NCBI RefSeq assembly: GCF_014651235.1
Contig: NZ_BMWM01000011.1
Span: 1-52,707 of the forward strand
Source of the DNA: Leuconostoc lactis KCTC 3528 = DSM 20202
Lineage (GTDB): Bacteria; Bacillota; Bacilli; Lactobacillales; Lactobacillaceae
DNA: 52,707 nucleotides
Reading direction: 5' to 3'
The notes under the pieces were generated by a model, which searched no databases, had not been told where the DNA came from, and saw only the letters and a list, made by a program, of their open reading frames with translations. Position numbers and translations under genes: made by a program. Every line of letters begins with the position of its first letter. Within the stretch, counting starts at the first letter, position 1. Positions 1 to 52,707 of this stretch are shown here, in pieces.

Positions 1-60
1 CACCATTAAAGACCTTGATGGGTTTTTCTGTCCACTTAAATGTTCAACTTAAATTTTACA
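1..60. mobile_element. Probable terminus of an IS3-like insertion sequence
   Basis: Sugar transferase homology on the minus strand stops abruptly at about position 61. Read inward on the minus strand, the next bases begin TGTAAAATTTAAG and include AAGTGGACAG. IS3-family elements typically have TG...CA termini with a GGACA-type motif close to the end, and this fits. The stop codon of the truncated transferase lies inside these bases. Only one end is in the window; no transposase and no target-site duplication can be seen. The family assignment is inference. Confidence 0.5.
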
Positions 61-454
61 ATCTGCCTAATGATAAAACTTTCTCATCTGTAATTGCAAG
101 TGGTCTGGGGCCAATAAAGCTCATATCACCTTTTATAATGTTAAGTAACTGTGGTAATTCATCAATCGAAGTTTTCCGAATAAACATACCAAAAGGTGTA
201 ATATAACTCGTGATATCATTAAATTCTGAGTTGGCTTTCACTGGTGCACCGTCAGTCATTGAACGAAACTTATATAATGTAAACGGCTTAGAATTCAATC
301 CAAAACGTTCTTGTTTGAAAAAAATCGGTCCTTTTGAAGTGAGTTTAACCAAAATCGCAACAAAAAAAAGCGGTACTATTAAGACAATACCAAGCGTAAT
401 CGCCACTATAGTATCTAAAAACCGCTTTAAAAATCTTCTATAGATCATTCTCAT
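56..454 (-). pseudogene. Undecaprenyl-phosphate sugar-1-phosphate transferase (eps priming enzyme), truncated
   Basis: This is the N-terminal part of a bacterial sugar transferase (CpsE/WcaJ-type), which puts the first sugar phosphate on undecaprenyl phosphate at the membrane to start repeat-unit synthesis. Visible: one hydrophobic helix (about residues 14-37), the family motifs GPIFFKQERFG and YKFRSM, DELPQLLNIIKGDMS, and the GPRPL motif near residue 110. The family normally continues some 50-70 residues beyond GPRP with a PGITG and Q(V/I)NGR block. Here the frame ends 18 residues after GPRPL, at an apparent IS junction. A GGGAG ribosome site precedes the ATG. It is the fourth gene of the phosphatase-Wzz-kinase-transferase series. 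Loss of the C-terminus should inactivate it; the rest could lie beyond the element. Confidence 0.8.
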
Positions 455-499
455 TCTCCACTCCCATTCCTATTTTAACCAGCTAGACTACTTGGTATC

Positions 500-1246
500 T
501 CAATAACCATAGCCATAGCCGTATCCGTATCCATTACCCGAATTTTTCTTACGACTACGATCATTGTAAATAAACCCCAGCATTGGTGCTTCTGCTAATT
601 TCAACATATCTACCGTACGTTGTAATGCGCCCTTCGTTGTGTGTCTCCCACTCACAACGATAGCCACACCATCCATCTTACTCATTAGAACCTGTGCATC
701 AGTCACCATCAAGAAAGGAGGCACGTCAAAGATAACTAAATCATATTGCTGTCGCAACTCAGCAATCAAGTTTGTCATTCGACTGGAAGCCAGTAGCTCA
801 GCTGGATTAGGCGGTACTGGCCCAGACGTTATCACGTCTAGCGTTTCCATGCGTGTATGATGAATAATTGATTGCGCATCACTATTCGCGTCAGCGAGAT
901 AGTTTGTCAAGCCATGATTATCCGTAATACCAAAGGTTGACGCTACCGTTGGCCGGCGCAAGTCGGTATCTACCAGCAAGATCTTCTTACCTTGTTGTGC
1001 ATAGACTACTGCTAAGTTGGCTGTTATCGTTGATTTACCTTCAGATGGTAGTGCCGAAGACACAAGTAATGTCTTGACATTACCCTTTGCTACGGAAGCA
1101 AAATCAATGTTCGTACGAATCGTTCGAAATTGCTCAGAGACCGGATTTTTGGGTTCTGCTGCTGTAATCAAGCGTGCACCATTAATCATCGTATCCCGTG
1201 ATAAGCCATCACGACCAGTTTTATATCGCTTTTTAAAAAATGCCAT
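500..1246 (-). CDS. Exopolysaccharide tyrosine-protein kinase (CpsD/YwqD type)
   Basis: Cytoplasmic BY-kinase that works with the adjacent Wzz-like membrane adaptor to control polymer synthesis and chain length. Visible: Walker A SALPSEGKST (residues 64-73), Walker A' LLVDTDLRRP (about 90-99), a Walker B-like LVIFDVPP segment, and a C-terminal tyrosine cluster in which Gly-Tyr alternates five times. That cluster is the usual autophosphorylation site. Length 248 aa is normal for the split Firmicutes form. The start is supported by GGAG upstream of the ATG. It follows the Wzz gene by 12 bases, so they are co-transcribed. The YwqE/CpsB-type phosphatase at the head of the operon is the expected counter-enzyme. 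Confidence 0.92.
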   Translation of the reverse strand: MAFFKKRYKTGRDGLSRDTMINGARLITAAEPKNPVSEQFRTIRTNIDFASVAKGNVKTLLVSSALPSEGKSTITANLAVVYAQQGKKILLVDTDLRRPTVASTFGITDNHGLTNYLADANSDAQSIIHHTRMETLDVITSGPVPPNPAELLASSRMTNLIAELRQQYDLVIFDVPPFLMVTDAQVLMSKMDGVAIVVSGRHTTKGALQRTVDMLKLAEAPMLGFIYNDRSRKKNSGNGYGYGYGYGY

Positions 1247-1258
1247 ATCTTATATCTC

Positions 1259-2149
1259 CTAATCCTTACTTAAACGGCTCAAGCGCGAACGTGGATGCAT
1301 TGCGTCATAACCTAATGATGAGCCTGTGTTGGCTGACATATCGAATTTCCCGATCTTTTTGATGTGTCCAACGGATCCTAAATTAGTTAAGCCAAACAAT
1401 TGTGAGACTTCATCCGGGCTCTTAACTGTTGTGTCAGACAACTCCTTAGCCAACACAATTAAGAATGTTAACCCACCGAGTAATACGAGGCCCGCTAACG
1501 TAAAGAGCTTTGTATTTGGTGCAACTGGCACGTTACTTACCTTGGCTGAATCAATAATTGATACGTTATTGATTTTCATAAAGTCGCCAATTTTATTCTT
1601 GAATGAATCAGCGACGGTATTGGCCACCACTGCAGCTTCCTTGGCATTTTTAGCCTTGACATCGATTGAGAAAACTTGCGAATTTTGTTGATTAGAAATT
1701 GACACCATACTCTTCAGCTGATCCACAGACAAGTTGTAAGTCTTCTGTGTTGCTGGCTTCGTAATTTCCTCTTGTGCTGGCGCAATCAAACGGCGTGTCC
1801 CATCAGCCAATACCTGATATTCCGCGGGCTTGGCTTCTTGGACGACAATCGGTTCTGGATGCTTTAATTGCTTTGATACATCCCCTAAGACATTACTTGA
1901 AATCACCAAGTTCTTATACGTATTAATAATCTGTACAGCAGCTTGTTGATCTGATAAATTCACTGAACCGTTGTTATTATCGTTTGAGCGATTTACCAAC
2001 ATGCTGGTTGAAGCACTGTATGTTGGCGCAATTAAAAATTTTGCAATGCCAAAGCCAATTCCCGCACCCACGATTGCCATGAATAAGATAGTAAAAAAGT
2101 GCTTACGGATAATGTCCCATAGTTGTCGTAACTCAAGTACGTTATTCAT
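1259..2149 (-). CDS. Wzz/CpsC-type polysaccharide chain-length modulator
   Basis: A 296-aa membrane protein of the Wzz (chain-length determinant) family, the activator subunit of the BY-kinase encoded next. Visible: a short cytoplasmic N-terminus, a first membrane helix at about residues 18-40, an extracellular region rich in Ser/Asn/Gln with the typical SMVSISNQQNSQVFSI segment, and a second membrane helix at about 213-232 preceded by a Pro-containing stretch (SNVPVAPNTK). The cytoplasmic C-terminal tail is long (about 60 residues, ending SRLSRLSKD). In such systems this tail contacts the kinase. The gene lies between the phosphatase (25 bases upstream) and the kinase. Confidence 0.9.
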   Translation of the reverse strand: MNNVLELRQLWDIIRKHFFTILFMAIVGAGIGFGIAKFLIAPTYSASTSMLVNRSNDNNNGSVNLSDQQAAVQIINTYKNLVISSNVLGDVSKQLKHPEPIVVQEAKPAEYQVLADGTRRLIAPAQEEITKPATQKTYNLSVDQLKSMVSISNQQNSQVFSIDVKAKNAKEAAVVANTVADSFKNKIGDFMKINNVSIIDSAKVSNVPVAPNTKLFTLAGLVLLGGLTFLIVLAKELSDTTVKSPDEVSQLFGLTNLGSVGHIKKIGKFDMSANTGSSLGYDAMHPRSRLSRLSKD

Positions 2150-2174
2150 TGTGTGTTAATCCTTTATTCTTTCA

Positions 2175-2942
2175 TTAAAAACGGTTGCGTAGCCAACGTT
2201 TGACAATTGGTGCCGGTATCAGACGCTGAATGGGCCGCCCATCAATAATGGCTTCCGCATTCGACGCAAAGAGTTCGCTGATTTCAGCCCCCTGTTTCTT
2301 CCTTAGCTTGTCAAAAGCCGCCTGCATATTAAATGCTCGGTTGGGTAAGTCATGCACATCCGAGACAAAGACATGCCCCAGATTATGCGAGACAATCGCC
2401 TCGGCAAATTTTTGCACCTTTTTCCCAAAGACACCAACATATGAACTGGCTGTCACCTGCGCAATCGCCCCCCGCTCAACCAGCCGATACAAAATCTCTG
2501 GTTGAGCCATCAACTTGGTGTTGCGTTCAGGGTGGGCAATTTGCACCATAATCCCCCGTTGCATCAGATTAAAAATCATATCCTCACTAAAGGTTGGCAC
2601 ATCATCATCAGGAAATTCCAATAGTAAGTACCGGTTCCCTTCATCTGCAAAGAGAATTTCATCTGCCGCTAACGCTTCAATTAGCTCACCGTTAATCCGG
2701 ACTTCTTGTGACGGAAAGACTTGTAGGGAAATCCCTTCTTGATCCAACATTGATTGAAATTTTTCGGTCAATGCTACCACATCAGCTTTTGGATTGTCGT
2801 ATTGTCCATTCATATGATGCGGCGTCATTAACATCGCGTCAATGCCTTCCGCTACCGCCTCCCGTGCCATCCGTAAAGAGGCACGCATTGATGCCGAACC
2901 GTCATCAATATCCGGTAGCAGATGACTATGTAAATCGATCAT
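2175..2942 (-). CDS. Tyrosine-protein phosphatase, PHP family (CpsB/YwqE type)
   Basis: Manganese-dependent protein-tyrosine phosphatase predicted to dephosphorylate the CpsD-type kinase. The N-terminal metal-binding motif DLHSHLLPDIDDG (residues 3-15) is diagnostic. Further PHP metal ligands are in TPHHMNG, QIAHPERN and FVSDVHDL. The length of 255 aa matches the family. Start ATG has AAGGAG seven bases upstream. It is the first gene of the eps operon here; no LytR/EpsA-type regulator precedes it in the window. A palindrome lies immediately upstream of its ribosome site. Confidence 0.93.
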   Translation of the reverse strand: MIDLHSHLLPDIDDGSASMRASLRMAREAVAEGIDAMLMTPHHMNGQYDNPKADVVALTEKFQSMLDQEGISLQVFPSQEVRINGELIEALAADEILFADEGNRYLLLEFPDDDVPTFSEDMIFNLMQRGIMVQIAHPERNTKLMAQPEILYRLVERGAIAQVTASSYVGVFGKKVQKFAEAIVSHNLGHVFVSDVHDLPNRAFNMQAAFDKLRKKQGAEISELFASNAEAIIDGRPIQRLIPAPIVKRWLRNRF

Positions 2943-2956
2943 ACCCGCTCCTTAGT

Positions 2957-2973
2957 TTGTATTACTATTACAA
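2957..2973. promoter_or_regulatory. Palindromic operator candidate in the eps leader
   Basis: TTGTATTACTATTACAA is a 17-bp near-perfect palindrome: all pairs match except one mirrored position, around a central base. It lies just upstream of the ribosome site of the eps phosphatase gene. On the minus strand the octamer TAGTAATA occurs here and again 20 bp further upstream. A TTGACC hexamer lies beyond, but no well-spaced -10 was found. This could be the binding site of a dimeric repressor of the eps operon. The rest of the region, 2974-3129, shows no gene. Confidence 0.4.
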
Positions 2974-3129
2974 GTTTAATATTACTATACTGGGTCAAAC
3001 CTCGTATATAAGCAACCTTAACATGTGAAAGTTTCAACATTATTACAGTTATAAAACAAAAATTTCTTTTTGCCATATTACGGTTTGAGCAAGGTTATTT
3101 TCTCTCATATAACTTTTTTAAACCATAAT

Positions 3130-3237
3130 AAAAGCGAACCGCTTACGCGTGTTCGCTTTTCGAAATCTTTACTTTTTATTTGTAAGAAAATATTAAATGA
3201 TCCAACAAAATCACTTCTAATATCAAATTCGACGTGT
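3130..3237 (-). pseudogene. Relic of a transporter 3' end (duplicate of the downstream end of the MFS gene) with terminator
   Basis: From about 3133 the sequence aligns without gaps to the 3' end and terminator of the MFS transporter gene (from about 4321). I count about 77 identities in the first 100 columns. In the matching frame the minus strand reads LIFSYK, then a stop, then KVKISKSE, against LIFSYHKKVDISKSE in the intact gene, so it is a decayed copy. The terminator hairpin (AAAAGCGAAC 3130-3139 / GTTCGCTTTT 3151-3160) is preserved and could still end transcription of the aldo/keto reductase pseudogene. No other part of the transporter remains here. Confidence 0.7.
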
Positions 3238-4167
3238 TTAAGGCAATGTATTACCAGCAGCCAGATAAATATCATACCAATCTTGACGCGTTAACGTGAC
3301 GTTATCACCATCAGCCATCTCTTGAATATGTTGGGCACTCATTGAACCAATGATCACTTGCATGTTGGCCGGATGACGTAAAATCCATGCCACCGCAATC
3401 GCGCTCTTACTGGTTTGATACTGATCCGCCAAGCGGGCGAGTTCGGCATTTAATTCTGGAAAATCAGGGTTATCCACAAACACGCCACCAAAGAAACCAA
3501 ATTGCAATGGTGACCAGGTCTGTATCGTCATGTTGTGAATATGACTATACGCCAACAACTCCGCATCACGCATCGTCGCTGCATCATCGGTCATATTGAC
3601 ATGAATTTGTTAATCAATCATACCAGTGTGCATAATACCGAATTGTAGTTGGTTCACAATCAAAGGCTGCTGAACAGCAGTTTTTAACAGTTCAATGTCC
3701 AATGAGTTCTGATTTGACACCCCAAAGTAACGTACTTTACCACTTTTCTCTAAGTAGTTGAATGCTTCCGCAACTTCGGCCGGTTCAACTAACACATCCG
3801 GTCGGTGCAATACAAAGACATCTAGATAATCCGTTCCAATTCTGCTGAGTTCGTCTTCTACTGACTGGATTAAATTGGCTTTTGAAAAGTCCACTCTTTT
3901 GAAATTATCACCACGAACAATTCCACCTTTAGACTGAATGAGAATACTGTCCCGCGCAACGTTAGCATTTTTTAATGCTCGTCCAAATACACTGGATGAT
4001 TGGCCATCACCATAAATATTTGCCGATTCAAAAAAATTAATGCCATTGCCAATGGCAGACTCAACCGCCTTTTGTGCTTCAATATCACTTCGCGTGCCCA
4101 TACGCATGACACCAAGCCCAATTCGGGAAGCATTTAGTTCACTAACGCCTATCTTAATCTTCTTCAA
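3238..4167 (-). pseudogene. Aldo/keto reductase (YdhF-like) interrupted by an in-frame stop
   Basis: NAD(P)H-dependent oxidoreductase of the aldo/keto reductase superfamily. N-terminal part (4167-3610): GLGVMRMG, FFESANIYGDG with the catalytic Tyr, DVFVLHRPD and YFGVSNQ. C-terminal part (3594-3238): WSPLQFGFFGG, SKSAIAVAWILRHPANMQVIIGS, the cofactor-binding region. The two halves are in one frame, split only by a TAA codon at 3612-3610, after the residues GMID. The start is probably TTG at 4167, with GAGGTGAG just upstream. An ATG at 4218 is in frame, but the extra 17 residues lack family similarity and that ATG has no ribosome site. A single nonsense mutation in an otherwise well-preserved gene suggests recent loss. 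Reinitiation at the ATG at 3594 could yield only the C-terminal half. Confidence 0.85.
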
Positions 4168-4246
4168 TATTCTCACCTCATTCTGGAGATACTTGATTGG
4201 TTTCAAAATCCGCAACAACTATTGACTGACAAGTCATATATCTAGT

Positions 4247-4314
4247 ATTATAGCGCATGCTATCGTAGACAACTAATGTTCTGTTTGCACCGTCATATGA
4301 TGTCTATTGTCTAC
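4247..4314 (-). promoter_or_regulatory. Promoter and inverted-repeat operator upstream of the aldo/keto reductase
   Basis: A consensus -10 TATAAT occupies 4252-4247 on the minus strand; the -35 is weak. Upstream are inverted octamers GTAGACAA (4265-4272) and TTGTCTAC (4307-4314), 34 bases apart. They flank the -35 region and resemble paired half-sites for a regulator. No regulator gene lies next to it. Confidence 0.45.
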
Positions 4315-4317
4315 AAC

Positions 4318-4350
4318 AAAAAGCGAACACCTTACGAGCGTTCGCTTTTT
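4318..4350 (-). terminator. Terminator overlapping the end of the MFS gene
   Basis: AAAAAGCGAAC / GTTCGCTTTTT, an 11-bp stem with an 11-base loop and a T run on either strand. The transporter stop codon is inside the hairpin, so the last codons form its 5' arm. The duplicate at 3130-3160 shares the stem. Confidence 0.8.
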
Positions 4351-5684
4351 GAAATGTCTACTTTCTTGTGATAAGAAAATATTAAACCATACAACACAAT
4401 CGCTGCCAACACCAAAGTTGTTGCAACCGTGTTCCAACCATGCATGACTTGAATACTTTCAGCAGTCGGCGTACTGGCTGCAGTCATGATGAAAAAGTCT
4501 TGAATCGTATGGCCATCTTTAAGAATAATCACGGAGGCCAAGACCATCAGTAAAAACTGGGTCAAAATACTACCAATATTTTGCAACGTATACTTGACCC
4601 AGAGCCGCTTATCTTCTGGAATGGGTGCTGTCGCTTGATAACTTGTGGTTAACCAACCATTCAAGGTCCCTTTAAAGAGACTCACAATGAATAACCCGAT
4701 TGGAAACAATGGCGTCCCCACAATCATCAGCAAGCCCACAACAATCCTAACTAGTGAGCGACGTTTGATGTCTGTCCCAAGTAGCGCCATCCCCTTTGGC
4801 GCCAACAGCGTCCCCAATACATAAGGCAAGTAAAAGTAGAAAAAGGCTTCCCGATGGCCATAAAACGCTGCTGTATACAGCGAACTAAACAAAAACAAAT
4901 AATTTCCTACCGCGCCATTAATCAACGTTAAGCATAACAACTGATTTGGCACGTTACGTTGCACTTTTCGCCGCCAGAAAGTGACTAACCCGACTGTTAA
5001 CAGGGCAATAAAGAAGAAACTGTTAATCACCGCATCAAAGGCTAACGTATCCGCCAACATGCGACTCGAGCGCAAGCCAAATAGTAAGATAAAAAACACA
5101 ACGAACAAAATCAGGTAACGATACGAGGTCTCGGCAAAGTCATCGGCATCAACTTGATAATGGGTGATGACGTTTGGTGTTTGCAACGCCAAACCATACA
5201 TCACGCTGTAAATCACGAAGAACACGAGGTACTTGACCCCTGCGGGCGACAGTAGCGCCGCCCCAAGCAACACTAACATCACCAGCGACCCAATCATATT
5301 GCCGCGTAACACCGCATCCCTTGTCTTCAGATACTGCCCAATTGCCGCATTAGCTGGTGGCAGCCACGCCCCACTCAGCCCGAGGAAAAAACCCGCCACA
5401 ATAAAAATAGGAAAGTATAGGATCCCTAAAATACCAAAACCACATCCTAGTAACCCACAATAAAGCGCCAACTTTAGCAGGCTCAAACTATGTAAGCGTG
5501 TCTTAATCCCTCGAATAAAGAAAATCCCCGTCATCCGAAACGTATAAAATAAGACGAACGGTAAAACAGTCAGTAACGACTGCCCATTACTGAGCTGAAT
5601 TAACAGCATAAAAGGCAAGACAATAATCGTACTACTTAAGATGGTCAGGGCAGATTTACCCACAATTGGCAATTGATTGGTCAT
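4332..5684 (-). CDS. MFS-type membrane transporter of unknown substrate
   Basis: A 450-aa, very hydrophobic protein with about 12 predicted membrane helices, the size and layout of a major facilitator transporter. Between helices there is an Arg/Lys-containing loop (FWRRKVQRN), and the first half contains GAWLPPANAAIGQYLKTRD. I do not recognise a subfamily signature, so no substrate is offered. It is monocistronic: a terminator precedes it (5739-5768) and another overlaps its last codons. A GAGGAC ribosome site precedes the ATG. A relic of its 3' end lies beyond the aldo/keto reductase pseudogene. It was therefore duplicated once, or two related copies once flanked the reductase. Confidence 0.7.
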   Translation of the reverse strand: MTNQLPIVGKSALTILSSTIIVLPFMLLIQLSNGQSLLTVLPFVLFYTFRMTGIFFIRGIKTRLHSLSLLKLALYCGLLGCGFGILGILYFPIFIVAGFFLGLSGAWLPPANAAIGQYLKTRDAVLRGNMIGSLVMLVLLGAALLSPAGVKYLVFFVIYSVMYGLALQTPNVITHYQVDADDFAETSYRYLILFVVFFILLFGLRSSRMLADTLAFDAVINSFFFIALLTVGLVTFWRRKVQRNVPNQLLCLTLINGAVGNYLFLFSSLYTAAFYGHREAFFYFYLPYVLGTLLAPKGMALLGTDIKRRSLVRIVVGLLMIVGTPLFPIGLFIVSLFKGTLNGWLTTSYQATAPIPEDKRLWVKYTLQNIGSILTQFLLMVLASVIILKDGHTIQDFFIMTAASTPTAESIQVMHGWNTVATTLVLAAIVLYGLIFSYHKKVDISKSERS

Positions 5685-5738
5685 AACGGTTTGTCCTCGT
5701 ATGCAAAACGCGTCATGACATCACGTTTTAGGGTAAAG

Positions 5739-5768
5739 AAAAAGTCCAAGCAATGGCTTGGACTTTTT
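5739..5768 (-). terminator. Terminator of rimM-trmD
   Basis: AAAAAGTCCAAGC / GCTTGGACTTTTT, a perfect 13-bp stem with an AATG loop, 20 bases after the trmD stop. It is symmetrical enough to work in both directions. Confidence 0.92.
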
Positions 5769-5788
5769 GTCATGATCGCATGATCTGA

Positions 5789-6520
5789 TTACTCAGATTC
5801 ATGTTTAATATCGTCTAAGAGATCGCGTTCCTGCTTTGACAGTGGTCGCTTCTCTAAGAGATCCGGCCGACGTAACCACGTCCGACGTAAGGACTCTTTT
5901 AATCGCCATTCGGCAATTTTAGCATGGTTCCCACTCATCAAAACTTCCGGTACCTTACGGCCCCGAAAATCAGCAGGTCGCGTATATTGTGGAAATTCCA
6001 ACAAATTATCTTGGAATGAGTCTTCCTCAGCACTCACATTGTTACCTAAGACATCTGGTAAAAAGCGCGCCGTGGCATCAATGATGACCATCGCCCCAAG
6101 CTCTCCCCCTGTCAACACGTAATCCCCCAATGAGATTTCATCGTCAACGAGCTCGCGAATGCGTTCGTCATACCCTTCATAATGTCCTGCAATAAATGTG
6201 ATATGTTCTTTTTGTGCTAATTCTTCCGCCACATGGTGGTCAAATTTGCGCCCTGCGGGATCAAGCAGCACCACGTGCCCCTTATCACCTGCTGCTGCTT
6301 CAACGGCAGCCATCGCATCAAAGATTGGCTGCGCCATCAAAAGCATCCCCGCACCACCGCCAAAAGGATAATCATCAACATTATTGTGCTTGTTTTCCGT
6401 ATAATCACGAAAATCTGTCACATGAAAGTCTATTGCCCCTTTGTCAATCGCTTTCCCCAAAATCGATTGTTTCAACGGTGTAAACATATCTGGAAATAAA
6501 CTTAAGACATCAATTCGCAT
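5789..6520 (-). CDS. trmD: tRNA (guanine-N1-)-methyltransferase
   Basis: SPOUT-class enzyme that methylates G37 of tRNAs from S-adenosylmethionine, preventing +1 frameshifts. Visible: N-terminal [18 protein letters not shown], the knot-forming AdoMet site with [12 protein letters not shown] and [15 protein letters not shown], and [10 protein letters not shown]. The C-terminal domain contains [11 protein letters not shown] and the final helical [12 protein letters not shown]. 243 aa is normal. The ATG shares one base with the rimM stop (translational coupling). The usual partners rpsP and rplS are elsewhere in the window (12948 and 33715), so the common rpsP-rimM-trmD-rplS operon is broken up here. 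Confidence 0.97.
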
Positions 6521-7038
6521 TAATCTAATAATCCTTCCAACGCATCAATCGTGATGCGCTTATTATCGACATCAACGTTTTTTACCACGTCATCAATCAT
6601 CGGAATTAATGCATCTTTTTGCCCTGGTCGCTGTACAACCCAGACATCATTAGCCCCAGTGGCCATAATTTCTGACACCACACCGATGTCGTTACCGTCT
6701 AGGTCAAATACACGACTATCTATAATTTCGTCGTAATAGTATTCATCATTCCCTAGTGTCTCACGTGCATCGCCATAGACATAGACATCGTGTGTTTTAT
6801 ATTTTTCGATATCGTTAATGTTGTTCACGCCTTCAAAAAGCACTAACCACATATTTTTGTGCAAACGTGACGACTTGACCTTAAATGGGACAAAGCCATC
6901 TTTTGTTTCAACTTGTAGTTCCGCACCTTTTTTGAAGCGCTCATCAGCAAAATCAGTAATCGCTAAGATTTTAACTTCACCACGAATGCCGTGGGTGTTG
7001 ACAATTGTGCCAACTTTAAAATAATTTTCTTTTGTCAT
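6520..7038 (-). CDS. rimM: 16S rRNA processing protein RimM
   Basis: Assembly factor that binds S19 and helps mature the 30S head. Visible: N-terminal beta-barrel domain with [17 protein letters not shown] (residues 7-23), [13 protein letters not shown] in the middle, and the C-terminal PRC-barrel domain with GANDVWVV and [10 protein letters not shown]. 172 aa is normal. Start: ATG at 7038 with no Shine-Dalgarno sequence. An extended -10 (TGC TATAAT) ends six bases before the ATG, so the transcript would start at or next to the initiation codon. It is coupled to trmD by a one-base overlap. Confidence 0.95.
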
Positions 7039-7044
7039 AATAAT

Positions 7045-7053
7045 ATTATAGCA
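7045..7053 (-). promoter_or_regulatory. Extended -10 promoter of rimM-trmD (leaderless layout)
   Basis: TGC followed by TATAAT (7050-7045, minus strand). The -35 is poor, as is common with extended -10 promoters. Only six bases separate the -10 from the rimM ATG. Confidence 0.6.
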
Positions 7054-7084
7054 TAGCTTTTATGACCACTGGCAGGTGTTGTGC

Positions 7085-7627
7085 TTAGGCGTGACGGTGT
7101 GACCAAGTGAAGTATTGGAAGATCTTCACAACACCCACAATGATCATTGCCAAACCAAGTAGTAGCCACAAGATTGCTGCACCGATAAGTGGTGAGAATA
7201 GTAATACGATACCGGCCAACAAGCTAATCAATGCTGAAAATACTGCCCAACCCTTACGTTCAAAATACTTCAATGAGGCAAAGGTTACAATAGCTTCAAC
7301 GATCCAAGTGATACCAACCAACAAACCAACGATCAAGAATAGGTAAGCTGTTGCTGCGTACAAGTTGATGAAGCTGAAGACACCAGCCACCAAATAAATC
7401 ACACCAACTAAGAAGCTACCTAAACGCGCCCAAGCTGATTCGTCATCATGTGTGCCGATTGCGGCAACATAAGCTGCACCAATCGCAATAAAGGCGATAC
7501 CAACCATGATCGTAACAGCTGCGGCTGTACGGTTTGGCCAAAAGACAATCAAAAGACCAAAGACCAAAGATAGTAGACCTTGAAGTCCTACCATCGAGCG
7601 CAACTACGTGTAAAATAAGTCTGACAT
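7085..7627 (-). pseudogene. HdeD/DUF308-family membrane protein with an early stop codon
   Basis: Small membrane protein with about six hydrophobic helices of the HdeD/DUF308 type; function in Gram-positives is not established. A strong GGAGGAGAG ribosome site precedes an ATG at 7627 reading MSDLFYT, then a TAG codon at 7606-7604. The frame continues uninterrupted from TTG (7603) through 172 residues to 7085. The long open frame suggests the TAG is recent, probably CAG to TAG. Reinitiation at the TTG next to the stop (7603), or at the ATG at 7594, could still give a nearly full protein that keeps all helices. It may therefore be functional at low level, or be a pseudogene. A -10 TATAAT lies at 7657-7652. 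Confidence 0.65.
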
Positions 7628-7913
7628 TTTATTCTCTCCTCCTATATAGCTATTATAACCCTTCCAACCATTGTTGTCGGTTGTCACACAGCCAAAGGTA
7701 CTGAATCTGATGTCGTTACGCCTTTTGTCATACCACATAATTCGCTACATTGCATTTCAACAAGCATAACGACCGCATTCCCCCATTAACTGCATCACTC
7801 AGACAGTCAGAATTGAAATAGGTAAATATCATACGTTTATCATTATATGAAAAGTAAACCCCTTTTTTAAACTTTTTTAGCACTCGAACTCGACGTGTGC
7901 TGAAATCTGCGAT
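7628..7913. other. Intergenic region between ogt and the hdeD-like gene
   Basis: It holds the -10 (TATAAT, 7657-7652 on the minus strand) and ribosome site of the hdeD-like gene. There is also a short AGCAC/GTGCT repeat at about 7880-7902, with no T run on the side expected for ogt termination. No coding frame with a ribosome site was found on either strand. Confidence 0.5.
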
Positions 7914-8405
7914 TTAACGCGGATTTTCCGGTATATCTAATGATAGTAAAACTTGCTTGATCTCGGGCCCATAAGCATATTTCCCAATCCCACCTTGCTT
8001 TGGCAAAATTCGATGACAGGCATTAATAATGGTCAGCGGATTTTTGCCAACAGCCGTGGCCACGGCCCGAATCGTCTTGGGATAATTGGCCCGTGCTGCT
8101 AAATCCGAGTATGTGAGTGTTTCAGTTGGCGTCATTTCATGTAAGGCCATCCAGACGGCCCGTTGAAACGGCGTCGCCCGCAGGTAATCAATCTTAATCG
8201 TCCGAAAGTCCACTGATTCCCCAGCAGCATAACGCCGAAATAGATCGAGTTCTGGGACCTGACCCGCTTGAACTGTCGCTGTGGGATAGTCTGCTAAAAA
8301 TTCTTGGCGCCCATCATCCGCTAAACTCACAAAAACCACGGCATCATCTTGTTTGAATACCGTCAGTTGTCGTTGTAAAAATGGCATTGTGTCGTAAATA
8401 ATCAT
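7914..8405 (-). CDS. ogt: Methylated-DNA--protein-cysteine methyltransferase
   Basis: Suicide DNA repair protein that moves alkyl groups from O6-alkylguanine to its own cysteine. Visible: winged-helix segment TPFQRAVWMALHEM, the recognition helix with the arginine finger (Arg113 in KTIRAVATAVG), Asn122 in GKNP, and the active-site Cys130 in NACHRIL. The family signature is PCHR; here the proline is alanine. The following GGIGKYAYG loop is conserved, so the enzyme is probably active. 163 aa is typical. The ATG lacks a Shine-Dalgarno sequence and sits six bases from an extended -10 (TGC TAAAAT, 8417-8412), suggesting a leaderless message. It is monocistronic. Confidence 0.93.
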   Translation of the reverse strand: MIIYDTMPFLQRQLTVFKQDDAVVFVSLADDGRQEFLADYPTATVQAGQVPELDLFRRYAAGESVDFRTIKIDYLRATPFQRAVWMALHEMTPTETLTYSDLAARANYPKTIRAVATAVGKNPLTIINACHRILPKQGGIGKYAYGPEIKQVLLSLDIPENPR

Positions 8406-8411
8406 GGTTTC

Positions 8412-8420
8412 ATTTTAGCA
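8412..8420 (-). promoter_or_regulatory. Extended -10 promoter of ogt (leaderless layout)
   Basis: TGC then TAAAAT at 8417-8412 on the minus strand, six bases before the ogt ATG. No good -35 was found. Confidence 0.45.
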
Positions 8421-8439
8421 TAATGAGTCATAAGACATA

Positions 8440-8465
8440 AAAAGCACGCCTGACGGCGTGCTTTT
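8440..8465 (-). terminator. Terminator of the fru operon
   Basis: AAAAGCACGCC / GGCGTGCTTTT with a TGAC loop, four bases after the fruA stop. Confidence 0.93.
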
Positions 8466-8468
8466 ATC

Positions 8469-10388
8469 TTACTTTCGCTTTAATAGGCCGAAAATCACAC
8501 CAGAAATCACAGCCCCAATCGCAATAAAGAGCAAGTACAAGAGTGGTGAACTCGTCAAGGCAATCACGAAGATACCACCATGCGGTGCGAGCAACTTAAT
8601 GCCTGTCAAACCAACCAAACCACCAGCGACCGCTGATCCAACCATGAAGCTTGGAATGGCGCGGACTGGATCGGCAGCAGCGAACGGAATCGCGCCTTCC
8701 GTAATAAAGGACAACCCCATCACAATGTTGGTCAATCCAGCTTCACGTTCTTGCTTGTCAAACTTATGCTTGAACATCAACGTTGCCACAAACACAGCCA
8801 ACGGTGGCACCATCCCACCAGCCATCACGGCCGCCATAATATTTGACCCACCAGTCGCCACTGTTGCGGCAAGGGTACTTGTCCCAAAGACATAGGCGGC
8901 TTTGTTAATCGGACCACCCATATCCACCGCCATCATGCCGCCGAGCAGCGTGCCTAGCAACACCGCGTTCGTGCCGCTTAAGCCTGACAAGAAGTTATCC
9001 AACCCTTGGTTAATGCCTGACACTGGAATGTTGATGAACAACATCGCAAACCCAGTCAACAAGACACCCAGCACTGGATAGAACAAAATCGTTTTGATCC
9101 CATCAAGTGACTTTGGCAAATTGCTTAAGAGCTTCTTGAGTAGCAAGATAATCCCACCGGCTAAGAAGCCACCGACCAAAGCGCCTAAGAACCCTGACGG
9201 AATTGGCATATGCTTGGCATCTAGTCCAACGTTATAAATGTTATACCCGTTGGCTGACAAAGCACCGGCAACGAATCCCGCCACCAGACCTGGCTTTTCG
9301 GCAATCGAGTAGGCAATATACCCTGCTAACACTGGCAACATGAAACCAAAGGCAGCCCCACCAATTTGCTTCAAGAAAGCCGCAATTGGATGATACGTGC
9401 CCAAACTTGATAGCATATCCTTTGGCACACCAAGACTTTGGTCAATCAAGAAGGCAAAGGCAATCGCAATACCACCACCAATCACAAACGGCAACATGCT
9501 TGACACACCACTCATCAAGTGACGATAAAAGGCTTTACCAATTGATTGAGACGTTTCTGTCTCTTTTTGCTTTGGTGCATCACTATGGAAAATCGGTGCT
9601 TGTTTGTCTAAAGCCAGATTAATCAATTCTTCTGGCTGCCGAATCCCGTATGCTACTGGCCGATTAATTAACGGCTTGCCATCAAAACGTGCCATCTCCA
9701 CGTTTTTATCGGCGGCAATAATCACGCCTTGCGCCTCAGCGATATCAGCGTCACTCAAACGGTTCCCAACACCACCAGCACCGTTCGTTTCTACCTTAAT
9801 GCGAATGCCGAGTTCCGCAGCTTGCTTTTTCAAGGCTTCTTCGGCCATGTACGTATGGGCAATCCCAGTCGTACAAGCGGTCACGGCCACCAAGAATGGT
9901 GCATCTTGGGCCACCGTTGTCACCGGTTCTGGTATCACTTCTTGCTCGCTGAACAGTTCAACGACTGCTTCTGGGGTTTGTGCTGCTTTCAGCTCGTCCA
10001 TAAAGCCATCTTGGAGCAAAAAACGTGACAAACTGGCCAAAGCTTCCAGATGGGTATTATTGGCATCCGCAGGGACGGCAATCATAAATAACAAATGCAC
10101 CGGCTGACCGTCCATGGCGTCGTATTCGACCCCTTTTTCAGAACGGGCAAACACGACGGTGGGTAGTTTAACAGCACTATTTTTACTGTGTGGCATGGCA
10201 ATGCCATCCCCTAATCCAGTCGTTGTCTGGGCTTCACGTGCCAAAATGCCTTGCATAAAGGCTTGTTTGTCAGTAATGCGACCAGCGTCATACAGACGGT
10301 CAATCATTTCCTCAAAAGCTGCTTGCTTGGTGGTGGCCTTCAGGTCCAGTATCATAACGTCGGTTACTAACAAATCGCTGATTTTCAT
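8469..10388 (-). CDS. fruA: PTS fructose-specific EIIABC component
   Basis: Membrane permease that imports fructose and phosphorylates it to fructose 1-phosphate. All three domains are in one 639-aa chain. EIIA (about 1-145) has phosphorylatable His67 in GDGIAMPHSKN. EIIB-Fru (about 165-260) has the active cysteine in VTACTTGIAHTYMAE. EIIC (about 290-639) has about nine helices and the conserved GGAAFGFMLPVLAGYIA and AVDMGGPINKAAY segments. It is the last gene of fruR-fruK-fruA, 16 bases after fruK; the product is the FruK substrate. Expression should be induced through FruR and repressed through CcpA at the upstream cre. Confidence 0.97.
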   Translation of the reverse strand: MKISDLLVTDVMILDLKATTKQAAFEEMIDRLYDAGRITDKQAFMQGILAREAQTTTGLGDGIAMPHSKNSAVKLPTVVFARSEKGVEYDAMDGQPVHLLFMIAVPADANNTHLEALASLSRFLLQDGFMDELKAAQTPEAVVELFSEQEVIPEPVTTVAQDAPFLVAVTACTTGIAHTYMAEEALKKQAAELGIRIKVETNGAGGVGNRLSDADIAEAQGVIIAADKNVEMARFDGKPLINRPVAYGIRQPEELINLALDKQAPIFHSDAPKQKETETSQSIGKAFYRHLMSGVSSMLPFVIGGGIAIAFAFLIDQSLGVPKDMLSSLGTYHPIAAFLKQIGGAAFGFMLPVLAGYIAYSIAEKPGLVAGFVAGALSANGYNIYNVGLDAKHMPIPSGFLGALVGGFLAGGIILLLKKLLSNLPKSLDGIKTILFYPVLGVLLTGFAMLFINIPVSGINQGLDNFLSGLSGTNAVLLGTLLGGMMAVDMGGPINKAAYVFGTSTLAATVATGGSNIMAAVMAGGMVPPLAVFVATLMFKHKFDKQEREAGLTNIVMGLSFITEGAIPFAAADPVRAIPSFMVGSAVAGGLVGLTGIKLLAPHGGIFVIALTSSPLLYLLFIAIGAVISGVIFGLLKRK

Positions 10389-10404
10389 GATGTTTCCTCA
10401 CATA

Positions 10405-11316
10405 TTATATTGGTGTGACACGAACTTGTTGATAAATTGATGTAATTGTTGCTTTTGTGGCGATATCATCGCTGAATGCCGTGGCTGTCCCACTGGCAAC
10501 CGCCATTTTAAAACTTTCAAGCACATCGGCTGTTTGCAGCCAAGTGCCAACAAAACCGGCAATCATTGAATCGCCAGCACCGACCGAATTTTTCACCGTG
10601 CCAGCCACAGGGGCGGCGAAGTAATCACCATCGGGTGTTAGGAGTAGTGCGCCGTCACCAGCTAAGGAAACGATGGCCAATTGCGCGCCGTCAGCGAGTA
10701 ATTGGTGTCCCCAATGTTGGACATCGGCTTGGGTGGTCAATGTTGTGTGATATAGTTGGGCCAACTCATGCCGATTTGGTTTCACCAACAACGGATGCTG
10801 GCTTAAAGCGGCTTGGAGTGGTGTACCCGTCGTATCGATCACAAATTGCGCTTGGTGTTGGGCAATTTTTTCAATGATGTGTTGATAAGTATCCGCAGCT
10901 AAACTTTTAGGCACACTACCTGACAAAATCACCGTATCATCGGCGGTTAGTTGATCAAATTGTTGCAAGAAAGTTGCTAATTCATCCGGCGTAATCTCTG
11001 GACCCGTTGCGTTGATTTCCGTTTCCACATCGGCTTTAATTTTTAAATTAATCCGTGTGTTACCCGCAATCGTCGTAAAGGCTTGTTTGAGATGTGGTTC
11101 ATTTAACGTTGCTTGCAAGTGTTCGCCGGTGAAACCACCTAGAAAACCTAGCGCTGTATTGTCGATGCCCAAATGGCTTAATAGCCGACTCACGTTGATT
11201 CCCTTACCACCTGGAAACAATGTTTGTGAGGTTGACCGATTAGTTTCCCCCAAAGTCAGAACGGGTAAGCGCGTGATGTAATCCAATGATGGGTTTAATG
11301 TGACGGTATAGATCAT
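10405..11316 (-). CDS. fruK: 1-phosphofructokinase
   Basis: PfkB-family kinase converting fructose 1-phosphate to fructose 1,6-bisphosphate with ATP. Visible: N-terminal TVTLNPSLDY, the GGKGINVSRLLSHLG motif (about residues 36-50), and the C-terminal VGAGDSMIAGF signature with the catalytic Asp. 303 aa is normal. Its ATG overlaps the fruR stop by four bases (ATGA), so translation is coupled. Tagatose-6-phosphate kinases are related, but the fruA neighbour makes 1-phosphofructokinase much more likely. Confidence 0.96.
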   Translation of the reverse strand: MIYTVTLNPSLDYITRLPVLTLGETNRSTSQTLFPGGKGINVSRLLSHLGIDNTALGFLGGFTGEHLQATLNEPHLKQAFTTIAGNTRINLKIKADVETEINATGPEITPDELATFLQQFDQLTADDTVILSGSVPKSLAADTYQHIIEKIAQHQAQFVIDTTGTPLQAALSQHPLLVKPNRHELAQLYHTTLTTQADVQHWGHQLLADGAQLAIVSLAGDGALLLTPDGDYFAAPVAGTVKNSVGAGDSMIAGFVGTWLQTADVLESFKMAVASGTATAFSDDIATKATITSIYQQVRVTPI

Positions 11317-12077
11317 TTTGTCTCCTCCGCTTCAATCACAGTCATGACTTGATGCAGTGCCTGACTTTGATCTGCTGTTAGTTGTGTGGTAATCAACGTG
11401 ACTTGTGATAAGTCCACCGCCTTGGCAAACGAGGCCGTCCCAATCTTGCTGGCGTCCGCTAAGACATAGCTGGCTTGGGAGCGCTCAACCACAGCCTTTT
11501 TAATGGCCGCCTCTTCTAAATCTGGCGTGGTTAACCCAAAGTCAACGGACAAACCGTCGGCACCAATGAAACTCGTTTGAAAGACCATGTGGTTGATTTG
11601 ATTCACCGCCGTAGCGCCAATGACTGCATCCGTGGTCTGTTTCACCTGACCGCCAATGATCATCACTGGAATCATCAAATCCGATAATTTAGCGGCATGA
11701 TGCACCGAATTGGTCACCACCGTCACGGCTGGTTTTTTATCAGCCAGATAAGGGATGACCTCACCCGTCGTCGTCCCAGCATCTAAGAAAATCATTTCAC
11801 CGCCTTTTAATTCGGCGGCGGCACGCTTGGCGATTTGTTGCTTATCGGCTTGATAAATGGTACGCCGTTCATAAACCGTCATGTTATCACGGTCAGGTGT
11901 GATCAGTTCAACCCCACCATGCACGCGTCGCACCACCCCTTCTGCTGCCAAGTCAGCTAAATCTCGCCGGACGGTCGAGAGCGAGGTTTGGGTTGCCTGT
12001 TTTAATTCTTGGAGGGATACAAATTGATTCTTTTGAATAATATCTCGTAGTCGCTTTTTTCTTTCTTCAACAATCAT
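11313..12077 (-). CDS. fruR: DeoR-family repressor of the fructose operon
   Basis: Transcription regulator with an N-terminal helix-turn-helix of the DeoR type (residues about 6-57: FVSLQELKQATQTSLSTVRRDLADL then EGVVRRVHGG). The C-terminal sugar-phosphate sensor domain has IFLDAGTTTGEVIPYL and TNSVHHAAKL. The expected effector is fructose 1-phosphate. 254 aa is normal. As first gene of the fru operon it should autoregulate. Start ATG at 12077 with GAGGAT upstream. Confidence 0.95.
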   Translation of the reverse strand: MIVEERKKRLRDIIQKNQFVSLQELKQATQTSLSTVRRDLADLAAEGVVRRVHGGVELITPDRDNMTVYERRTIYQADKQQIAKRAAAELKGGEMIFLDAGTTTGEVIPYLADKKPAVTVVTNSVHHAAKLSDLMIPVMIIGGQVKQTTDAVIGATAVNQINHMVFQTSFIGADGLSVDFGLTTPDLEEAAIKKAVVERSQASYVLADASKIGTASFAKAVDLSQVTLITTQLTADQSQALHQVMTVIEAEETK

Positions 12078-12095
12078 TGGTTATCCTCATTTAAA

Positions 12096-12110
12096 ATGTA
12101 AGCGCTTTCT
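12096..12110 (-). promoter_or_regulatory. cre site of the fru operon
   Basis: ATGTAAGCGCTTTCT fits every fixed position of the CcpA consensus WTGNAANCGNWNNCW. It begins about ten bases downstream of the -10, a repressing (roadblock) position. Confidence 0.8.
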
Positions 12111-12120
12111 TTACGCTATT

Positions 12121-12149
12121 ATCATAACTTGATTTAATTTGATTTGCAA
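12121..12149 (-). promoter_or_regulatory. Promoter of the fru operon
   Basis: TTGCAA (12149-12144), a 17-base spacer, and TATGAT (12126-12121) on the minus strand, upstream of fruR. Confidence 0.75.
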
Positions 12150-12185
12150 CCTTTTTCTATCATATTCGTTCAAATACTACCAAAT

Positions 12186-12217
12186 AAAAAGCAATCACTG
12201 TCGTGATTGCTTTTTTT
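12186..12217 (-). terminator. Terminator of the 5'-nucleotidase gene
   Basis: GCAATCAC / GTGATTGC stem with TGTC loop, flanked by A5 and T7, just after the stop at 12220. It also insulates the fru promoter. Confidence 0.92.
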
Positions 12218-12219
12218 GT

Positions 12220-12816
12220 CTATTCCCAATGGGCTTTTTCAAAATGATCAGTTGCGCCATAAAGTTGATAATCAGCGCCTTTCGCCTGTTCAATGGCACT
12301 TTCATGAAGTTTTCCAGTGCTTTGATAAGCTTGCGCTACCAATTTCAGATAATCCACGAGTTCGCCAGTCCATACCAACCGCGGATCATGTCCGTACTGT
12401 AGCCAGAGACTATCGGCCGCTGGGTCTAACCACTGACTCGCCCCATGATACGGGCGGTCATCAATGAGAATGCCACCAACCGCATGTACTAGCCCCTTAT
12501 CATGGGTCAAGGTAACCCGCTTATAAAACGGACTATCCGGCCCATCACCAAAATGTTCGGCTAACCACAAGAGTTTATCTTGCCAAGCACTGGCGTTTTG
12601 CCATGGTGCTGTGGACAGAATATGCAGTTCATAAACTGTTGCCAGCGCCTGCACCGCTGCCACCGCACCAGGCATTGGTGGCAAATCTCGGAAAATCCCA
12701 GGGATTTGATCCGGCTTATCGACTTGTAACTGTTGTGTCTCAATCGTGTTTAAAATGGCTAACGTATCGACTATGACATTATCCATATCTAAAAATAATT
12801 TGGGCTTTGCTTGCAT
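12220..12816 (-). CDS. 5'(3')-deoxyribonucleotidase-like HAD phosphatase
   Basis: Probable cytosolic nucleotidase of the HAD superfamily (NT5C-like, class C), releasing phosphate from pyrimidine deoxynucleotides. Visible from the chosen start: LFLDMDNVIVDTL with the two catalytic aspartates (residues 10 and 12), STAPW as motif II (HILSTAP), a lysine in TLTHDKGLV, and IDDRPYHGASQW as motif IV. The ATG at 12816 (198 aa) is chosen because GGAG precedes it. The frame is open to 12909, but that extension runs into the cre and promoter. A cre directly downstream of its promoter means carbon repression. Confidence 0.85.
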   Translation of the reverse strand: MQAKPKLFLDMDNVIVDTLAILNTIETQQLQVDKPDQIPGIFRDLPPMPGAVAAVQALATVYELHILSTAPWQNASAWQDKLLWLAEHFGDGPDSPFYKRVTLTHDKGLVHAVGGILIDDRPYHGASQWLDPAADSLWLQYGHDPRLVWTGELVDYLKLVAQAYQSTGKLHESAIEQAKGADYQLYGATDHFEKAHWE

Positions 12817-12845
12817 GTGAATTTCTCCGTTTAGGTCAAAGTTAA

Positions 12846-12860
12846 AGAAAGCGCTTCCAA
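12846..12860 (-). promoter_or_regulatory. cre site upstream of the 5'-nucleotidase gene
   Basis: On the minus strand TTGGAAGCGCTTTCT fits WTGNAANCGNWNNCW at all fixed positions. It lies between the promoter and the ribosome site. Confidence 0.8.
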
Positions 12861-12874
12861 CTTTGGATAGTTTT

Positions 12875-12903
12875 ATTATAGCGGATTTTGCGGTAGAAAC
12901 AAA
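12875..12903 (-). promoter_or_regulatory. Promoter of the 5'-nucleotidase gene
   Basis: TTTGTT, a 17-base spacer, and TATAAT (12880-12875), minus strand. The cre is about 15 bases downstream of the -10. Confidence 0.65.
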
Positions 12904-12907
12904 GCAC

Positions 12908-12938
12908 AAAAAAGCCGAAGCAAACGCTCCGACTTTTT
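12908..12938 (-). terminator. Terminator of rpsP
   Basis: AAAAAGTCGGAGC / GCTTCGGCTTTTTT on the minus strand with a four-base loop; one non-canonical pair. It starts ten bases after the rpsP stop. Confidence 0.85.
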
Positions 12939-12947
12939 GAGGTTGTT

Positions 12948-13361
12948 TTATACCAATGCCAACAATTCAGCCTTCTTAGCTGATGAAGCATATTCGATAC
13001 CTTGGGCATCCAAGTATACCTTGATCTCAACAACAGTGTTCTTTTCAGTTGGCTTTGCAACTGAAGCAGCAGGCTTTTCAGCAGCTGACTTCTTAGCAGC
13101 CTTAGCTTCAGCAAACTTTGCCAAAATACCAGCATGGCTCAACAAGTTGCGAACAGTTTCTGATGGTTGTGCACCATTGTTCAACCATGCCAAAATCTTG
13201 TCTTCATCCAATGTGATTTCTGCAGGTTGTGCGATTGGGTTGTATGTACCCACTGTTTCGATGAAACGGCCGTCACGAGGTGAACGTGAATCAGCGATAA
13301 CAACACGGTAGAAAGGACGCTTCTTGGCACCCATGCGCTTCAAACGGATCTTAACTGACAT
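12948..13361 (-). CDS. rpsP: 30S ribosomal protein S16 with an extra C-terminal HeH/SAP-like segment
   Basis: S16 core at residues 1-85 ([54 protein letters not shown]). S16 is usually 80-100 aa; this one is 137. After the core comes an Ala/Lys-rich linker (about 86-107). It ends in a 30-residue block, [16 protein letters not shown] then [12 protein letters not shown], resembling the HeH/SAP helix-extended-loop-helix fold found at the ends of some phage and nucleic-acid-binding proteins. The whole frame is open with one stop, so the tail is really encoded. The gene is monocistronic with its own strong promoter and terminator, away from rimM-trmD and rplS. The ribosome site is GGAGGAC. Confidence 0.95.
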
Positions 13362-13385
13362 CTATAATGTCCTCCAAATTTCTTA

Positions 13386-13444
13386 TGTGCTTTTTGCACG
13401 TTAATTTACTTTCTTATTATGCCACGATTTAAAAACCGTGTCAA
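13386..13444 (-). promoter_or_regulatory. rpsP promoter and leader hairpin
   Basis: TTGACA (13444-13439), a 17-base spacer, CATAAT (13421-13416): close to consensus. The leader contains a small hairpin GTGC-AAAAA-GCAC (13398-13386), whose role is unknown. Confidence 0.85.
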
Positions 13445-13450
13445 GGGTTT

Positions 13451-14917
13451 TTACTTGACATCGATTAACCAGCGACGCACTTGCGCCACGACATCTGCTT
13501 GTAAGTAGCGTAAATCAATGACAGCAGCGCTGTCGCCGTGCCGTACCACGACTTGTAAATGCTGTGCTTGGCGTGGCACCATGAAGATACTTTGTGACGC
13601 ATTCAGCCCTTGGATTTTGTCACGGCGAACATAATACTGACGTTTCGTAAACCATGGGGTCGTTTGAATTGCTAAGATATCACCAGCAATCGTCAAGCGT
13701 TGATCACGCATACGCAACCAAGCCGCCGACAACCAAACTAACAGGAGCACGCACGCCACTACCAGCATCACTGTATCAGAAACACCGTTGTGCCAATGCC
13801 AATGGGATGCTAGTACCCAATAACTCCCAAGTACGAGGCTTAAAATACCCAGACCCCACCACAACGCATAATGGATTTGATAGCGCAAAGCGTGGGGTAC
13901 CGTTTTAACAGGTTGTAATGCAGGTAATGACAAGGTTGGTAATAACGGTCGTAGCACTTGCGTGGCTTCAGTTGTTTGAATCACCGGCATCAGGACCGTT
14001 TGGTTCGCTTCATTTTTATCTGACTTCACCGCTGACGCCAAAAAAACACTCACCGTCACCAAACGCAAAGCGCGACGCAATAACGATTGTTCCAACTGAA
14101 TAGCTTGCACCCGTGTTGTTCGTAACTGCATGGTGTGCTTAGTCAATAAGCCACGGGAAATGGCCAAGTGCTGGCCAACACGGGTCAACGTAAACCCATA
14201 ATACTGGTTATAAATTTTAAGAAAGGCTACGCCAATGCCCAAAAAGATGACGACGGCAGTCAACATAGCATAAAACATTAGACTACCACCACTTAACCAA
14301 TGATCTAAACCAGCCATCACACTTTCTGGTAGATGATTACTCACTTCAGACAGCAAGGTCAAGATGACACCAATAATCCCCAAGCTACCAAATGACGTCA
14401 AGGCGTAACGGATTAAGGCCCGTTGGTCGATCTGATACGTGGCACTCGCCTGCGGTTGTGCTGTCGTTGTTGTGCCAACACTGGTAGTTTGCGCCGCTTG
14501 TCGGTAACGTTCAATGGTCGCAATCTGTGCTGGGGTTAAAGCGTTAAACGTTAACTGATCATCTGCTTTACCTGATGTCTCAATTCGCACTTGAAAGACT
14601 TCAAAAGGTTGGAAAATGAAGGGCTGTGTTTTGGTCAAGGTTTGCACCCGTTCAAATGGGACATGGGTCCGCCGTTTCACAAACACCCCTTGATGCACGG
14701 TTATTTCATGTGGCGTTAGCTCATAAGTAAAGAAAAACCACTTCACGACACCAAAAACCAGGGCAATTAACAAAAAACCACCCGTCCACAGCGCCTGTTG
14801 GCCAAAATCACGTCGCCCTTGCAACATCACAAACACAAACGGCAACAACAAATCTTTAGCCGTCTGCATCACCATGGCAATCACGGCAAATTTTGATTGA
14901 CGCATGGGTTTAGTCAT
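13451..14917 (-). CDS. PH-domain membrane protein (YdbT-like)
   Basis: Membrane protein of the bacterial PH-domain (bPH2/DUF304) family. From the ATG at 14917 (488 aa) it shows paired hydrophobic helices near the N-terminus, then the first PH-like region (TYELTPHEITVHQGVFVKRRTHVPFERVQTL). Two further repeats of the same type follow (GFTLTRVGQHLAISRGLL; MRDQRLTIAGDILAIQTTPW with IQGLNASQS), each after membrane helices. This three-repeat layout matches YdbT. The start at 14917 is preferred over 14953 because GGGAGG precedes it and it overlaps the ydbS-like stop by eight bases. Role in the cell is not established; it forms a pair with the upstream gene. Confidence 0.85.
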   Translation of the reverse strand: MTKPMRQSKFAVIAMVMQTAKDLLLPFVFVMLQGRRDFGQQALWTGGFLLIALVFGVVKWFFFTYELTPHEITVHQGVFVKRRTHVPFERVQTLTKTQPFIFQPFEVFQVRIETSGKADDQLTFNALTPAQIATIERYRQAAQTTSVGTTTTAQPQASATYQIDQRALIRYALTSFGSLGIIGVILTLLSEVSNHLPESVMAGLDHWLSGGSLMFYAMLTAVVIFLGIGVAFLKIYNQYYGFTLTRVGQHLAISRGLLTKHTMQLRTTRVQAIQLEQSLLRRALRLVTVSVFLASAVKSDKNEANQTVLMPVIQTTEATQVLRPLLPTLSLPALQPVKTVPHALRYQIHYALWWGLGILSLVLGSYWVLASHWHWHNGVSDTVMLVVACVLLLVWLSAAWLRMRDQRLTIAGDILAIQTTPWFTKRQYYVRRDKIQGLNASQSIFMVPRQAQHLQVVVRHGDSAAVIDLRYLQADVVAQVRRWLIDVK

Positions 14918-15401
14918 CAGTCTCAACCTCCCGTGCCTGGCGGGCTGAGGCAATTAATTGATCACGCAACGCTTGCGCGACCTCTTCTGCAATCGCTTCA
15001 ATTTTGAAATTGTGCGCAGCGGTCACGACGACAACACTTTGCAAATGGTAATGTTGCAACAATGGACCTTGTTGGGTATCCACATTTTGAATACGATTAA
15101 CCGGCACGGTTGCCGTTTTCCGAAGGAAAAAGCCCTGATAAATCGTCACCGCATCTGGGGTTAACAGATACTTATGATAGCGATAATAATACGGAATAAG
15201 CAACATATGCCCCACAACAAGAAGCACACCAATACTAAAAATCACATTAGTCATCGTCATCACTGTACTTGACCAATGTGATTGGAAAACATAATTGATG
15301 CCACCCCAAAGCACTAAGCCTGGTATCAGCAACAAAACATCACGCGCCAACCACACTTTCTTGGCTGTCCGCGGTAAACTCTTAGCGTTTGTTGGTATCA
15401 T
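14910..15401 (-). CDS. PH-domain membrane protein (YdbS-like)
   Basis: A 163-aa protein with two membrane helices (about residues 21-40 and 47-70) followed by one bacterial PH domain (KYLLTPDAVTIYQGFFLRKTATVPVNRIQNVDTQQGPL). YdbS and YdbT homologues are normally adjacent, as here, and probably work as a complex. In Bacillus ydbST is linked to resistance to some bacteriocin-like peptides; transfer of that role to this organism is inference. The stop overlaps the next start, so translation is coupled. Confidence 0.85.
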   Translation of the reverse strand: MIPTNAKSLPRTAKKVWLARDVLLLIPGLVLWGGINYVFQSHWSSTVMTMTNVIFSIGVLLVVGHMLLIPYYYRYHKYLLTPDAVTIYQGFFLRKTATVPVNRIQNVDTQQGPLLQHYHLQSVVVVTAAHNFKIEAIAEEVAQALRDQLIASARQAREVETDD

Positions 15402-15422
15402 CTCGCAGCCCCCCAGCTACCA

Positions 15423-15614
15423 TTACTTGTGACGTTCAGCGTTGATTTCTTCACTCAACACAATCAAGTGATCTAATGCCCGTCGTGCCAAACGTGAGTC
15501 GTGCAAACGGTTGGCTTCATTGGTAATACCACCCAGCGTGTGGGGCGTATTAATATCTTTAATAATGGCAATTAACTGTTCATGCCAGGCTGCCAATTGG
15601 TCTTTGTCTGTCAT
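15423..15614 (-). CDS. Small conserved-looking hypothetical protein, 63 aa
   Basis: Not recognised. A 63-aa charged, mostly helical cytoplasmic protein: TDKDQLAAWHEQLIAIIKDIN at the start and a second helix rich in Leu/Arg/Ala (SRLARRALDHLIVLSEEI). No signal peptide, cysteine or known motif. A good ribosome site (TAGGAG, eight bases before the ATG) supports translation. It is first in the set with the two PH-domain genes, 21 bases before the YdbS-like gene. Confidence 0.65.
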   Translation of the reverse strand: MTDKDQLAAWHEQLIAIIKDINTPHTLGGITNEANRLHDSRLARRALDHLIVLSEEINAERHK

Positions 15615-15917
15615 AATTTTCTCCTAATAAACAATTACGTATATTTTATCATGACTAGCAGCGAAGTTCATGAAAAAAACGTGCATTCTCATAAATTAAT
15701 TATGACAATATTCGTTTTGTTACTCGTGTCGCGCTTGCCCTGGAAATTGGCACGTACTCACGTATCAGGGTTATTATTTTAATACGCTGACTAGTTGCCC
15801 CAACAGCCATCTTGGGGTAATGTTCGCTTTTTCTGGCAAAACCACGTAGCGGGTTGGCTTGTTGTTTGCCCAGATTTTTTGTATAGTTAATAGGTTACTA
15901 AATAATTGGAGGTTGTC
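15615..15917. other. Intergenic region before the deoxynucleoside kinase gene
   Basis: Divergent region between the small hypothetical gene and the plus-strand kinase. It holds the kinase promoter: TTGTTG (15859-15864), 17 bases, TATAGT (15882-15887). A short inverted repeat CCCCAA / TTGGGG lies near 15797-15816, without a T run. A 66-codon plus-strand frame here has no ribosome site and is not called. Confidence 0.65.
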
Positions 15918-16550
15918 ATGGTGATTATTACAGCAGGCATGATTGGCGTTGGCAAAACGACATTAACGAGCTTGATCGCTGAACATTTTGGCACAAAAGC
16001 ATTTTACGAACCCGTGGGCGACAATCCAGTCTTGCCACTTTATTACTCGGATCCAAAGCAGTATGGTTTCTTACTACAAATTTACTTCCTTAATCGTCGT
16101 TTCGACATGATTAAGCAAGCTTTGGCCGATGATAACAATGTCTTAGATCGTTCAATCTACGAAGATGCCCTTTTCACAGCTGAAAATCATAAAGATGGCA
16201 ACATCACAGATGCTGAAATGGAAGTTTATACGCAATTGCTCGACAACATGATGGCAGAATTGCAAAAGCTCCCTAAAAAGGCGCCTGACCTCTTAGTCTA
16301 TGCGGAGACAGACTTTGAAACGATTTTGTACCGCATCAAGAAGCGTGGTCGTGATTACGAACAATTCGACGAAAATGACGAATTGCGTCAATACTACTTC
16401 CGCATTTGGTCAGCTTACCGTGATTGGTTTGAAGCCTATGATGCGTCATCTAAGATTAAGATTGACTTGCAAACTTATGACTTAGAAGAAACAGCTAATC
16501 AACAAATCATCTTAGATCAAATCGACGAAGCCTTAAAGGCTATTCGTTAA
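15918..16550 (+). CDS. Deoxynucleoside kinase (deoxyadenosine/deoxyguanosine type)
   Basis: Salvage kinase phosphorylating purine deoxynucleosides, cytoplasmic, as in the Lactobacillales Dak/Dgk enzymes. Visible: P-loop GMIGVGKT (residues 7-14), the EPV segment with the substrate-binding Glu, the DRS motif (LDRSIYEDALF), and the arginine lid IKKRGRDYEQFD. 210 aa is normal. ATG at 15918 is chosen because GGAGG precedes it; a TTG codon four codons upstream overlaps that ribosome site. dAK and dGK paralogues are often paired in lactic acid bacteria, but only one is here. Substrate preference cannot be told by eye. Confidence 0.9.
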   Translation: MVIITAGMIGVGKTTLTSLIAEHFGTKAFYEPVGDNPVLPLYYSDPKQYGFLLQIYFLNRRFDMIKQALADDNNVLDRSIYEDALFTAENHKDGNITDAEMEVYTQLLDNMMAELQKLPKKAPDLLVYAETDFETILYRIKKRGRDYEQFDENDELRQYYFRIWSAYRDWFEAYDASSKIKIDLQTYDLEETANQQIILDQIDEALKAIR

Positions 16551-16551
16551 T

Positions 16552-16628
16552 AAAAAACCACTTCGTTAGTGTGGTATACCCAACAAGTTAAAGCAACTTT
16601 CGGGTACACCACATCGAAGTGGTTTTTT
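16552..16628. terminator. Long bidirectional terminator hairpin
   Basis: A 77-base hairpin between converging genes. The outer stem AAAAAACCACTTCG / CGAAGTGGTTTTTT is a perfect 14 bp. An inner stem GTGGTATACCC / GGGTACACCAC has one mismatch, and an AAGTT/AACTT pair closes the apical loop. The T run on each strand allows termination from both sides; the ruvA stop codon lies inside it. Confidence 0.88.
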
Positions 16629-17220
16629 ATTTGACTAACAATTTCAATGCTGAACGAATGTAGCCATCCGTGGTATCTGCCGTTTGCGCCAGCGTTTTTT
16701 CAATCTTAGCGATTTCTTTGGCACTATAACCCAGCGACGTTAACGCTGCTAGCGCATCGGCTAGTGCCTGGTTGTTGGCTACTGGTTGGGCCGTTGTGAG
16801 ATACAAGCCAGCCGAAACTGCCAAATCGTCTAACTTGCCTTTCAAATCCAAAATGATTTGTTGGGCCGTCTTCTTCCCCACGCCAGGGAATTGCGTCAAA
16901 TAAGACACGTCATCATTGGCGACCGCGTTCACTAAGCCTTGGGCATCCCCACTGGCCAAAATGGCCAGCGCACTTTTAGGCCCAATGCCTGACACATTTA
17001 ACAACTTATTGAATAAAATCTTTTCGTTTTCATCCATGAAACCATAAAGTGCGATTTCATTTTCCCGAACAATTTGTTCCACGTAGACATGCGATTCGAC
17101 GTTTTGCTCAAAGCGGTAAGGGTTGGCCGTATATAACTTGTACCCGACCCCACTGCGATCACAAACCACGATATAAGCCGGATAAATGTTGGTAATTAAC
17201 CCATTAATGTATTCGTACAC
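16627..17220 (-). CDS. ruvA: Holliday junction DNA helicase subunit RuvA
   Basis: Tetrameric junction-binding protein that loads RuvB for branch migration. Visible: N-terminal OB-fold (MYEYINGLITNIYPAYIVV), two helix-hairpin-helix motifs (LLNVSGIGPKSALAIL and LTQFPGVGKKTAQQIILDLKGKL), and the flexible linker and C-terminal domain III (DALAALTSLGYSAKEIAKIEKTL). 197 aa is normal. It is the last gene of a long minus-strand series. It is separated from ruvB by queA and a metallophosphoesterase, in the order ruvB first and ruvA last. Confidence 0.96.
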   Translation of the reverse strand: MYEYINGLITNIYPAYIVVCDRSGVGYKLYTANPYRFEQNVESHVYVEQIVRENEIALYGFMDENEKILFNKLLNVSGIGPKSALAILASGDAQGLVNAVANDDVSYLTQFPGVGKKTAQQIILDLKGKLDDLAVSAGLYLTTAQPVANNQALADALAALTSLGYSAKEIAKIEKTLAQTADTTDGYIRSALKLLVK

Positions 17221-17244
17221 AAGCCATTCTCCTCAAATTATCCT

Positions 17245-18306
17245 TTAACCACGCTTCACAAACATCGCATCCCCAAAGCTAAAGAAACGATAATGATCAG
17301 CCACGGCGTGTTCATAGGCCTTTAAAATATTTTCACGGCCGGTAAACGCCGCCACCAGCATCACCAAAGTTGACTTTGGCAAATGGAAGTTCGTGATGAA
17401 CGCATCCACCGTGGTCCACTGATAACCTGGCTTAATAAAGATATCCGTCCAACCGGAATCGGCTCGCAAGTGACCATCAAACTTTGACCCAATCGTTTCA
17501 AGTGTGCGAATTGACGTGGTACCAGTAGCAATAATGCGCCCACCGTTAGCATGCACGTCGTTCAAGGTATCAGCCGCTTCTTGTGTGAGTTGGTAGAATT
17601 CTGAATGCATCTTGTGATCTTCGATGTTTTCTTCTTCGACTGGTCGGAACGTCCCTAACCCAACGTGCAGCGTTAATTCAACCGTTTTAACCCCTTTAGC
17701 ACGCACTTTATCCAACAATTCTGGCGTCCAGTGCAAACCTGCCGTTGGGGCCGCTGCTGAGCCGTCGACCTTCGAATAAACGGTTTGATAACGTTCTTGA
17801 TCGTCGAGTTTTTCCTTAATGTATGGTGGCAATGGCATTTCACCCAACTTTTCGAGCAACTCCATAAAAATACCATCGTAGTGGAATTCGATGTAACGGC
17901 CACCGTGTTCCAATTCACCAACAACCGTTGCCGTCATGATCGGATTGTTAATGTCATCCCCAAACACGATGGTTGAGCCAATCGGCGACTTTTTGGCTGG
18001 CTTTACCAATGTTTCCCAAACATCACCATGATCTTGGCGCAACAACAACACTTCGGCATGCCCACCAGTTTCTGGTCGCGCACCATGCAAACGGGCTGGC
18101 AATACGCGGGAATTATTCATGACAATGGCATCACCTGGTTCGACATAATCCAAAATGTCGTAAAAATGCTTGTCTTCATAAGCACCAGTATCGGCATCTA
18201 ACACCAAAAGCCGTGACGCGTCACGTTGCTTGAGCGGTGTTTGCGCAATTAATGCTTCGGGCAAATCGTAATCAAAATCTGATAATTGGTATGGTTGTGC
18301 TGTCAT
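17245..18306 (-). CDS. queA: S-adenosylmethionine:tRNA ribosyltransferase-isomerase
   Basis: Builds epoxyqueuosine on tRNA from preQ1 using the ribosyl part of S-adenosylmethionine. Visible: [27 protein letters not shown] at the N-terminus, [53 protein letters not shown] and the [16 protein letters not shown]-terminal block. 353 aa is normal. Its ATG overlaps the upstream stop by four bases, with GGTGG as ribosome site. It is commonly next to ruvAB in Firmicutes. Confidence 0.96.
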
Positions 18307-19160
18307 CTATTTCCACCTGTATTGCCACTCAAGCCGGTTGTTTTTTCAAATTCAAAACCAGTTTGGGCAACTTTTTCTTTTTCTTCTGCTGTTAATACTT
18401 TGTTTTCGTTGGGGATATTGAACTTTTCTAAGACATCCGCATACGTTAGGCCATTGGCGTTAAGATGCGCAACCAACAAAGCCAATTCATGCCGCTGAGT
18501 AGCGGTTGGCTTATTGATCGTAATCGTCTCATCAAAGGCCCGTTCCACCAATCGGTCAAATCGCTTGTTTTCCGATTCGATTTGATAACTTGCTTCAATT
18601 GCTGCTAAACGTGCCTGTAGCAGCGGTGTCAGTTCGTCAAAGCTGATAGGCTGCCCGAAAGGTCGTGTTTGCATAAAGGCCGAATCCAATGACAAATTCA
18701 CCATGCCATCCCGCTGATATTCCGCTTCGTGAATATGCCCATGCACGGATAAAATCGGATAAGGCAAATCAACGGCATAATGGCTCAGCCATACTTGAAT
18801 CCCATTGATTTTCAACGCCATGGCCGTAGGTTCATAGGCCACGAGGCGTGCTTCTGGCATCTTTAAAGCCGCTTTAATTTGATCGGAATGGTCATGATTA
18901 CCCTTAAAGAAGACCTTTTGCCCATTTAGACGCACCAACTGGGCGACAAAGTCTTGCTTCTTACGAAACATCCCTAAATCACCCAAAAAATAAACCGTAT
19001 CCTCAGCAGATACCGTCTCATTCCAGGTTTTCTCAAGATAGGCATTCATATTTTCAATCGTCGGGTCGATGCCAAGTGCGCTAAGCGATGTCGCTCGTGA
19101 CTTGTCAAAATATAAAATTTTTTCGTGACTAAAATGTGTATCTGAAATAATATAATCCAT
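18303..19160 (-). CDS. Calcineurin-like metallophosphoesterase
   Basis: Metal-dependent phosphoesterase domain in the first 170 residues or so: ISDTHFSH (D and H ligands, residues 5-12), [14 protein letters not shown] and VHGHIHEAE. The last 120 residues are a charged helical extension ([34 protein letters not shown]) that I do not recognise. Substrate unknown. It lies between ruvB and queA with a one-base overlap with ruvB and a four-base overlap with queA. It is clearly co-translated with a DNA repair and tRNA-modification set, which makes a nucleic-acid-related substrate possible but unproven. Confidence 0.85.
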
Positions 19161-20218
19161 TAGTGTGCCTCTGGGTACGGTAAATTCAAATGCTTGTAGG
19201 CCGCTTCGGTCACCACTCGCCCACGTGGTGTGCGTTGGAGGAAACCAATTTGCAACAAATACGGTTCAACCATGGATTCCAAGGTCTCTGCTTCTTCCCC
19301 AATATTGGCGGCAATCGTATTTAAGCCGACGGGACCGCCGTTATAATAAGCCACCATGGTGCCTAAAAACTTATGATCCGTCTCATCAAGCCCGCGATTA
19401 TCAACCCGCAACTTATCCAAAGCCACATCGACAATACCTTGGTCAATGGCATCTAGCCCCTGCACTTGGGCAAAATCACGCACGCGCTTTAAGAGCCGGT
19501 TCGCAATACGCGGTGTTCCCCGCGACCGTAACGCCACTTCATACGCCCCTGCTGGCTTAATCGGTGCTTGGAAAATATCGGCTGATCGCACGACAATTTC
19601 TTGGAGTTCTGCTGGCGTATAATACACCATCGCATTAATAATCCCAAAACGATCCCGCAGCGGCTTAGATAACATCCCTGGTCGGGTTGTCGCCCCAATT
19701 AATGTAAAGGGTGGTAGTGGGAAATGGACGGCCCGTGCTGTTGGCCCTTGCCCAACCATGATATCGACAAAATAATCTTCCATTGCGGAATACATAATTT
19801 CTTCGATATTAGTTGGGAGCCGATGAATTTCATCAATAAATAAAATATCGCCTGGCTCAAGTTCATTGAGTAAGGCCACCAAATCACCTGGCTTCTCAAT
19901 TGCTGGGCCCGACGTTGTTTTGATATGGACACCCATTTCATTGGCAATAATCATCGCCAACGTCGTTTTCCCTAACCCTGGTGGGCCAAAGAGCAAAACA
20001 TGATCCAAGGCTTCTTGGCGTTGTTTAGCTGCGGCAATATAAACCGACAACTCCTCTTTTAAGGCCGTTTGCCCAATATATTCACGCAAAAATTGCGGCC
20101 GCAATGACAATTCATCATGCTGCTCGGCTTGATTAGCGGCAGCATCTCGAATTAAGCGATCCGCATCAGTTGTTTCTTCATACCATTGATTAAATTGTGG
20201 TGTTTGTTCATTTGCCAT
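19160..20218 (-). CDS. ruvB: Holliday junction branch-migration ATPase RuvB
   Basis: Hexameric AAA+ motor that works with RuvA. Visible: [13 protein letters not shown], Walker [10 protein letters not shown], Walker B FIDEIHRL, sensor 1 GATTRPGML with the Arg finger in KPLRDRFG, and the C-terminal winged helix ([41 protein letters not shown]). ATG at 20218 (352 aa) begins with the usual MANEQ-like leader; another in-frame ATG is at 20227. Neither has a strong Shine-Dalgarno sequence. It follows the YsnB-like phosphodiesterase. Confidence 0.96.
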
Positions 20219-20265
20219 AACTACCATTTTACCACGTTTATTGCCTACAAATCAGCACGGACTAC

Positions 20266-20802
20266 TTAACGCGCAACCTGTACTGTAAGCTGTGGCAGTG
20301 GCTGATGCTGACGATTATAAAATCTCACGTCATAGCGCGTCTCCGTCACATCCAACACAGCATAAGTGCCACCTAAGTTAGCATGTGGCCCTTTAGGCAG
20401 ACGGATTGAACCTGGGTTAATAAACAAGATATCATCAAACACAACCGCCCCTTCCAGATGGGTATGCCCAAAGAGGACGACCTGTGCGTTGGCTTCGTGG
20501 GCCGCCGCAGCCATTAATTTCAGGTTCGCCCAAGCGTTAAATTGGGTCGCGTCATAGAGATGGCCGTGCGTTTGGAAAAAAGTGATGCCATCAATCGTTG
20601 TCGCCCGTGCGGCCACGAAATCAGGATCATCATCCATATTACCAATCACAGTTGACACACCATCAAACACGGTGTCATCCGCCGCTAATTCAGAATCACC
20701 ATTGTAAAAAATGCCGGCAACGCTATCCCGCCATTTGTCAAAAATATCTGCAATGATCTCACGATCACCATGTGTATCTGAAACAATTAAAAACTTTGTC
20801 AT
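20266..20802 (-). CDS. YfcE/YsnB-type metallophosphoesterase
   Basis: Small phosphodiesterase of the MJ0936/YfcE family. Visible: LIVSDTHGD, FYNGDSE, VIGNMD, FQTHGHLYD, LFGHTH and the INPGSIRLPKG ending. Family members hydrolyse model phosphodiesters; the natural substrate is unknown. The start is ambiguous: ATG at 20802 gives the usual short MTKFLIVSDTHGD N-terminus (178 aa), while GTG at 20817 adds five residues. Gene order murI-rdgB-ysnB is common in Firmicutes. A perfect 7-bp inverted repeat (20814-20832) spans the rdgB stop and this start region. Confidence 0.88.
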   Translation of the reverse strand: MTKFLIVSDTHGDREIIADIFDKWRDSVAGIFYNGDSELAADDTVFDGVSTVIGNMDDDPDFVAARATTIDGITFFQTHGHLYDATQFNAWANLKLMAAAAHEANAQVVLFGHTHLEGAVVFDDILFINPGSIRLPKGPHANLGGTYAVLDVTETRYDVRFYNRQHQPLPQLTVQVAR

Positions 20803-20813
20803 CCTATTATGTG

Positions 20814-20832
20814 ACACGATCCTTAATCGTGT
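20814..20832 (-). other. Small hairpin at the rdgB/ysnB junction
   Basis: ACACGAT / ATCGTGT, 7-bp perfect stem with a five-base loop. It covers the rdgB stop codon and the possible ribosome site and GTG start of the next gene. It could limit translation of the second gene. Confidence 0.4.
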
Positions 20833-21437
20833 GACGCTCCTTTCAACCAGTTTGGTAATTGGGCAACCAAGTCTTGCAACGCTAAACCACGATGACTCAC
20901 TTGGTTTTTTTCAGCTGCTGTTAATTCAGCAAATGTTTTGTTAAAACCTGGTACCCAGAAAATGGGATCATAACCAAAGCCGCCTTCACCATGACGTTCA
21001 TGCGTCATCACACCTGTCACTTGACCTTTGGTGACCAAGTTATCCCGCCCTGGTCCGGCTAACACTAAAACACTGTGGAAATGCGCGGTACGGTCTGGAT
21101 TATCGCCTAATTTGGCCAAGACTTTGTCAATATTGGCCGCATCATCATGGTCACCAGCATAACGGGCTGAATAAACCCCCGGCTCACCATTCAAAGCATC
21201 CACAGTCAAGCCCGAATCATCTGCTAAGACAAAATCATCAGGGGCTAGTGGTGTAATCGCCATGACTTTTTTCAAGGCATTTTCTTCAAATGTCTGGCCA
21301 TCTTCAATAATTTCTGGGATATCATCCCCTAAATCACGCAATGGCACCACTTGTACATCAATTTGATGTTGCGCTAAAATTGCGGCTAATTCGGTAATTT
21401 TATGCGCGTTATTGCTCGCCAGGATAATTCTCGGCAT
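20823..21437 (-). CDS. rdgB: dITP/XTP pyrophosphatase (RdgB/HAM1)
   Basis: House-cleaning NTPase that hydrolyses non-canonical purine nucleoside triphosphates to monophosphates. Visible: ILASNNAHKITEL, the catalytic region FEENALKKV, VLADDSGLTVDALNGEPGVYSARYAG, GGFGYDPIF and KNQVSHRGLAL. 204 aa is normal. It starts one base after the murI stop. Confidence 0.95.
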   Translation of the reverse strand: MPRIILASNNAHKITELAAILAQHQIDVQVVPLRDLGDDIPEIIEDGQTFEENALKKVMAITPLAPDDFVLADDSGLTVDALNGEPGVYSARYAGDHDDAANIDKVLAKLGDNPDRTAHFHSVLVLAGPGRDNLVTKGQVTGVMTHERHGEGGFGYDPIFWVPGFNKTFAELTAAEKNQVSHRGLALQDLVAQLPNWLKGASHD

Positions 21438-21438
21438 G

Positions 21439-22284
21439 TTATTTCTCCTCTAAATGTTGGGTGGCACCTTCGCCGACAATGGCAAGATGGCGCACATCTA
21501 GTGCGGTATCGCGGGCTAACCAATCCGTCGCAATGGCCTTGAAGGTCGCTGGCTCTTTGGTCGTGTAGAAAATATCATCTGCATGCTGATGCGGCACTGC
21601 CGTATGTAAGGCCTGCTGATCTAACGTGTCGATAATGACTCGTACGGTCTCACGCCCTGGATCTACTAATTTCACGTTTGGCTCAACTGCTGCAGTGATG
21701 GCCTCAGCCAATAGTGGGAAATGGGTGCACCCTAAGACCAACGTATCAATCCCCTGTGCGGTTAACGGGGCTAAATGTTGCGCCACGATGTCTTTAGTGG
21801 TCGCTGCTTGGGCAAGATTGGCTTCGACTAATTGGACGAAATCCGGCTCAGCTTGCTGGAAAATTGTGACATCAGCATTCACCGCTTGAATCTCGTCTTG
21901 ATAAGCCCCAGAAGTGACGGTCCCCTGGGTCGCAATCACCCCAATCTTTTGATTACTCGTTGTCGCTGCAGCCGCAGTGGCGCCTGGCACAATCACGCCG
22001 ATAACTGGAATAGGTAACTGCGCTTGTAATTGTGGCAAAGCGCGCGCTGTGGCGGTATTACAAGCAATCACCAGTAATTTGATGTGCTTTGCTGTCAGCA
22101 AAAACTGCGCCATTTGAAAGGTATAATCAATGACTTCTTGTACTGGCCGTGGCCCGTACGGCATCCGTGCGGTGTCGCCAATAAAAATAAATTGTTCATG
22201 TGGTAGCTGGTCCTGGGCCGCTTTCACAACGGTTAAGCCGCCGACACCAGAATCAACAAAACCAATTGGATTATTTTTACTCAT
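21439..22284 (-). CDS. murI: Glutamate racemase
   Basis: Supplies D-glutamate for peptidoglycan. Visible: IGFVDSGVGGLTVVK, the first catalytic cysteine in VIACNTATARA, GVIVPGA, and the second catalytic cysteine in LVLGCTHFPLL. 281 aa is slightly long at the C-terminus (ARDTALDVRHLAIVGEGATQHLEEK). The ATG at 22284 has no clear Shine-Dalgarno sequence and lies seven bases from a -10, so a leaderless transcript is likely. It heads the seven-gene series to ruvA. Confidence 0.95.
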   Translation of the reverse strand: MSKNNPIGFVDSGVGGLTVVKAAQDQLPHEQFIFIGDTARMPYGPRPVQEVIDYTFQMAQFLLTAKHIKLLVIACNTATARALPQLQAQLPIPVIGVIVPGATAAAATTSNQKIGVIATQGTVTSGAYQDEIQAVNADVTIFQQAEPDFVQLVEANLAQAATTKDIVAQHLAPLTAQGIDTLVLGCTHFPLLAEAITAAVEPNVKLVDPGRETVRVIIDTLDQQALHTAVPHQHADDIFYTTKEPATFKAIATDWLARDTALDVRHLAIVGEGATQHLEEK

Positions 22285-22291
22285 ACCTATA

Positions 22292-22319
22292 ATTATGCCC
22301 TTAAAAACAGAGAATGCAA
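22292..22319 (-). promoter_or_regulatory. Promoter of murI
   Basis: TTGCAT (22319-22314), a 16-base spacer, CATAAT (22297-22292). Seven bases separate the -10 from the ATG. Confidence 0.55.
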
Positions 22320-22338
22320 GTTTTTCGCGTGTAAAGTT

Positions 22339-22347
22339 TGGTATAAT
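22339..22347 (+). promoter_or_regulatory. Extended -10 promoter of the yslB-like gene
   Basis: TGG TATAAT on the plus strand, 27 bases before the ATG. No good -35. Divergent from the murI promoter. Confidence 0.6.
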
Positions 22348-22374
22348 AAAAGTCTGAAAGGTTTATACGGGCAC

Positions 22375-23094
22375 ATGAACATCAACGATTATGACAAGAT
22401 TTTACAAACTAATTTCCAAGTCAATAGTTTTGCATTGACACTTTTGCGCGACGGGTTACTACAAAACCTCTTGCAAGAAGATTACCCCCATATTCTCTAT
22501 TGGGCCGGTAAAGAAATCGCTCGTCAATTTCCCTTTGATGCGTTAGCTTCAGTTGTTGAATTTTTCGACAATGCCGGTTTTGGTCATCTTGAAATTGCGT
22601 CACAAGATAGCAAAAATCAACGTTGGACTCTCACTGGTGATCTTGTCCAACAACGCTTAAATCTGAACCGTTCAGCTGATTTTAGCTTAGAAGCTGGCTT
22701 TTTGGCACAACAACTTGAATTGCAAACTGGGGCAATTGCCGAAGCGACCTTTAAAATTGGCAAGAAGAATATCGGTGTCAACTTTGAAGTCGTAACGGAC
22801 CTCAATGAAACGGTTGACGTTTCTGATATTAAACAACGCGTTGCGGCACGTGAATCATTCCTCAAACAAACACACGAAACCGTTGAACAAGCACAACTCA
22901 TCGAAATTCGTGACGATGGTGCCATTTCTCGTGAACAATCAATCACCGATTCTCTGTTGGCCTTCAAATTTGACGATATTGCCTTACCAATTGAAGAGCA
23001 AAACAATTTAAGCGCCCTATCAGATGATGAAGCGATTGACCCATTTAACGTCCCAACAACGACATTTAATGATTCACAATCACCATTCTCGTAA
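22375..23094 (+). CDS. YslB-like protein (DUF2507) with an acidic C-terminal tail
   Basis: The N-terminal part (about residues 10-150) resembles YslB/DUF2507: LLRDGLLQNLLQEDYPHILYWAGKEIARQFP, FFDNAGFGHLE, FSLEAGFLAQQLELQTG. Family members are about 150 aa; this protein has 239. The extra 90 residues are acidic and Gln/Glu/Asp-rich (VAARESFLKQTHETVEQAQLIE..., SALSDDEAIDPFN) and look partly disordered. Function unknown. yslB commonly neighbours the glutamate racemase gene in Firmicutes, and here it diverges from murI. Monocistronic, with a terminator right after the stop. Confidence 0.75.
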   Translation: MNINDYDKILQTNFQVNSFALTLLRDGLLQNLLQEDYPHILYWAGKEIARQFPFDALASVVEFFDNAGFGHLEIASQDSKNQRWTLTGDLVQQRLNLNRSADFSLEAGFLAQQLELQTGAIAEATFKIGKKNIGVNFEVVTDLNETVDVSDIKQRVAARESFLKQTHETVEQAQLIEIRDDGAISREQSITDSLLAFKFDDIALPIEEQNNLSALSDDEAIDPFNVPTTTFNDSQSPFS

Positions 23095-23126
23095 AAAAAC
23101 GACCCACAATTGTGGGTCGTTTTTTT
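23093..23126. terminator. Bidirectional terminator between yslB-like gene and dltD
   Basis: CGACCCACAATTGTGGGTCG, a perfect palindrome flanked by A7 and T7, shared by converging genes. Confidence 0.93.
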
Positions 23127-24408
23127 ATTTGAACTGTTGCAAATTTTGTGCTGTTGGCATCAAATTTTGCCACTCTTTTGATAGATAATTGTTGTTAATG
23201 TGATAATTGGTTGGCTTGTAGCCACCTTCTAAGAACGGCTTGATATATTCATCTGCTGTTACCCAACCATTCCAACCAAGGTGAATCGTATCTTGCATGA
23301 AGTAATTCTTTGCGCCATCGTGTGAGAGATCGGCAATCTTGTTGAACCCTTGTGAGGTCAACTGCTTTTTAACCTTATCCACACTCTGGTAATACATATC
23401 ATTACTCAAGCCTGTATAATTCGCCCAACGTTGGTTAACTGGTTGAATGACAAACAACACATCCGTTTTTTGACGCGCAAACTCAGCCAAAACCGCTTGT
23501 AGATCGGCATACTGCTGTGATTGACGGTAATCAAACTTCTTTTGTGAGTCAGCCAAGCGCTTCAAATTAAATTGAATCCGTGAACGATAGAATGAATCCT
23601 TGATTTTGAATGGATTATTCGCCGTTTCACGTGCGGCAATTCTAGTTGCTTCCTTAAACAAAGCACCGTTTTCATCGGTAGCTGGCAAACGACTAATAGC
23701 TGGTTTGACGTGCTTATCCCAGTTATTTGAACTAGTAAGGTTTGAGAACAGCTCATCTTCGCGTAACAGCGCCCGATGACGAACCGATAGCAGCTGCAAA
23801 TCAGTTTGTGACAAAGGCTGATTATCCTTAATCTTAGTTACTAATTTCGCATAAAAACCGTTGTCTTTAATTTGTGGTTGTTCTAACAACTGCTTGGCAA
23901 TATAACGATCAGTCGGTGTAATTTCTTTGATGTTACGCAACCAATCAACTGTCATCAAAGTAGAATAGAACACTGAGAATGCCCCATGCACATTTTTCTT
24001 AACAAACCACTGTTGTGAAATCACAAAGACTGCTTGCTTTTTATGTAGAGCTGGTAACATCTCTTGCATGCTGAGATAGTGTAGCAATGACTCCGTCCCT
24101 GCTTGTCCTAACAAGAAAGGTTGATAATTGCGGTGATATTTGGCAGCGAGCATCGAGGGATGCATCGTGTCCAAACGCAATAACTCACTTGAACCAAAAA
24201 ACGGTACATAGCGCTTAGATGGGTCACTAAAAGCCGCCGTCTTAACTGTCTCGCCCTTATACACATTTTTTGAAAATGAAACAGATGCGTCGCGCACGCT
24301 TTTTTGTGAAATGTGGTTTAAGGAGAAAGGTGCTAAAAACAACGCACCAGCCAGTACAAACGCAATGATTACTGGCCCAAAAATCCACCAAAGTCCCCGT
24401 TTTTTCAT
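23125..24408 (-). CDS. dltD: D-alanyl-lipoteichoic acid biosynthesis protein DltD
   Basis: Membrane-anchored extracellular thioesterase/acyltransferase that finishes D-alanine transfer to lipoteichoic acid. One N-terminal membrane helix (about 8-28), then an SGNH-like fold with the catalytic Ser in FFGSSELLRLD (Ser73), a C-terminal Asp/His pair in MQDTIHLGWNGW, and the PVNQRWANYTGL segment. 427 aa is normal. Last gene of dltXABCD, one base after the dltC stop. Confidence 0.96.
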   Translation of the reverse strand: MKKRGLWWIFGPVIIAFVLAGALFLAPFSLNHISQKSVRDASVSFSKNVYKGETVKTAAFSDPSKRYVPFFGSSELLRLDTMHPSMLAAKYHRNYQPFLLGQAGTESLLHYLSMQEMLPALHKKQAVFVISQQWFVKKNVHGAFSVFYSTLMTVDWLRNIKEITPTDRYIAKQLLEQPQIKDNGFYAKLVTKIKDNQPLSQTDLQLLSVRHRALLREDELFSNLTSSNNWDKHVKPAISRLPATDENGALFKEATRIAARETANNPFKIKDSFYRSRIQFNLKRLADSQKKFDYRQSQQYADLQAVLAEFARQKTDVLFVIQPVNQRWANYTGLSNDMYYQSVDKVKKQLTSQGFNKIADLSHDGAKNYFMQDTIHLGWNGWVTADEYIKPFLEGGYKPTNYHINNNYLSKEWQNLMPTAQNLQQFK

Positions 24409-24409
24409 A

Positions 24410-24649
24410 TTACTGTCCGATTAATGATTCAACCTTGGCAACCACTTTATTAGGTGTATCCCATTCGTCACGGTTAAATTCTGACACGGGCGCTTGGATG
24501 TCAAACTTGTTTTCAAGATCCAACAACAATTCAACTGTTGCCATTGAATCAAGCAAACCATCATCAAACAAGTTTTCATCCATCTTGTCTGATACATCTT
24601 CACCTGTGATTGTGTTCAAAATATCGATTACTTCTTCTTTTACTGACAT
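24410..24649 (-). CDS. dltC: D-alanyl carrier protein
   Basis: Acyl-carrier-type protein (79 aa) carrying D-alanine as a thioester. The phosphopantetheine-attachment Ser35 is in DDGLLDSMATVELLLDLE, the standard Dcp motif. It is loaded by DltA and delivers to the DltB membrane channel. GAGGAA ribosome site upstream; 38 bases after dltB. Confidence 0.97.
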   Translation of the reverse strand: MSVKEEVIDILNTITGEDVSDKMDENLFDDGLLDSMATVELLLDLENKFDIQAPVSEFNRDEWDTPNKVVAKVESLIGQ

Positions 24650-24687
24650 GTTTTTTTCCTCTTTCTTTTTATACGATGGCTAGATTA

Positions 24688-25896
24688 TTATGACTTAAAC
24701 CATAAGGTATCCAAAAAGCCACTAAATATTAAGAAACTGACCATCACGACGTTAAACGTCAAGAAGATGGCAAATGCTTCTGTGAACTTGTTATGTGGGA
24801 CATGGTGCTTCTTCTTATAACGCAACCAGGCATCATTGATGACCAGACCAACACCGTGGAATAAACCATAAACGATGTAGTACCAAGTAATCCCGTGCCA
24901 GAATCCCATCAATAACATGTTCGAAATATAGGCGACATTTGATAGCGTGATGCGGCTTTTAAACCACTTGTTCTTCATCATTGTGAAGACCAAACGCATG
25001 AAAACGTAATCACGGAACCAAAATGACAAGGTCATGTGCCAACGATTCCAGAATTCCTTCAAGTTTTTTGACAAGAACGGCTTGTTAAAGTTCATTGGTA
25101 GGGAAACGCCCATCACGTAACTGGTTGCGACGGCGAATAGTGAGTAACCCGCAAAATCAAAGAACAAATCAAGCCCGTAGGCATACATCACTGGAATTAA
25201 CCACCAAGTCCACCCATGATGGATGCTGCCAGCAGCTAATGCTAGGCTTTCCACCTGCGGTAGAATCAATGTCCCAAAAATGTAGGCCAAAACGAACTTG
25301 TACAAGAAGCCAAGGAAGAAATACCAAACCGCTTTTTCCAGCAGTTCCAAGTACTTCTCACGCGTTGGGACAGTCGCCACATCCTTTTCAAAGCGCCGAT
25401 ACCGATCAATCGGTCCTGACGAAATGGAAGGCATAAAGAGCATAAATCTTAGAAACAGCAAGGGATCAAAGTTTTTAATTGAGCCATCACGTGTTTCTAA
25501 AATCATCCCGACTGACCGGAAGGTCAGGTAAGAAATCCCCATAAACCCTAGTAAGGTTGATACATGAGTCCAATGTGTTGCTGGTGCGAGCTTAACTAGG
25601 AATAACGGTAAAATTGCGAGACCGGTGACGACATAAAAGACGCTACTACGATTCGCTTTTTGTCGATACTTGGTATACCCCAAAACCAACAGCCACTGCC
25701 ATATCATATACCCGATAATGGCAAAACCTTCGTGGTATTTAGCGCCATCAAACATCAAAACGATAAATACCAACGATACTGCAATTTCATACCAAACAAA
25801 ACGCTTCCCAAAGTACAACCCGATAGCCAATGGTGCTAACGCTAATAGCAAGTACACAAAGTACTTGGGATCAGCATACGGTTGTAAGTTAAGCAT
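24688..25896 (-). CDS. dltB: D-alanyl transfer protein DltB (MBOAT family)
   Basis: Polytopic MBOAT acyltransferase moving D-alanine across the membrane. Hydrophobic throughout; family motifs LMFDGAKYHEGF, LKEFWNRWHMTLSFWFRDYVFMR, and the catalytic His in LLMGFWHGITWYYIVYGLFHG. Start: ATG at 25896 (402 aa) is better placed relative to the GAGGTG ribosome site than the ATG at 25902, which directly follows it. It overlaps dltA by eight bases. Confidence 0.96.
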   Translation of the reverse strand: MLNLQPYADPKYFVYLLLALAPLAIGLYFGKRFVWYEIAVSLVFIVLMFDGAKYHEGFAIIGYMIWQWLLVLGYTKYRQKANRSSVFYVVTGLAILPLFLVKLAPATHWTHVSTLLGFMGISYLTFRSVGMILETRDGSIKNFDPLLFLRFMLFMPSISSGPIDRYRRFEKDVATVPTREKYLELLEKAVWYFFLGFLYKFVLAYIFGTLILPQVESLALAAGSIHHGWTWWLIPVMYAYGLDLFFDFAGYSLFAVATSYVMGVSLPMNFNKPFLSKNLKEFWNRWHMTLSFWFRDYVFMRLVFTMMKNKWFKSRITLSNVAYISNMLLMGFWHGITWYYIVYGLFHGVGLVINDAWLRYKKKHHVPHNKFTEAFAIFLTFNVVMVSFLIFSGFLDTLWFKS

Positions 25897-27421
25897 TACC
25901 ATTCACCTCAGCAATTAAGCCTTTCAAATCAATCTTACCATTAGGTGTTAACGGCATGCTGTCACGATAAATGAAGCGACCTGGTACCATATAAGGCATC
26001 ATGATATCTTCCAGTTCCGCTTTAATCGCTTGCGTCAACAAGATTGGCTTTTCAAAGTCATTCGCTTTTGGCACAATAATGGCCAACAACTGCTTAACCT
26101 TACCATCCGCATCATATCGGGGTACTGCCACGGCTTGTTCAACCCACTGGCTTTGTTGCAATTGGTGAGCAACTTCTTCTAATTCAATCCGGAAACCGTG
26201 TAATTTGATTTGGAAGTCTGTTCGACCACGATAATGCAACAAGCCATCAGCATCACGCGTTGCCAAATCACCCGTGTGATAAGCTTGCTTGCCATCAATG
26301 GTTGTAAAGGCAACCGCCGTCTTTTCTGGATTATTCAAGTAACCCTTAGATACTGATGGTCCCGCAATCACAATTTCACCCGTTTCACCATCAGGCAACA
26401 CTGCCCCATCAAGATCTTGAATGATAATGTCGGTATCAGCGTTAGCATACCCAATTGGCATCTTGTCATACTCAGCCATAATTTCTGGCGTAATTTGTAA
26501 CCCAGTCACGGCAACTGTTGCTTCAGTTGGCCCATACGTATTAAAAATCTTAGCTTGTGGGAAACGCGCCAAGAGCTTTTCTGCCGTCGTCTTAGTTAAC
26601 ACTTCACCACAGAATAAGAATGTATCAAGTTCTGGGTTCGTTTCTTGATTAAATTCTGGGTTCAACAAGGCCACATCGACAAACGATGGCGTTGACACCC
26701 ATTTGTTTAATGCCAAGTTTGGCAAAGTATGGAACAAAGCCTTAAAGTCATCAGCCGTTGCTTTTGGCAAAGCCTTCAAAGTTCCCTGTGACAACAACGT
26801 TGGCACCCAATCCATGACCGACAAGTCAAATGAATAAGGTGGTTGTGACAAGACGTTGGCCCCTGTTTGCCAACCAAAGTCGTCGCCCAACATCCAGTTA
26901 GCAAAGCTCAAGAGGTTATTGTGTGAAATCTGAACCCCTTTTGGCTTGCCCGTTGTCCCAGAAGTAAAGATAATATAGAAATTATCATCCCCTGTCACCG
27001 GTTGTGTTAACGTAAAATCAACGGGCGTTGCCATAATATCCGCGAGTTGTTGACGCGTGATAACTGGCACAGCCGTCACATCGATTGGCAAGTCATCAAC
27101 GGCAATCACCAAGGCTGGTTCCCCAATGGTCAAAATATCTAACAAGCGCTCGTCAGCAGAATTCACATCTACTGGCACATAAGCATGTCCTGATTTAACA
27201 CTGCCTAAGAAGCTGGCAACCATTTCAAATTGTTGCCCACCATAGACCATGATTGGTGCTTTATCTGTTAGCCCCATGTTTGTAATGTGTGCAGCTAAAC
27301 GATCAGATGCGGCTTTTAAATCGGCATAGGTATGTGTGCGACCCAATTCATCATACGCAACGTGATCCCCCTGATTTGTTGCGATGGCATCAATTGTCTC
27401 AATGACGTTTTTAATTATCAT
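25889..27421 (-). CDS. dltA: D-alanine--D-alanyl carrier protein ligase
   Basis: Adenylating enzyme that activates D-alanine with ATP and loads DltC. Visible: P-loop-like IIFTSGTTGKPKGVQ, NTYGPTEATVAV, the hinge and C-terminal domain YHTGDLATRDADGLLHYRGRTDFQIKLHGFRIELEEV, and the catalytic Lys in TPNGKIDLKGL. 510 aa is normal. Start ATG at 27421, 15 bases after the dltX stop. Confidence 0.97.
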   Translation of the reverse strand: MIIKNVIETIDAIATNQGDHVAYDELGRTHTYADLKAASDRLAAHITNMGLTDKAPIMVYGGQQFEMVASFLGSVKSGHAYVPVDVNSADERLLDILTIGEPALVIAVDDLPIDVTAVPVITRQQLADIMATPVDFTLTQPVTGDDNFYIIFTSGTTGKPKGVQISHNNLLSFANWMLGDDFGWQTGANVLSQPPYSFDLSVMDWVPTLLSQGTLKALPKATADDFKALFHTLPNLALNKWVSTPSFVDVALLNPEFNQETNPELDTFLFCGEVLTKTTAEKLLARFPQAKIFNTYGPTEATVAVTGLQITPEIMAEYDKMPIGYANADTDIIIQDLDGAVLPDGETGEIVIAGPSVSKGYLNNPEKTAVAFTTIDGKQAYHTGDLATRDADGLLHYRGRTDFQIKLHGFRIELEEVAHQLQQSQWVEQAVAVPRYDADGKVKQLLAIIVPKANDFEKPILLTQAIKAELEDIMMPYMVPGRFIYRDSMPLTPNGKIDLKGLIAEVNGNA

Positions 27422-27436
27422 GTTTCATTCCCTATA

Positions 27437-27583
27437 TTAAAATTCGTTGTAGATGAAGTGTCCTTGTCCCACCCCTGAATAACTATACAGGTAAACAAGG
27501 ATCAAAATAACACAAAAATAAAATAGCGTCCGACTCATAAAGTTTATAATCGGACGCTGAAAGAACCGCTTAATCAATTTCAC
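27437..27583 (-). CDS. dltX: DltX, small membrane subunit of the D-alanylation machinery
   Basis: A 48-aa frame starting at GTG (27583) with GAGGGG upstream. It has a basic N-terminus (KLIKRFFQRP), one membrane helix (about residues 20-34, LFYFCVILILVYLYS), and the conserved C-terminal motif ending GHFIYNEF. This matches DltX, encoded just before dltA in Firmicutes, whose C-terminus is proposed to help pass D-alanine to lipoteichoic acid. Position, helix and end motif all agree. Confidence 0.93.
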   Translation of the reverse strand: MKLIKRFFQRPIINFMSRTLFYFCVILILVYLYSYSGVGQGHFIYNEF

Positions 27584-27661
27584 GTTACCCCTCTTCTGTG
27601 ATTTTCATGTATAATCGACGTAAGTATGACAGTGTCTGGCACACAAAAAAATAATGAGTTA

Positions 27662-27704
27662 ATTATAACATAAATGTGTCAATCTTGTAGCATATTGTTA
27701 CAAG
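27662..27704. promoter_or_regulatory. Divergent promoter region with palindrome (dlt / EIIC-like gene)
   Basis: Minus strand: TATAAT (27667-27662) upstream of dltX, with weak -35. Between this and the plus-strand gene lies CTTGTA-N9-TACAAG (27684-27704), with matching CA/TG pairs inside: an operator-like palindrome. On the plus strand TCTTGT (27683-27688), 17 bases, TAAAAT (27706-27711) could be a promoter, which would place the palindrome over its spacer. Confidence 0.5.
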
Positions 27705-27732
27705 ATAAAATTTGCACGAAATTGGAGAAACT

Positions 27733-28947
27733 ATGCGCTATTTTCTTGTCAATGTGGCCCAGCGTTGGGAAGCAAAGTTGTGGCAAATGACTGCTTTTCA
27801 AAGTATCAAAACAGCATTACATCAATCTCTACCAATTATTATTATTGATATTTATTTACGCTTATCAGTTCAGCTTATTCTATCGCCCAATGCGCTATTC
27901 GTCAAATTATTTAAACTTGATGTGCAACCAGTCAAACCATTTTTTGATACCATAATGGTACTGTTACCGCTTGCAGATGCAACGGTTGTCCTAATTTACG
28001 TCATCGCTCTGACGCATCAGTACCTGACCGCTAATCATTATCAAAATACCAGTCTCCCTTTAATAACGAACTGTTTGGCGGTTTTCTTATTTTTTGGCGA
28101 TAAAAATCAATTTCCCGTCTTTAACGTCAATCAATACTTTGTTGTGACCTTGATTGTCTTATTGAGTAGCTACTCTTATACACGTTATGCCACTCATATC
28201 AAGCATCATCCTAATCCTTACAGTTTGCCTTATCTCATTTGGGCAGGCATTATTATTATTCTGGGCCTATTTTTACATCAACTTTTCCGGCAACAACTCT
28301 TTGAGTTCTTCTTATCCGATCTGTGGACACATCGCTTCTTTGCCTCGTTCTTAGGCCTTATCATTATTACGACTGTGGCGCCGATACTGTACCTTTTGGG
28401 TGTGGCGCTACCACCAGAACTTACTGCGCCATCATCAAACATGTATGGTGTTGATCGAAATCTCACCACCTATCTCACCACTGCACACAGTGCCTTACCC
28501 GTACCAGAAAACGTATATAGTGTTTATGGCGCCTTTACGTTATTTGGTGGGATTGGCAATGCGTTAGCCATCTGTCTCGTCTTATTATTTGCCGCTTCCA
28601 AGCAGCAACGTCGTCTAGCGAGAATTTCTTGGTTCCCAACGTTATTTGATAATAGTTACCTGTTGTTTGTCGGGGTGCCACTCTTTTTGAACCCCCTGAT
28701 TTTTATCCCGATGATTTTAGTTAATCTGATGAGTTTAGCCATTAGTTTCATTGCTATCACAACCCATTTCATTCAACCAATCGTCTTTGTCGCTCCTGAC
28801 AGTTTGCCTAATCTGCTATTGCCAACAGTTGCTAGTACCACGCCAATCCGTTCACTCGTGATTACGGTGATCATTTTGATTGGTTCTGTTCTTATCTATC
28901 GCCCCTTCTTATCCCATCTAACTCTGGAGGTACCTGGTGAAAAATAA
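27733..28947 (+). CDS. EIIC-like membrane protein of the PTS lactose/cellobiose family, degenerate
   Basis: About ten membrane helices over 404 aa. The second half resembles cellobiose/lichenan EIIC: FTLFGGIGNALAICLVLLF, SKQQRRLARISWFPTLFDNSYLLFVG, then VPLFLNPLIFIPMILVN. In transport-competent members the motif is NEPIIFG; here the Asn-Glu-Pro is NSY, so the sugar-binding Glu is lost. No EIIA or EIIB gene is near. It may not transport sugar by the PTS. ATG at 27733 has GGAG upstream; an in-frame TTG at 27712 lies before that site. It overlaps the DUF915 hydrolase gene by 11 bases and diverges from dltX. Confidence 0.7.
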   Translation: MRYFLVNVAQRWEAKLWQMTAFQSIKTALHQSLPIIIIDIYLRLSVQLILSPNALFVKLFKLDVQPVKPFFDTIMVLLPLADATVVLIYVIALTHQYLTANHYQNTSLPLITNCLAVFLFFGDKNQFPVFNVNQYFVVTLIVLLSSYSYTRYATHIKHHPNPYSLPYLIWAGIIIILGLFLHQLFRQQLFEFFLSDLWTHRFFASFLGLIIITTVAPILYLLGVALPPELTAPSSNMYGVDRNLTTYLTTAHSALPVPENVYSVYGAFTLFGGIGNALAICLVLLFAASKQQRRLARISWFPTLFDNSYLLFVGVPLFLNPLIFIPMILVNLMSLAISFIAITTHFIQPIVFVAPDSLPNLLLPTVASTTPIRSLVITVIILIGSVLIYRPFLSHLTLEVPGEK

Positions 28948-29764
28948 ACTCATCTTAATCACGAGCATTGTCTTGCTCTTGGTGCTTAGTTTTTTTAGTC
29001 ACAAAGCCATTGTCCAATCCAGTGACAAAGAAGCCAAGATTCAAAATTCACGCATGACACCCATTATTTTTGTGCCTGGTTCTAGCGCCACAATCAACCG
29101 ATTTGACGATTTATTTAAAGAGTTAAATGCCACTGGGCCCGTGCATAGTATTCTTAAGGTTCAAGTCAACGAGAATAACCAACTCGTTTTCCACGGCAAG
29201 CTCAATCCGAGAGATCGCCAACCTTTTATTGTTGTCGGCTTCCAAGATAATCGCGACGGCTATAGCAATATTAAAAAACAAACTAAGTGGCTAAACCTCG
29301 CCTTAACCGAAATCCAGAATCGTTATCATTTCCGAGACTTTTCTGCCATTGGTCATTCCAACGGCGGTCTCGTTTGGACGAATTATTTAGAACAAGATTA
29401 CGCAGCGTCGTCCTTTAATATCCCGACGCTCATGACCCTGGGTACACCGTTTAACTTCTCTGAAACCTCCATGCAACGCCGGACTGAAATGCTCAATGAT
29501 TTCATCGCCAACAATAATCAGTTGCCCGACAATTTAGTCATGTACTCAGTTGCAGGGACTGATGATTATACCGATGACGGGATTGTCCCAGTCGAAAGTG
29601 TCTTGGCCGGTAAATATATTTATCAAAACAAAGTCAAATCATATACGCAAATTACCGTTTCTGGGGCAAATGCGCAACATTCGAGTTTGCCCGAAAACCC
29701 GGAAGTCGTCAACCTGATTCAAACCAAAGTCATTAAAGCCGGCCAACGTCCTGGTCAAAAATGA
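28937..29764 (+). CDS. DUF915 alpha/beta hydrolase, secreted or membrane-anchored
   Basis: 275 aa with an N-terminal signal/anchor helix (about 4-21, no lipobox Cys). The alpha/beta hydrolase fold has IIFVPGSSAT (oxyanion region), nucleophile Ser141 in AIGHSNGGLVW, an acid in TDDYTDDGIVPVES and a His in NAQHSSLPENPEV. DUF915 proteins of lactobacilli are described as cell-surface hydrolases; the substrate is unknown. GTG start with GGAGG upstream inside the previous gene, so the two are co-translated. A terminator follows. Confidence 0.85.
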   Translation: MKNKLILITSIVLLLVLSFFSHKAIVQSSDKEAKIQNSRMTPIIFVPGSSATINRFDDLFKELNATGPVHSILKVQVNENNQLVFHGKLNPRDRQPFIVVGFQDNRDGYSNIKKQTKWLNLALTEIQNRYHFRDFSAIGHSNGGLVWTNYLEQDYAASSFNIPTLMTLGTPFNFSETSMQRRTEMLNDFIANNNQLPDNLVMYSVAGTDDYTDDGIVPVESVLAGKYIYQNKVKSYTQITVSGANAQHSSLPENPEVVNLIQTKVIKAGQRPGQK

Positions 29765-29806
29765 AAAAGCACGCTGTCTTTATTAAGCAAAGACAGCGTG
29801 CTTTTT
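29764..29806. terminator. Bidirectional terminator between DUF915 gene and helicase gene
   Basis: AAAAAGCACGCTGTCTTT / AAAGACAGCGTGCTTTTT, an 18-bp perfect stem with a seven-base loop. Confidence 0.93.
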
Positions 29807-29824
29807 ATTATTATGATGAGCGGT

Positions 29825-31189
29825 TTAGGCGCCACCGCGCTTTTTGTTTGACTTACGTACTGCACGCATTTCTTCACGCTTGGCAATACGACGATCCATT
29901 TGGTTTTTCCGTTGAATAGCTGACTTGATTTGACGCTTATAGCCAGGCTTCACGACCTTTTTCTTCTTTTTAACCATCCCCACCATCGTTGGGTCAAGCT
30001 TTCTTGTGGTTGCGACACGTTGTGTTCGCGCACGGCGATCTTTTACCGGTACGAATTCCCCGTTCTTCAACTGCATGGCCTTGAAATCAATGCCCAAAGC
30101 TTCAAGCTCTGCTACTTCGTCTTCTTCATCTGGACCATACAACGTAATCGCCAAACCAGGCATGCCATTACGACCTGTTCGGCCAACACGATGAACAAAG
30201 AATTCCAGTTCAGATGGGATATCATCGTTAATGACGTGAGAAACCCCTTCAATATCAATCCCACGCGCCGCCAAGTCGGTTGCGACAACGTATTGGAATT
30301 CTAAGTTTTGAATCGCCTTCATCACACGACGACGTTCACGTGGTTCAATATCACCATGAATTTCAGCAACCTTCAAGCCACGGCCACGCAAATTAGAAGC
30401 GATTTCTTTGGCACGATCCTTGGTATTGGCAAAAATTAGGGCCAAATAAGGGTTCCCCGTCGTTAAGACTTGGTAAATCACATCGTTTTTATCTTTTGAC
30501 TTTGTGGCTAACAACCAATTTTCAATCGTGTCAGCAATGACTGTTGAGACTGGAATCGCTTCAAAAAGCGGGTTTGCCATATATTTCTTTAAGAACGGCT
30601 TGAGCTTTTCTGGCATTGTAGCACTAAAGACCAATGTCTGTAAGTCTTTTGGCATTGCACCGGCGATATAATCTACTTCTGTCAAGAAGCCCATGTCAAG
30701 GGTCATATCTGCTTCATCGACGACCATGGTGTGCACAGCATGTAGCTTCAAGGCACCAGATTCAACCAAATCTTTAATTCGGCCAGGTGTCCCGATAACA
30801 ATTTGTGGTTGGTTGTTTTCCAACTGCTTGATTTGACGGAGCTTATCCGTCCCACCAACATATTCAGCAATTGTAATATCGGGATTGAGCTGTGACGCAA
30901 AGTCCTTGGCTGCTTTTGTAATTTGAGCAGCCAATTCACGTGACGGCGTTGTAATGACTGCTTGTACGTATTGGCGGTCTTGTTCTAATTGGTTAAAAAT
31001 GGGAATTAAAAAGGTATGCGTTTTCCCTGAACCTGTTTGTGATTGGCCAACGACATCCTTGCCTTGTAAAATCGCTGGAATTAATTTTGCTTGGACAGGG
31101 GTTGGCTTGGTGAAGCCAATCTTAGTCAACGCAATAATGATTTCTGGTTTTAAATTAAATTGTCCAAATTGGTTTGCAGTTTCTGCCAT
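29825..31189 (-). CDS. DEAD-box RNA helicase (CshB/YqfR-like)
   Basis: ATP-dependent RNA helicase. Motifs in order: Q motif (FTKPTPVQ), I SQTGSGKT, Ia TPSRELA, II VDEADMTLDMGF, III FSATM, IV LIFANTKD, V ATDLAARGIDIEGVSHV, VI HRVGRTGRNG. The basic tail of about 60 residues (KKKKKVVKPGYKRQIKSAIQRKNQ...) binds RNA. 454 aa. ATG at 31189 is chosen; the TTG just before it is not needed. Co-directional with nrnA, 24 bases downstream of it. Likely role in cold growth, RNA decay or ribosome assembly by family. Confidence 0.93.
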   Translation of the reverse strand: MAETANQFGQFNLKPEIIIALTKIGFTKPTPVQAKLIPAILQGKDVVGQSQTGSGKTHTFLIPIFNQLEQDRQYVQAVITTPSRELAAQITKAAKDFASQLNPDITIAEYVGGTDKLRQIKQLENNQPQIVIGTPGRIKDLVESGALKLHAVHTMVVDEADMTLDMGFLTEVDYIAGAMPKDLQTLVFSATMPEKLKPFLKKYMANPLFEAIPVSTVIADTIENWLLATKSKDKNDVIYQVLTTGNPYLALIFANTKDRAKEIASNLRGRGLKVAEIHGDIEPRERRRVMKAIQNLEFQYVVATDLAARGIDIEGVSHVINDDIPSELEFFVHRVGRTGRNGMPGLAITLYGPDEEDEVAELEALGIDFKAMQLKNGEFVPVKDRRARTQRVATTRKLDPTMVGMVKKKKKVVKPGYKRQIKSAIQRKNQMDRRIAKREEMRAVRKSNKKRGGA

Positions 31190-31213
31190 CAATTTTCTCT
31201 ACTTTCATTCTAC

Positions 31214-32206
31214 TCAGTTTGTGGCTGAGGTAACTTCTTTGTCGCCGCCTTGTTCAAGCAAAGCAGCATTGACACTATTGATCAAACGTTCAATATCTTC
31301 AGCGGTTTGTGCCCAGGCACCAGAGGCCATTGGATGGCCCCCACCCTCAAATTGGTTCGCAATTTTGTTAATGACAATCGTCCGTGAACGGAGCCGCACA
31401 CGATAATTGCCTTCATCTTGTTCTTCAAAAATCGCCCATGCCTTAACCTTGTCGATTGTCGCCGGCAATGGCACAACAAACGCCGTGCCTGAATCTTGCA
31501 GATCAAATTGTTCCAAGAGTGCTTTGGTTAAGACCACATAGGCAAATCCTGATGGTAAAATCGTGAGGTTTTGCAGCACATAACCCGACAATTTAGCAGC
31601 ATTTTCCGAAATTGTTGACATATGGTGCAAAACAGCTTCGTAGTCGAAATCATAACCAAATAATTCTGATACCACGCGGAAAGTTTCTTGATCCATACTG
31701 TACATGAAACGCCCAGTATCACCGACAATGCCAATATACAATAAACGAGCCGCCTTAGCGTTCATAACCAAACCTTGGTCTTTGAGCGCTTCATAGAATT
31801 CATAAATCATCGTACTTGTCGCTGATTTACCTGCTTCAACCCATTGCCAATCCCCATAAGGTTCATCATTGGGATGATGGTCGATTTTAATAATTTCTAA
31901 TCCGTTTGGCCATCTTTGATCATCGATTCGTGGCGCATTGGCGGTGTCCACCACAAGGACCAACGCATCACGATACATTTTATCGGGCACGTCATCCATA
32001 AAGGTGTCATCTTCACTCATCCAAGCTAAGCCTTGGACAGCCTTCCCAACTGCATAAATCTGCTTGTCTGGAAAACTAGCTTCTAAAATCGCCTTTAAGC
32101 CCAATTGCGCACCGTACGCATCAGGATCCGGGCGTTGGTGGCGATGAATAATAATGGTGTCATATCGCTTTATTTCTGCTAATATTTGTTCTTCAATTGC
32201 TGACAT
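31214..32206 (-). CDS. nrnA: DHH-family oligoribonuclease / pAp phosphatase NrnA
   Basis: Bifunctional enzyme degrading nano-RNA and dephosphorylating 3'-phosphoadenosine 5'-phosphate. Visible: DTIIIHRHQRPDPDAYGAQLGL (the DHH superfamily metal site), VVDTANAPRIDD, the DHH motif itself in KIDHHPNDEP, GIVGDTGRFMYS, and the C-terminal DHHA1 substrate site EGGGHPMASGA. 330 aa is normal. ATG with AGAAAG upstream. Its transcript runs into the DEAD-box helicase gene, an RNA-turnover pairing. Confidence 0.92.
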   Translation of the reverse strand: MSAIEEQILAEIKRYDTIIIHRHQRPDPDAYGAQLGLKAILEASFPDKQIYAVGKAVQGLAWMSEDDTFMDDVPDKMYRDALVLVVDTANAPRIDDQRWPNGLEIIKIDHHPNDEPYGDWQWVEAGKSATSTMIYEFYEALKDQGLVMNAKAARLLYIGIVGDTGRFMYSMDQETFRVVSELFGYDFDYEAVLHHMSTISENAAKLSGYVLQNLTILPSGFAYVVLTKALLEQFDLQDSGTAFVVPLPATIDKVKAWAIFEEQDEGNYRVRLRSRTIVINKIANQFEGGGHPMASGAWAQTAEDIERLINSVNAALLEQGGDKEVTSATN

Positions 32207-32257
32207 TAATCTATCTTTCTCGTGTTATCTTAAATTTATCGTGACTATATGTATACT

Positions 32258-32266
32258 AGTATAACA
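32258..32266 (-). promoter_or_regulatory. Extended -10 promoter of nrnA-helicase
   Basis: TGT TATACT on the minus strand inside a palindromic stretch (TATACTAGTATA), about 50 bases before the nrnA ATG, in the gap after dinB. Confidence 0.4.
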
Positions 32267-32269
32267 TGT

Positions 32270-33355
32270 TTAAAACAAGGTCATTTCTTCAAAACCGCTT
32301 GGCTGTAAATTACTCATTGACAGTCCTAATAAACGAATGGCATACGGGCCTGTTACCACCTCATCAAAAATCGCTTGAGCTGTATTCACCAAGAGGTCTT
32401 CAGCAAGCAACCAAGGTTCTACCTGTGTGATTGCCCGGGTTGTGGTATGGAATTTTTCATCCCGAATTTTAACATTTAACGTCCGGCCAACCAACCCACG
32501 AGCCTTCAAAGCCGCAATCATACCACTCGCTAACTTTTTAAATTCGGCACGTACCAGTTCATCATGGTGTAAAAACTGCGCAAAAGTTTCCTCTTTACCC
32601 ACTGATTGCTGTTGGCGTTGCCACTTGACTTCACCAAAATGGACGCCACGCGCCTGCCAATAAAGATTTTCACCCAACTTACCAAACTGCGCCACTAACG
32701 TTTCGCGTGATAGTTGCCGTAACGTGGCACCATCAAGTACATTAAGGGCTGCTAACTTAGCTTGCGTTTTCTCACCGACCCCGCGAAATTCACCAATCGG
32801 TAAATGATCTAAAAAAGCCAGGCGGTTTTCCGGCGTAATCACCGTCACGCCGTTTGGCTTATTAAATTCAGATCCCAACTTCGCTAATAGTTTGTTATAC
32901 GATACGCCCACCGAACTAGTTAATCGTGTTTGTTTATAGATGTCATGCCGTAACTGTGCGGCCAGCATTGCGCCTGACAACGCATTGTCGGTCACATCTA
33001 AGTAAGCCTCATCATACGCCACCGGCTCAATTTTTGGCGTAATTGTCCGAAAAACGGCATGAATTTGCTTAGAAATGGCTTTATATTTGGCAAAATCAGG
33101 GGTCAGAAAGATCCCGTCTGGCGCTAAACGCCGCGCTTCTGCGGATCGCATGGCCGAATGAATGCCAAGTTGGCGCGCGACATAGTTCGCCGTCGTCACC
33201 ACCCCACGACCCCCAGTTTCTGCTGGATCACGCGAAATAATTAATGGCTGGTGGCGTAATGCCGGATTGTCACGCATCTCGACTTGGGCATAGAAGGCAT
33301 CGATATCAACATGGAGAATTTTACGTGTATCAGTTGTCAATAAAAACTCTGTCAT
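32270..33355 (-). CDS. dinB: DNA polymerase IV
   Basis: Y-family translesion polymerase. Visible: HVDIDAFYAQVEMRDNP (first catalytic Asp), YDEAYLDVT (catalytic Asp/Glu), SVGVSYNKLLAKLGSEFNKPNGVTVI, the helix-hairpin-helix region LPIGEFRGVGEKTQAKL, and the little-finger domain ending in LGLSMSNLQ. 361 aa is normal. A perfect Gram-positive LexA box lies 22 bases upstream of the start, so it should be SOS-induced. Confidence 0.96.
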   Translation of the reverse strand: MTEFLLTTDTRKILHVDIDAFYAQVEMRDNPALRHQPLIISRDPAETGGRGVVTTANYVARQLGIHSAMRSAEARRLAPDGIFLTPDFAKYKAISKQIHAVFRTITPKIEPVAYDEAYLDVTDNALSGAMLAAQLRHDIYKQTRLTSSVGVSYNKLLAKLGSEFNKPNGVTVITPENRLAFLDHLPIGEFRGVGEKTQAKLAALNVLDGATLRQLSRETLVAQFGKLGENLYWQARGVHFGEVKWQRQQQSVGKEETFAQFLHHDELVRAEFKKLASGMIAALKARGLVGRTLNVKIRDEKFHTTTRAITQVEPWLLAEDLLVNTAQAIFDEVVTGPYAIRLLGLSMSNLQPSGFEEMTLF

Positions 33356-33377
33356 ATCCCTATCTTATCACATTTAA

Positions 33378-33391
33378 CGAACATAGGTTCG
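33378..33391 (-). promoter_or_regulatory. LexA (SOS) box of dinB
   Basis: CGAACCTATGTTCG on the minus strand is an exact match to CGAACNNNNGTTCG. A TTGTGC -35-like hexamer overlaps its upstream side. Confidence 0.88.
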
Positions 33392-33411
33392 CACAACGTG
33401 GCCGAATGCCA

Positions 33412-33543
33412 TAAAAAAACCCCTGACCGAAGAGGGCAATGGTCAGGGGATGATAACTGTAGCTATCGATTTATCAATCAGTAATTGGGGGGCTGATTGA
33501 AACATTACTAGGGGAGTAATGAAACTCAAATATCTTTGAGTAT
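33412..33543 (-). ncRNA. Candidate small regulatory RNA with C-rich loops
   Basis: Minus-strand transcription unit of about 130 nt with no coding frame. A -10 TATAAT lies at 33555-33550 (weak -35). In transcript order the structures are: stem ACTCAAA/TTTGAGT (33541-33524); stem CATTACT/AGTAATG (33521-33503) with loop CCCCT; 8-bp stem TCAATCAG/CTGATTGA (33500-33474) with loop containing CCCCCC; terminator stem CCCCTGACC/GGTCAGGGG (33449-33420) with loop ATTGCCCTCTTC and a T7 tail (33419-33413). C-rich loops that can pair with Shine-Dalgarno sequences are typical of Gram-positive trans-acting sRNAs (RsaE/RoxS, LhrC). I know of no named family matching this one. It ends just before the dinB LexA region. 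Confidence 0.65.
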
Positions 33544-33549
33544 ATTTTT

Positions 33550-33555
33550 ATTATA
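33550..33555 (-). promoter_or_regulatory. -10 element of the candidate sRNA
   Basis: TATAAT, about seven bases before the inferred 5' end. Upstream at the -35 position is TATGCA; TTGTGA and an ATGC/GCAT repeat are further up and could bind a regulator. Confidence 0.5.
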
Positions 33556-33684
33556 TACCTTCATGCGATTTTTGCATATATCACAACTTTTGCTATTATA
33601 TTACGCCTCTATGACAAGTCCATATCCCATATTATTTTCCCGTGTCCCAAAAAATCCGGTGGAATTGCCGGTATTTTAATATAA

Positions 33685-33708
33685 AAAAGACACCTCACGG
33701 TGTCTTTT
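33685..33708 (-). terminator. Terminator of rplS
   Basis: AAAAGACACC / GGTGTCTTTT with a four-base loop, seven bases after the rplS stop. Confidence 0.92.
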
Positions 33709-33714
33709 CTCGGA

Positions 33715-34074
33715 TTATACGTCGCGACGACGTTCCTTGATACGTGCTGCCTTACCTTGCAAAGCGCGGAGGTAGTACAACTTGGCACGACGAACGGCAC
33801 CATAGCGTACAACTTCAATCTTATCAACACGTGGTGAGTGCAATGGGAACGTACGTTCCACACCAACACCAGATGAGATCTTACGCACTGTGTAAGTTGC
33901 TTGAATACCAGCACCCTTACGCTTGATAACAACACCTTCGAACAATTGGATACGTTCACGTGAACCTTCGACGATCTTAGCGTACACTTTAACAGTGTCA
34001 CCAGCGCGGAAGTCAGGGATGTCAGAACGCAATTGTACTGATGTAACGTTTTCTAAAATACTGTTTTGACGCAT
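33715..34074 (-). CDS. rplS: 50S ribosomal protein L19
   Basis: 119-aa protein at the 30S-50S interface. Family features: [60 protein letters not shown] and the C-terminal [17 protein letters not shown]. Stand-alone here with its own promoter, leader and terminator; rimM-trmD and rpsP are tens of kilobases away. Confidence 0.97.
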
Positions 34075-34157
34075 TGGTCATTCTCCTAGCCGACAATCTT
34101 ACACTTGCCCTCAGGCTAAACGCACAGCGGATTGTCGTTAATATTGCCTTACGGCTT
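34075..34157 (-). ncRNA. Structured rplS leader (L19 leader-like)
   Basis: About 80 nt between promoter and rplS. A long-range stem GACAATC / GATTGTC (34136-34130 with 34098-34092) encloses a CTGTGCG...CCTGAGGGC region. A small GCC-GTAA-GGC hairpin (34155-34146) lies in front. Position and shape fit the L19 ribosomal leader known upstream of Firmicutes rplS, which should allow autoregulation by L19. Assignment to that family is by eye only. Confidence 0.55.
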
Positions 34158-34162
34158 TCCTT

Positions 34163-34191
34163 AGTGTAACAAATAATTCATGCCATGTCTA
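34163..34191 (-). promoter_or_regulatory. Promoter of rplS
   Basis: TAGACA (34191-34186), 17 bases, TACACT (34168-34163), immediately after the pgcA stop. Confidence 0.65.
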
Positions 34192-34194
34192 GGA

Positions 34195-35895
34195 CTATTT
34201 TGTATAAGTCATCAAATCTGCTGTGATCGTGTCAATTTTGGCTTGTGAAGCAGCTTGTGAATCAGAAGTGACCCCAATATAGAACTTCAGCTTTGGTTCA
34301 GTCCCTGATGGGCGCACAGCCACCCATGAGCCGTCAGCTAACCAATACTTCAAGACATTAGCTTTTGGCTGTGTCAATGTTGTGACTTGGCCGTCAGCAT
34401 CAGTTTCTAGACCAGTTGAGAAGTCTTGCACGCGGCTAACAGCAATCCCTCCAATCGTTTCCGGTTGATGATCACGGAACTTGGCAATGATTTTTGCCAT
34501 ATCGTCATTGCCATGCACACCTGGGAAGTCCAAACTAATCGTCTTTTCTTCAAAATAGCCGTACTTATCAAACAAGGCTTGCAAACCATCTGCAAATGTT
34601 TGGCCTTGTGACTTATAGTAAGCCGCTACTTCTGCAAACAACACGAGGGCTTGAATGGCATCTTTATCGTGGGCAAAAGGCTTAACCAGGTAGCCAAAAC
34701 TCTCTTCAAAACCAAATAAGAACGTCTTTTCTTGTGTTGCTTCATATTCGTCAATGGTTGCCGCGATGTACTTAAAACCAGTCAACACATCAGCTGTTGT
34801 CACGCCAAAGCTCTCAGCAATCTTTGAGGCAAAACGTGACGACACAATTGACGTCACAATCGCCCCATTATCTGGCAATGTGCCGGTGTTTTGCTTAGCC
34901 GTTAACAAATAATTCACCAAAACAGCGGCAATTTGGTTACCAGTCAAGACTTGGAAAGTTCCATCGGCTAAACGAACAGCAGCCCCCATCCGATCAGCAT
35001 CGGGATCTGTGGCAACGACCGCATCGGCACCTGTTTCCTTAGCGTAAGCAATGGCCATTTCTAATGCCGCTGCATCTTCTGGGTTTGGCTTGGCAACAGT
35101 TGGAAAGTCGCCATCAATCACAGCTTGTTCTTTCACAATCGTATAGTTGGTAAAGCCTGCTTGTTGCAAAGCCTTTTCCCCAATGTATTGCCCGGTGCCG
35201 TGAAGTGGTGAGTAGACAAACTTTAACGATTGCCCTTCTTTAGCAACCAATTCAGGATCAACCGTGACTGTCTTCATAGCTGCCAAATATTGCTCGTCAA
35301 TGGCTTGATCAATCACTTCAACGTAAGTTTGGTCTTCATCAAGGGCAATATTAAAGATATCAGAAATGCCCGCTAATTCGTTAACAACCGCATCAACGGC
35401 TTCCGGTACCATTTGGCCACCATCTTCACCATAAACCTTATAGCCATTGTATTCCTTGGGATTGTGTGATGCCGTAATCATGATACCAGCAAATGTCCCC
35501 AATTCTCGCACAGCAAAAGACAGTTCCGGCGTTGGCCGCAAGCTGCTAAAGAGATAGACTTTGATTTGATGTGCTGACAAAACTTTAGTTGCGTCAGCTG
35601 CAAATTCAGGTGAAAAATGGCGTGAATCAAAGCTAATCACAACGCCACGCTTTTTCGCTTCTTCCCCTTGTGACGCAATATAACGCGCTAAGGCTTCGGT
35701 AACTTGGCGTACCGTGAAGATGTTCATTCGGTTAGTTCCCGCACCCAAAACACCACGCATACCTGCTGTTCCAAAGCTCAAATTTTGATAAAAAGCTTCT
35801 TCTTGCTGCTCTGGTGTATATGAGGCAAGCTCATCGGCCAAATAGTCAGGCAAATCTGCCGCTTGCCACTGTGCTAAAGTTTCTTGATAATGCAT
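34195..35895 (-). CDS. pgcA: Phospho-sugar mutase (alpha-phosphoglucomutase)
   Basis: Interconverts glucose 1-phosphate and glucose 6-phosphate. Visible: FGTAGMRGVLGAGTNRMN, active-site phosphoserine Ser143 in MITASHNPKEYNGYKVYG, metal-binding DPDADRMG, sugar-binding GFEESFGYL, and phosphate-binding RPSGTEPKLKFYI. 566 aa is typical of the Firmicutes PgcA form. It links glucose 1-phosphate from sucrose phosphorylase to glycolysis, and glucose 6-phosphate to the GalU reaction. Ribosome site TAGGAG. No terminator seen before the rplS promoter. Confidence 0.94.
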   Translation of the reverse strand: MHYQETLAQWQAADLPDYLADELASYTPEQQEEAFYQNLSFGTAGMRGVLGAGTNRMNIFTVRQVTEALARYIASQGEEAKKRGVVISFDSRHFSPEFAADATKVLSAHQIKVYLFSSLRPTPELSFAVRELGTFAGIMITASHNPKEYNGYKVYGEDGGQMVPEAVDAVVNELAGISDIFNIALDEDQTYVEVIDQAIDEQYLAAMKTVTVDPELVAKEGQSLKFVYSPLHGTGQYIGEKALQQAGFTNYTIVKEQAVIDGDFPTVAKPNPEDAAALEMAIAYAKETGADAVVATDPDADRMGAAVRLADGTFQVLTGNQIAAVLVNYLLTAKQNTGTLPDNGAIVTSIVSSRFASKIAESFGVTTADVLTGFKYIAATIDEYEATQEKTFLFGFEESFGYLVKPFAHDKDAIQALVLFAEVAAYYKSQGQTFADGLQALFDKYGYFEEKTISLDFPGVHGNDDMAKIIAKFRDHQPETIGGIAVSRVQDFSTGLETDADGQVTTLTQPKANVLKYWLADGSWVAVRPSGTEPKLKFYIGVTSDSQAASQAKIDTITADLMTYTK

Positions 35896-35941
35896 GATTT
35901 TCTCCTATAACTTATCTCATCATAATTATAACAAACGCAAC

Positions 35942-36598
35942 CTATTTCCGAACTAATAAGTTCAAGACGGCGCGTCGTATCTTTGGTGAACGTAACCCAA
36001 CAATCAAGGCAACCGCTATGACCACCAGCCCAATCGTGAGCCATTCGTGCGGGATGGCCAAATGGCCGATAAAATAACCCAGGGATGTGATGGTAAACGC
36101 CCATAAAAAGCTAGCAAACGCTGCCATTTTAATATAACTGGCAAAAGGCAATCCCAAACGTTGCGCCAACAATGGTACCGCCACGCGAATAAACGGTAAA
36201 AAGCGCCCTAATACAATGAACAATAACCACCGTTTGGGATGGAAATCGACTGCCAAGCGATCAATGACGCCGCCCGATAGATACTTTTTTAAAAAGGGAA
36301 TACGACCAATCTGTCGGGTTAAAAAGCCCCCAAACCAGTAGTTCACAGCATCACCACAAAGTGACGCCAAACCAAACACCAAACAATCTGCTAATAGCTC
36401 CCACAGATTATGATGTAAGCCTGCAACACTCCCTACCGATGTCAAAATCGTATCGCCAGGAATAAAACCCGTGACAATACCGGCTGTTGCAATAAAAATT
36501 AGCAGAAACATCACGACAAATTTTGACCACGCAAAGGCTTGATCTGCTGACAGAATATGATTAATGACAGTTGGTAAGTTTGTAGCTAATATGATCAT
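35942..36598 (-). CDS. DedA-family membrane protein
   Basis: 218-aa polytopic protein of the DedA/SNARE-associated (PF09335-type) family. Visible: the re-entrant region FIPGDTILTSVGSVAG, GDAVNYWFGGFLTRQ, the GRFLPFIRVAVPLLAQRLGLPF motif with the conserved Arg-Phe-Pro, and about five membrane helices. DedA proteins include undecaprenyl-phosphate flippases; that function would suit an envelope-active organism but is not shown here. A -10 TATAAT (36628-36623) lies 25 bases before the ATG. Confidence 0.88.
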   Translation of the reverse strand: MIILATNLPTVINHILSADQAFAWSKFVVMFLLIFIATAGIVTGFIPGDTILTSVGSVAGLHHNLWELLADCLVFGLASLCGDAVNYWFGGFLTRQIGRIPFLKKYLSGGVIDRLAVDFHPKRWLLFIVLGRFLPFIRVAVPLLAQRLGLPFASYIKMAAFASFLWAFTITSLGYFIGHLAIPHEWLTIGLVVIAVALIVGLRSPKIRRAVLNLLVRK

Positions 36599-36632
36599 AG
36601 ACAGGCCCTTTTCCTTGCCTTAATTATATACT

Positions 36633-36654
36633 AAAAAAAGCGCCAAAGCGCTTT
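36633..36654 (-). terminator. Terminator of the sucrose phosphorylase operon
   Basis: AAAGCGC / GCGCTTT with a four-base loop and T7, directly after the gene at 36662. Confidence 0.88.
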
Positions 36655-36661
36655 GGTTACA

Positions 36662-38116
36662 TTAAGCCTGTGTATTGAAAATTTCTTTATCGTTTTCAGT
36701 GACTTTGAATTGCTTTGTCGCAAAGTCAGCTGTCAAAACGGCAGTTGTTTGACCATCAGCTGATGTACGTGTAATTGTCAAATCATTGTCACCGTTGTTT
36801 TCAACCTTAATCTCCCCATCAAGATCAAAGGCTGAGCTTGTGTTACGGAAGCGAAGCAAGTCAAACAAGTTTGACACAACTGGACGCTTAACTGTTTCAG
36901 CAATTTCTTCAAGGTCGTAATAGTGACGGTTGATGTTACGGCCTTCCTTTGTGCTTTCCAACAATTCAAGGTCGTTTTCACCTGCCAACAAACCAACGTA
37001 ATAAACTTGTGGGATACCTGGTGCAAAGATTTGTGTCGCACGTGCTAGCAAGTAAGCGGCATCGTCATTACCCAAAGCTGAGTAATAAGTTGTATTAATT
37101 TGGTAAATATCCAAGTTATTGTAGGCTGCTGATGAGAAGATCTTCTTCACGTTAGCCCCAACCTTGTACATTTCTTCTGTTGTAAAGTCTGTTTCTTCTT
37201 GTGTCAACAAGTCCTTGGCATCAACAACACCAATACCATCGTGTGTATCCAATGTTGTAAATTGCTTCATTGGGCTTTGACGCAACCAATCAGCCAAACG
37301 GTTTGTCCTACCTGAATAAAGTGAGTACAACGTAATCAATGGCAACGCAAAGTCATATGAATACATGTCGTGATCCGTAATCTTGCGCACAATCTTGTAG
37401 TGTTCATGGATTTCTGGCAAAACTTCAGAACCTTCTGCTGCCAAGATTTCACGTACTTCGTTCAAAACGTCCCAGATTTCTGGTTCAACGAAGAAGTCGT
37501 TTGTATCCAACTTCTTGATAGCGTAAGCAAAGGCATCCAAACGAATCACTGACGCACCATGACGGGCAAGGTTAATCAATGAATCCTTGATGAATTGCTT
37601 TGTCACTGGCTTTGTGACATCCAAATCCATTTGTTGGTCACCGAATGTGTTCCAAACTTGGTCTGTTGTGCCGTCCGCAAATGTTACGGGCGCAAATGGT
37701 GCCTTATCCTTACGCTTATAAATCAAATCGATATCTTCGGCTGTTGGACGGTTTTCAGGCCAGAATTCAGAATACTTCAAGAACATGTCATAGTATTCTG
37801 AGTCTTCCTTCTTTTCTAAGAAGTCTTGGAAATACTTTGATTGTGGTGAAATGTGGTTCAACATGAAGTCAAACATCAAGTAGTACTTCTCAGCTAACTT
37901 GTCAATGTCAGACCAGTCCCCAAACTTTGGATCAACTGTTTCATATTCTTCAGGGGCAAAGCCACGGTCGCCTGTTGATGGGAAGAATGGCAAAACGTGG
38001 ACACCACCAACAACACCATCCAATTCATTTGACAACACTTGATCTAATTCCTTCAAATTCTTACCAAGTGAGTCAGCATATGTAATGAGCATCACTTCAT
38101 TGGTGAGCTTTTTCAT
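36662..38116 (-). CDS. gtfA: Sucrose phosphorylase (GH13)
   Basis: Cytoplasmic enzyme splitting sucrose with phosphate into glucose 1-phosphate and fructose. Visible: N-terminal [34 protein letters not shown], nucleophile Asp194 in [10 protein letters not shown], acid/base Glu235 in LPEIHEHY, and the third carboxylate in [11 protein letters not shown]. 484 aa is normal. [11 protein letters not shown] and LDTHDG distinguish it from amylases. Preceded by the MFS gene in one operon (91-base gap with a GGCGCC repeat). Fructose and glucose 1-phosphate enter through FruK-like routes and PgcA. Confidence 0.95.
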
Positions 38117-38207
38117 GTTCGTTCTCCTTTATTTACGCTTAATTACGCTGTTTATTGTTCAGTTCATGCTACTTGTATGGCGCCGCAAGTTGGCGCCCAA
38201 TATGATT

Positions 38208-39416
38208 TTAAGCCTTCTTTTTGCGGTTGATAATCAAGGTGATAACCGTTAAACCAAGTAGGATAAAGGCCAAAACCGGTGTTGTTGTATAAGCTGCGGA
38301 ATCCGCATTACGTGTTGGATTTCCCAAAATACCCGACATCAGTGACAAGACAAATGGTTCAACGAACACGCCAACGTTAAAGCCAATCAAGATAATTGAT
38401 GTGACCAATGGTTGCTTTTTCAAAGGTGCCAATTGTGGTAATTGACTAAAAATAAATGGTGAGATCAGTTGCATTGGGAAACCAATCAACAAAACCCCAA
38501 TTGTCAAAATAATAAAATTTTGGTTTGAAAAGGCCACTAAGAAGTTTGAGACCGCCATCAACAATAGGCCAACCTGTAACGTATAACGACCAAAGATTTT
38601 TTGAACTGTCCCATACAAGATACCACCCATCATAGCCGCAACCAGCATGAAGGAAAGAATCGTTGAAACCACCATACCGTTAACCCCAACATTTTGAGCC
38701 ATGAATGGGAAACTCAATTGAATGGCCATATAGTCAATTACCAAGAAGGCTGCAAAGAATGCCAAGACCCAAACCATTGGGCTCATCTTAGTTGCTGGAC
38801 GAATAGCTGGCGTTGTCTTGTCATCTTTTGCTTCTGCTTCCGCCTCTGCTTCATTGACCATGTCTGATGTTTCAGGCACTTGACGATAAAAGAGGTAAAG
38901 AATTGGGAAGGCTAAGAGATAAACCAAGAAAGTCATTTGCCAACCAAAGGCCAACAACAATCCGGCAATAAACGTCAAAACTGCTTGACCAATTTGTTCA
39001 ACCGCAGCACGCCAGCCCAACATCGTTGCTCGCGTTTGGCCTTGGTACATCACTGCAATCATTGACACAGCCAATGAATTGAAAATACCTAAACCAGCCC
39101 CGAGGACCATGCGTGATACTAAAATAACGGGATAAGATGCGACGAACAATGGCACCGCACCTGCAACACCGACCAAAATCATCCCCAGCGCAATTGTCTT
39201 CTTATCCCCCAACTTTGCTGCGATAAAAGCACTAAATAGGACAAATATCGTCACAAAGATAGATGGTGTTGTTGATAACGCTTGCGCCTCCGTTGCCGTA
39301 ACGCCAAGGGCTTCTGCCATTTGTGGCAAGGCACCGTTGATGGCGTAAGCACTTGTTAACATAAATGAAATACCTAAAAAGGCAATTTTAGTGAGCCATT
39401 TATCCTGACTTCTCAT
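38208..39416 (-). CDS. MFS transporter co-transcribed with sucrose phosphorylase
   Basis: 402 aa, about 12 membrane helices. The central cytoplasmic loop is acidic and carries an EAEAEAEAKDD repeat. Motif-A-like FIAAKLGDKKTIALGMI follows helix 2. Its drug/sugar subfamily cannot be told by eye, but it shares promoter and orientation with sucrose phosphorylase. It is likely the sucrose or glucoside uptake system, replacing a PTS or ABC route. Confidence 0.8.
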   Translation of the reverse strand: MRSQDKWLTKIAFLGISFMLTSAYAINGALPQMAEALGVTATEAQALSTTPSIFVTIFVLFSAFIAAKLGDKKTIALGMILVGVAGAVPLFVASYPVILVSRMVLGAGLGIFNSLAVSMIAVMYQGQTRATMLGWRAAVEQIGQAVLTFIAGLLLAFGWQMTFLVYLLAFPILYLFYRQVPETSDMVNEAEAEAEAKDDKTTPAIRPATKMSPMVWVLAFFAAFLVIDYMAIQLSFPFMAQNVGVNGMVVSTILSFMLVAAMMGGILYGTVQKIFGRYTLQVGLLLMAVSNFLVAFSNQNFIILTIGVLLIGFPMQLISPFIFSQLPQLAPLKKQPLVTSIILIGFNVGVFVEPFVLSLMSGILGNPTRNADSAAYTTTPVLAFILLGLTVITLIINRKKKA

Positions 39417-39495
39417 GACATTCTCCTCAAAATCTGATTAAAACCGGTTCCAATTTTTTCAAACAAAACATGCTTTGTGCATTTCTACACAAGTA

Positions 39496-39534
39496 ATTAT
39501 AATATCCCGATTTTTAAATGTCAAACGTTTTCCA
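39496..39534 (-). promoter_or_regulatory. Promoter and operator of the MFS-sucrose phosphorylase operon
   Basis: TTGACA (39524-39519), 17 bases, TATAAT (39501-39496): perfect consensus. Overlapping the -35 is TCAAACGTTTTCCA, with the CG-centred AAACGTTT palindrome that LacI-family sites (a sucrose repressor, or CcpA) have. It is not a good cre match. The region from 39535 to 39648 shows no gene. Confidence 0.7.
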
Positions 39535-39648
39535 AATGTAATAAATAGTGTAAAACTTTCAGAAAATTACATTTTCTTACATTGTTATTATAACTATCAT
39601 TTAGGAATTTATATTAAAATTATACGCTGTTCTTTTTGGCTAAAATAA

Positions 39649-39675
39649 AAAAGCAAATTTTAACAATTTGCTTTT
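39649..39675 (-). terminator. Terminator of trxB
   Basis: AAAAGCAAATT / AATTTGCTTTT, 11-bp stem with a five-base loop, starting at the trxB stop. Confidence 0.88.
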
Positions 39676-40631
39676 CATTGCGCCGTCGGCGCTGCTGATT
39701 TTGACGGTAATTGGCTAATATAAGTGTAAGCCCCTTGGCCCGCAATCCCACCTTCTCCGACAGCTGTCGTAATTTGGCGGAGATCTTTGGCACGGACGTC
39801 ACCGATTGCAAAAATACCAGGAATGGCAGTTTGCATCTTGTCGTCCGTGATAATCCAACCTTCATCATCAGTAATATTCAAATTTTCAAAACCTTGTGTA
39901 TTGGGCTTTAAGCCAACATAAATAAAGACACCACTCGCATCAATATGTGATACTTCTTGCGTTTGGTTGTTGATGACATCAAGACCCGTCACCTTTTCAC
40001 CGTCACCAGTAATCGCGAGCACTTCAGTAAACCAATTAAATGCCATTTTGTCATTAGCAAAAGCACGGTCTTGAATAATTTGTTGCGCACGCAACTTATC
40101 GCGACGATGCAATACAGTGACTGACTTGGCCAAGTTTGTCAGATATAGTCCCTCTTCAATAGCAGAATCACCGCCACCAACAACGACAACATCTTCATTA
40201 CGGAAAAAGGCACCATCACAGACCGCACAGTAGCTGACACCACGGCCTTGATAGTCTTCTTCGCCATCTTTACCTAAATGAATATGCTCAGAACCAGTCG
40301 CAATAATCACAACTTTAGCCTTATAGTCACCCATATCCGTATGAATGAGCTTGTCTTCACCATCTAACGTGATTTCTTCAACCATGCCAAAGCCATATTC
40401 CGCACCAAATTGTGTTGATGAGGCATACATTTTCTCGGCCAAATCTGGTCCCAAAATCGAGTCAAAACCTGGATAGTTTTCAACTTCAGCCGTATTATTC
40501 ATTTGGCCACCATAAATGCCACGGTCTAACATCAAAACGGAAAGATCGGCACGTGATGCATAGGTTGCCGCCGTCATGCCGGCTGGACCCGCACCAATAA
40601 TCACAACATCATATTGCTTATAGTCTGTCAA
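39675..40631 (-). CDS. trxB: Thioredoxin reductase
   Basis: FAD/NADPH enzyme reducing thioredoxin. Visible: FAD site IIGAGPAGMTAATYASR (residues 11-27), redox pair Cys135/Cys138 in YCAVCDGAFF, NADPH site VVGGGDSAIEEGLYL, and GIFAIGDVRAKDLRQITTAVGEGGIA. 318 aa is normal. The start is TTG at 40631 with GAGGGC eight bases upstream. Its ribosome site (GAGGGCAA) is exactly complementary to eight bases of the terminal loop of the sRNA candidate at 33412-33543. Fifth gene of the yvlD-hprK-gpsA-galU-trxB set. Confidence 0.95.
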   Translation of the reverse strand: MTDYKQYDVVIIGAGPAGMTAATYASRADLSVLMLDRGIYGGQMNNTAEVENYPGFDSILGPDLAEKMYASSTQFGAEYGFGMVEEITLDGEDKLIHTDMGDYKAKVVIIATGSEHIHLGKDGEEDYQGRGVSYCAVCDGAFFRNEDVVVVGGGDSAIEEGLYLTNLAKSVTVLHRRDKLRAQQIIQDRAFANDKMAFNWFTEVLAITGDGEKVTGLDVINNQTQEVSHIDASGVFIYVGLKPNTQGFENLNITDDEGWIITDDKMQTAIPGIFAIGDVRAKDLRQITTAVGEGGIAGQGAYTYISQLPSKSAAPTAQ

Positions 40632-40709
40632 TTTGTTGCCCTCATTTCACTTACTTTTTGTTAATCCTATTCTACACGACACAACTGGATTTGTCTCGTG
40701 ATTTGAATT

Positions 40710-41582
40710 TTACAACTTGGCAGCAAGTTCCTTGATGTAGGCGCGTAATTGATCTTTGGTTTGTGGGTGCTTCAAGCCAAATTCAATATTAGTTTCCAAG
40801 AAACCAATCTTTGAGCCAATGTCATAACGGTTTCCCTTGAATTCATGGGCATAAACGTGTTGACGATTATTCAATGAATCAATGGCATCCGTTAATTGGA
40901 TTTCACCACCCTTACCAGGCGCTGTGTTTTCAAGTTCTTCAAAAATTTCCGGTGTTAACAAGTAACGTCCAATAATGGCCAAGTCAGAAGGCGCATCTTC
41001 TGGCTTAGGCTTTTCCACGAACGTCTTAACCCGGAAGAGATCCTTTGAAGCTTCAGCGGCTGGGTCAATCACCCCGTATTCTGACACTTGGTCATGTGGT
41101 ACTTTCATCACCGCCAAAGTTGATTCACCAGTTTCTTCATAACGGTCAATCAATTGCTTTGTCAATGGCACATCATCTTCCATCAAATCATCACCAAGTA
41201 ACACGACGAAAGGTTCATCCCCAATAAAGGCCTTGGCTGTTAAGACCGCATCCCCTAAGCCCTTTGGGTGTGACTGACGAATAAAGTACATGTTAATGTC
41301 CGTTGTTTCTTGCACAATCTTAAGTAATTCGTCCTTACCTTTTTCGCGCAAGTTGTTTTCCAATTCCGGATTTGAATCAAAGTGGTCTTCAATTGATCGC
41401 TTTGACTTGCCATCAACAATCACAATCTCTTCGATACCTGAGGCAATCGCTTCACGCACGATATATTCAATCGTTGGTGTATCAACAATTGGTAACATTT
41501 CCTTTGCCAAAGCTTTTGTGGCTGGCAAAAAACGTGTCCCAAGTCCTGCTGCTGGAATAATTGCCTTACGTACTGGTTTCAT
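40710..41582 (-). CDS. galU: UTP--glucose-1-phosphate uridylyltransferase
   Basis: Makes UDP-glucose for glycolipid, teichoic acid and exopolysaccharide synthesis. Visible: [29 protein letters not shown] (residues 6-34), [36 protein letters not shown] and the [13 protein letters not shown] / [11 protein letters not shown] block. 290 aa is normal. It draws on the PgcA product. Located after gpsA in the hprK operon; the galU-trxB gap contains a mismatched hairpin with no T run. Confidence 0.96.
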
Positions 41583-41630
41583 AATTTATAACTCGCTTTC
41601 CTTTTCCTCAACCTAACACAACAATCATGC

Positions 41631-42641
41631 CTAATCTTCAGATTTTAGTGGCCGCGCCATCAAATCAGCAATTGCTTGTGCTAACGGTTTGTCTTCATAC
41701 AACACTTGATAAATCGCCGTTGTAATCGGCATATCAACTTGATAAGTTTGGGCAAAATCGTACACGGCCTTTGTCGTGTTCACGCCTTCAATCACCATGC
41801 CCATGTCTTCGGTGACTTGGGCCAGTGTTTTGCCTTGCCCAAGTCCCATACCCGCGCGATAGTTGCGCGAATTGGGTGACATACCGGTGACGATTAAGTC
41901 CCCGATACCCGCTAATTCATAGAGGGTTTCCTCTTTAGCACCCATGGCTAACCCAAGCGCCCGCATTTCTACTAAACTACGTGTCAATAAGGCAGCTTGT
42001 GCATTAGCGCCATACCCTAGTCCGACTAATGCGCCTGAGCCGATGGCAACAATATTTTTCAAGGCTGCAAACAACTCTGAACCAAGCAAATCATGGTTGG
42101 TATAAGCACGGAAGGTTTGGTTTGACAAAACTGTTTGCAACAACTTAGCTGCTGCTTCGTCCTCACTCCCAATTGACACCGCCGTTAGATCATGTCGGAT
42201 AACATCTTCAGCGTGTGACGGTCCTGATACCACAGCAATCGCTGATCGATAAGCAGCTGGTACTTCTTCCGCCATCATTTCAGAAATACGCTTGTAAGTG
42301 CCTTGCTCAAGCCCTTTCGTGGCGTGTGCCAAAATCACGGTCTGTTGTTGCGCCACTAAGACGTCAGCCAATTGTTGGGCCACTTCACGAACCGCTTTAG
42401 TTGGTACCACACTCAAAACAATCTCAACATCCGCCACGGCTTCTGCCATGTCACTGGTGGCAACCAATTGTTCCGACAACTGTGCTTGCGGTAAATACTT
42501 GTCGTTGGTATGTTGCGTGTTGATTTCAACCGCTTGGTCTGGGTTATGTGTCCATAAACGCACATCATGCCCATTTTCTGCGGCGGTATTTGCTAAAGCT
42601 GTGCCCCAAGACCCTGCTCCGAATACGGCCAGTTTAGTCAT
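41631..42641 (-). CDS. gpsA: Glycerol-3-phosphate dehydrogenase [NAD(P)+]
   Basis: Makes sn-glycerol 3-phosphate for phospholipids and lipoteichoic acid. Visible from the ATG at 42641: AVFGAGSWGTALANTAAENGHDVRLW (nucleotide fold), ATKGLEQGTYKRISE, VVSGPSHAEDV, and the catalytic ALKNIVAIGSGALVGLGYGANAQAALLTRSLVEM. 336 aa is normal. The frame is open to 42761, but 42641 is chosen because GGAG precedes it and the family starts there. It overlaps the hprK stop by eight bases. lgt, usual between hprK and gpsA in Bacillus, is absent here. Confidence 0.96.
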   Translation of the reverse strand: MTKLAVFGAGSWGTALANTAAENGHDVRLWTHNPDQAVEINTQHTNDKYLPQAQLSEQLVATSDMAEAVADVEIVLSVVPTKAVREVAQQLADVLVAQQQTVILAHATKGLEQGTYKRISEMMAEEVPAAYRSAIAVVSGPSHAEDVIRHDLTAVSIGSEDEAAAKLLQTVLSNQTFRAYTNHDLLGSELFAALKNIVAIGSGALVGLGYGANAQAALLTRSLVEMRALGLAMGAKEETLYELAGIGDLIVTGMSPNSRNYRAGMGLGQGKTLAQVTEDMGMVIEGVNTTKAVYDFAQTYQVDMPITTAIYQVLYEDKPLAQAIADLMARPLKSED

Positions 42642-43596
42642 GTTTGTTCTCCAAATCTTTCTTTTCGTTCTTGGCCATTTCAGCAGCCATCCGTGCTTCA
42701 AGCGTTTTGAGCGGATCAATGCCCATATTAGCCGTACGGAATTTAACTGCGGCCGCATCAATCACACTCGACGTATTACGTCCAGGTGTGACCGGCACAA
42801 CCATACGCTTGATTTTCACGCCTAAAATTTCCAACGTATCATTATCATTGCCCAAGCGATCAAAGTTCGCTTCACCAATTTTACCGTTTGAGAGATGAAT
42901 ATTCACCGCAATCGTGGCGTGTGAACGCACGGCTACAGCACCGTAAACTTGTTGCACGTCAATAATGCCGACACCACGTACTTCCATCATATTACGAAGT
43001 ACGTCGCTTGGTTCGCCAATCAAACGTTCTTCATCTTCTTGATAAATATCCACGCGATCATCGGCAACTAAACGGGCCTTATCTTGTTGAATCAATTCCA
43101 GCGCTGCTTCGGTTTTACCAATCCCGGCATCTCCAGTAATCAACACACCTAAGCCATACACGTCAATCAAAACGCCGTGTACACTCTCGCGGGGTGATAA
43201 TTGGCCACCCAAATAGTAAGTCATATTCGATAAAATACGCGACGATGTCAGAGTTGACGTCAAAATTGGAATATGTGCCTCTTCCGCTGCTTGCTTTAAC
43301 TCGTCACTGATAGGCAACCCCGTTGACACCACAAAAGCTGGGGTCGTCACATCGGCCATCCGGCGATAAACCATCAAGAGTTCATCGTGTCCCATCCGTT
43401 CAGAAAAGGATGTTTCAGTAATCCCAAGCAATTGCACACGTTCGGGCGCATAATAATTAAAATACCCTGTCATTTCTAGGCCAGGTCGGGAAATATCGGC
43501 GGTTGTAATTGGCCGATCTAAATACTGCTCCCCAGACACAATCTCTAACTTGGTATGATCAACCAACTGTTTTACTGTCACTGAATTCTGTATCAT
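42634..43596 (-). CDS. hprK: HPr kinase/phosphorylase
   Basis: Phosphorylates HPr at Ser46 in carbon catabolite repression, and reverses it. The N-terminal domain contains ERMGHDELLMVY. The C-terminal kinase has a P-loop GDAGIGKT (155-162), the base region LVADDRVDIYQ and the signature EVRGVGIIDVQQVYG. 320 aa is normal. Its product acts with CcpA on the cre sites seen here (fru, nucleotidase). Follows yvlD by 22 bases, as in Bacillus. Confidence 0.97.
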   Translation of the reverse strand: MIQNSVTVKQLVDHTKLEIVSGEQYLDRPITTADISRPGLEMTGYFNYYAPERVQLLGITETSFSERMGHDELLMVYRRMADVTTPAFVVSTGLPISDELKQAAEEAHIPILTSTLTSSRILSNMTYYLGGQLSPRESVHGVLIDVYGLGVLITGDAGIGKTEAALELIQQDKARLVADDRVDIYQEDEERLIGEPSDVLRNMMEVRGVGIIDVQQVYGAVAVRSHATIAVNIHLSNGKIGEANFDRLGNDNDTLEILGVKIKRMVVPVTPGRNTSSVIDAAAVKFRTANMGIDPLKTLEARMAAEMAKNEKKDLENKHD

Positions 43597-43618
43597 ACTA
43601 CTATCTTTCTCAATCTAT

Positions 43619-43954
43619 TTATACATCAGAGGTCAAGATTGTATTCACAATCGATAACACAATGGCCATTAAAATTGCCCAGCCAAAACCGGCAAACGTA
43701 AAACCACCTACCAACCATGCCGTCATTTCTAATAGCAACGCATTAATAACAATCGTAAATAAACCAAAAGTCATGATGTTGAGTGGCAACGTTAAGAGTA
43801 ATAATACTGGCTTAATCAGCATGTTTAGCAGTGCCAATACAAAGGCCGCCCCTAGAGCCGTCAGCCAGTTCTCAACGCTAAAACCGCTAGGAAATAGCGC
43901 GGCTGTCACCATAAAGACAATCATCGTGGTGACTAATCTTGCGATAAATGGCAT
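43619..43954 (-). CDS. yvlD: YvlD-like four-helix membrane protein (phage holin superfamily)
   Basis: 111 aa with four hydrophobic helices; LLNMLIKPVLLLLTLPLNIMTFGLFTIVINALLL is the conserved core of the YvlD family (annotated holin IV-like). Function unknown. In Bacillus subtilis yvlD directly precedes hprK, the same arrangement as here. Ribosome site GGAGGGG. A cre-like site and an extended -10 promoter lie upstream. Confidence 0.85.
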   Translation of the reverse strand: MPFIARLVTTMIVFMVTAALFPSGFSVENWLTALGAAFVLALLNMLIKPVLLLLTLPLNIMTFGLFTIVINALLLEMTAWLVGGFTFAGFGWAILMAIVLSIVNTILTSDV

Positions 43955-43973
43955 AGGCCCCTCCAGTCAATCG

Positions 43974-43988
43974 TGTAAGCGCTTTAAA
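43974..43988 (-). promoter_or_regulatory. Cre-like site upstream of yvlD-hprK
   Basis: On the minus strand TTTAAAGCGCTTACA matches WTGNAANCGNWNNCW except for one fixed base (G to T). It lies between promoter and gene, so HprK might be under mild carbon control. Confidence 0.45.
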
Positions 43989-44027
43989 CATTGATATAAA
44001 GCATCTTATCGGAAACGTTATAAATTT

Positions 44028-44036
44028 ATTATACCA
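44028..44036 (-). promoter_or_regulatory. Extended -10 promoter of yvlD-hprK-gpsA-galU-trxB
   Basis: TGG TATAAT on the minus strand, 75 bases before the yvlD start. Weak -35. Confidence 0.6.
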
Positions 44037-44058
44037 AATATTTAAATATGATGAGTAG

Positions 44059-44092
44059 AAAAAATGACTGAACGGGTTGTTCAGTCATTTTT
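44059..44092 (-). terminator. Terminator of the pst-phoU operon
   Basis: AAAAATGACTGAAC / GTTCAGTCATTTTT with loop GGGTT; works in either direction. Confidence 0.92.
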
Positions 44093-44138
44093 CTGCCATC
44101 ATTGTCACAAAACTGAGCGCAATGATGGGAAGTATATA

Positions 44139-44813
44139 TTAAATAAAGTAGTTGTAACCAGGGTTTAATTCAATAATTTTACCTGTACGCTTATAAACGA
44201 TCCACTCGGCAATATCGATGGTATAGTCACCGATACGCTTCAAGTACCCAGCAATCACCAAATAATCAGCCGCTGAATCGACAAGTTCTGGATCATCTTT
44301 CATGCCTTTTACGGAATCCAAACGAACCTTCGCTGCCCGATTTGACCATGATTGGTTTTCTTCAGCGATTGTTTCCGCGCCTAAAGCGTCATTTTTAACG
44401 TAGTAATCCATCACACGAGAAACCATCGTTGCCACTTGTTCACCGATTTCACCCAATTCTTTTTCGACACTGGCAATATGCTTAGTGCCTTTCACACGAA
44501 TCGTTGAATTGGCAATGTTACGCGCTTGATCACCCATACGTTCTAGAACTGATACAGCCTTTAAAATCGTCACGATTTCACGCAAATCAGTCGTCACGGG
44601 TTGATACAACGCGATCATTTCAAATGTCTTCTTTTCAATGGCTGCTTCGCGTTCATTAATCTTATGATCATTTTCCAAAATGGCTTTCGCCCCTTCACGA
44701 TCATGATCGACAAATGATTGCACTGCCTTTTGAATGGTTTGGGCGACAAGCATCCCCATTTCTGTAAATGAATTATCTAAGTCAGCTAATTCTTCATCAA
44801 ATAAACGTCGCAT
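44139..44813 (-). CDS. phoU: Phosphate signalling protein PhoU
   Basis: Cytoplasmic three-helix-bundle repeat protein coupling the Pst transporter to PhoR. Two repeats are visible with the EREAAIEKKTFEMIALYQPVTTDLREIVTILKAVSVLERMGDQARNIA and KRIGDYTIDIAEWIVY blocks. 224 aa is normal. Last gene of the pst operon, 18 bases after pstB. Confidence 0.95.
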   Translation of the reverse strand: MRRLFDEELADLDNSFTEMGMLVAQTIQKAVQSFVDHDREGAKAILENDHKINEREAAIEKKTFEMIALYQPVTTDLREIVTILKAVSVLERMGDQARNIANSTIRVKGTKHIASVEKELGEIGEQVATMVSRVMDYYVKNDALGAETIAEENQSWSNRAAKVRLDSVKGMKDDPELVDSAADYLVIAGYLKRIGDYTIDIAEWIVYKRTGKIIELNPGYNYFI

Positions 44814-44831
44814 ATTGTTTCTCCTTTATGC

Positions 44832-45602
44832 TTAGCCAAAACGGCCACTGATGTAATCTTGTGTTTCTTGGCGCTGTGGGTTTAAGAAGATGTTTTTCGT
44901 GGCATCCACTTCAATCAAATTACCACTTAGGAAAAAGGCCGTGCGATCTGATAGACGTGATGCTTGAGACATCGAATGGGTCACAATAATCATCGCATAA
45001 TCATTTCTTAAATTCAACAACGTTTCTTCAATGTTGTGACTTGATACGGGATCCAAAGCTGATGTTGGTTCATCTAACAGCAACAACTCTGGTGAGGTAG
45101 CCAGCACACGAGCAATCGATACACGTTGCTGTTGGCCACCTGATAAGCCTAACGCTGACTTATGCAAATCATCTTTCACTTCATCCCAAACGGATGCTTG
45201 ACGTAGCGCTTTTTCAACGGCTTCATCTAGCACCGTTTTATCGCGAACACCGTCTAAGCGCAACCCAAAGATGACATTTTCATAGATTGAAAATGGAAAT
45301 GGATTAGGTTGTTGGAAGACCATCCCAATGCGCTTACGCAACTCAACTGTATCAGTTGTTGGGGCATAAATATTGGTGCCATTACAGTCAAATGTCCCTG
45401 TGACTGTAATGTTATCTTCCAAATCATGCATTCGGTTTAACGCCCGCAAATAAGTGGACTTTCCTGATCCAGAAGGGCCAATGAGCGCCGTAATGCCTTT
45501 TTCTGGAAATGAGAGGTTAATGCCATGCAAGGCCTCTTTTTTACCGTACCATAATTTCACATCGCGCGTTTCAAGAATATTCTTTTGTGTACTCTCTGTC
45601 AT
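44832..45602 (-). CDS. pstB: Phosphate ABC transporter ATP-binding protein PstB (second copy)
   Basis: ATPase of the phosphate importer. Walker [10 protein letters not shown] (about residues 42-50), Q-loop [17 protein letters not shown], signature [13 protein letters not shown], Walker [14 protein letters not shown], and the H-loop in [10 protein letters not shown]. 256 aa. Its start overlaps the upstream pstB stop by four bases. Two tandem pstB genes are frequent in lactic acid bacteria and streptococci. Confidence 0.95.
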
Positions 45603-46438
45603 CCGAAGTTCCCCGATATATAATCATTTGTTAGCGCAACTTTTGGTCGTGTAAAGATTTTACGTGTTAAATCATATTCAATGACTTTTCCCATGTGGAA
45701 GAACGCCGTGTAATCACTGATACGCGCTGCTTGTTGCATGTTGTGCGTCACGATAATGATCGTATACTTGTTTTTCAACTCAAGCAGTGTGTCTTCAACT
45801 TGTGCTGACGAAATTGGGTCAAGCGCACTTGACGGTTCATCAAGCAACAAAATATCTGGCTTCAATGCCAATGCACGAGCAATCACCAATCGTTGAGCTT
45901 GTCCACCTGACAAAGCAAGGGCTGACTTGTTTAATTCATCTTTCACTTCATCCCACAAAGCAGCTTGACGCAAACTCGTTTCAACAATTTCGTCTAATTC
46001 TTGCTTATTCGTCATCCCACGTTGTGTCAACGCAAAGGTAATGTTGTTATAAATTGACTTTGCAAACGGATTTGGGCGTTGGAATACCATGCCAATATGG
46101 CGGCGCATTTCGTACACATCAATCGCTTTTGTGTTAATATCAACACCGCGATACATAATGTTTCCTTTAACCGTGGCCACGCCATCGTTCATCCGGTTCA
46201 AAGACCGTAAAAAGGTTGATTTACCGGAACCAGAGGCCCCGATTAAACTCGTGATTTTGTAACGTTCAAACGATAAATCACCTTCACTCAAGGCCAAGTT
46301 ATCACCATAATAAACTTGCAAATCATGTGTTGACAATGCAATTTCATGCTTTTCCGGTGACATCTTATAAATATAACGTTCAGGTGCCTCATCTGAAATA
46401 AATTCACTGACTGGTTTTAAATCAATCGTATTTGCCAT
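45599..46438 (-). CDS. pstB: Phosphate ABC transporter ATP-binding protein PstB (first copy)
   Basis: Paralogue of the next gene, with an N-terminal extension of about 35 residues ([25 protein letters not shown]) before the ABC domain. Walker [11 protein letters not shown]-loop [16 protein letters not shown], signature [13 protein letters not shown], Walker [15 protein letters not shown]-loop [12 protein letters not shown] at 46438 (279 aa) is chosen on GGAG; the frame is open to 46510. Confidence 0.94.
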
Positions 46439-46520
46439 TTTTTCTCCATAAAGCCTACAATCAGGCTGTCTTATTGCCTCGCAACTGACTGTGACAACTG
46501 TTTCTTGCAATTAACTCACA

Positions 46521-47405
46521 TTAAGCACTGGTAAGCTTTTTGTGCAACTTTGTACCCAGCTTACGTGCACTGAAGTTAAACAATAAGACAACAATGATCA
46601 ACACTGCTGAGGAACCAGCAGAAACTGCACTCACGTCGGGCATGATGCCTTCAGAATTAATTTTCCAAATGTGCACCGCCAAGGTTTCGGCCGGACGCAT
46701 TGGGTTTAACGGACTAGAAATGTTGAACGGATTCCAGTCACTGAAGTTCAAAGCTGGGGCTGATTGTCCCGCTGTATAAATCAAAGCCGCCGCTTCACCA
46801 AACACACGGCCGGCAGACAAGACAACACCGGTAACAATTGAAGGTACCGCTGCTGGTAAGATGACATGAATCACTGTTTCCCAGCGTGATAGTCCCAATG
46901 CTGAGCCAGCTTCACGTTGTAAGTTTGGAATTTGTGCCAAACTGGTTTCAATTGAGCGTGTTAACAAAGGTAAGTTGAAGAATGTCAACGCAATCGCGCC
47001 AGACAAAATTGAAAAGCCAAAATGGAATTTCACGACGAACAACAAGAAACCAAACAAACCGACAACAACTGATGGCAATGAACTCAAAATTTCGATTGCT
47101 GTCCGAACCATGGTTGTCAAAGGTCCCTTGCGGGCATATTCATTCAAGTAAATTGCCGCAGCTAAAGCGATTGGAAAACTAATCGCCATCGCTAATACTA
47201 ATAAGTAAAATGAGTTAAACAATTGTACGCCAATACCACCGCCAGCTTCAAAGGCTTTGGCTGGTGCCGTTAAGAAATGCCATGACAAGTGTGGTACGCC
47301 ACGAACTAAAATAAAGGCGAGCATGGTCGCTAAGATTAGCGCAACAATCCCAGAAATCATATAAATGATGCCTGTGGCGATTTTATCAGCAGTTTTTGCA
47401 TTCAT
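46521..47405 (-). CDS. pstA: Phosphate ABC transporter permease PstA
   Basis: 294 aa with six membrane helices; the permease loop EAGSALGLSRWETVIHVILPAAVPSIVTG is the EAA motif that contacts PstB. Other family parts: FFLTAP-like HFLTAPAKAFEAGGGIG, SLPSVVVGLFGFLLFV. Its ATG shares one base with the pstC stop. Confidence 0.95.
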   Translation of the reverse strand: MNAKTADKIATGIIYMISGIVALILATMLAFILVRGVPHLSWHFLTAPAKAFEAGGGIGVQLFNSFYLLVLAMAISFPIALAAAIYLNEYARKGPLTTMVRTAIEILSSLPSVVVGLFGFLLFVVKFHFGFSILSGAIALTFFNLPLLTRSIETSLAQIPNLQREAGSALGLSRWETVIHVILPAAVPSIVTGVVLSAGRVFGEAAALIYTAGQSAPALNFSDWNPFNISSPLNPMRPAETLAVHIWKINSEGIMPDVSAVSAGSSAVLIIVVLLFNFSARKLGTKLHKKLTSA

Positions 47406-48328
47406 TATTTCATTTCCCCTTTGCGTCCGATAGCCCGCACAATCAAGTTAAAGACAAGTGACATCAATAGCAAGATCATGGCCAAAGTCCACAAGACATT
47501 ATTTTGTAGTGAGCCCATAACCGTGTTACCCATTCCCATCGTCAAGACAGATGTCAAGGTTGAGGCTGGTGAAATCAAGTTTTGTGGCATCAATGCCGCA
47601 TTACCAATCACCATTTGTACGGCTAAGGCTTCACCAAACGCACGCGCCATACCGAAGACAATCGCTGTTAAGATACCTGGTGTAGCCGCACGCAAGATCA
47701 CTTTATAAATCATTTGCCAACGGGTTGCCCCAATTGCCAAAGCTGATTCACGGTAATGACGTGGGACTGACTTCAACGTATCCACTGTCATTGACGTAAT
47801 CGTTGGTAAGATCATGACGAATAACACAATGGTACCCGATAGGATACCAAACCCTGATCCACCAAACACTGTCCGAATAAATGGCACAACCACTGTTAAG
47901 CCGATGAAACCATAAACAACTGATGGAATACCAACCAGCAATTCAATAATTGGTTGCATGATTTTTGTACCACGCTTTTGCGCAATTTCAGTCATAAATA
48001 ATGCCGTCCCAATTGCAAATGGTGTGGCAACAATTGCGGCTAAAAACGTCACCAAGAACGAGCCCATAATCATTGGCATCGCCCCGACATAAGGCTGCTT
48101 TGTTTGTGGATTAATCACTGATGGATTCCAAGTTGTGCCAAAGAGGAATCCTTTCACACTGACACCATCTTGGAAAAATGTTGATAGTCCACGACTCATA
48201 ACGAAAGCAAAAATTGAAACGACCACAAGCACGATCAAGGCCAACGCAGACAAACTAATTGCCTGCCCCATTGCGTCTTGCTTCGTTGATTCTGACTTTT
48301 GCATCAACTTTTTTGTAATGTTATCCAT
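47405..48328 (-). CDS. pstC: Phosphate ABC transporter permease PstC
   Basis: 307 aa, six helices. EAA motif ESALAIGATRWQMIYKVILRAATPGILTA; PSVVYGFIGLTVVVPFI and FGEALAVQMVIGNA are typical. ATG with TTGGAG upstream. A 95-base gap with a stable hairpin separates it from pstS1. Confidence 0.95.
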   Translation of the reverse strand: MDNITKKLMQKSESTKQDAMGQAISLSALALIVLVVVSIFAFVMSRGLSTFFQDGVSVKGFLFGTTWNPSVINPQTKQPYVGAMPMIMGSFLVTFLAAIVATPFAIGTALFMTEIAQKRGTKIMQPIIELLVGIPSVVYGFIGLTVVVPFIRTVFGGSGFGILSGTIVLFVMILPTITSMTVDTLKSVPRHYRESALAIGATRWQMIYKVILRAATPGILTAIVFGMARAFGEALAVQMVIGNAALMPQNLISPASTLTSVLTMGMGNTVMGSLQNNVLWTLAMILLLMSLVFNLIVRAIGRKGEMK

Positions 48329-48392
48329 TTTATCTCCAAAGTATTTGACGAGTGGTTACCCACTGTCTACTATATTTCAAATGCTGTTCTGA

Positions 48393-48423
48393 TCTGACGT
48401 ATGCATGATAACTACACGTCAGA
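48393..48423 (-). other. Intercistronic hairpin between pstS1 and pstC
   Basis: TCTGACGT / ACGTCAGA, 8-bp stem with a 15-base loop, directly after the pstS1 stop, with no T run. It probably protects the pstS part of the message or sets the ratio of binding protein to permease. Confidence 0.5.
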
Positions 48424-49305
48424 TTATTTTTTTATGATCTGGCCATCGACTTGACGGATAACTTGCATATCATGAACTGAGATATACCCTAGCTTTGGCA
48501 CCAAAGTTTTTTGTATTTTTTCTGATGATAAATAATCCAAGAACTTGGCGACCTGCTTAGATGGGTTCCCCTTCGTATACACGTGCTCATACGACCAAAT
48601 CGGATAGCGACCAGTGATGACATTGCTGTTAGTTGGCTTGACATGGTTAATTGTCGGTGCCACAACAGTATTGTTGATGTACCCAAAGGCTGCATAAGAG
48701 ATAGCGCCAGGTGTTGTCGCAACAATTGACCGCACCATACCAGATGAATCTTGTTCTTGCGCTGAAGTACTCTTATCGCCCATCAAACCAAACTTTTCAA
48801 AGGTTGCCCGTGTCCCTGAGCCCGCTGCACGATTGATAATCACAATTGGCAAATCATGCCCACCGACTTGACGCCAGTTCTTGACTTTACCTGTGAAAAT
48901 CTCACGTAGTTGCTGGGTGCTCAAGTTGGTCACCCCATTTTCTTTATTTAATAACGGTGTAATGCCGACAACAGCCACTTGATGATCGACTAGCTTAGTC
49001 GCATCAATTCCTGACTTTTCTTCGGCAAATACATCAGCGTTTCCTAAATCAACCGCGCCTTGTGCAACTTGACTTAGACCGGTACCCGTACCGCCACCCT
49101 GCACATTGACAAATGTTCCAAGATTAGCTTTCGTGTACTCTTCTCCGGCAGCTTCTACCAATGGTTGTAAGGCCGTTGAACCGACAGCCGTGATTGATGT
49201 GCCTGATGCACTTTTATCACGTGTAATGTAACCTGCGCCAATGGCCGCAATAAGACCCACGATGACGACTGTTGATACAATCATCCCGCGATGTGATTTC
49301 GACAT
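48424..49305 (-). CDS. pstS: Phosphate-binding protein PstS (copy 1, operon-linked)
   Basis: Extracellular phosphate receptor for the importer. N-terminal hydrophobic helix (about 9-27) but no lipobox Cys, so it is anchored by the helix or released. Phosphate-binding pieces: AVGSTALQPL, GGGTGTGLSQVAQGAVDLGNADVFAEE, NRAAGSGTRATFEKF and GAISYAAFGY. ATG at 49305 (293 aa) chosen because GGGAGG precedes it. It lies directly after a PHO box. Confidence 0.94.
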   Translation of the reverse strand: MSKSHRGMIVSTVVIVGLIAAIGAGYITRDKSASGTSITAVGSTALQPLVEAAGEEYTKANLGTFVNVQGGGTGTGLSQVAQGAVDLGNADVFAEEKSGIDATKLVDHQVAVVGITPLLNKENGVTNLSTQQLREIFTGKVKNWRQVGGHDLPIVIINRAAGSGTRATFEKFGLMGDKSTSAQEQDSSGMVRSIVATTPGAISYAAFGYINNTVVAPTINHVKPTNSNVITGRYPIWSYEHVYTKGNPSKQVAKFLDYLSSEKIQKTLVPKLGYISVHDMQVIRQVDGQIIKK

Positions 49306-49353
49306 GTTGATGCCTCCCAAGATTTAACTACAATAACTACTACTCTCCTATTA

Positions 49354-49403
49354 TCTTAAAGTTTTGTAAATGTCATCGCGGGTGAATGTAAAGATTGTGT
49401 CAA
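49354..49403 (-). promoter_or_regulatory. PHO box upstream of pstS1
   Basis: On the minus strand TTGACA (49403-49398), TTTACA (49392-49387), a degenerate unit, TTTACA (49370-49365) and TTAAGA (49359-49354) all lie in an 11-bp register. This is the layout of PhoP-binding TTNACA direct repeats. The region lies between the phoR stop and pstS1. Confidence 0.8.
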
Positions 49404-49410
49404 GAAATAT

Positions 49411-50766
49411 TTACAAAGGTAACGTCACACTGATTGTTGTGCCCACCGCAACTTGTGATTGTACTTTAATTTCACCATTGTGCTTATTAACAATTTCATT
49501 AACAATGGCTAAGCCTAAGCCTGTGCCACTAGCAATTTTGCGTTGTCGTGATTCATCCCCACGATAAAAACGTTCAAAAATTCGGGATTGTTGATTCGTC
49601 GGAATCCCGATGCCCGTATCTTTAACATTTAACTGCCAATGCTGATGATCCTTGTAAGCCGTCACGTGAATGTCCCCACCTTGGACGTTATATTTCACTG
49701 CATTAACAATCAAGTTTTGTAAAATCATTTCCACGTCTGTTTTGAGACCACGAATGATAAAATCATCAGGCACGTCATTGCGCAATTGCACGGCTTTAGT
49801 CTCCGCCAATGGCATCACATGCTGCCATTGTTCGGCCACCATATCATGAATCACTAACTCCGTCTGTACAGCCTCTCGCTTTTGTTGCACACGTGATAAT
49901 GAGAGAATATCATTGACCAATGACGATAGCCGTTTGGCTTCCTGCGCCACAATAGCCAAAAACATCTCCCGCGTGGCTTGATCTGCGCCGGCCGGTCCTT
50001 GTAATGTTTCGATAAAACCCGTAATCGCCGTTAGCGGTGTTTTTAGCTCATGAGACGCATTCGCCAAAAAGTCAGACTGCATCCGCTCAACTTGTAAGAC
50101 CGATGTTAAGTCATAAATAATGATCATGACTTCCGCATGTTTCAGATTACCTTGATGATACAAAGTGCTAACTTCGTACTGTTTCATATCGCCATTAATT
50201 TGTAAATTCAAAATCGATTGTTGATTTTTTTGCGTATTAAACGTTTGGGTAATCAGCTCAGAGAGCGTGAACTGTCGAATCACCATACTTTCGGCAATCG
50301 GCGTTTCAGGGCGTTGAATGCCCAACAGGTCAGCCGCCGTTTCATTAAACACATCAATGGTATGGGCGCGATTAATATTAATCACCCCAACTGGTAAACT
50401 CGCTAGCAATGAACGATAGTTCGTCACATCACGTTGTGCAGTTTGACGTGCTTGTTCGATCTGATGTTGCATCACATTAAATTGCTTGATCAAGGCGTAA
50501 TAAGGCGATCCTGGTTCTGCCAACACGCCTCTTGGGGTCTCACCAGCAACCGTATCGGCCATCCGTTTTTCCATCACTGTTAATTCTTGTTGTTGGCGAT
50601 TTTCCCAAAAATTAGCCCATAGTACAATGACAAAAGTTGCCAAAGTAATAATTAAAACAAGCAACAGCCACTGTCTTAAATGGAGCTGCAATAAACTACT
50701 CACGACGCCACAGAATACAAAATTGATAAACCAAAACGATAGAAATTTTAATATTTTTTTTGTCAT
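49411..50766 (-). CDS. phoR: Phosphate-regulon sensor histidine kinase PhoR
   Basis: Membrane sensor kinase: two N-terminal helices (about 9-27 and 32-53) with hardly any external loop, a PAS domain (about 115-225), phosphorylated His239 in NASHELKTPLTAITGF, then HATPase with NLIVNAVKYN, DTGIGIP and GTGLGLAIVNEIV. 451 aa. The short external part fits sensing through the Pst/PhoU complex. It is separated from phoP by pstS2 and an attenuator-like terminator. Confidence 0.93.
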   Translation of the reverse strand: MTKKILKFLSFWFINFVFCGVVSSLLQLHLRQWLLLVLIITLATFVIVLWANFWENRQQQELTVMEKRMADTVAGETPRGVLAEPGSPYYALIKQFNVMQHQIEQARQTAQRDVTNYRSLLASLPVGVININRAHTIDVFNETAADLLGIQRPETPIAESMVIRQFTLSELITQTFNTQKNQQSILNLQINGDMKQYEVSTLYHQGNLKHAEVMIIIYDLTSVLQVERMQSDFLANASHELKTPLTAITGFIETLQGPAGADQATREMFLAIVAQEAKRLSSLVNDILSLSRVQQKREAVQTELVIHDMVAEQWQHVMPLAETKAVQLRNDVPDDFIIRGLKTDVEMILQNLIVNAVKYNVQGGDIHVTAYKDHQHWQLNVKDTGIGIPTNQQSRIFERFYRGDESRQRKIASGTGLGLAIVNEIVNKHNGEIKVQSQVAVGTTISVTLPL

Positions 50767-50794
50767 TACCTTACTCCAATATCTCTATCATAAC

Positions 50795-50819
50795 AAAAAA
50801 GCCCGCTGACGCGGACTTT
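50795..50819 (-). terminator. Terminator between pstS2 and phoR
   Basis: AAGTCCGC / GCGGGCTT with loop GTCA and T6 on the minus strand; one G-T pair. Likely partial, letting some transcripts reach phoR, since no clear promoter for phoR was found. Confidence 0.8.
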
Positions 50820-50834
50820 GAAAAATGACTTAAA

Positions 50835-51743
50835 TTAGTTTTTTGTAACCTTACCTGACGCATCACGTGTGACTTTCATATCCGTCAAACCAATGTAACC
50901 CAGCTTTGGTACGATTGACTTTTGTACTTCCTTAGTTGTGAAGTAATCCAAGAATGCCTTAGTGGCACCTGTCGCGTCACCCTTTGTATACATATGTTCG
51001 TATGCCCAAATTGGCCATGAATTGTCTTCAACATTCTTTGTATCAGGCGTTACCTTATCAATGTTAAGTGCCTTGATACCAGAAGCATCCAAGTAAGCAA
51101 AGGCTAGGTATGAAATAGCCCCTGGTGTGGTTGACACAATCTTTTGAACTGTACCGTTAGAATCTTGCTCTGTTGCTTGAACAGCATTTTGACCATCCAA
51201 CACGTTCTTTTCAAAGACAGCACGTGTCCCTGAACCAGTCGCACGGTTAACCACAACGATCTTTTCGTCTTTACCGCCCACTTCTTTCCAGTTCGTAATC
51301 TTACCAGTGAAGATGTCACGCAATTGTGTCTTTGACAAATTTGACACTTGGACATCTGCGTTCACGACTGGTGCAATACCAACAACTGCGACTTTGTGAT
51401 CCTTCAACTTAGAAGCATCAACACCAGACTTTTCTTCAGCAAAGACGTCCGAGTTACCGATTTGTGCTGAGCCACTAGCAACTTGACTCAAACCAGCACC
51501 TGAACCACCACCTTGAACTGTCACTGTCACACCAGGATTTTTTTGTTGGAATGACGTTGCAACTTGTTCCGCTAATGGTTGCAAGGCCGTCGATCCCAAG
51601 GCAAGCACCTTACCACTGAGGTTAGAAGTGGCTGTTTTTTGTGTGGCCTGCTTGGTTGTGCTCTTATTTGAATTGGCATACAATGCCACACCTGCTGCGA
51701 TAACGACAACACCGCCGATAACACCGACAACTGCTTTGTTCAT
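50835..51743 (-). CDS. pstS: Phosphate-binding protein PstS (copy 2, between phoP and phoR)
   Basis: Second phosphate receptor (302 aa), clearly paralogous to copy 1: ALGSTALQPLAEQVATSF, GGGSGAGLSQVASGSAQIGNSDVFAEE, NRATGSGTRAVFEKN, GAISYLAFAY. N-terminal helix (about 5-23) then a Ser/Thr/Lys-rich spacer; no lipobox Cys. It is preceded by PHO-box-like repeats and followed by a terminator, so it can be strongly induced on its own. Confidence 0.94.
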   Translation of the reverse strand: MNKAVVGVIGGVVVIAAGVALYANSNKSTTKQATQKTATSNLSGKVLALGSTALQPLAEQVATSFQQKNPGVTVTVQGGGSGAGLSQVASGSAQIGNSDVFAEEKSGVDASKLKDHKVAVVGIAPVVNADVQVSNLSKTQLRDIFTGKITNWKEVGGKDEKIVVVNRATGSGTRAVFEKNVLDGQNAVQATEQDSNGTVQKIVSTTPGAISYLAFAYLDASGIKALNIDKVTPDTKNVEDNSWPIWAYEHMYTKGDATGATKAFLDYFTTKEVQKSIVPKLGYIGLTDMKVTRDASGKVTKN

Positions 51744-51879
51744 GAGTAATTCTCCCTTGTCTAAGGCTTCATTGAAGCGTATGTAGTGTAAACTTGGTTG
51801 TAGTAGTGGCTCTTGGGTGCCAGTCCTTGTTTACAAGTTATATACTACCGACGCTGTGTCAAAGAACTAGGCACAAACC

Positions 51880-51906
51880 TGTCATCGTTATGTAAATCAT
51901 TGTAAA
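51880..51906 (-). promoter_or_regulatory. PHO-box-like repeats upstream of pstS2
   Basis: On the minus strand TTTACA (51906-51901), TTTACA (51896-51891) and TGACA (51884-51880), about 10-11 bases apart. They abut the phoP stop. A TTGACA hexamer lies at 51862-51857. Confidence 0.6.
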
Positions 51907-51921
51907 GTCATCTTTACGCAG

Positions 51922-52611
51922 TTAGACCACCATCGTGTAGCCGAAACCACGAACCGTTTTTAGGAGCACCGGCGACTTCGGGTTGGCTTCAATTTTTTCC
52001 CGTAAATTACTAATATGCATGTCGACCATACGGCTTTCACCCGTGTATTCATAGCCCCAGACCGCCGTTAAAATCGTTTCACGATCAATGACCCGTCCAA
52101 TACGTTGGGCAAAATAGAGCAATAATTCATATTCTCGTGGCGTCAACGTCAAAATTTTATCAGCCTTAGTCACAACCTTTTTATTATCATCAATCACCAG
52201 ATCCTGAATCTTAATGACATCCGCTTCTTCAGAGACTTGATGATCAACTTGTGAACGACGTAATACCGCCTTTAAACGCGCGATAACTTCTCTTGGGCTA
52301 AACGGCTTAGTAATATAATCATCTGCTCCAAGTTCTAGACCAAACACCCGATCAAATTCATCCCCTTTAGCAGTGACCAAAATCACTGGAGTACTAATCT
52401 TATCTTGACGTAAGGTTTTCAAAACCGTCATGCCATCCATGCCTGGTAACATCAAATCTAGCAAAATAGCATCGAATTGCTGTTGACTGGCTAATTGATA
52501 AGCCGTCTGGCCATCTTCTGCCACTGTGACGTCATAATTATTCTCTTCCAGGTTATATTGCAATAACGTTGAAATTGCTGCTTCATCATCCACTACTAAA
52601 ATTTTTGTCAT
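51922..52611 (-). CDS. phoP: Phosphate-regulon response regulator PhoP
   Basis: OmpR-type regulator. Receiver domain with KILVVDDE (acidic pocket), phosphorylated Asp52 in ILLDLMLPGMDG, and Lys in VTAKGDE. The C-terminal winged helix has LTPREYELLLYFAQ, RVIDRETILTAVWGYEY and RMVDMHISNLREKIE, ending TVRGFGYTMVV. 229 aa is normal. Expected to bind the two PHO boxes downstream. GGGA lies very close to the ATG. Confidence 0.95.
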   Translation of the reverse strand: MTKILVVDDEAAISTLLQYNLEENNYDVTVAEDGQTAYQLASQQQFDAILLDLMLPGMDGMTVLKTLRQDKISTPVILVTAKGDEFDRVFGLELGADDYITKPFSPREVIARLKAVLRRSQVDHQVSEEADVIKIQDLVIDDNKKVVTKADKILTLTPREYELLLYFAQRIGRVIDRETILTAVWGYEYTGESRMVDMHISNLREKIEANPKSPVLLKTVRGFGYTMVV

Positions 52612-52707
52612 GATCCCAACACATCTTTTTTAATTAGGCAGATTGCAAGAAATAACTTGAACGAATTTAGTGACGTAGATTAAGTAAGAAGATCTCGATT
52701 GGTGTAT
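52612..52707. other. Region upstream of phoP to the window edge
   Basis: A TTCAAG / CCTAAT pair with 17 bases between may be the phoP promoter; it is weak. Nothing else is seen in these 96 bases. Confidence 0.3.

Follow-up and report, generated by a model that had tools for sequence, protein, structure and literature searches.

A conserved gene for a small RNA with C-rich loops between rplS and dinB of Leuconostoc lactis, and its candidate control by a two-component system

C-rich trans-acting small RNAs (sRNAs) are a known kind in low-GC Gram-positive bacteria, and LhrC and RsaE are each present in Rfam. The streptococcal csRNAs, which are under the control of the OmpR-family regulator CiaR, have unpaired anti-Shine-Dalgarno stretches, and their box is a TTTAAG repeat. 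RsaE/RoxS, in which C-rich motifs are found as well, is regulated by SrrA/ResD. According to the accessible portions of PMC4132741, the LhrC1-5 RNAs of Listeria are 111–114 nt long and carry redundant UCCC motifs in their loops; the 5' side of a stem and the loop pair near the start codon, and a LisR-responsive region lies at about -53 to -75. In the part of PMC4409812 that is available, RsaE is described as the only sRNA besides 6S RNA that is common to S. aureus and B. subtilis. Trans-acting sRNAs common to several genera would seem to be rare in Firmicutes.

We analyzed a window of 52,707 nucleotides from L. lactis KCTC 3528 = DSM 20202 (contig NZ_BMWM01000011.1). Between rplS and dinB it contains a minus-strand unit, for which a preliminary description had noted a -10 element, a strong terminator and no coding frame. 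Both elements were confirmed at the positions given in Table 1. The strong terminator closes the unit ahead of dinB, its T run ending at 33413, and no reading frame is conserved among the copies compared: frame and peptide differ among species because the lengths of the C runs change. Three stem-loops and a terminator had been counted; hairpins and terminator were borne out, and the number was corrected to five including the terminator. The C-rich loops CCCCT, CCCCCC and GCCCTC are all present on the minus strand. Three of the five hairpins carry C blocks (H2, H3 and H5), with several UCCC or CU-rich motifs in their loops. The stretch of 144 nt, some 12 nt of which precede the predicted start, folds with -42.2 kcal/mol compared with a mean of -19.8 kcal/mol (sd 2.9) for 200 dinucleotide shuffles, none of which was as low (z = -7.7).

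Table 1. Features of the sRNA locus and its flanks in the window.
Feature	Position	Strand	Description
rplS	33715–34074	minus	
rplS terminator	33683–33708	minus	own hairpin terminator, separate from the sRNA unit; read from sequence
Four half-sites, 11-bp period	33578–33616 (about -73 to -35)	minus	OmpR/PhoB-family response-regulator-type box
Half-site TGTCAT	33616–33611	minus	
Half-site CGTAAT	33605–33600	minus	
Half-site AGCAAA	33594–33589	minus	
Half-site GTGATA	33583–33578	minus	
-10 element TATAAT	33550–33555	minus	TATAAT/TATACT in relatives
sRNA transcript	about 33413–33543	minus	~130 nt; both ends predicted, start ~7 nt past the -10
H1, 5' hairpin	33524–33541	minus	loop without C; from fold; covaries in Weissella (helix 1)
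H2	33503–33521	minus	CAUUACU-CCCCU-AGUAAUG; from fold and alignments
H3	33474–33500	minus	loop CCCCCCAAUUA (C block CCCCCC); from fold and alignment A1
H4	33452–33467	minus	loop without C, stem variable with compensation; from fold and pair counts
H5, intrinsic terminator	33413–33449 (stem 33449–33420)	minus	loop AUUGCCCUCUUC, then U7; from fold and terminator scan
dinB	32270–33355	minus	assigned by Pfam

None of the Rfam families attained its threshold in a search of the window. Nine sub-threshold matches (E up to 10; the best was TarA, whose 23.3 bits compare with a cut-off of 80) were dismissed as chance, and neither LhrC nor RsaE matched the window among the Rfam models at the gathering threshold or at E up to 10. 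In line with the initial statement, in which no such family was known for Leuconostocaceae, we found no description of this RNA in Leuconostoc or Weissella in the accessible text of the open-licence PMC literature; the 6S RNA of lactic acid bacteria, as presented in the available part of PMC8414754, is a different RNA. The sRNA is a family new to the catalogues searched, of a known kind: it has the terminator, the conserved fold, the unpaired C blocks and the lack of an ORF of the C-rich trans-acting sRNAs, together with a promoter read from the sequence.

The csRNAs are similar to this sRNA in its putative OmpR-family control and candidate anti-Shine-Dalgarno stretches, whereas box and fold differ. 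The likeness to RsaE/RoxS of Staphylococcus and Bacillus lies in the probable trans action, occurrence in more than one genus and C-rich motifs (accessible portions of PMC4132741), whereas fold and regulator are different. LhrC is the best functional analogue. By the same source it compares well in length (near ~130 nt), in the UCCC motifs of the loops, in the proposed involvement of a 5' arm together with its loop and in an upstream regulator region, which here is a generic box of the OmpR-family type; however, LhrC occurs in five copies with two stem-loops and a C-rich linker, and the sRNA described here has five hairpins and is present once in the window's genome. The preliminary description had referred to a design known from RsaE/RoxS and LhrC. 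The LhrC-like design stands, membership of either family by the Rfam search does not.

The sRNA gene was found in all 19 Leuconostoc genomes searched with a 191-base query (E 8e-28 or better). The window's own genome gave one real match, with two further ones at E 0.95 and 3.3. In all 19 rows of the resulting alignment A1 the 5' arm of H2 is retained together with a C block; the same holds for CCCCCAATT in H3 and for CCCTCTT in the loop of the terminator, and CCCCCAAUU of H3 is invariant. Within the family, the H2 5' arm and its C loop rank among the best conserved stretches. H4 and portions of H3 and H5 vary in a compensatory manner; in A1, double changes occur in 6 of 30 pairs within Leuconostoc. 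H1 is absent from the A1 consensus because one row is shifted. Conservation of stems and C-rich loops in relatives, on which the preliminary description had made the candidate depend, was thus observed in 19/19 Leuconostoc.

Model R1 was built from A1, model R2 from nine Weissella copies only (alignment A4). R1 matched 41 of 397 Lactobacillaceae genomes at E up to 0.1, many of them Weissella, and R2 matched 82 of 397 at E up to 0.01. Although it contains no Leuconostoc sequence, R2 recovered 19/19 Leuconostoc genomes (E 1.1e-5 to 1.4e-10 per genome), including a single match in the window's own genome (33413–33540, E 4.6e-8). The other matches belong to Weissella (23), the genera labeled g16 (24), g33 (7), g19 (4) and g12 (2), and, with one each, g8 (an L. 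fallax-like genome), g22 and g24; these are numbers of matching genomes, and the total sampled per genus is given for Leuconostoc alone (19). A 24th Weissella copy was matched by R1 alone (G071). The structure formed by the nine Weissella copies has 48 pairs, and 85.6% of its cells are paired. It comprises 65 double-changed cells, compared with 23.6 in shuffles, and 0 of 500 shuffles reached 65. Slid versions of the structure gave 14–21 such cells, a comparison in which the structure is favored because it was derived from those same sequences. Pair counts were taken from A1 and A4 alone; alignment A3 (both genera) misplaces H3 and H4, and A2 misplaces H2. Seven relatives fold with z-values of -6.7 to -10.4. 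The covariance search across both genera and the inspection for compensatory changes, which had been proposed at the outset, both turned out positive.

In Weissella, CCCC of H2 and CCCTCTT of the terminator loop are each present in 23/24 copies, and a run of at least four C at the position of the H3 loop in 19/24. Stems and C loops are retained in most of the 24 copies, with exceptions: three copies (L097, L117 and L118) have no run of at least four C in H3, and L118 has none in H2 either. Thirteen of the 24 copies (within L099–L115) carry an extra run of 4–7 C in the H3-H4 linker, possibly a fourth seed.

The g19 copies retain C blocks in H2, H3 and H5, and the L. fallax-like copy has CCCTCTC in its terminator loop. 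In the g16, g33 and g12 copies examined, C blocks are retained in H2 and H3 and the 3' part is different. Divergent copies from these three genera (L206, L207, L208, L210 and L211) show loops CUCCUCC or CUCCCCC and CCCCCAAU, and four of the seven g33 genomes contain two R2 matches each. The g24 match was not convincing on reading. Outside the Lactobacillaceae, R2 matched 13 of 295 genomes searched, five of them weakly (E 7e-4 to 5e-3). Two of these copies were examined: one (g69) has a loop with ACUCCC as well as a C-rich loop in its terminator, the other is little alike. In a separate scan of named genomes, R2 confirmed 20 of 29 pattern stretches, all 20 from Lactobacillaceae. Very probably the conserved sRNA family is real, with fold and C-rich loops largely retained in Leuconostoc and Weissella as well as in some more remote relatives; it may be wider than the first two genera.

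The neighborhood of the gene changes among genera. In Leuconostoc, rplS is located upstream in 17/19 loci and dinB downstream in 13/19; in the two loci without rplS upstream, a gntP permease gene is found there (G003 and G016). In Weissella the upstream gene is htrA in 24/24 loci, and in W. muntiaci the sRNA comes last in a series formed by walK, yycH, yycI, a gene of the MBL fold, which we take to be yycJ, and htrA. The best NCBIfam matches of the W. muntiaci walK piece and of htrA are WalK and HtrA, both below cut-off. A gntP gene also adjoins the sRNA in the L. fallax-like genome and in one of the four g19 genomes, so that such a permease stands beside it at L015, L016, L088 and L121; this is perhaps the ancestral location. 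As the neighbors change, the RNA is to be regarded as a stand-alone sRNA, probably trans-acting.

Upstream of the -10 element no good -35 element was observed at 16–18 bp in the window, and a simple promoter scan therefore does not report it. The best nearby minus-strand site of that scan, TGGACT-16-TATAAT (33622–33595, 10/12), overlaps the half-site box and would start a longer RNA with a 5' end near 33588; its -10 is not retained in most relatives. The repeats at 33616–33578 are an addition to the preliminary description. A pattern made of the first three half-sites occurs once per genome, at the sRNA, in 16/19 Leuconostoc and is absent from three, with 0 control matches. Because the pattern itself derives from these promoters, the information lies in its uniqueness and constant position. 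GTAA lies at a constant distance from H2 in 18/19 Leuconostoc. The box is found within one mismatch in 10/24 Weissella promoters and also in the L. fallax-like genome, while in the remaining 14/24 no clear box was recognized in this orientation. The four g19 copies have TTCAYA-type 11-bp repeats instead, which are exact at the sRNA in three. In one g19 genome (G128), TTCAYA-N5-TTCAYA is enriched (28 vs 7 in the control), in the other three it is not (2 vs 3, 1 vs 1 and 2 vs 1). Some of the G128 repeats (L214–L242) precede genes for exported proteins, the downstream genes being mixed, and the set suggests a response-regulator regulon. For the window's own genome, a regulon derived from a two-half-site box was discarded; with six matches, equal to the control, no regulon can be read from it.

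The box supports a regulator of the OmpR/PhoB family as judged from its sequence. The WalR consensus is TGTWAH-N5-TGTWAH and that of PhoB is similar (available part of PMC4168254). The half-sites of the sRNA, TGTMAT-N5-YGTAAY, nearly fit the former, and the PhoB/PhoP type fits alike. The position of the Weissella genes near walK and htrA somewhat favors WalR over PhoP. PhoP stays a candidate because the pst operon of the window has TTTACA-type coding-strand repeats that read TGTCAT-N5-TGTAAA on the other strand and resemble the sRNA box. On balance we lean towards WalR as the putative regulator, with PhoP next and a smaller share left to another regulator.

The phosphate operon (48424–52611) lies behind a gene for an OmpR-family regulator and contains two pstS genes flanking a histidine kinase gene, with TTTACA repeats ahead of each pstS. 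YycF/WalR and PhoB are among the best NCBIfam matches of the regulator gene, which stays below both cut-offs. The two pstS leaders (51838–51748 and 49347–49303, minus strand) contain complementary repeats, CTACTACA in pstS1 and AGTAGTAG in pstS2. Such repeats are also present in several pst leaders of Weissella, and in Leuconostoc the leader of pstS1 has a conserved stem of the GTAAACAAGG...TTGTTTAC type. An RNA-level coupling of the two leaders is possible. In the L. fallax-like genome (G025, L199–L201) the second pstS matches in pieces only, one with stop codons.

In order to identify potential targets, we searched for complements of the C blocks ahead of start codons. The exact complement of the H2 loop (GGGGAGTN{1,10}ATG) was not enriched, with 40 matches compared with 40 in the control; five of the 40 are the sRNA's own antisense. 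Thirty of the 40 were examined and 15 have an ORF of >40 aa, no two from different genomes being related. The H3 complement TTGGGGRN{3,12}ATG gave 368 matches vs 108 in the control (six genomes), a count that is confounded by Leu-Gly codons within genes. From this set we took 20 regions, picked by eye for their A/T-rich spacers among the matches listed, which end within G009, and 100 more regions, leaving out four G009 rows, L264 and L255. Filtering (ORF of 50 aa or more, in-frame stop no more than 120 nt away) yielded 33 ribosome-binding-site (RBS)-like and 28 internal-like cases. A strong hydrophobic stretch within the first 240 residues is encoded by 17/33 RBS-like genes compared with 36/121 in the baseline (one-sided p 0.018), a p-value that overstates the difference because five ortholog pairs inflate the count; after collapsing them the number is 14/28. 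Four of the pairs join G002 and G009 (presumably ftsH, a GDSL lipase, D-lactate dehydrogenase and a regulator) and one joins G001 and G009; shared descent alone keeps ribosome sites alike. For ftsH only AATTGAGG was found in the four other genomes where the gene was located, and ftsH was not found in the examined stretches of G005 and G011. A sixth pair connects L309 of the TTGGGGR set with L265 of a GGGGAGT set, presumably an efflux-adaptor-like protein. Judging from its C blocks, the RNA may pair with ribosome sites rich in G.

We consider it probable that the locus is a stand-alone gene for a trans-acting sRNA of ~130 nt, controlled by a two-component system and pairing through its C blocks with mRNAs. 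A real RNA that acts on a protein instead, for example by titrating an RNA-binding protein or an RNase, with the C blocks serving as protein sites, is improbable. Such a ligand would also keep the repeated C-rich loops and the over-conserved H2 arm, and the target scans gave no proven set; however, the sequences flanking the C blocks vary from genus to genus, and the design is reminiscent of LhrC with its UCCC seeds (accessible portions of PMC4132741).

It is very unlikely that the unit is a cis element, either the 3' UTR of rplS or the 5' leader of dinB. Both genes are on the strand of the sRNA, but rplS has its own terminator, the unit terminates before dinB, and other neighbors are found in 2/19 Leuconostoc and 24/24 Weissella loci. 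Still less probable is a small mRNA for a short peptide: the 20-codon ATG frame of the window copy has no visible ribosome site ahead of its ATG, and frame and peptide are not the same among species. Chance hairpins without function are hardly credible in view of the conservation (19/19 Leuconostoc, R2) and the covariation. The sRNA is very probably a gene regulator that pairs with messenger RNAs.

Based on these results we propose the following mechanism. The sRNA would be activated by a two-component system, for which envelope sensing of the WalRK type and the phosphate system PhoPR are the likeliest candidates. Through H2 (loop and 5' arm), H3 and H5 it would then bind Shine-Dalgarno regions rich in G on several mRNAs, and the pairing would either block ribosomes or make the mRNA accessible to RNases. 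The likeliest targets would be envelope and exported proteins. The RNA is present in 19/19 sampled Leuconostoc, in Weissella and in other Lactobacillaceae, yet it has no Rfam match. It offers a single-copy locus open to deletion, together with a candidate type of regulator and C-block seeds that can be tested. More tentatively, and somewhat on the unlikely side, it could be an ancestral envelope-stress sRNA of the Lactobacillaceae that depends on the essential WalRK (or on PhoPR) and globally damps translation of membrane and exported proteins via its three C-rich loops. If true, this envelope-stress sRNA would be a Gram-positive counterpart of the enterobacterial sigma-E sRNAs.
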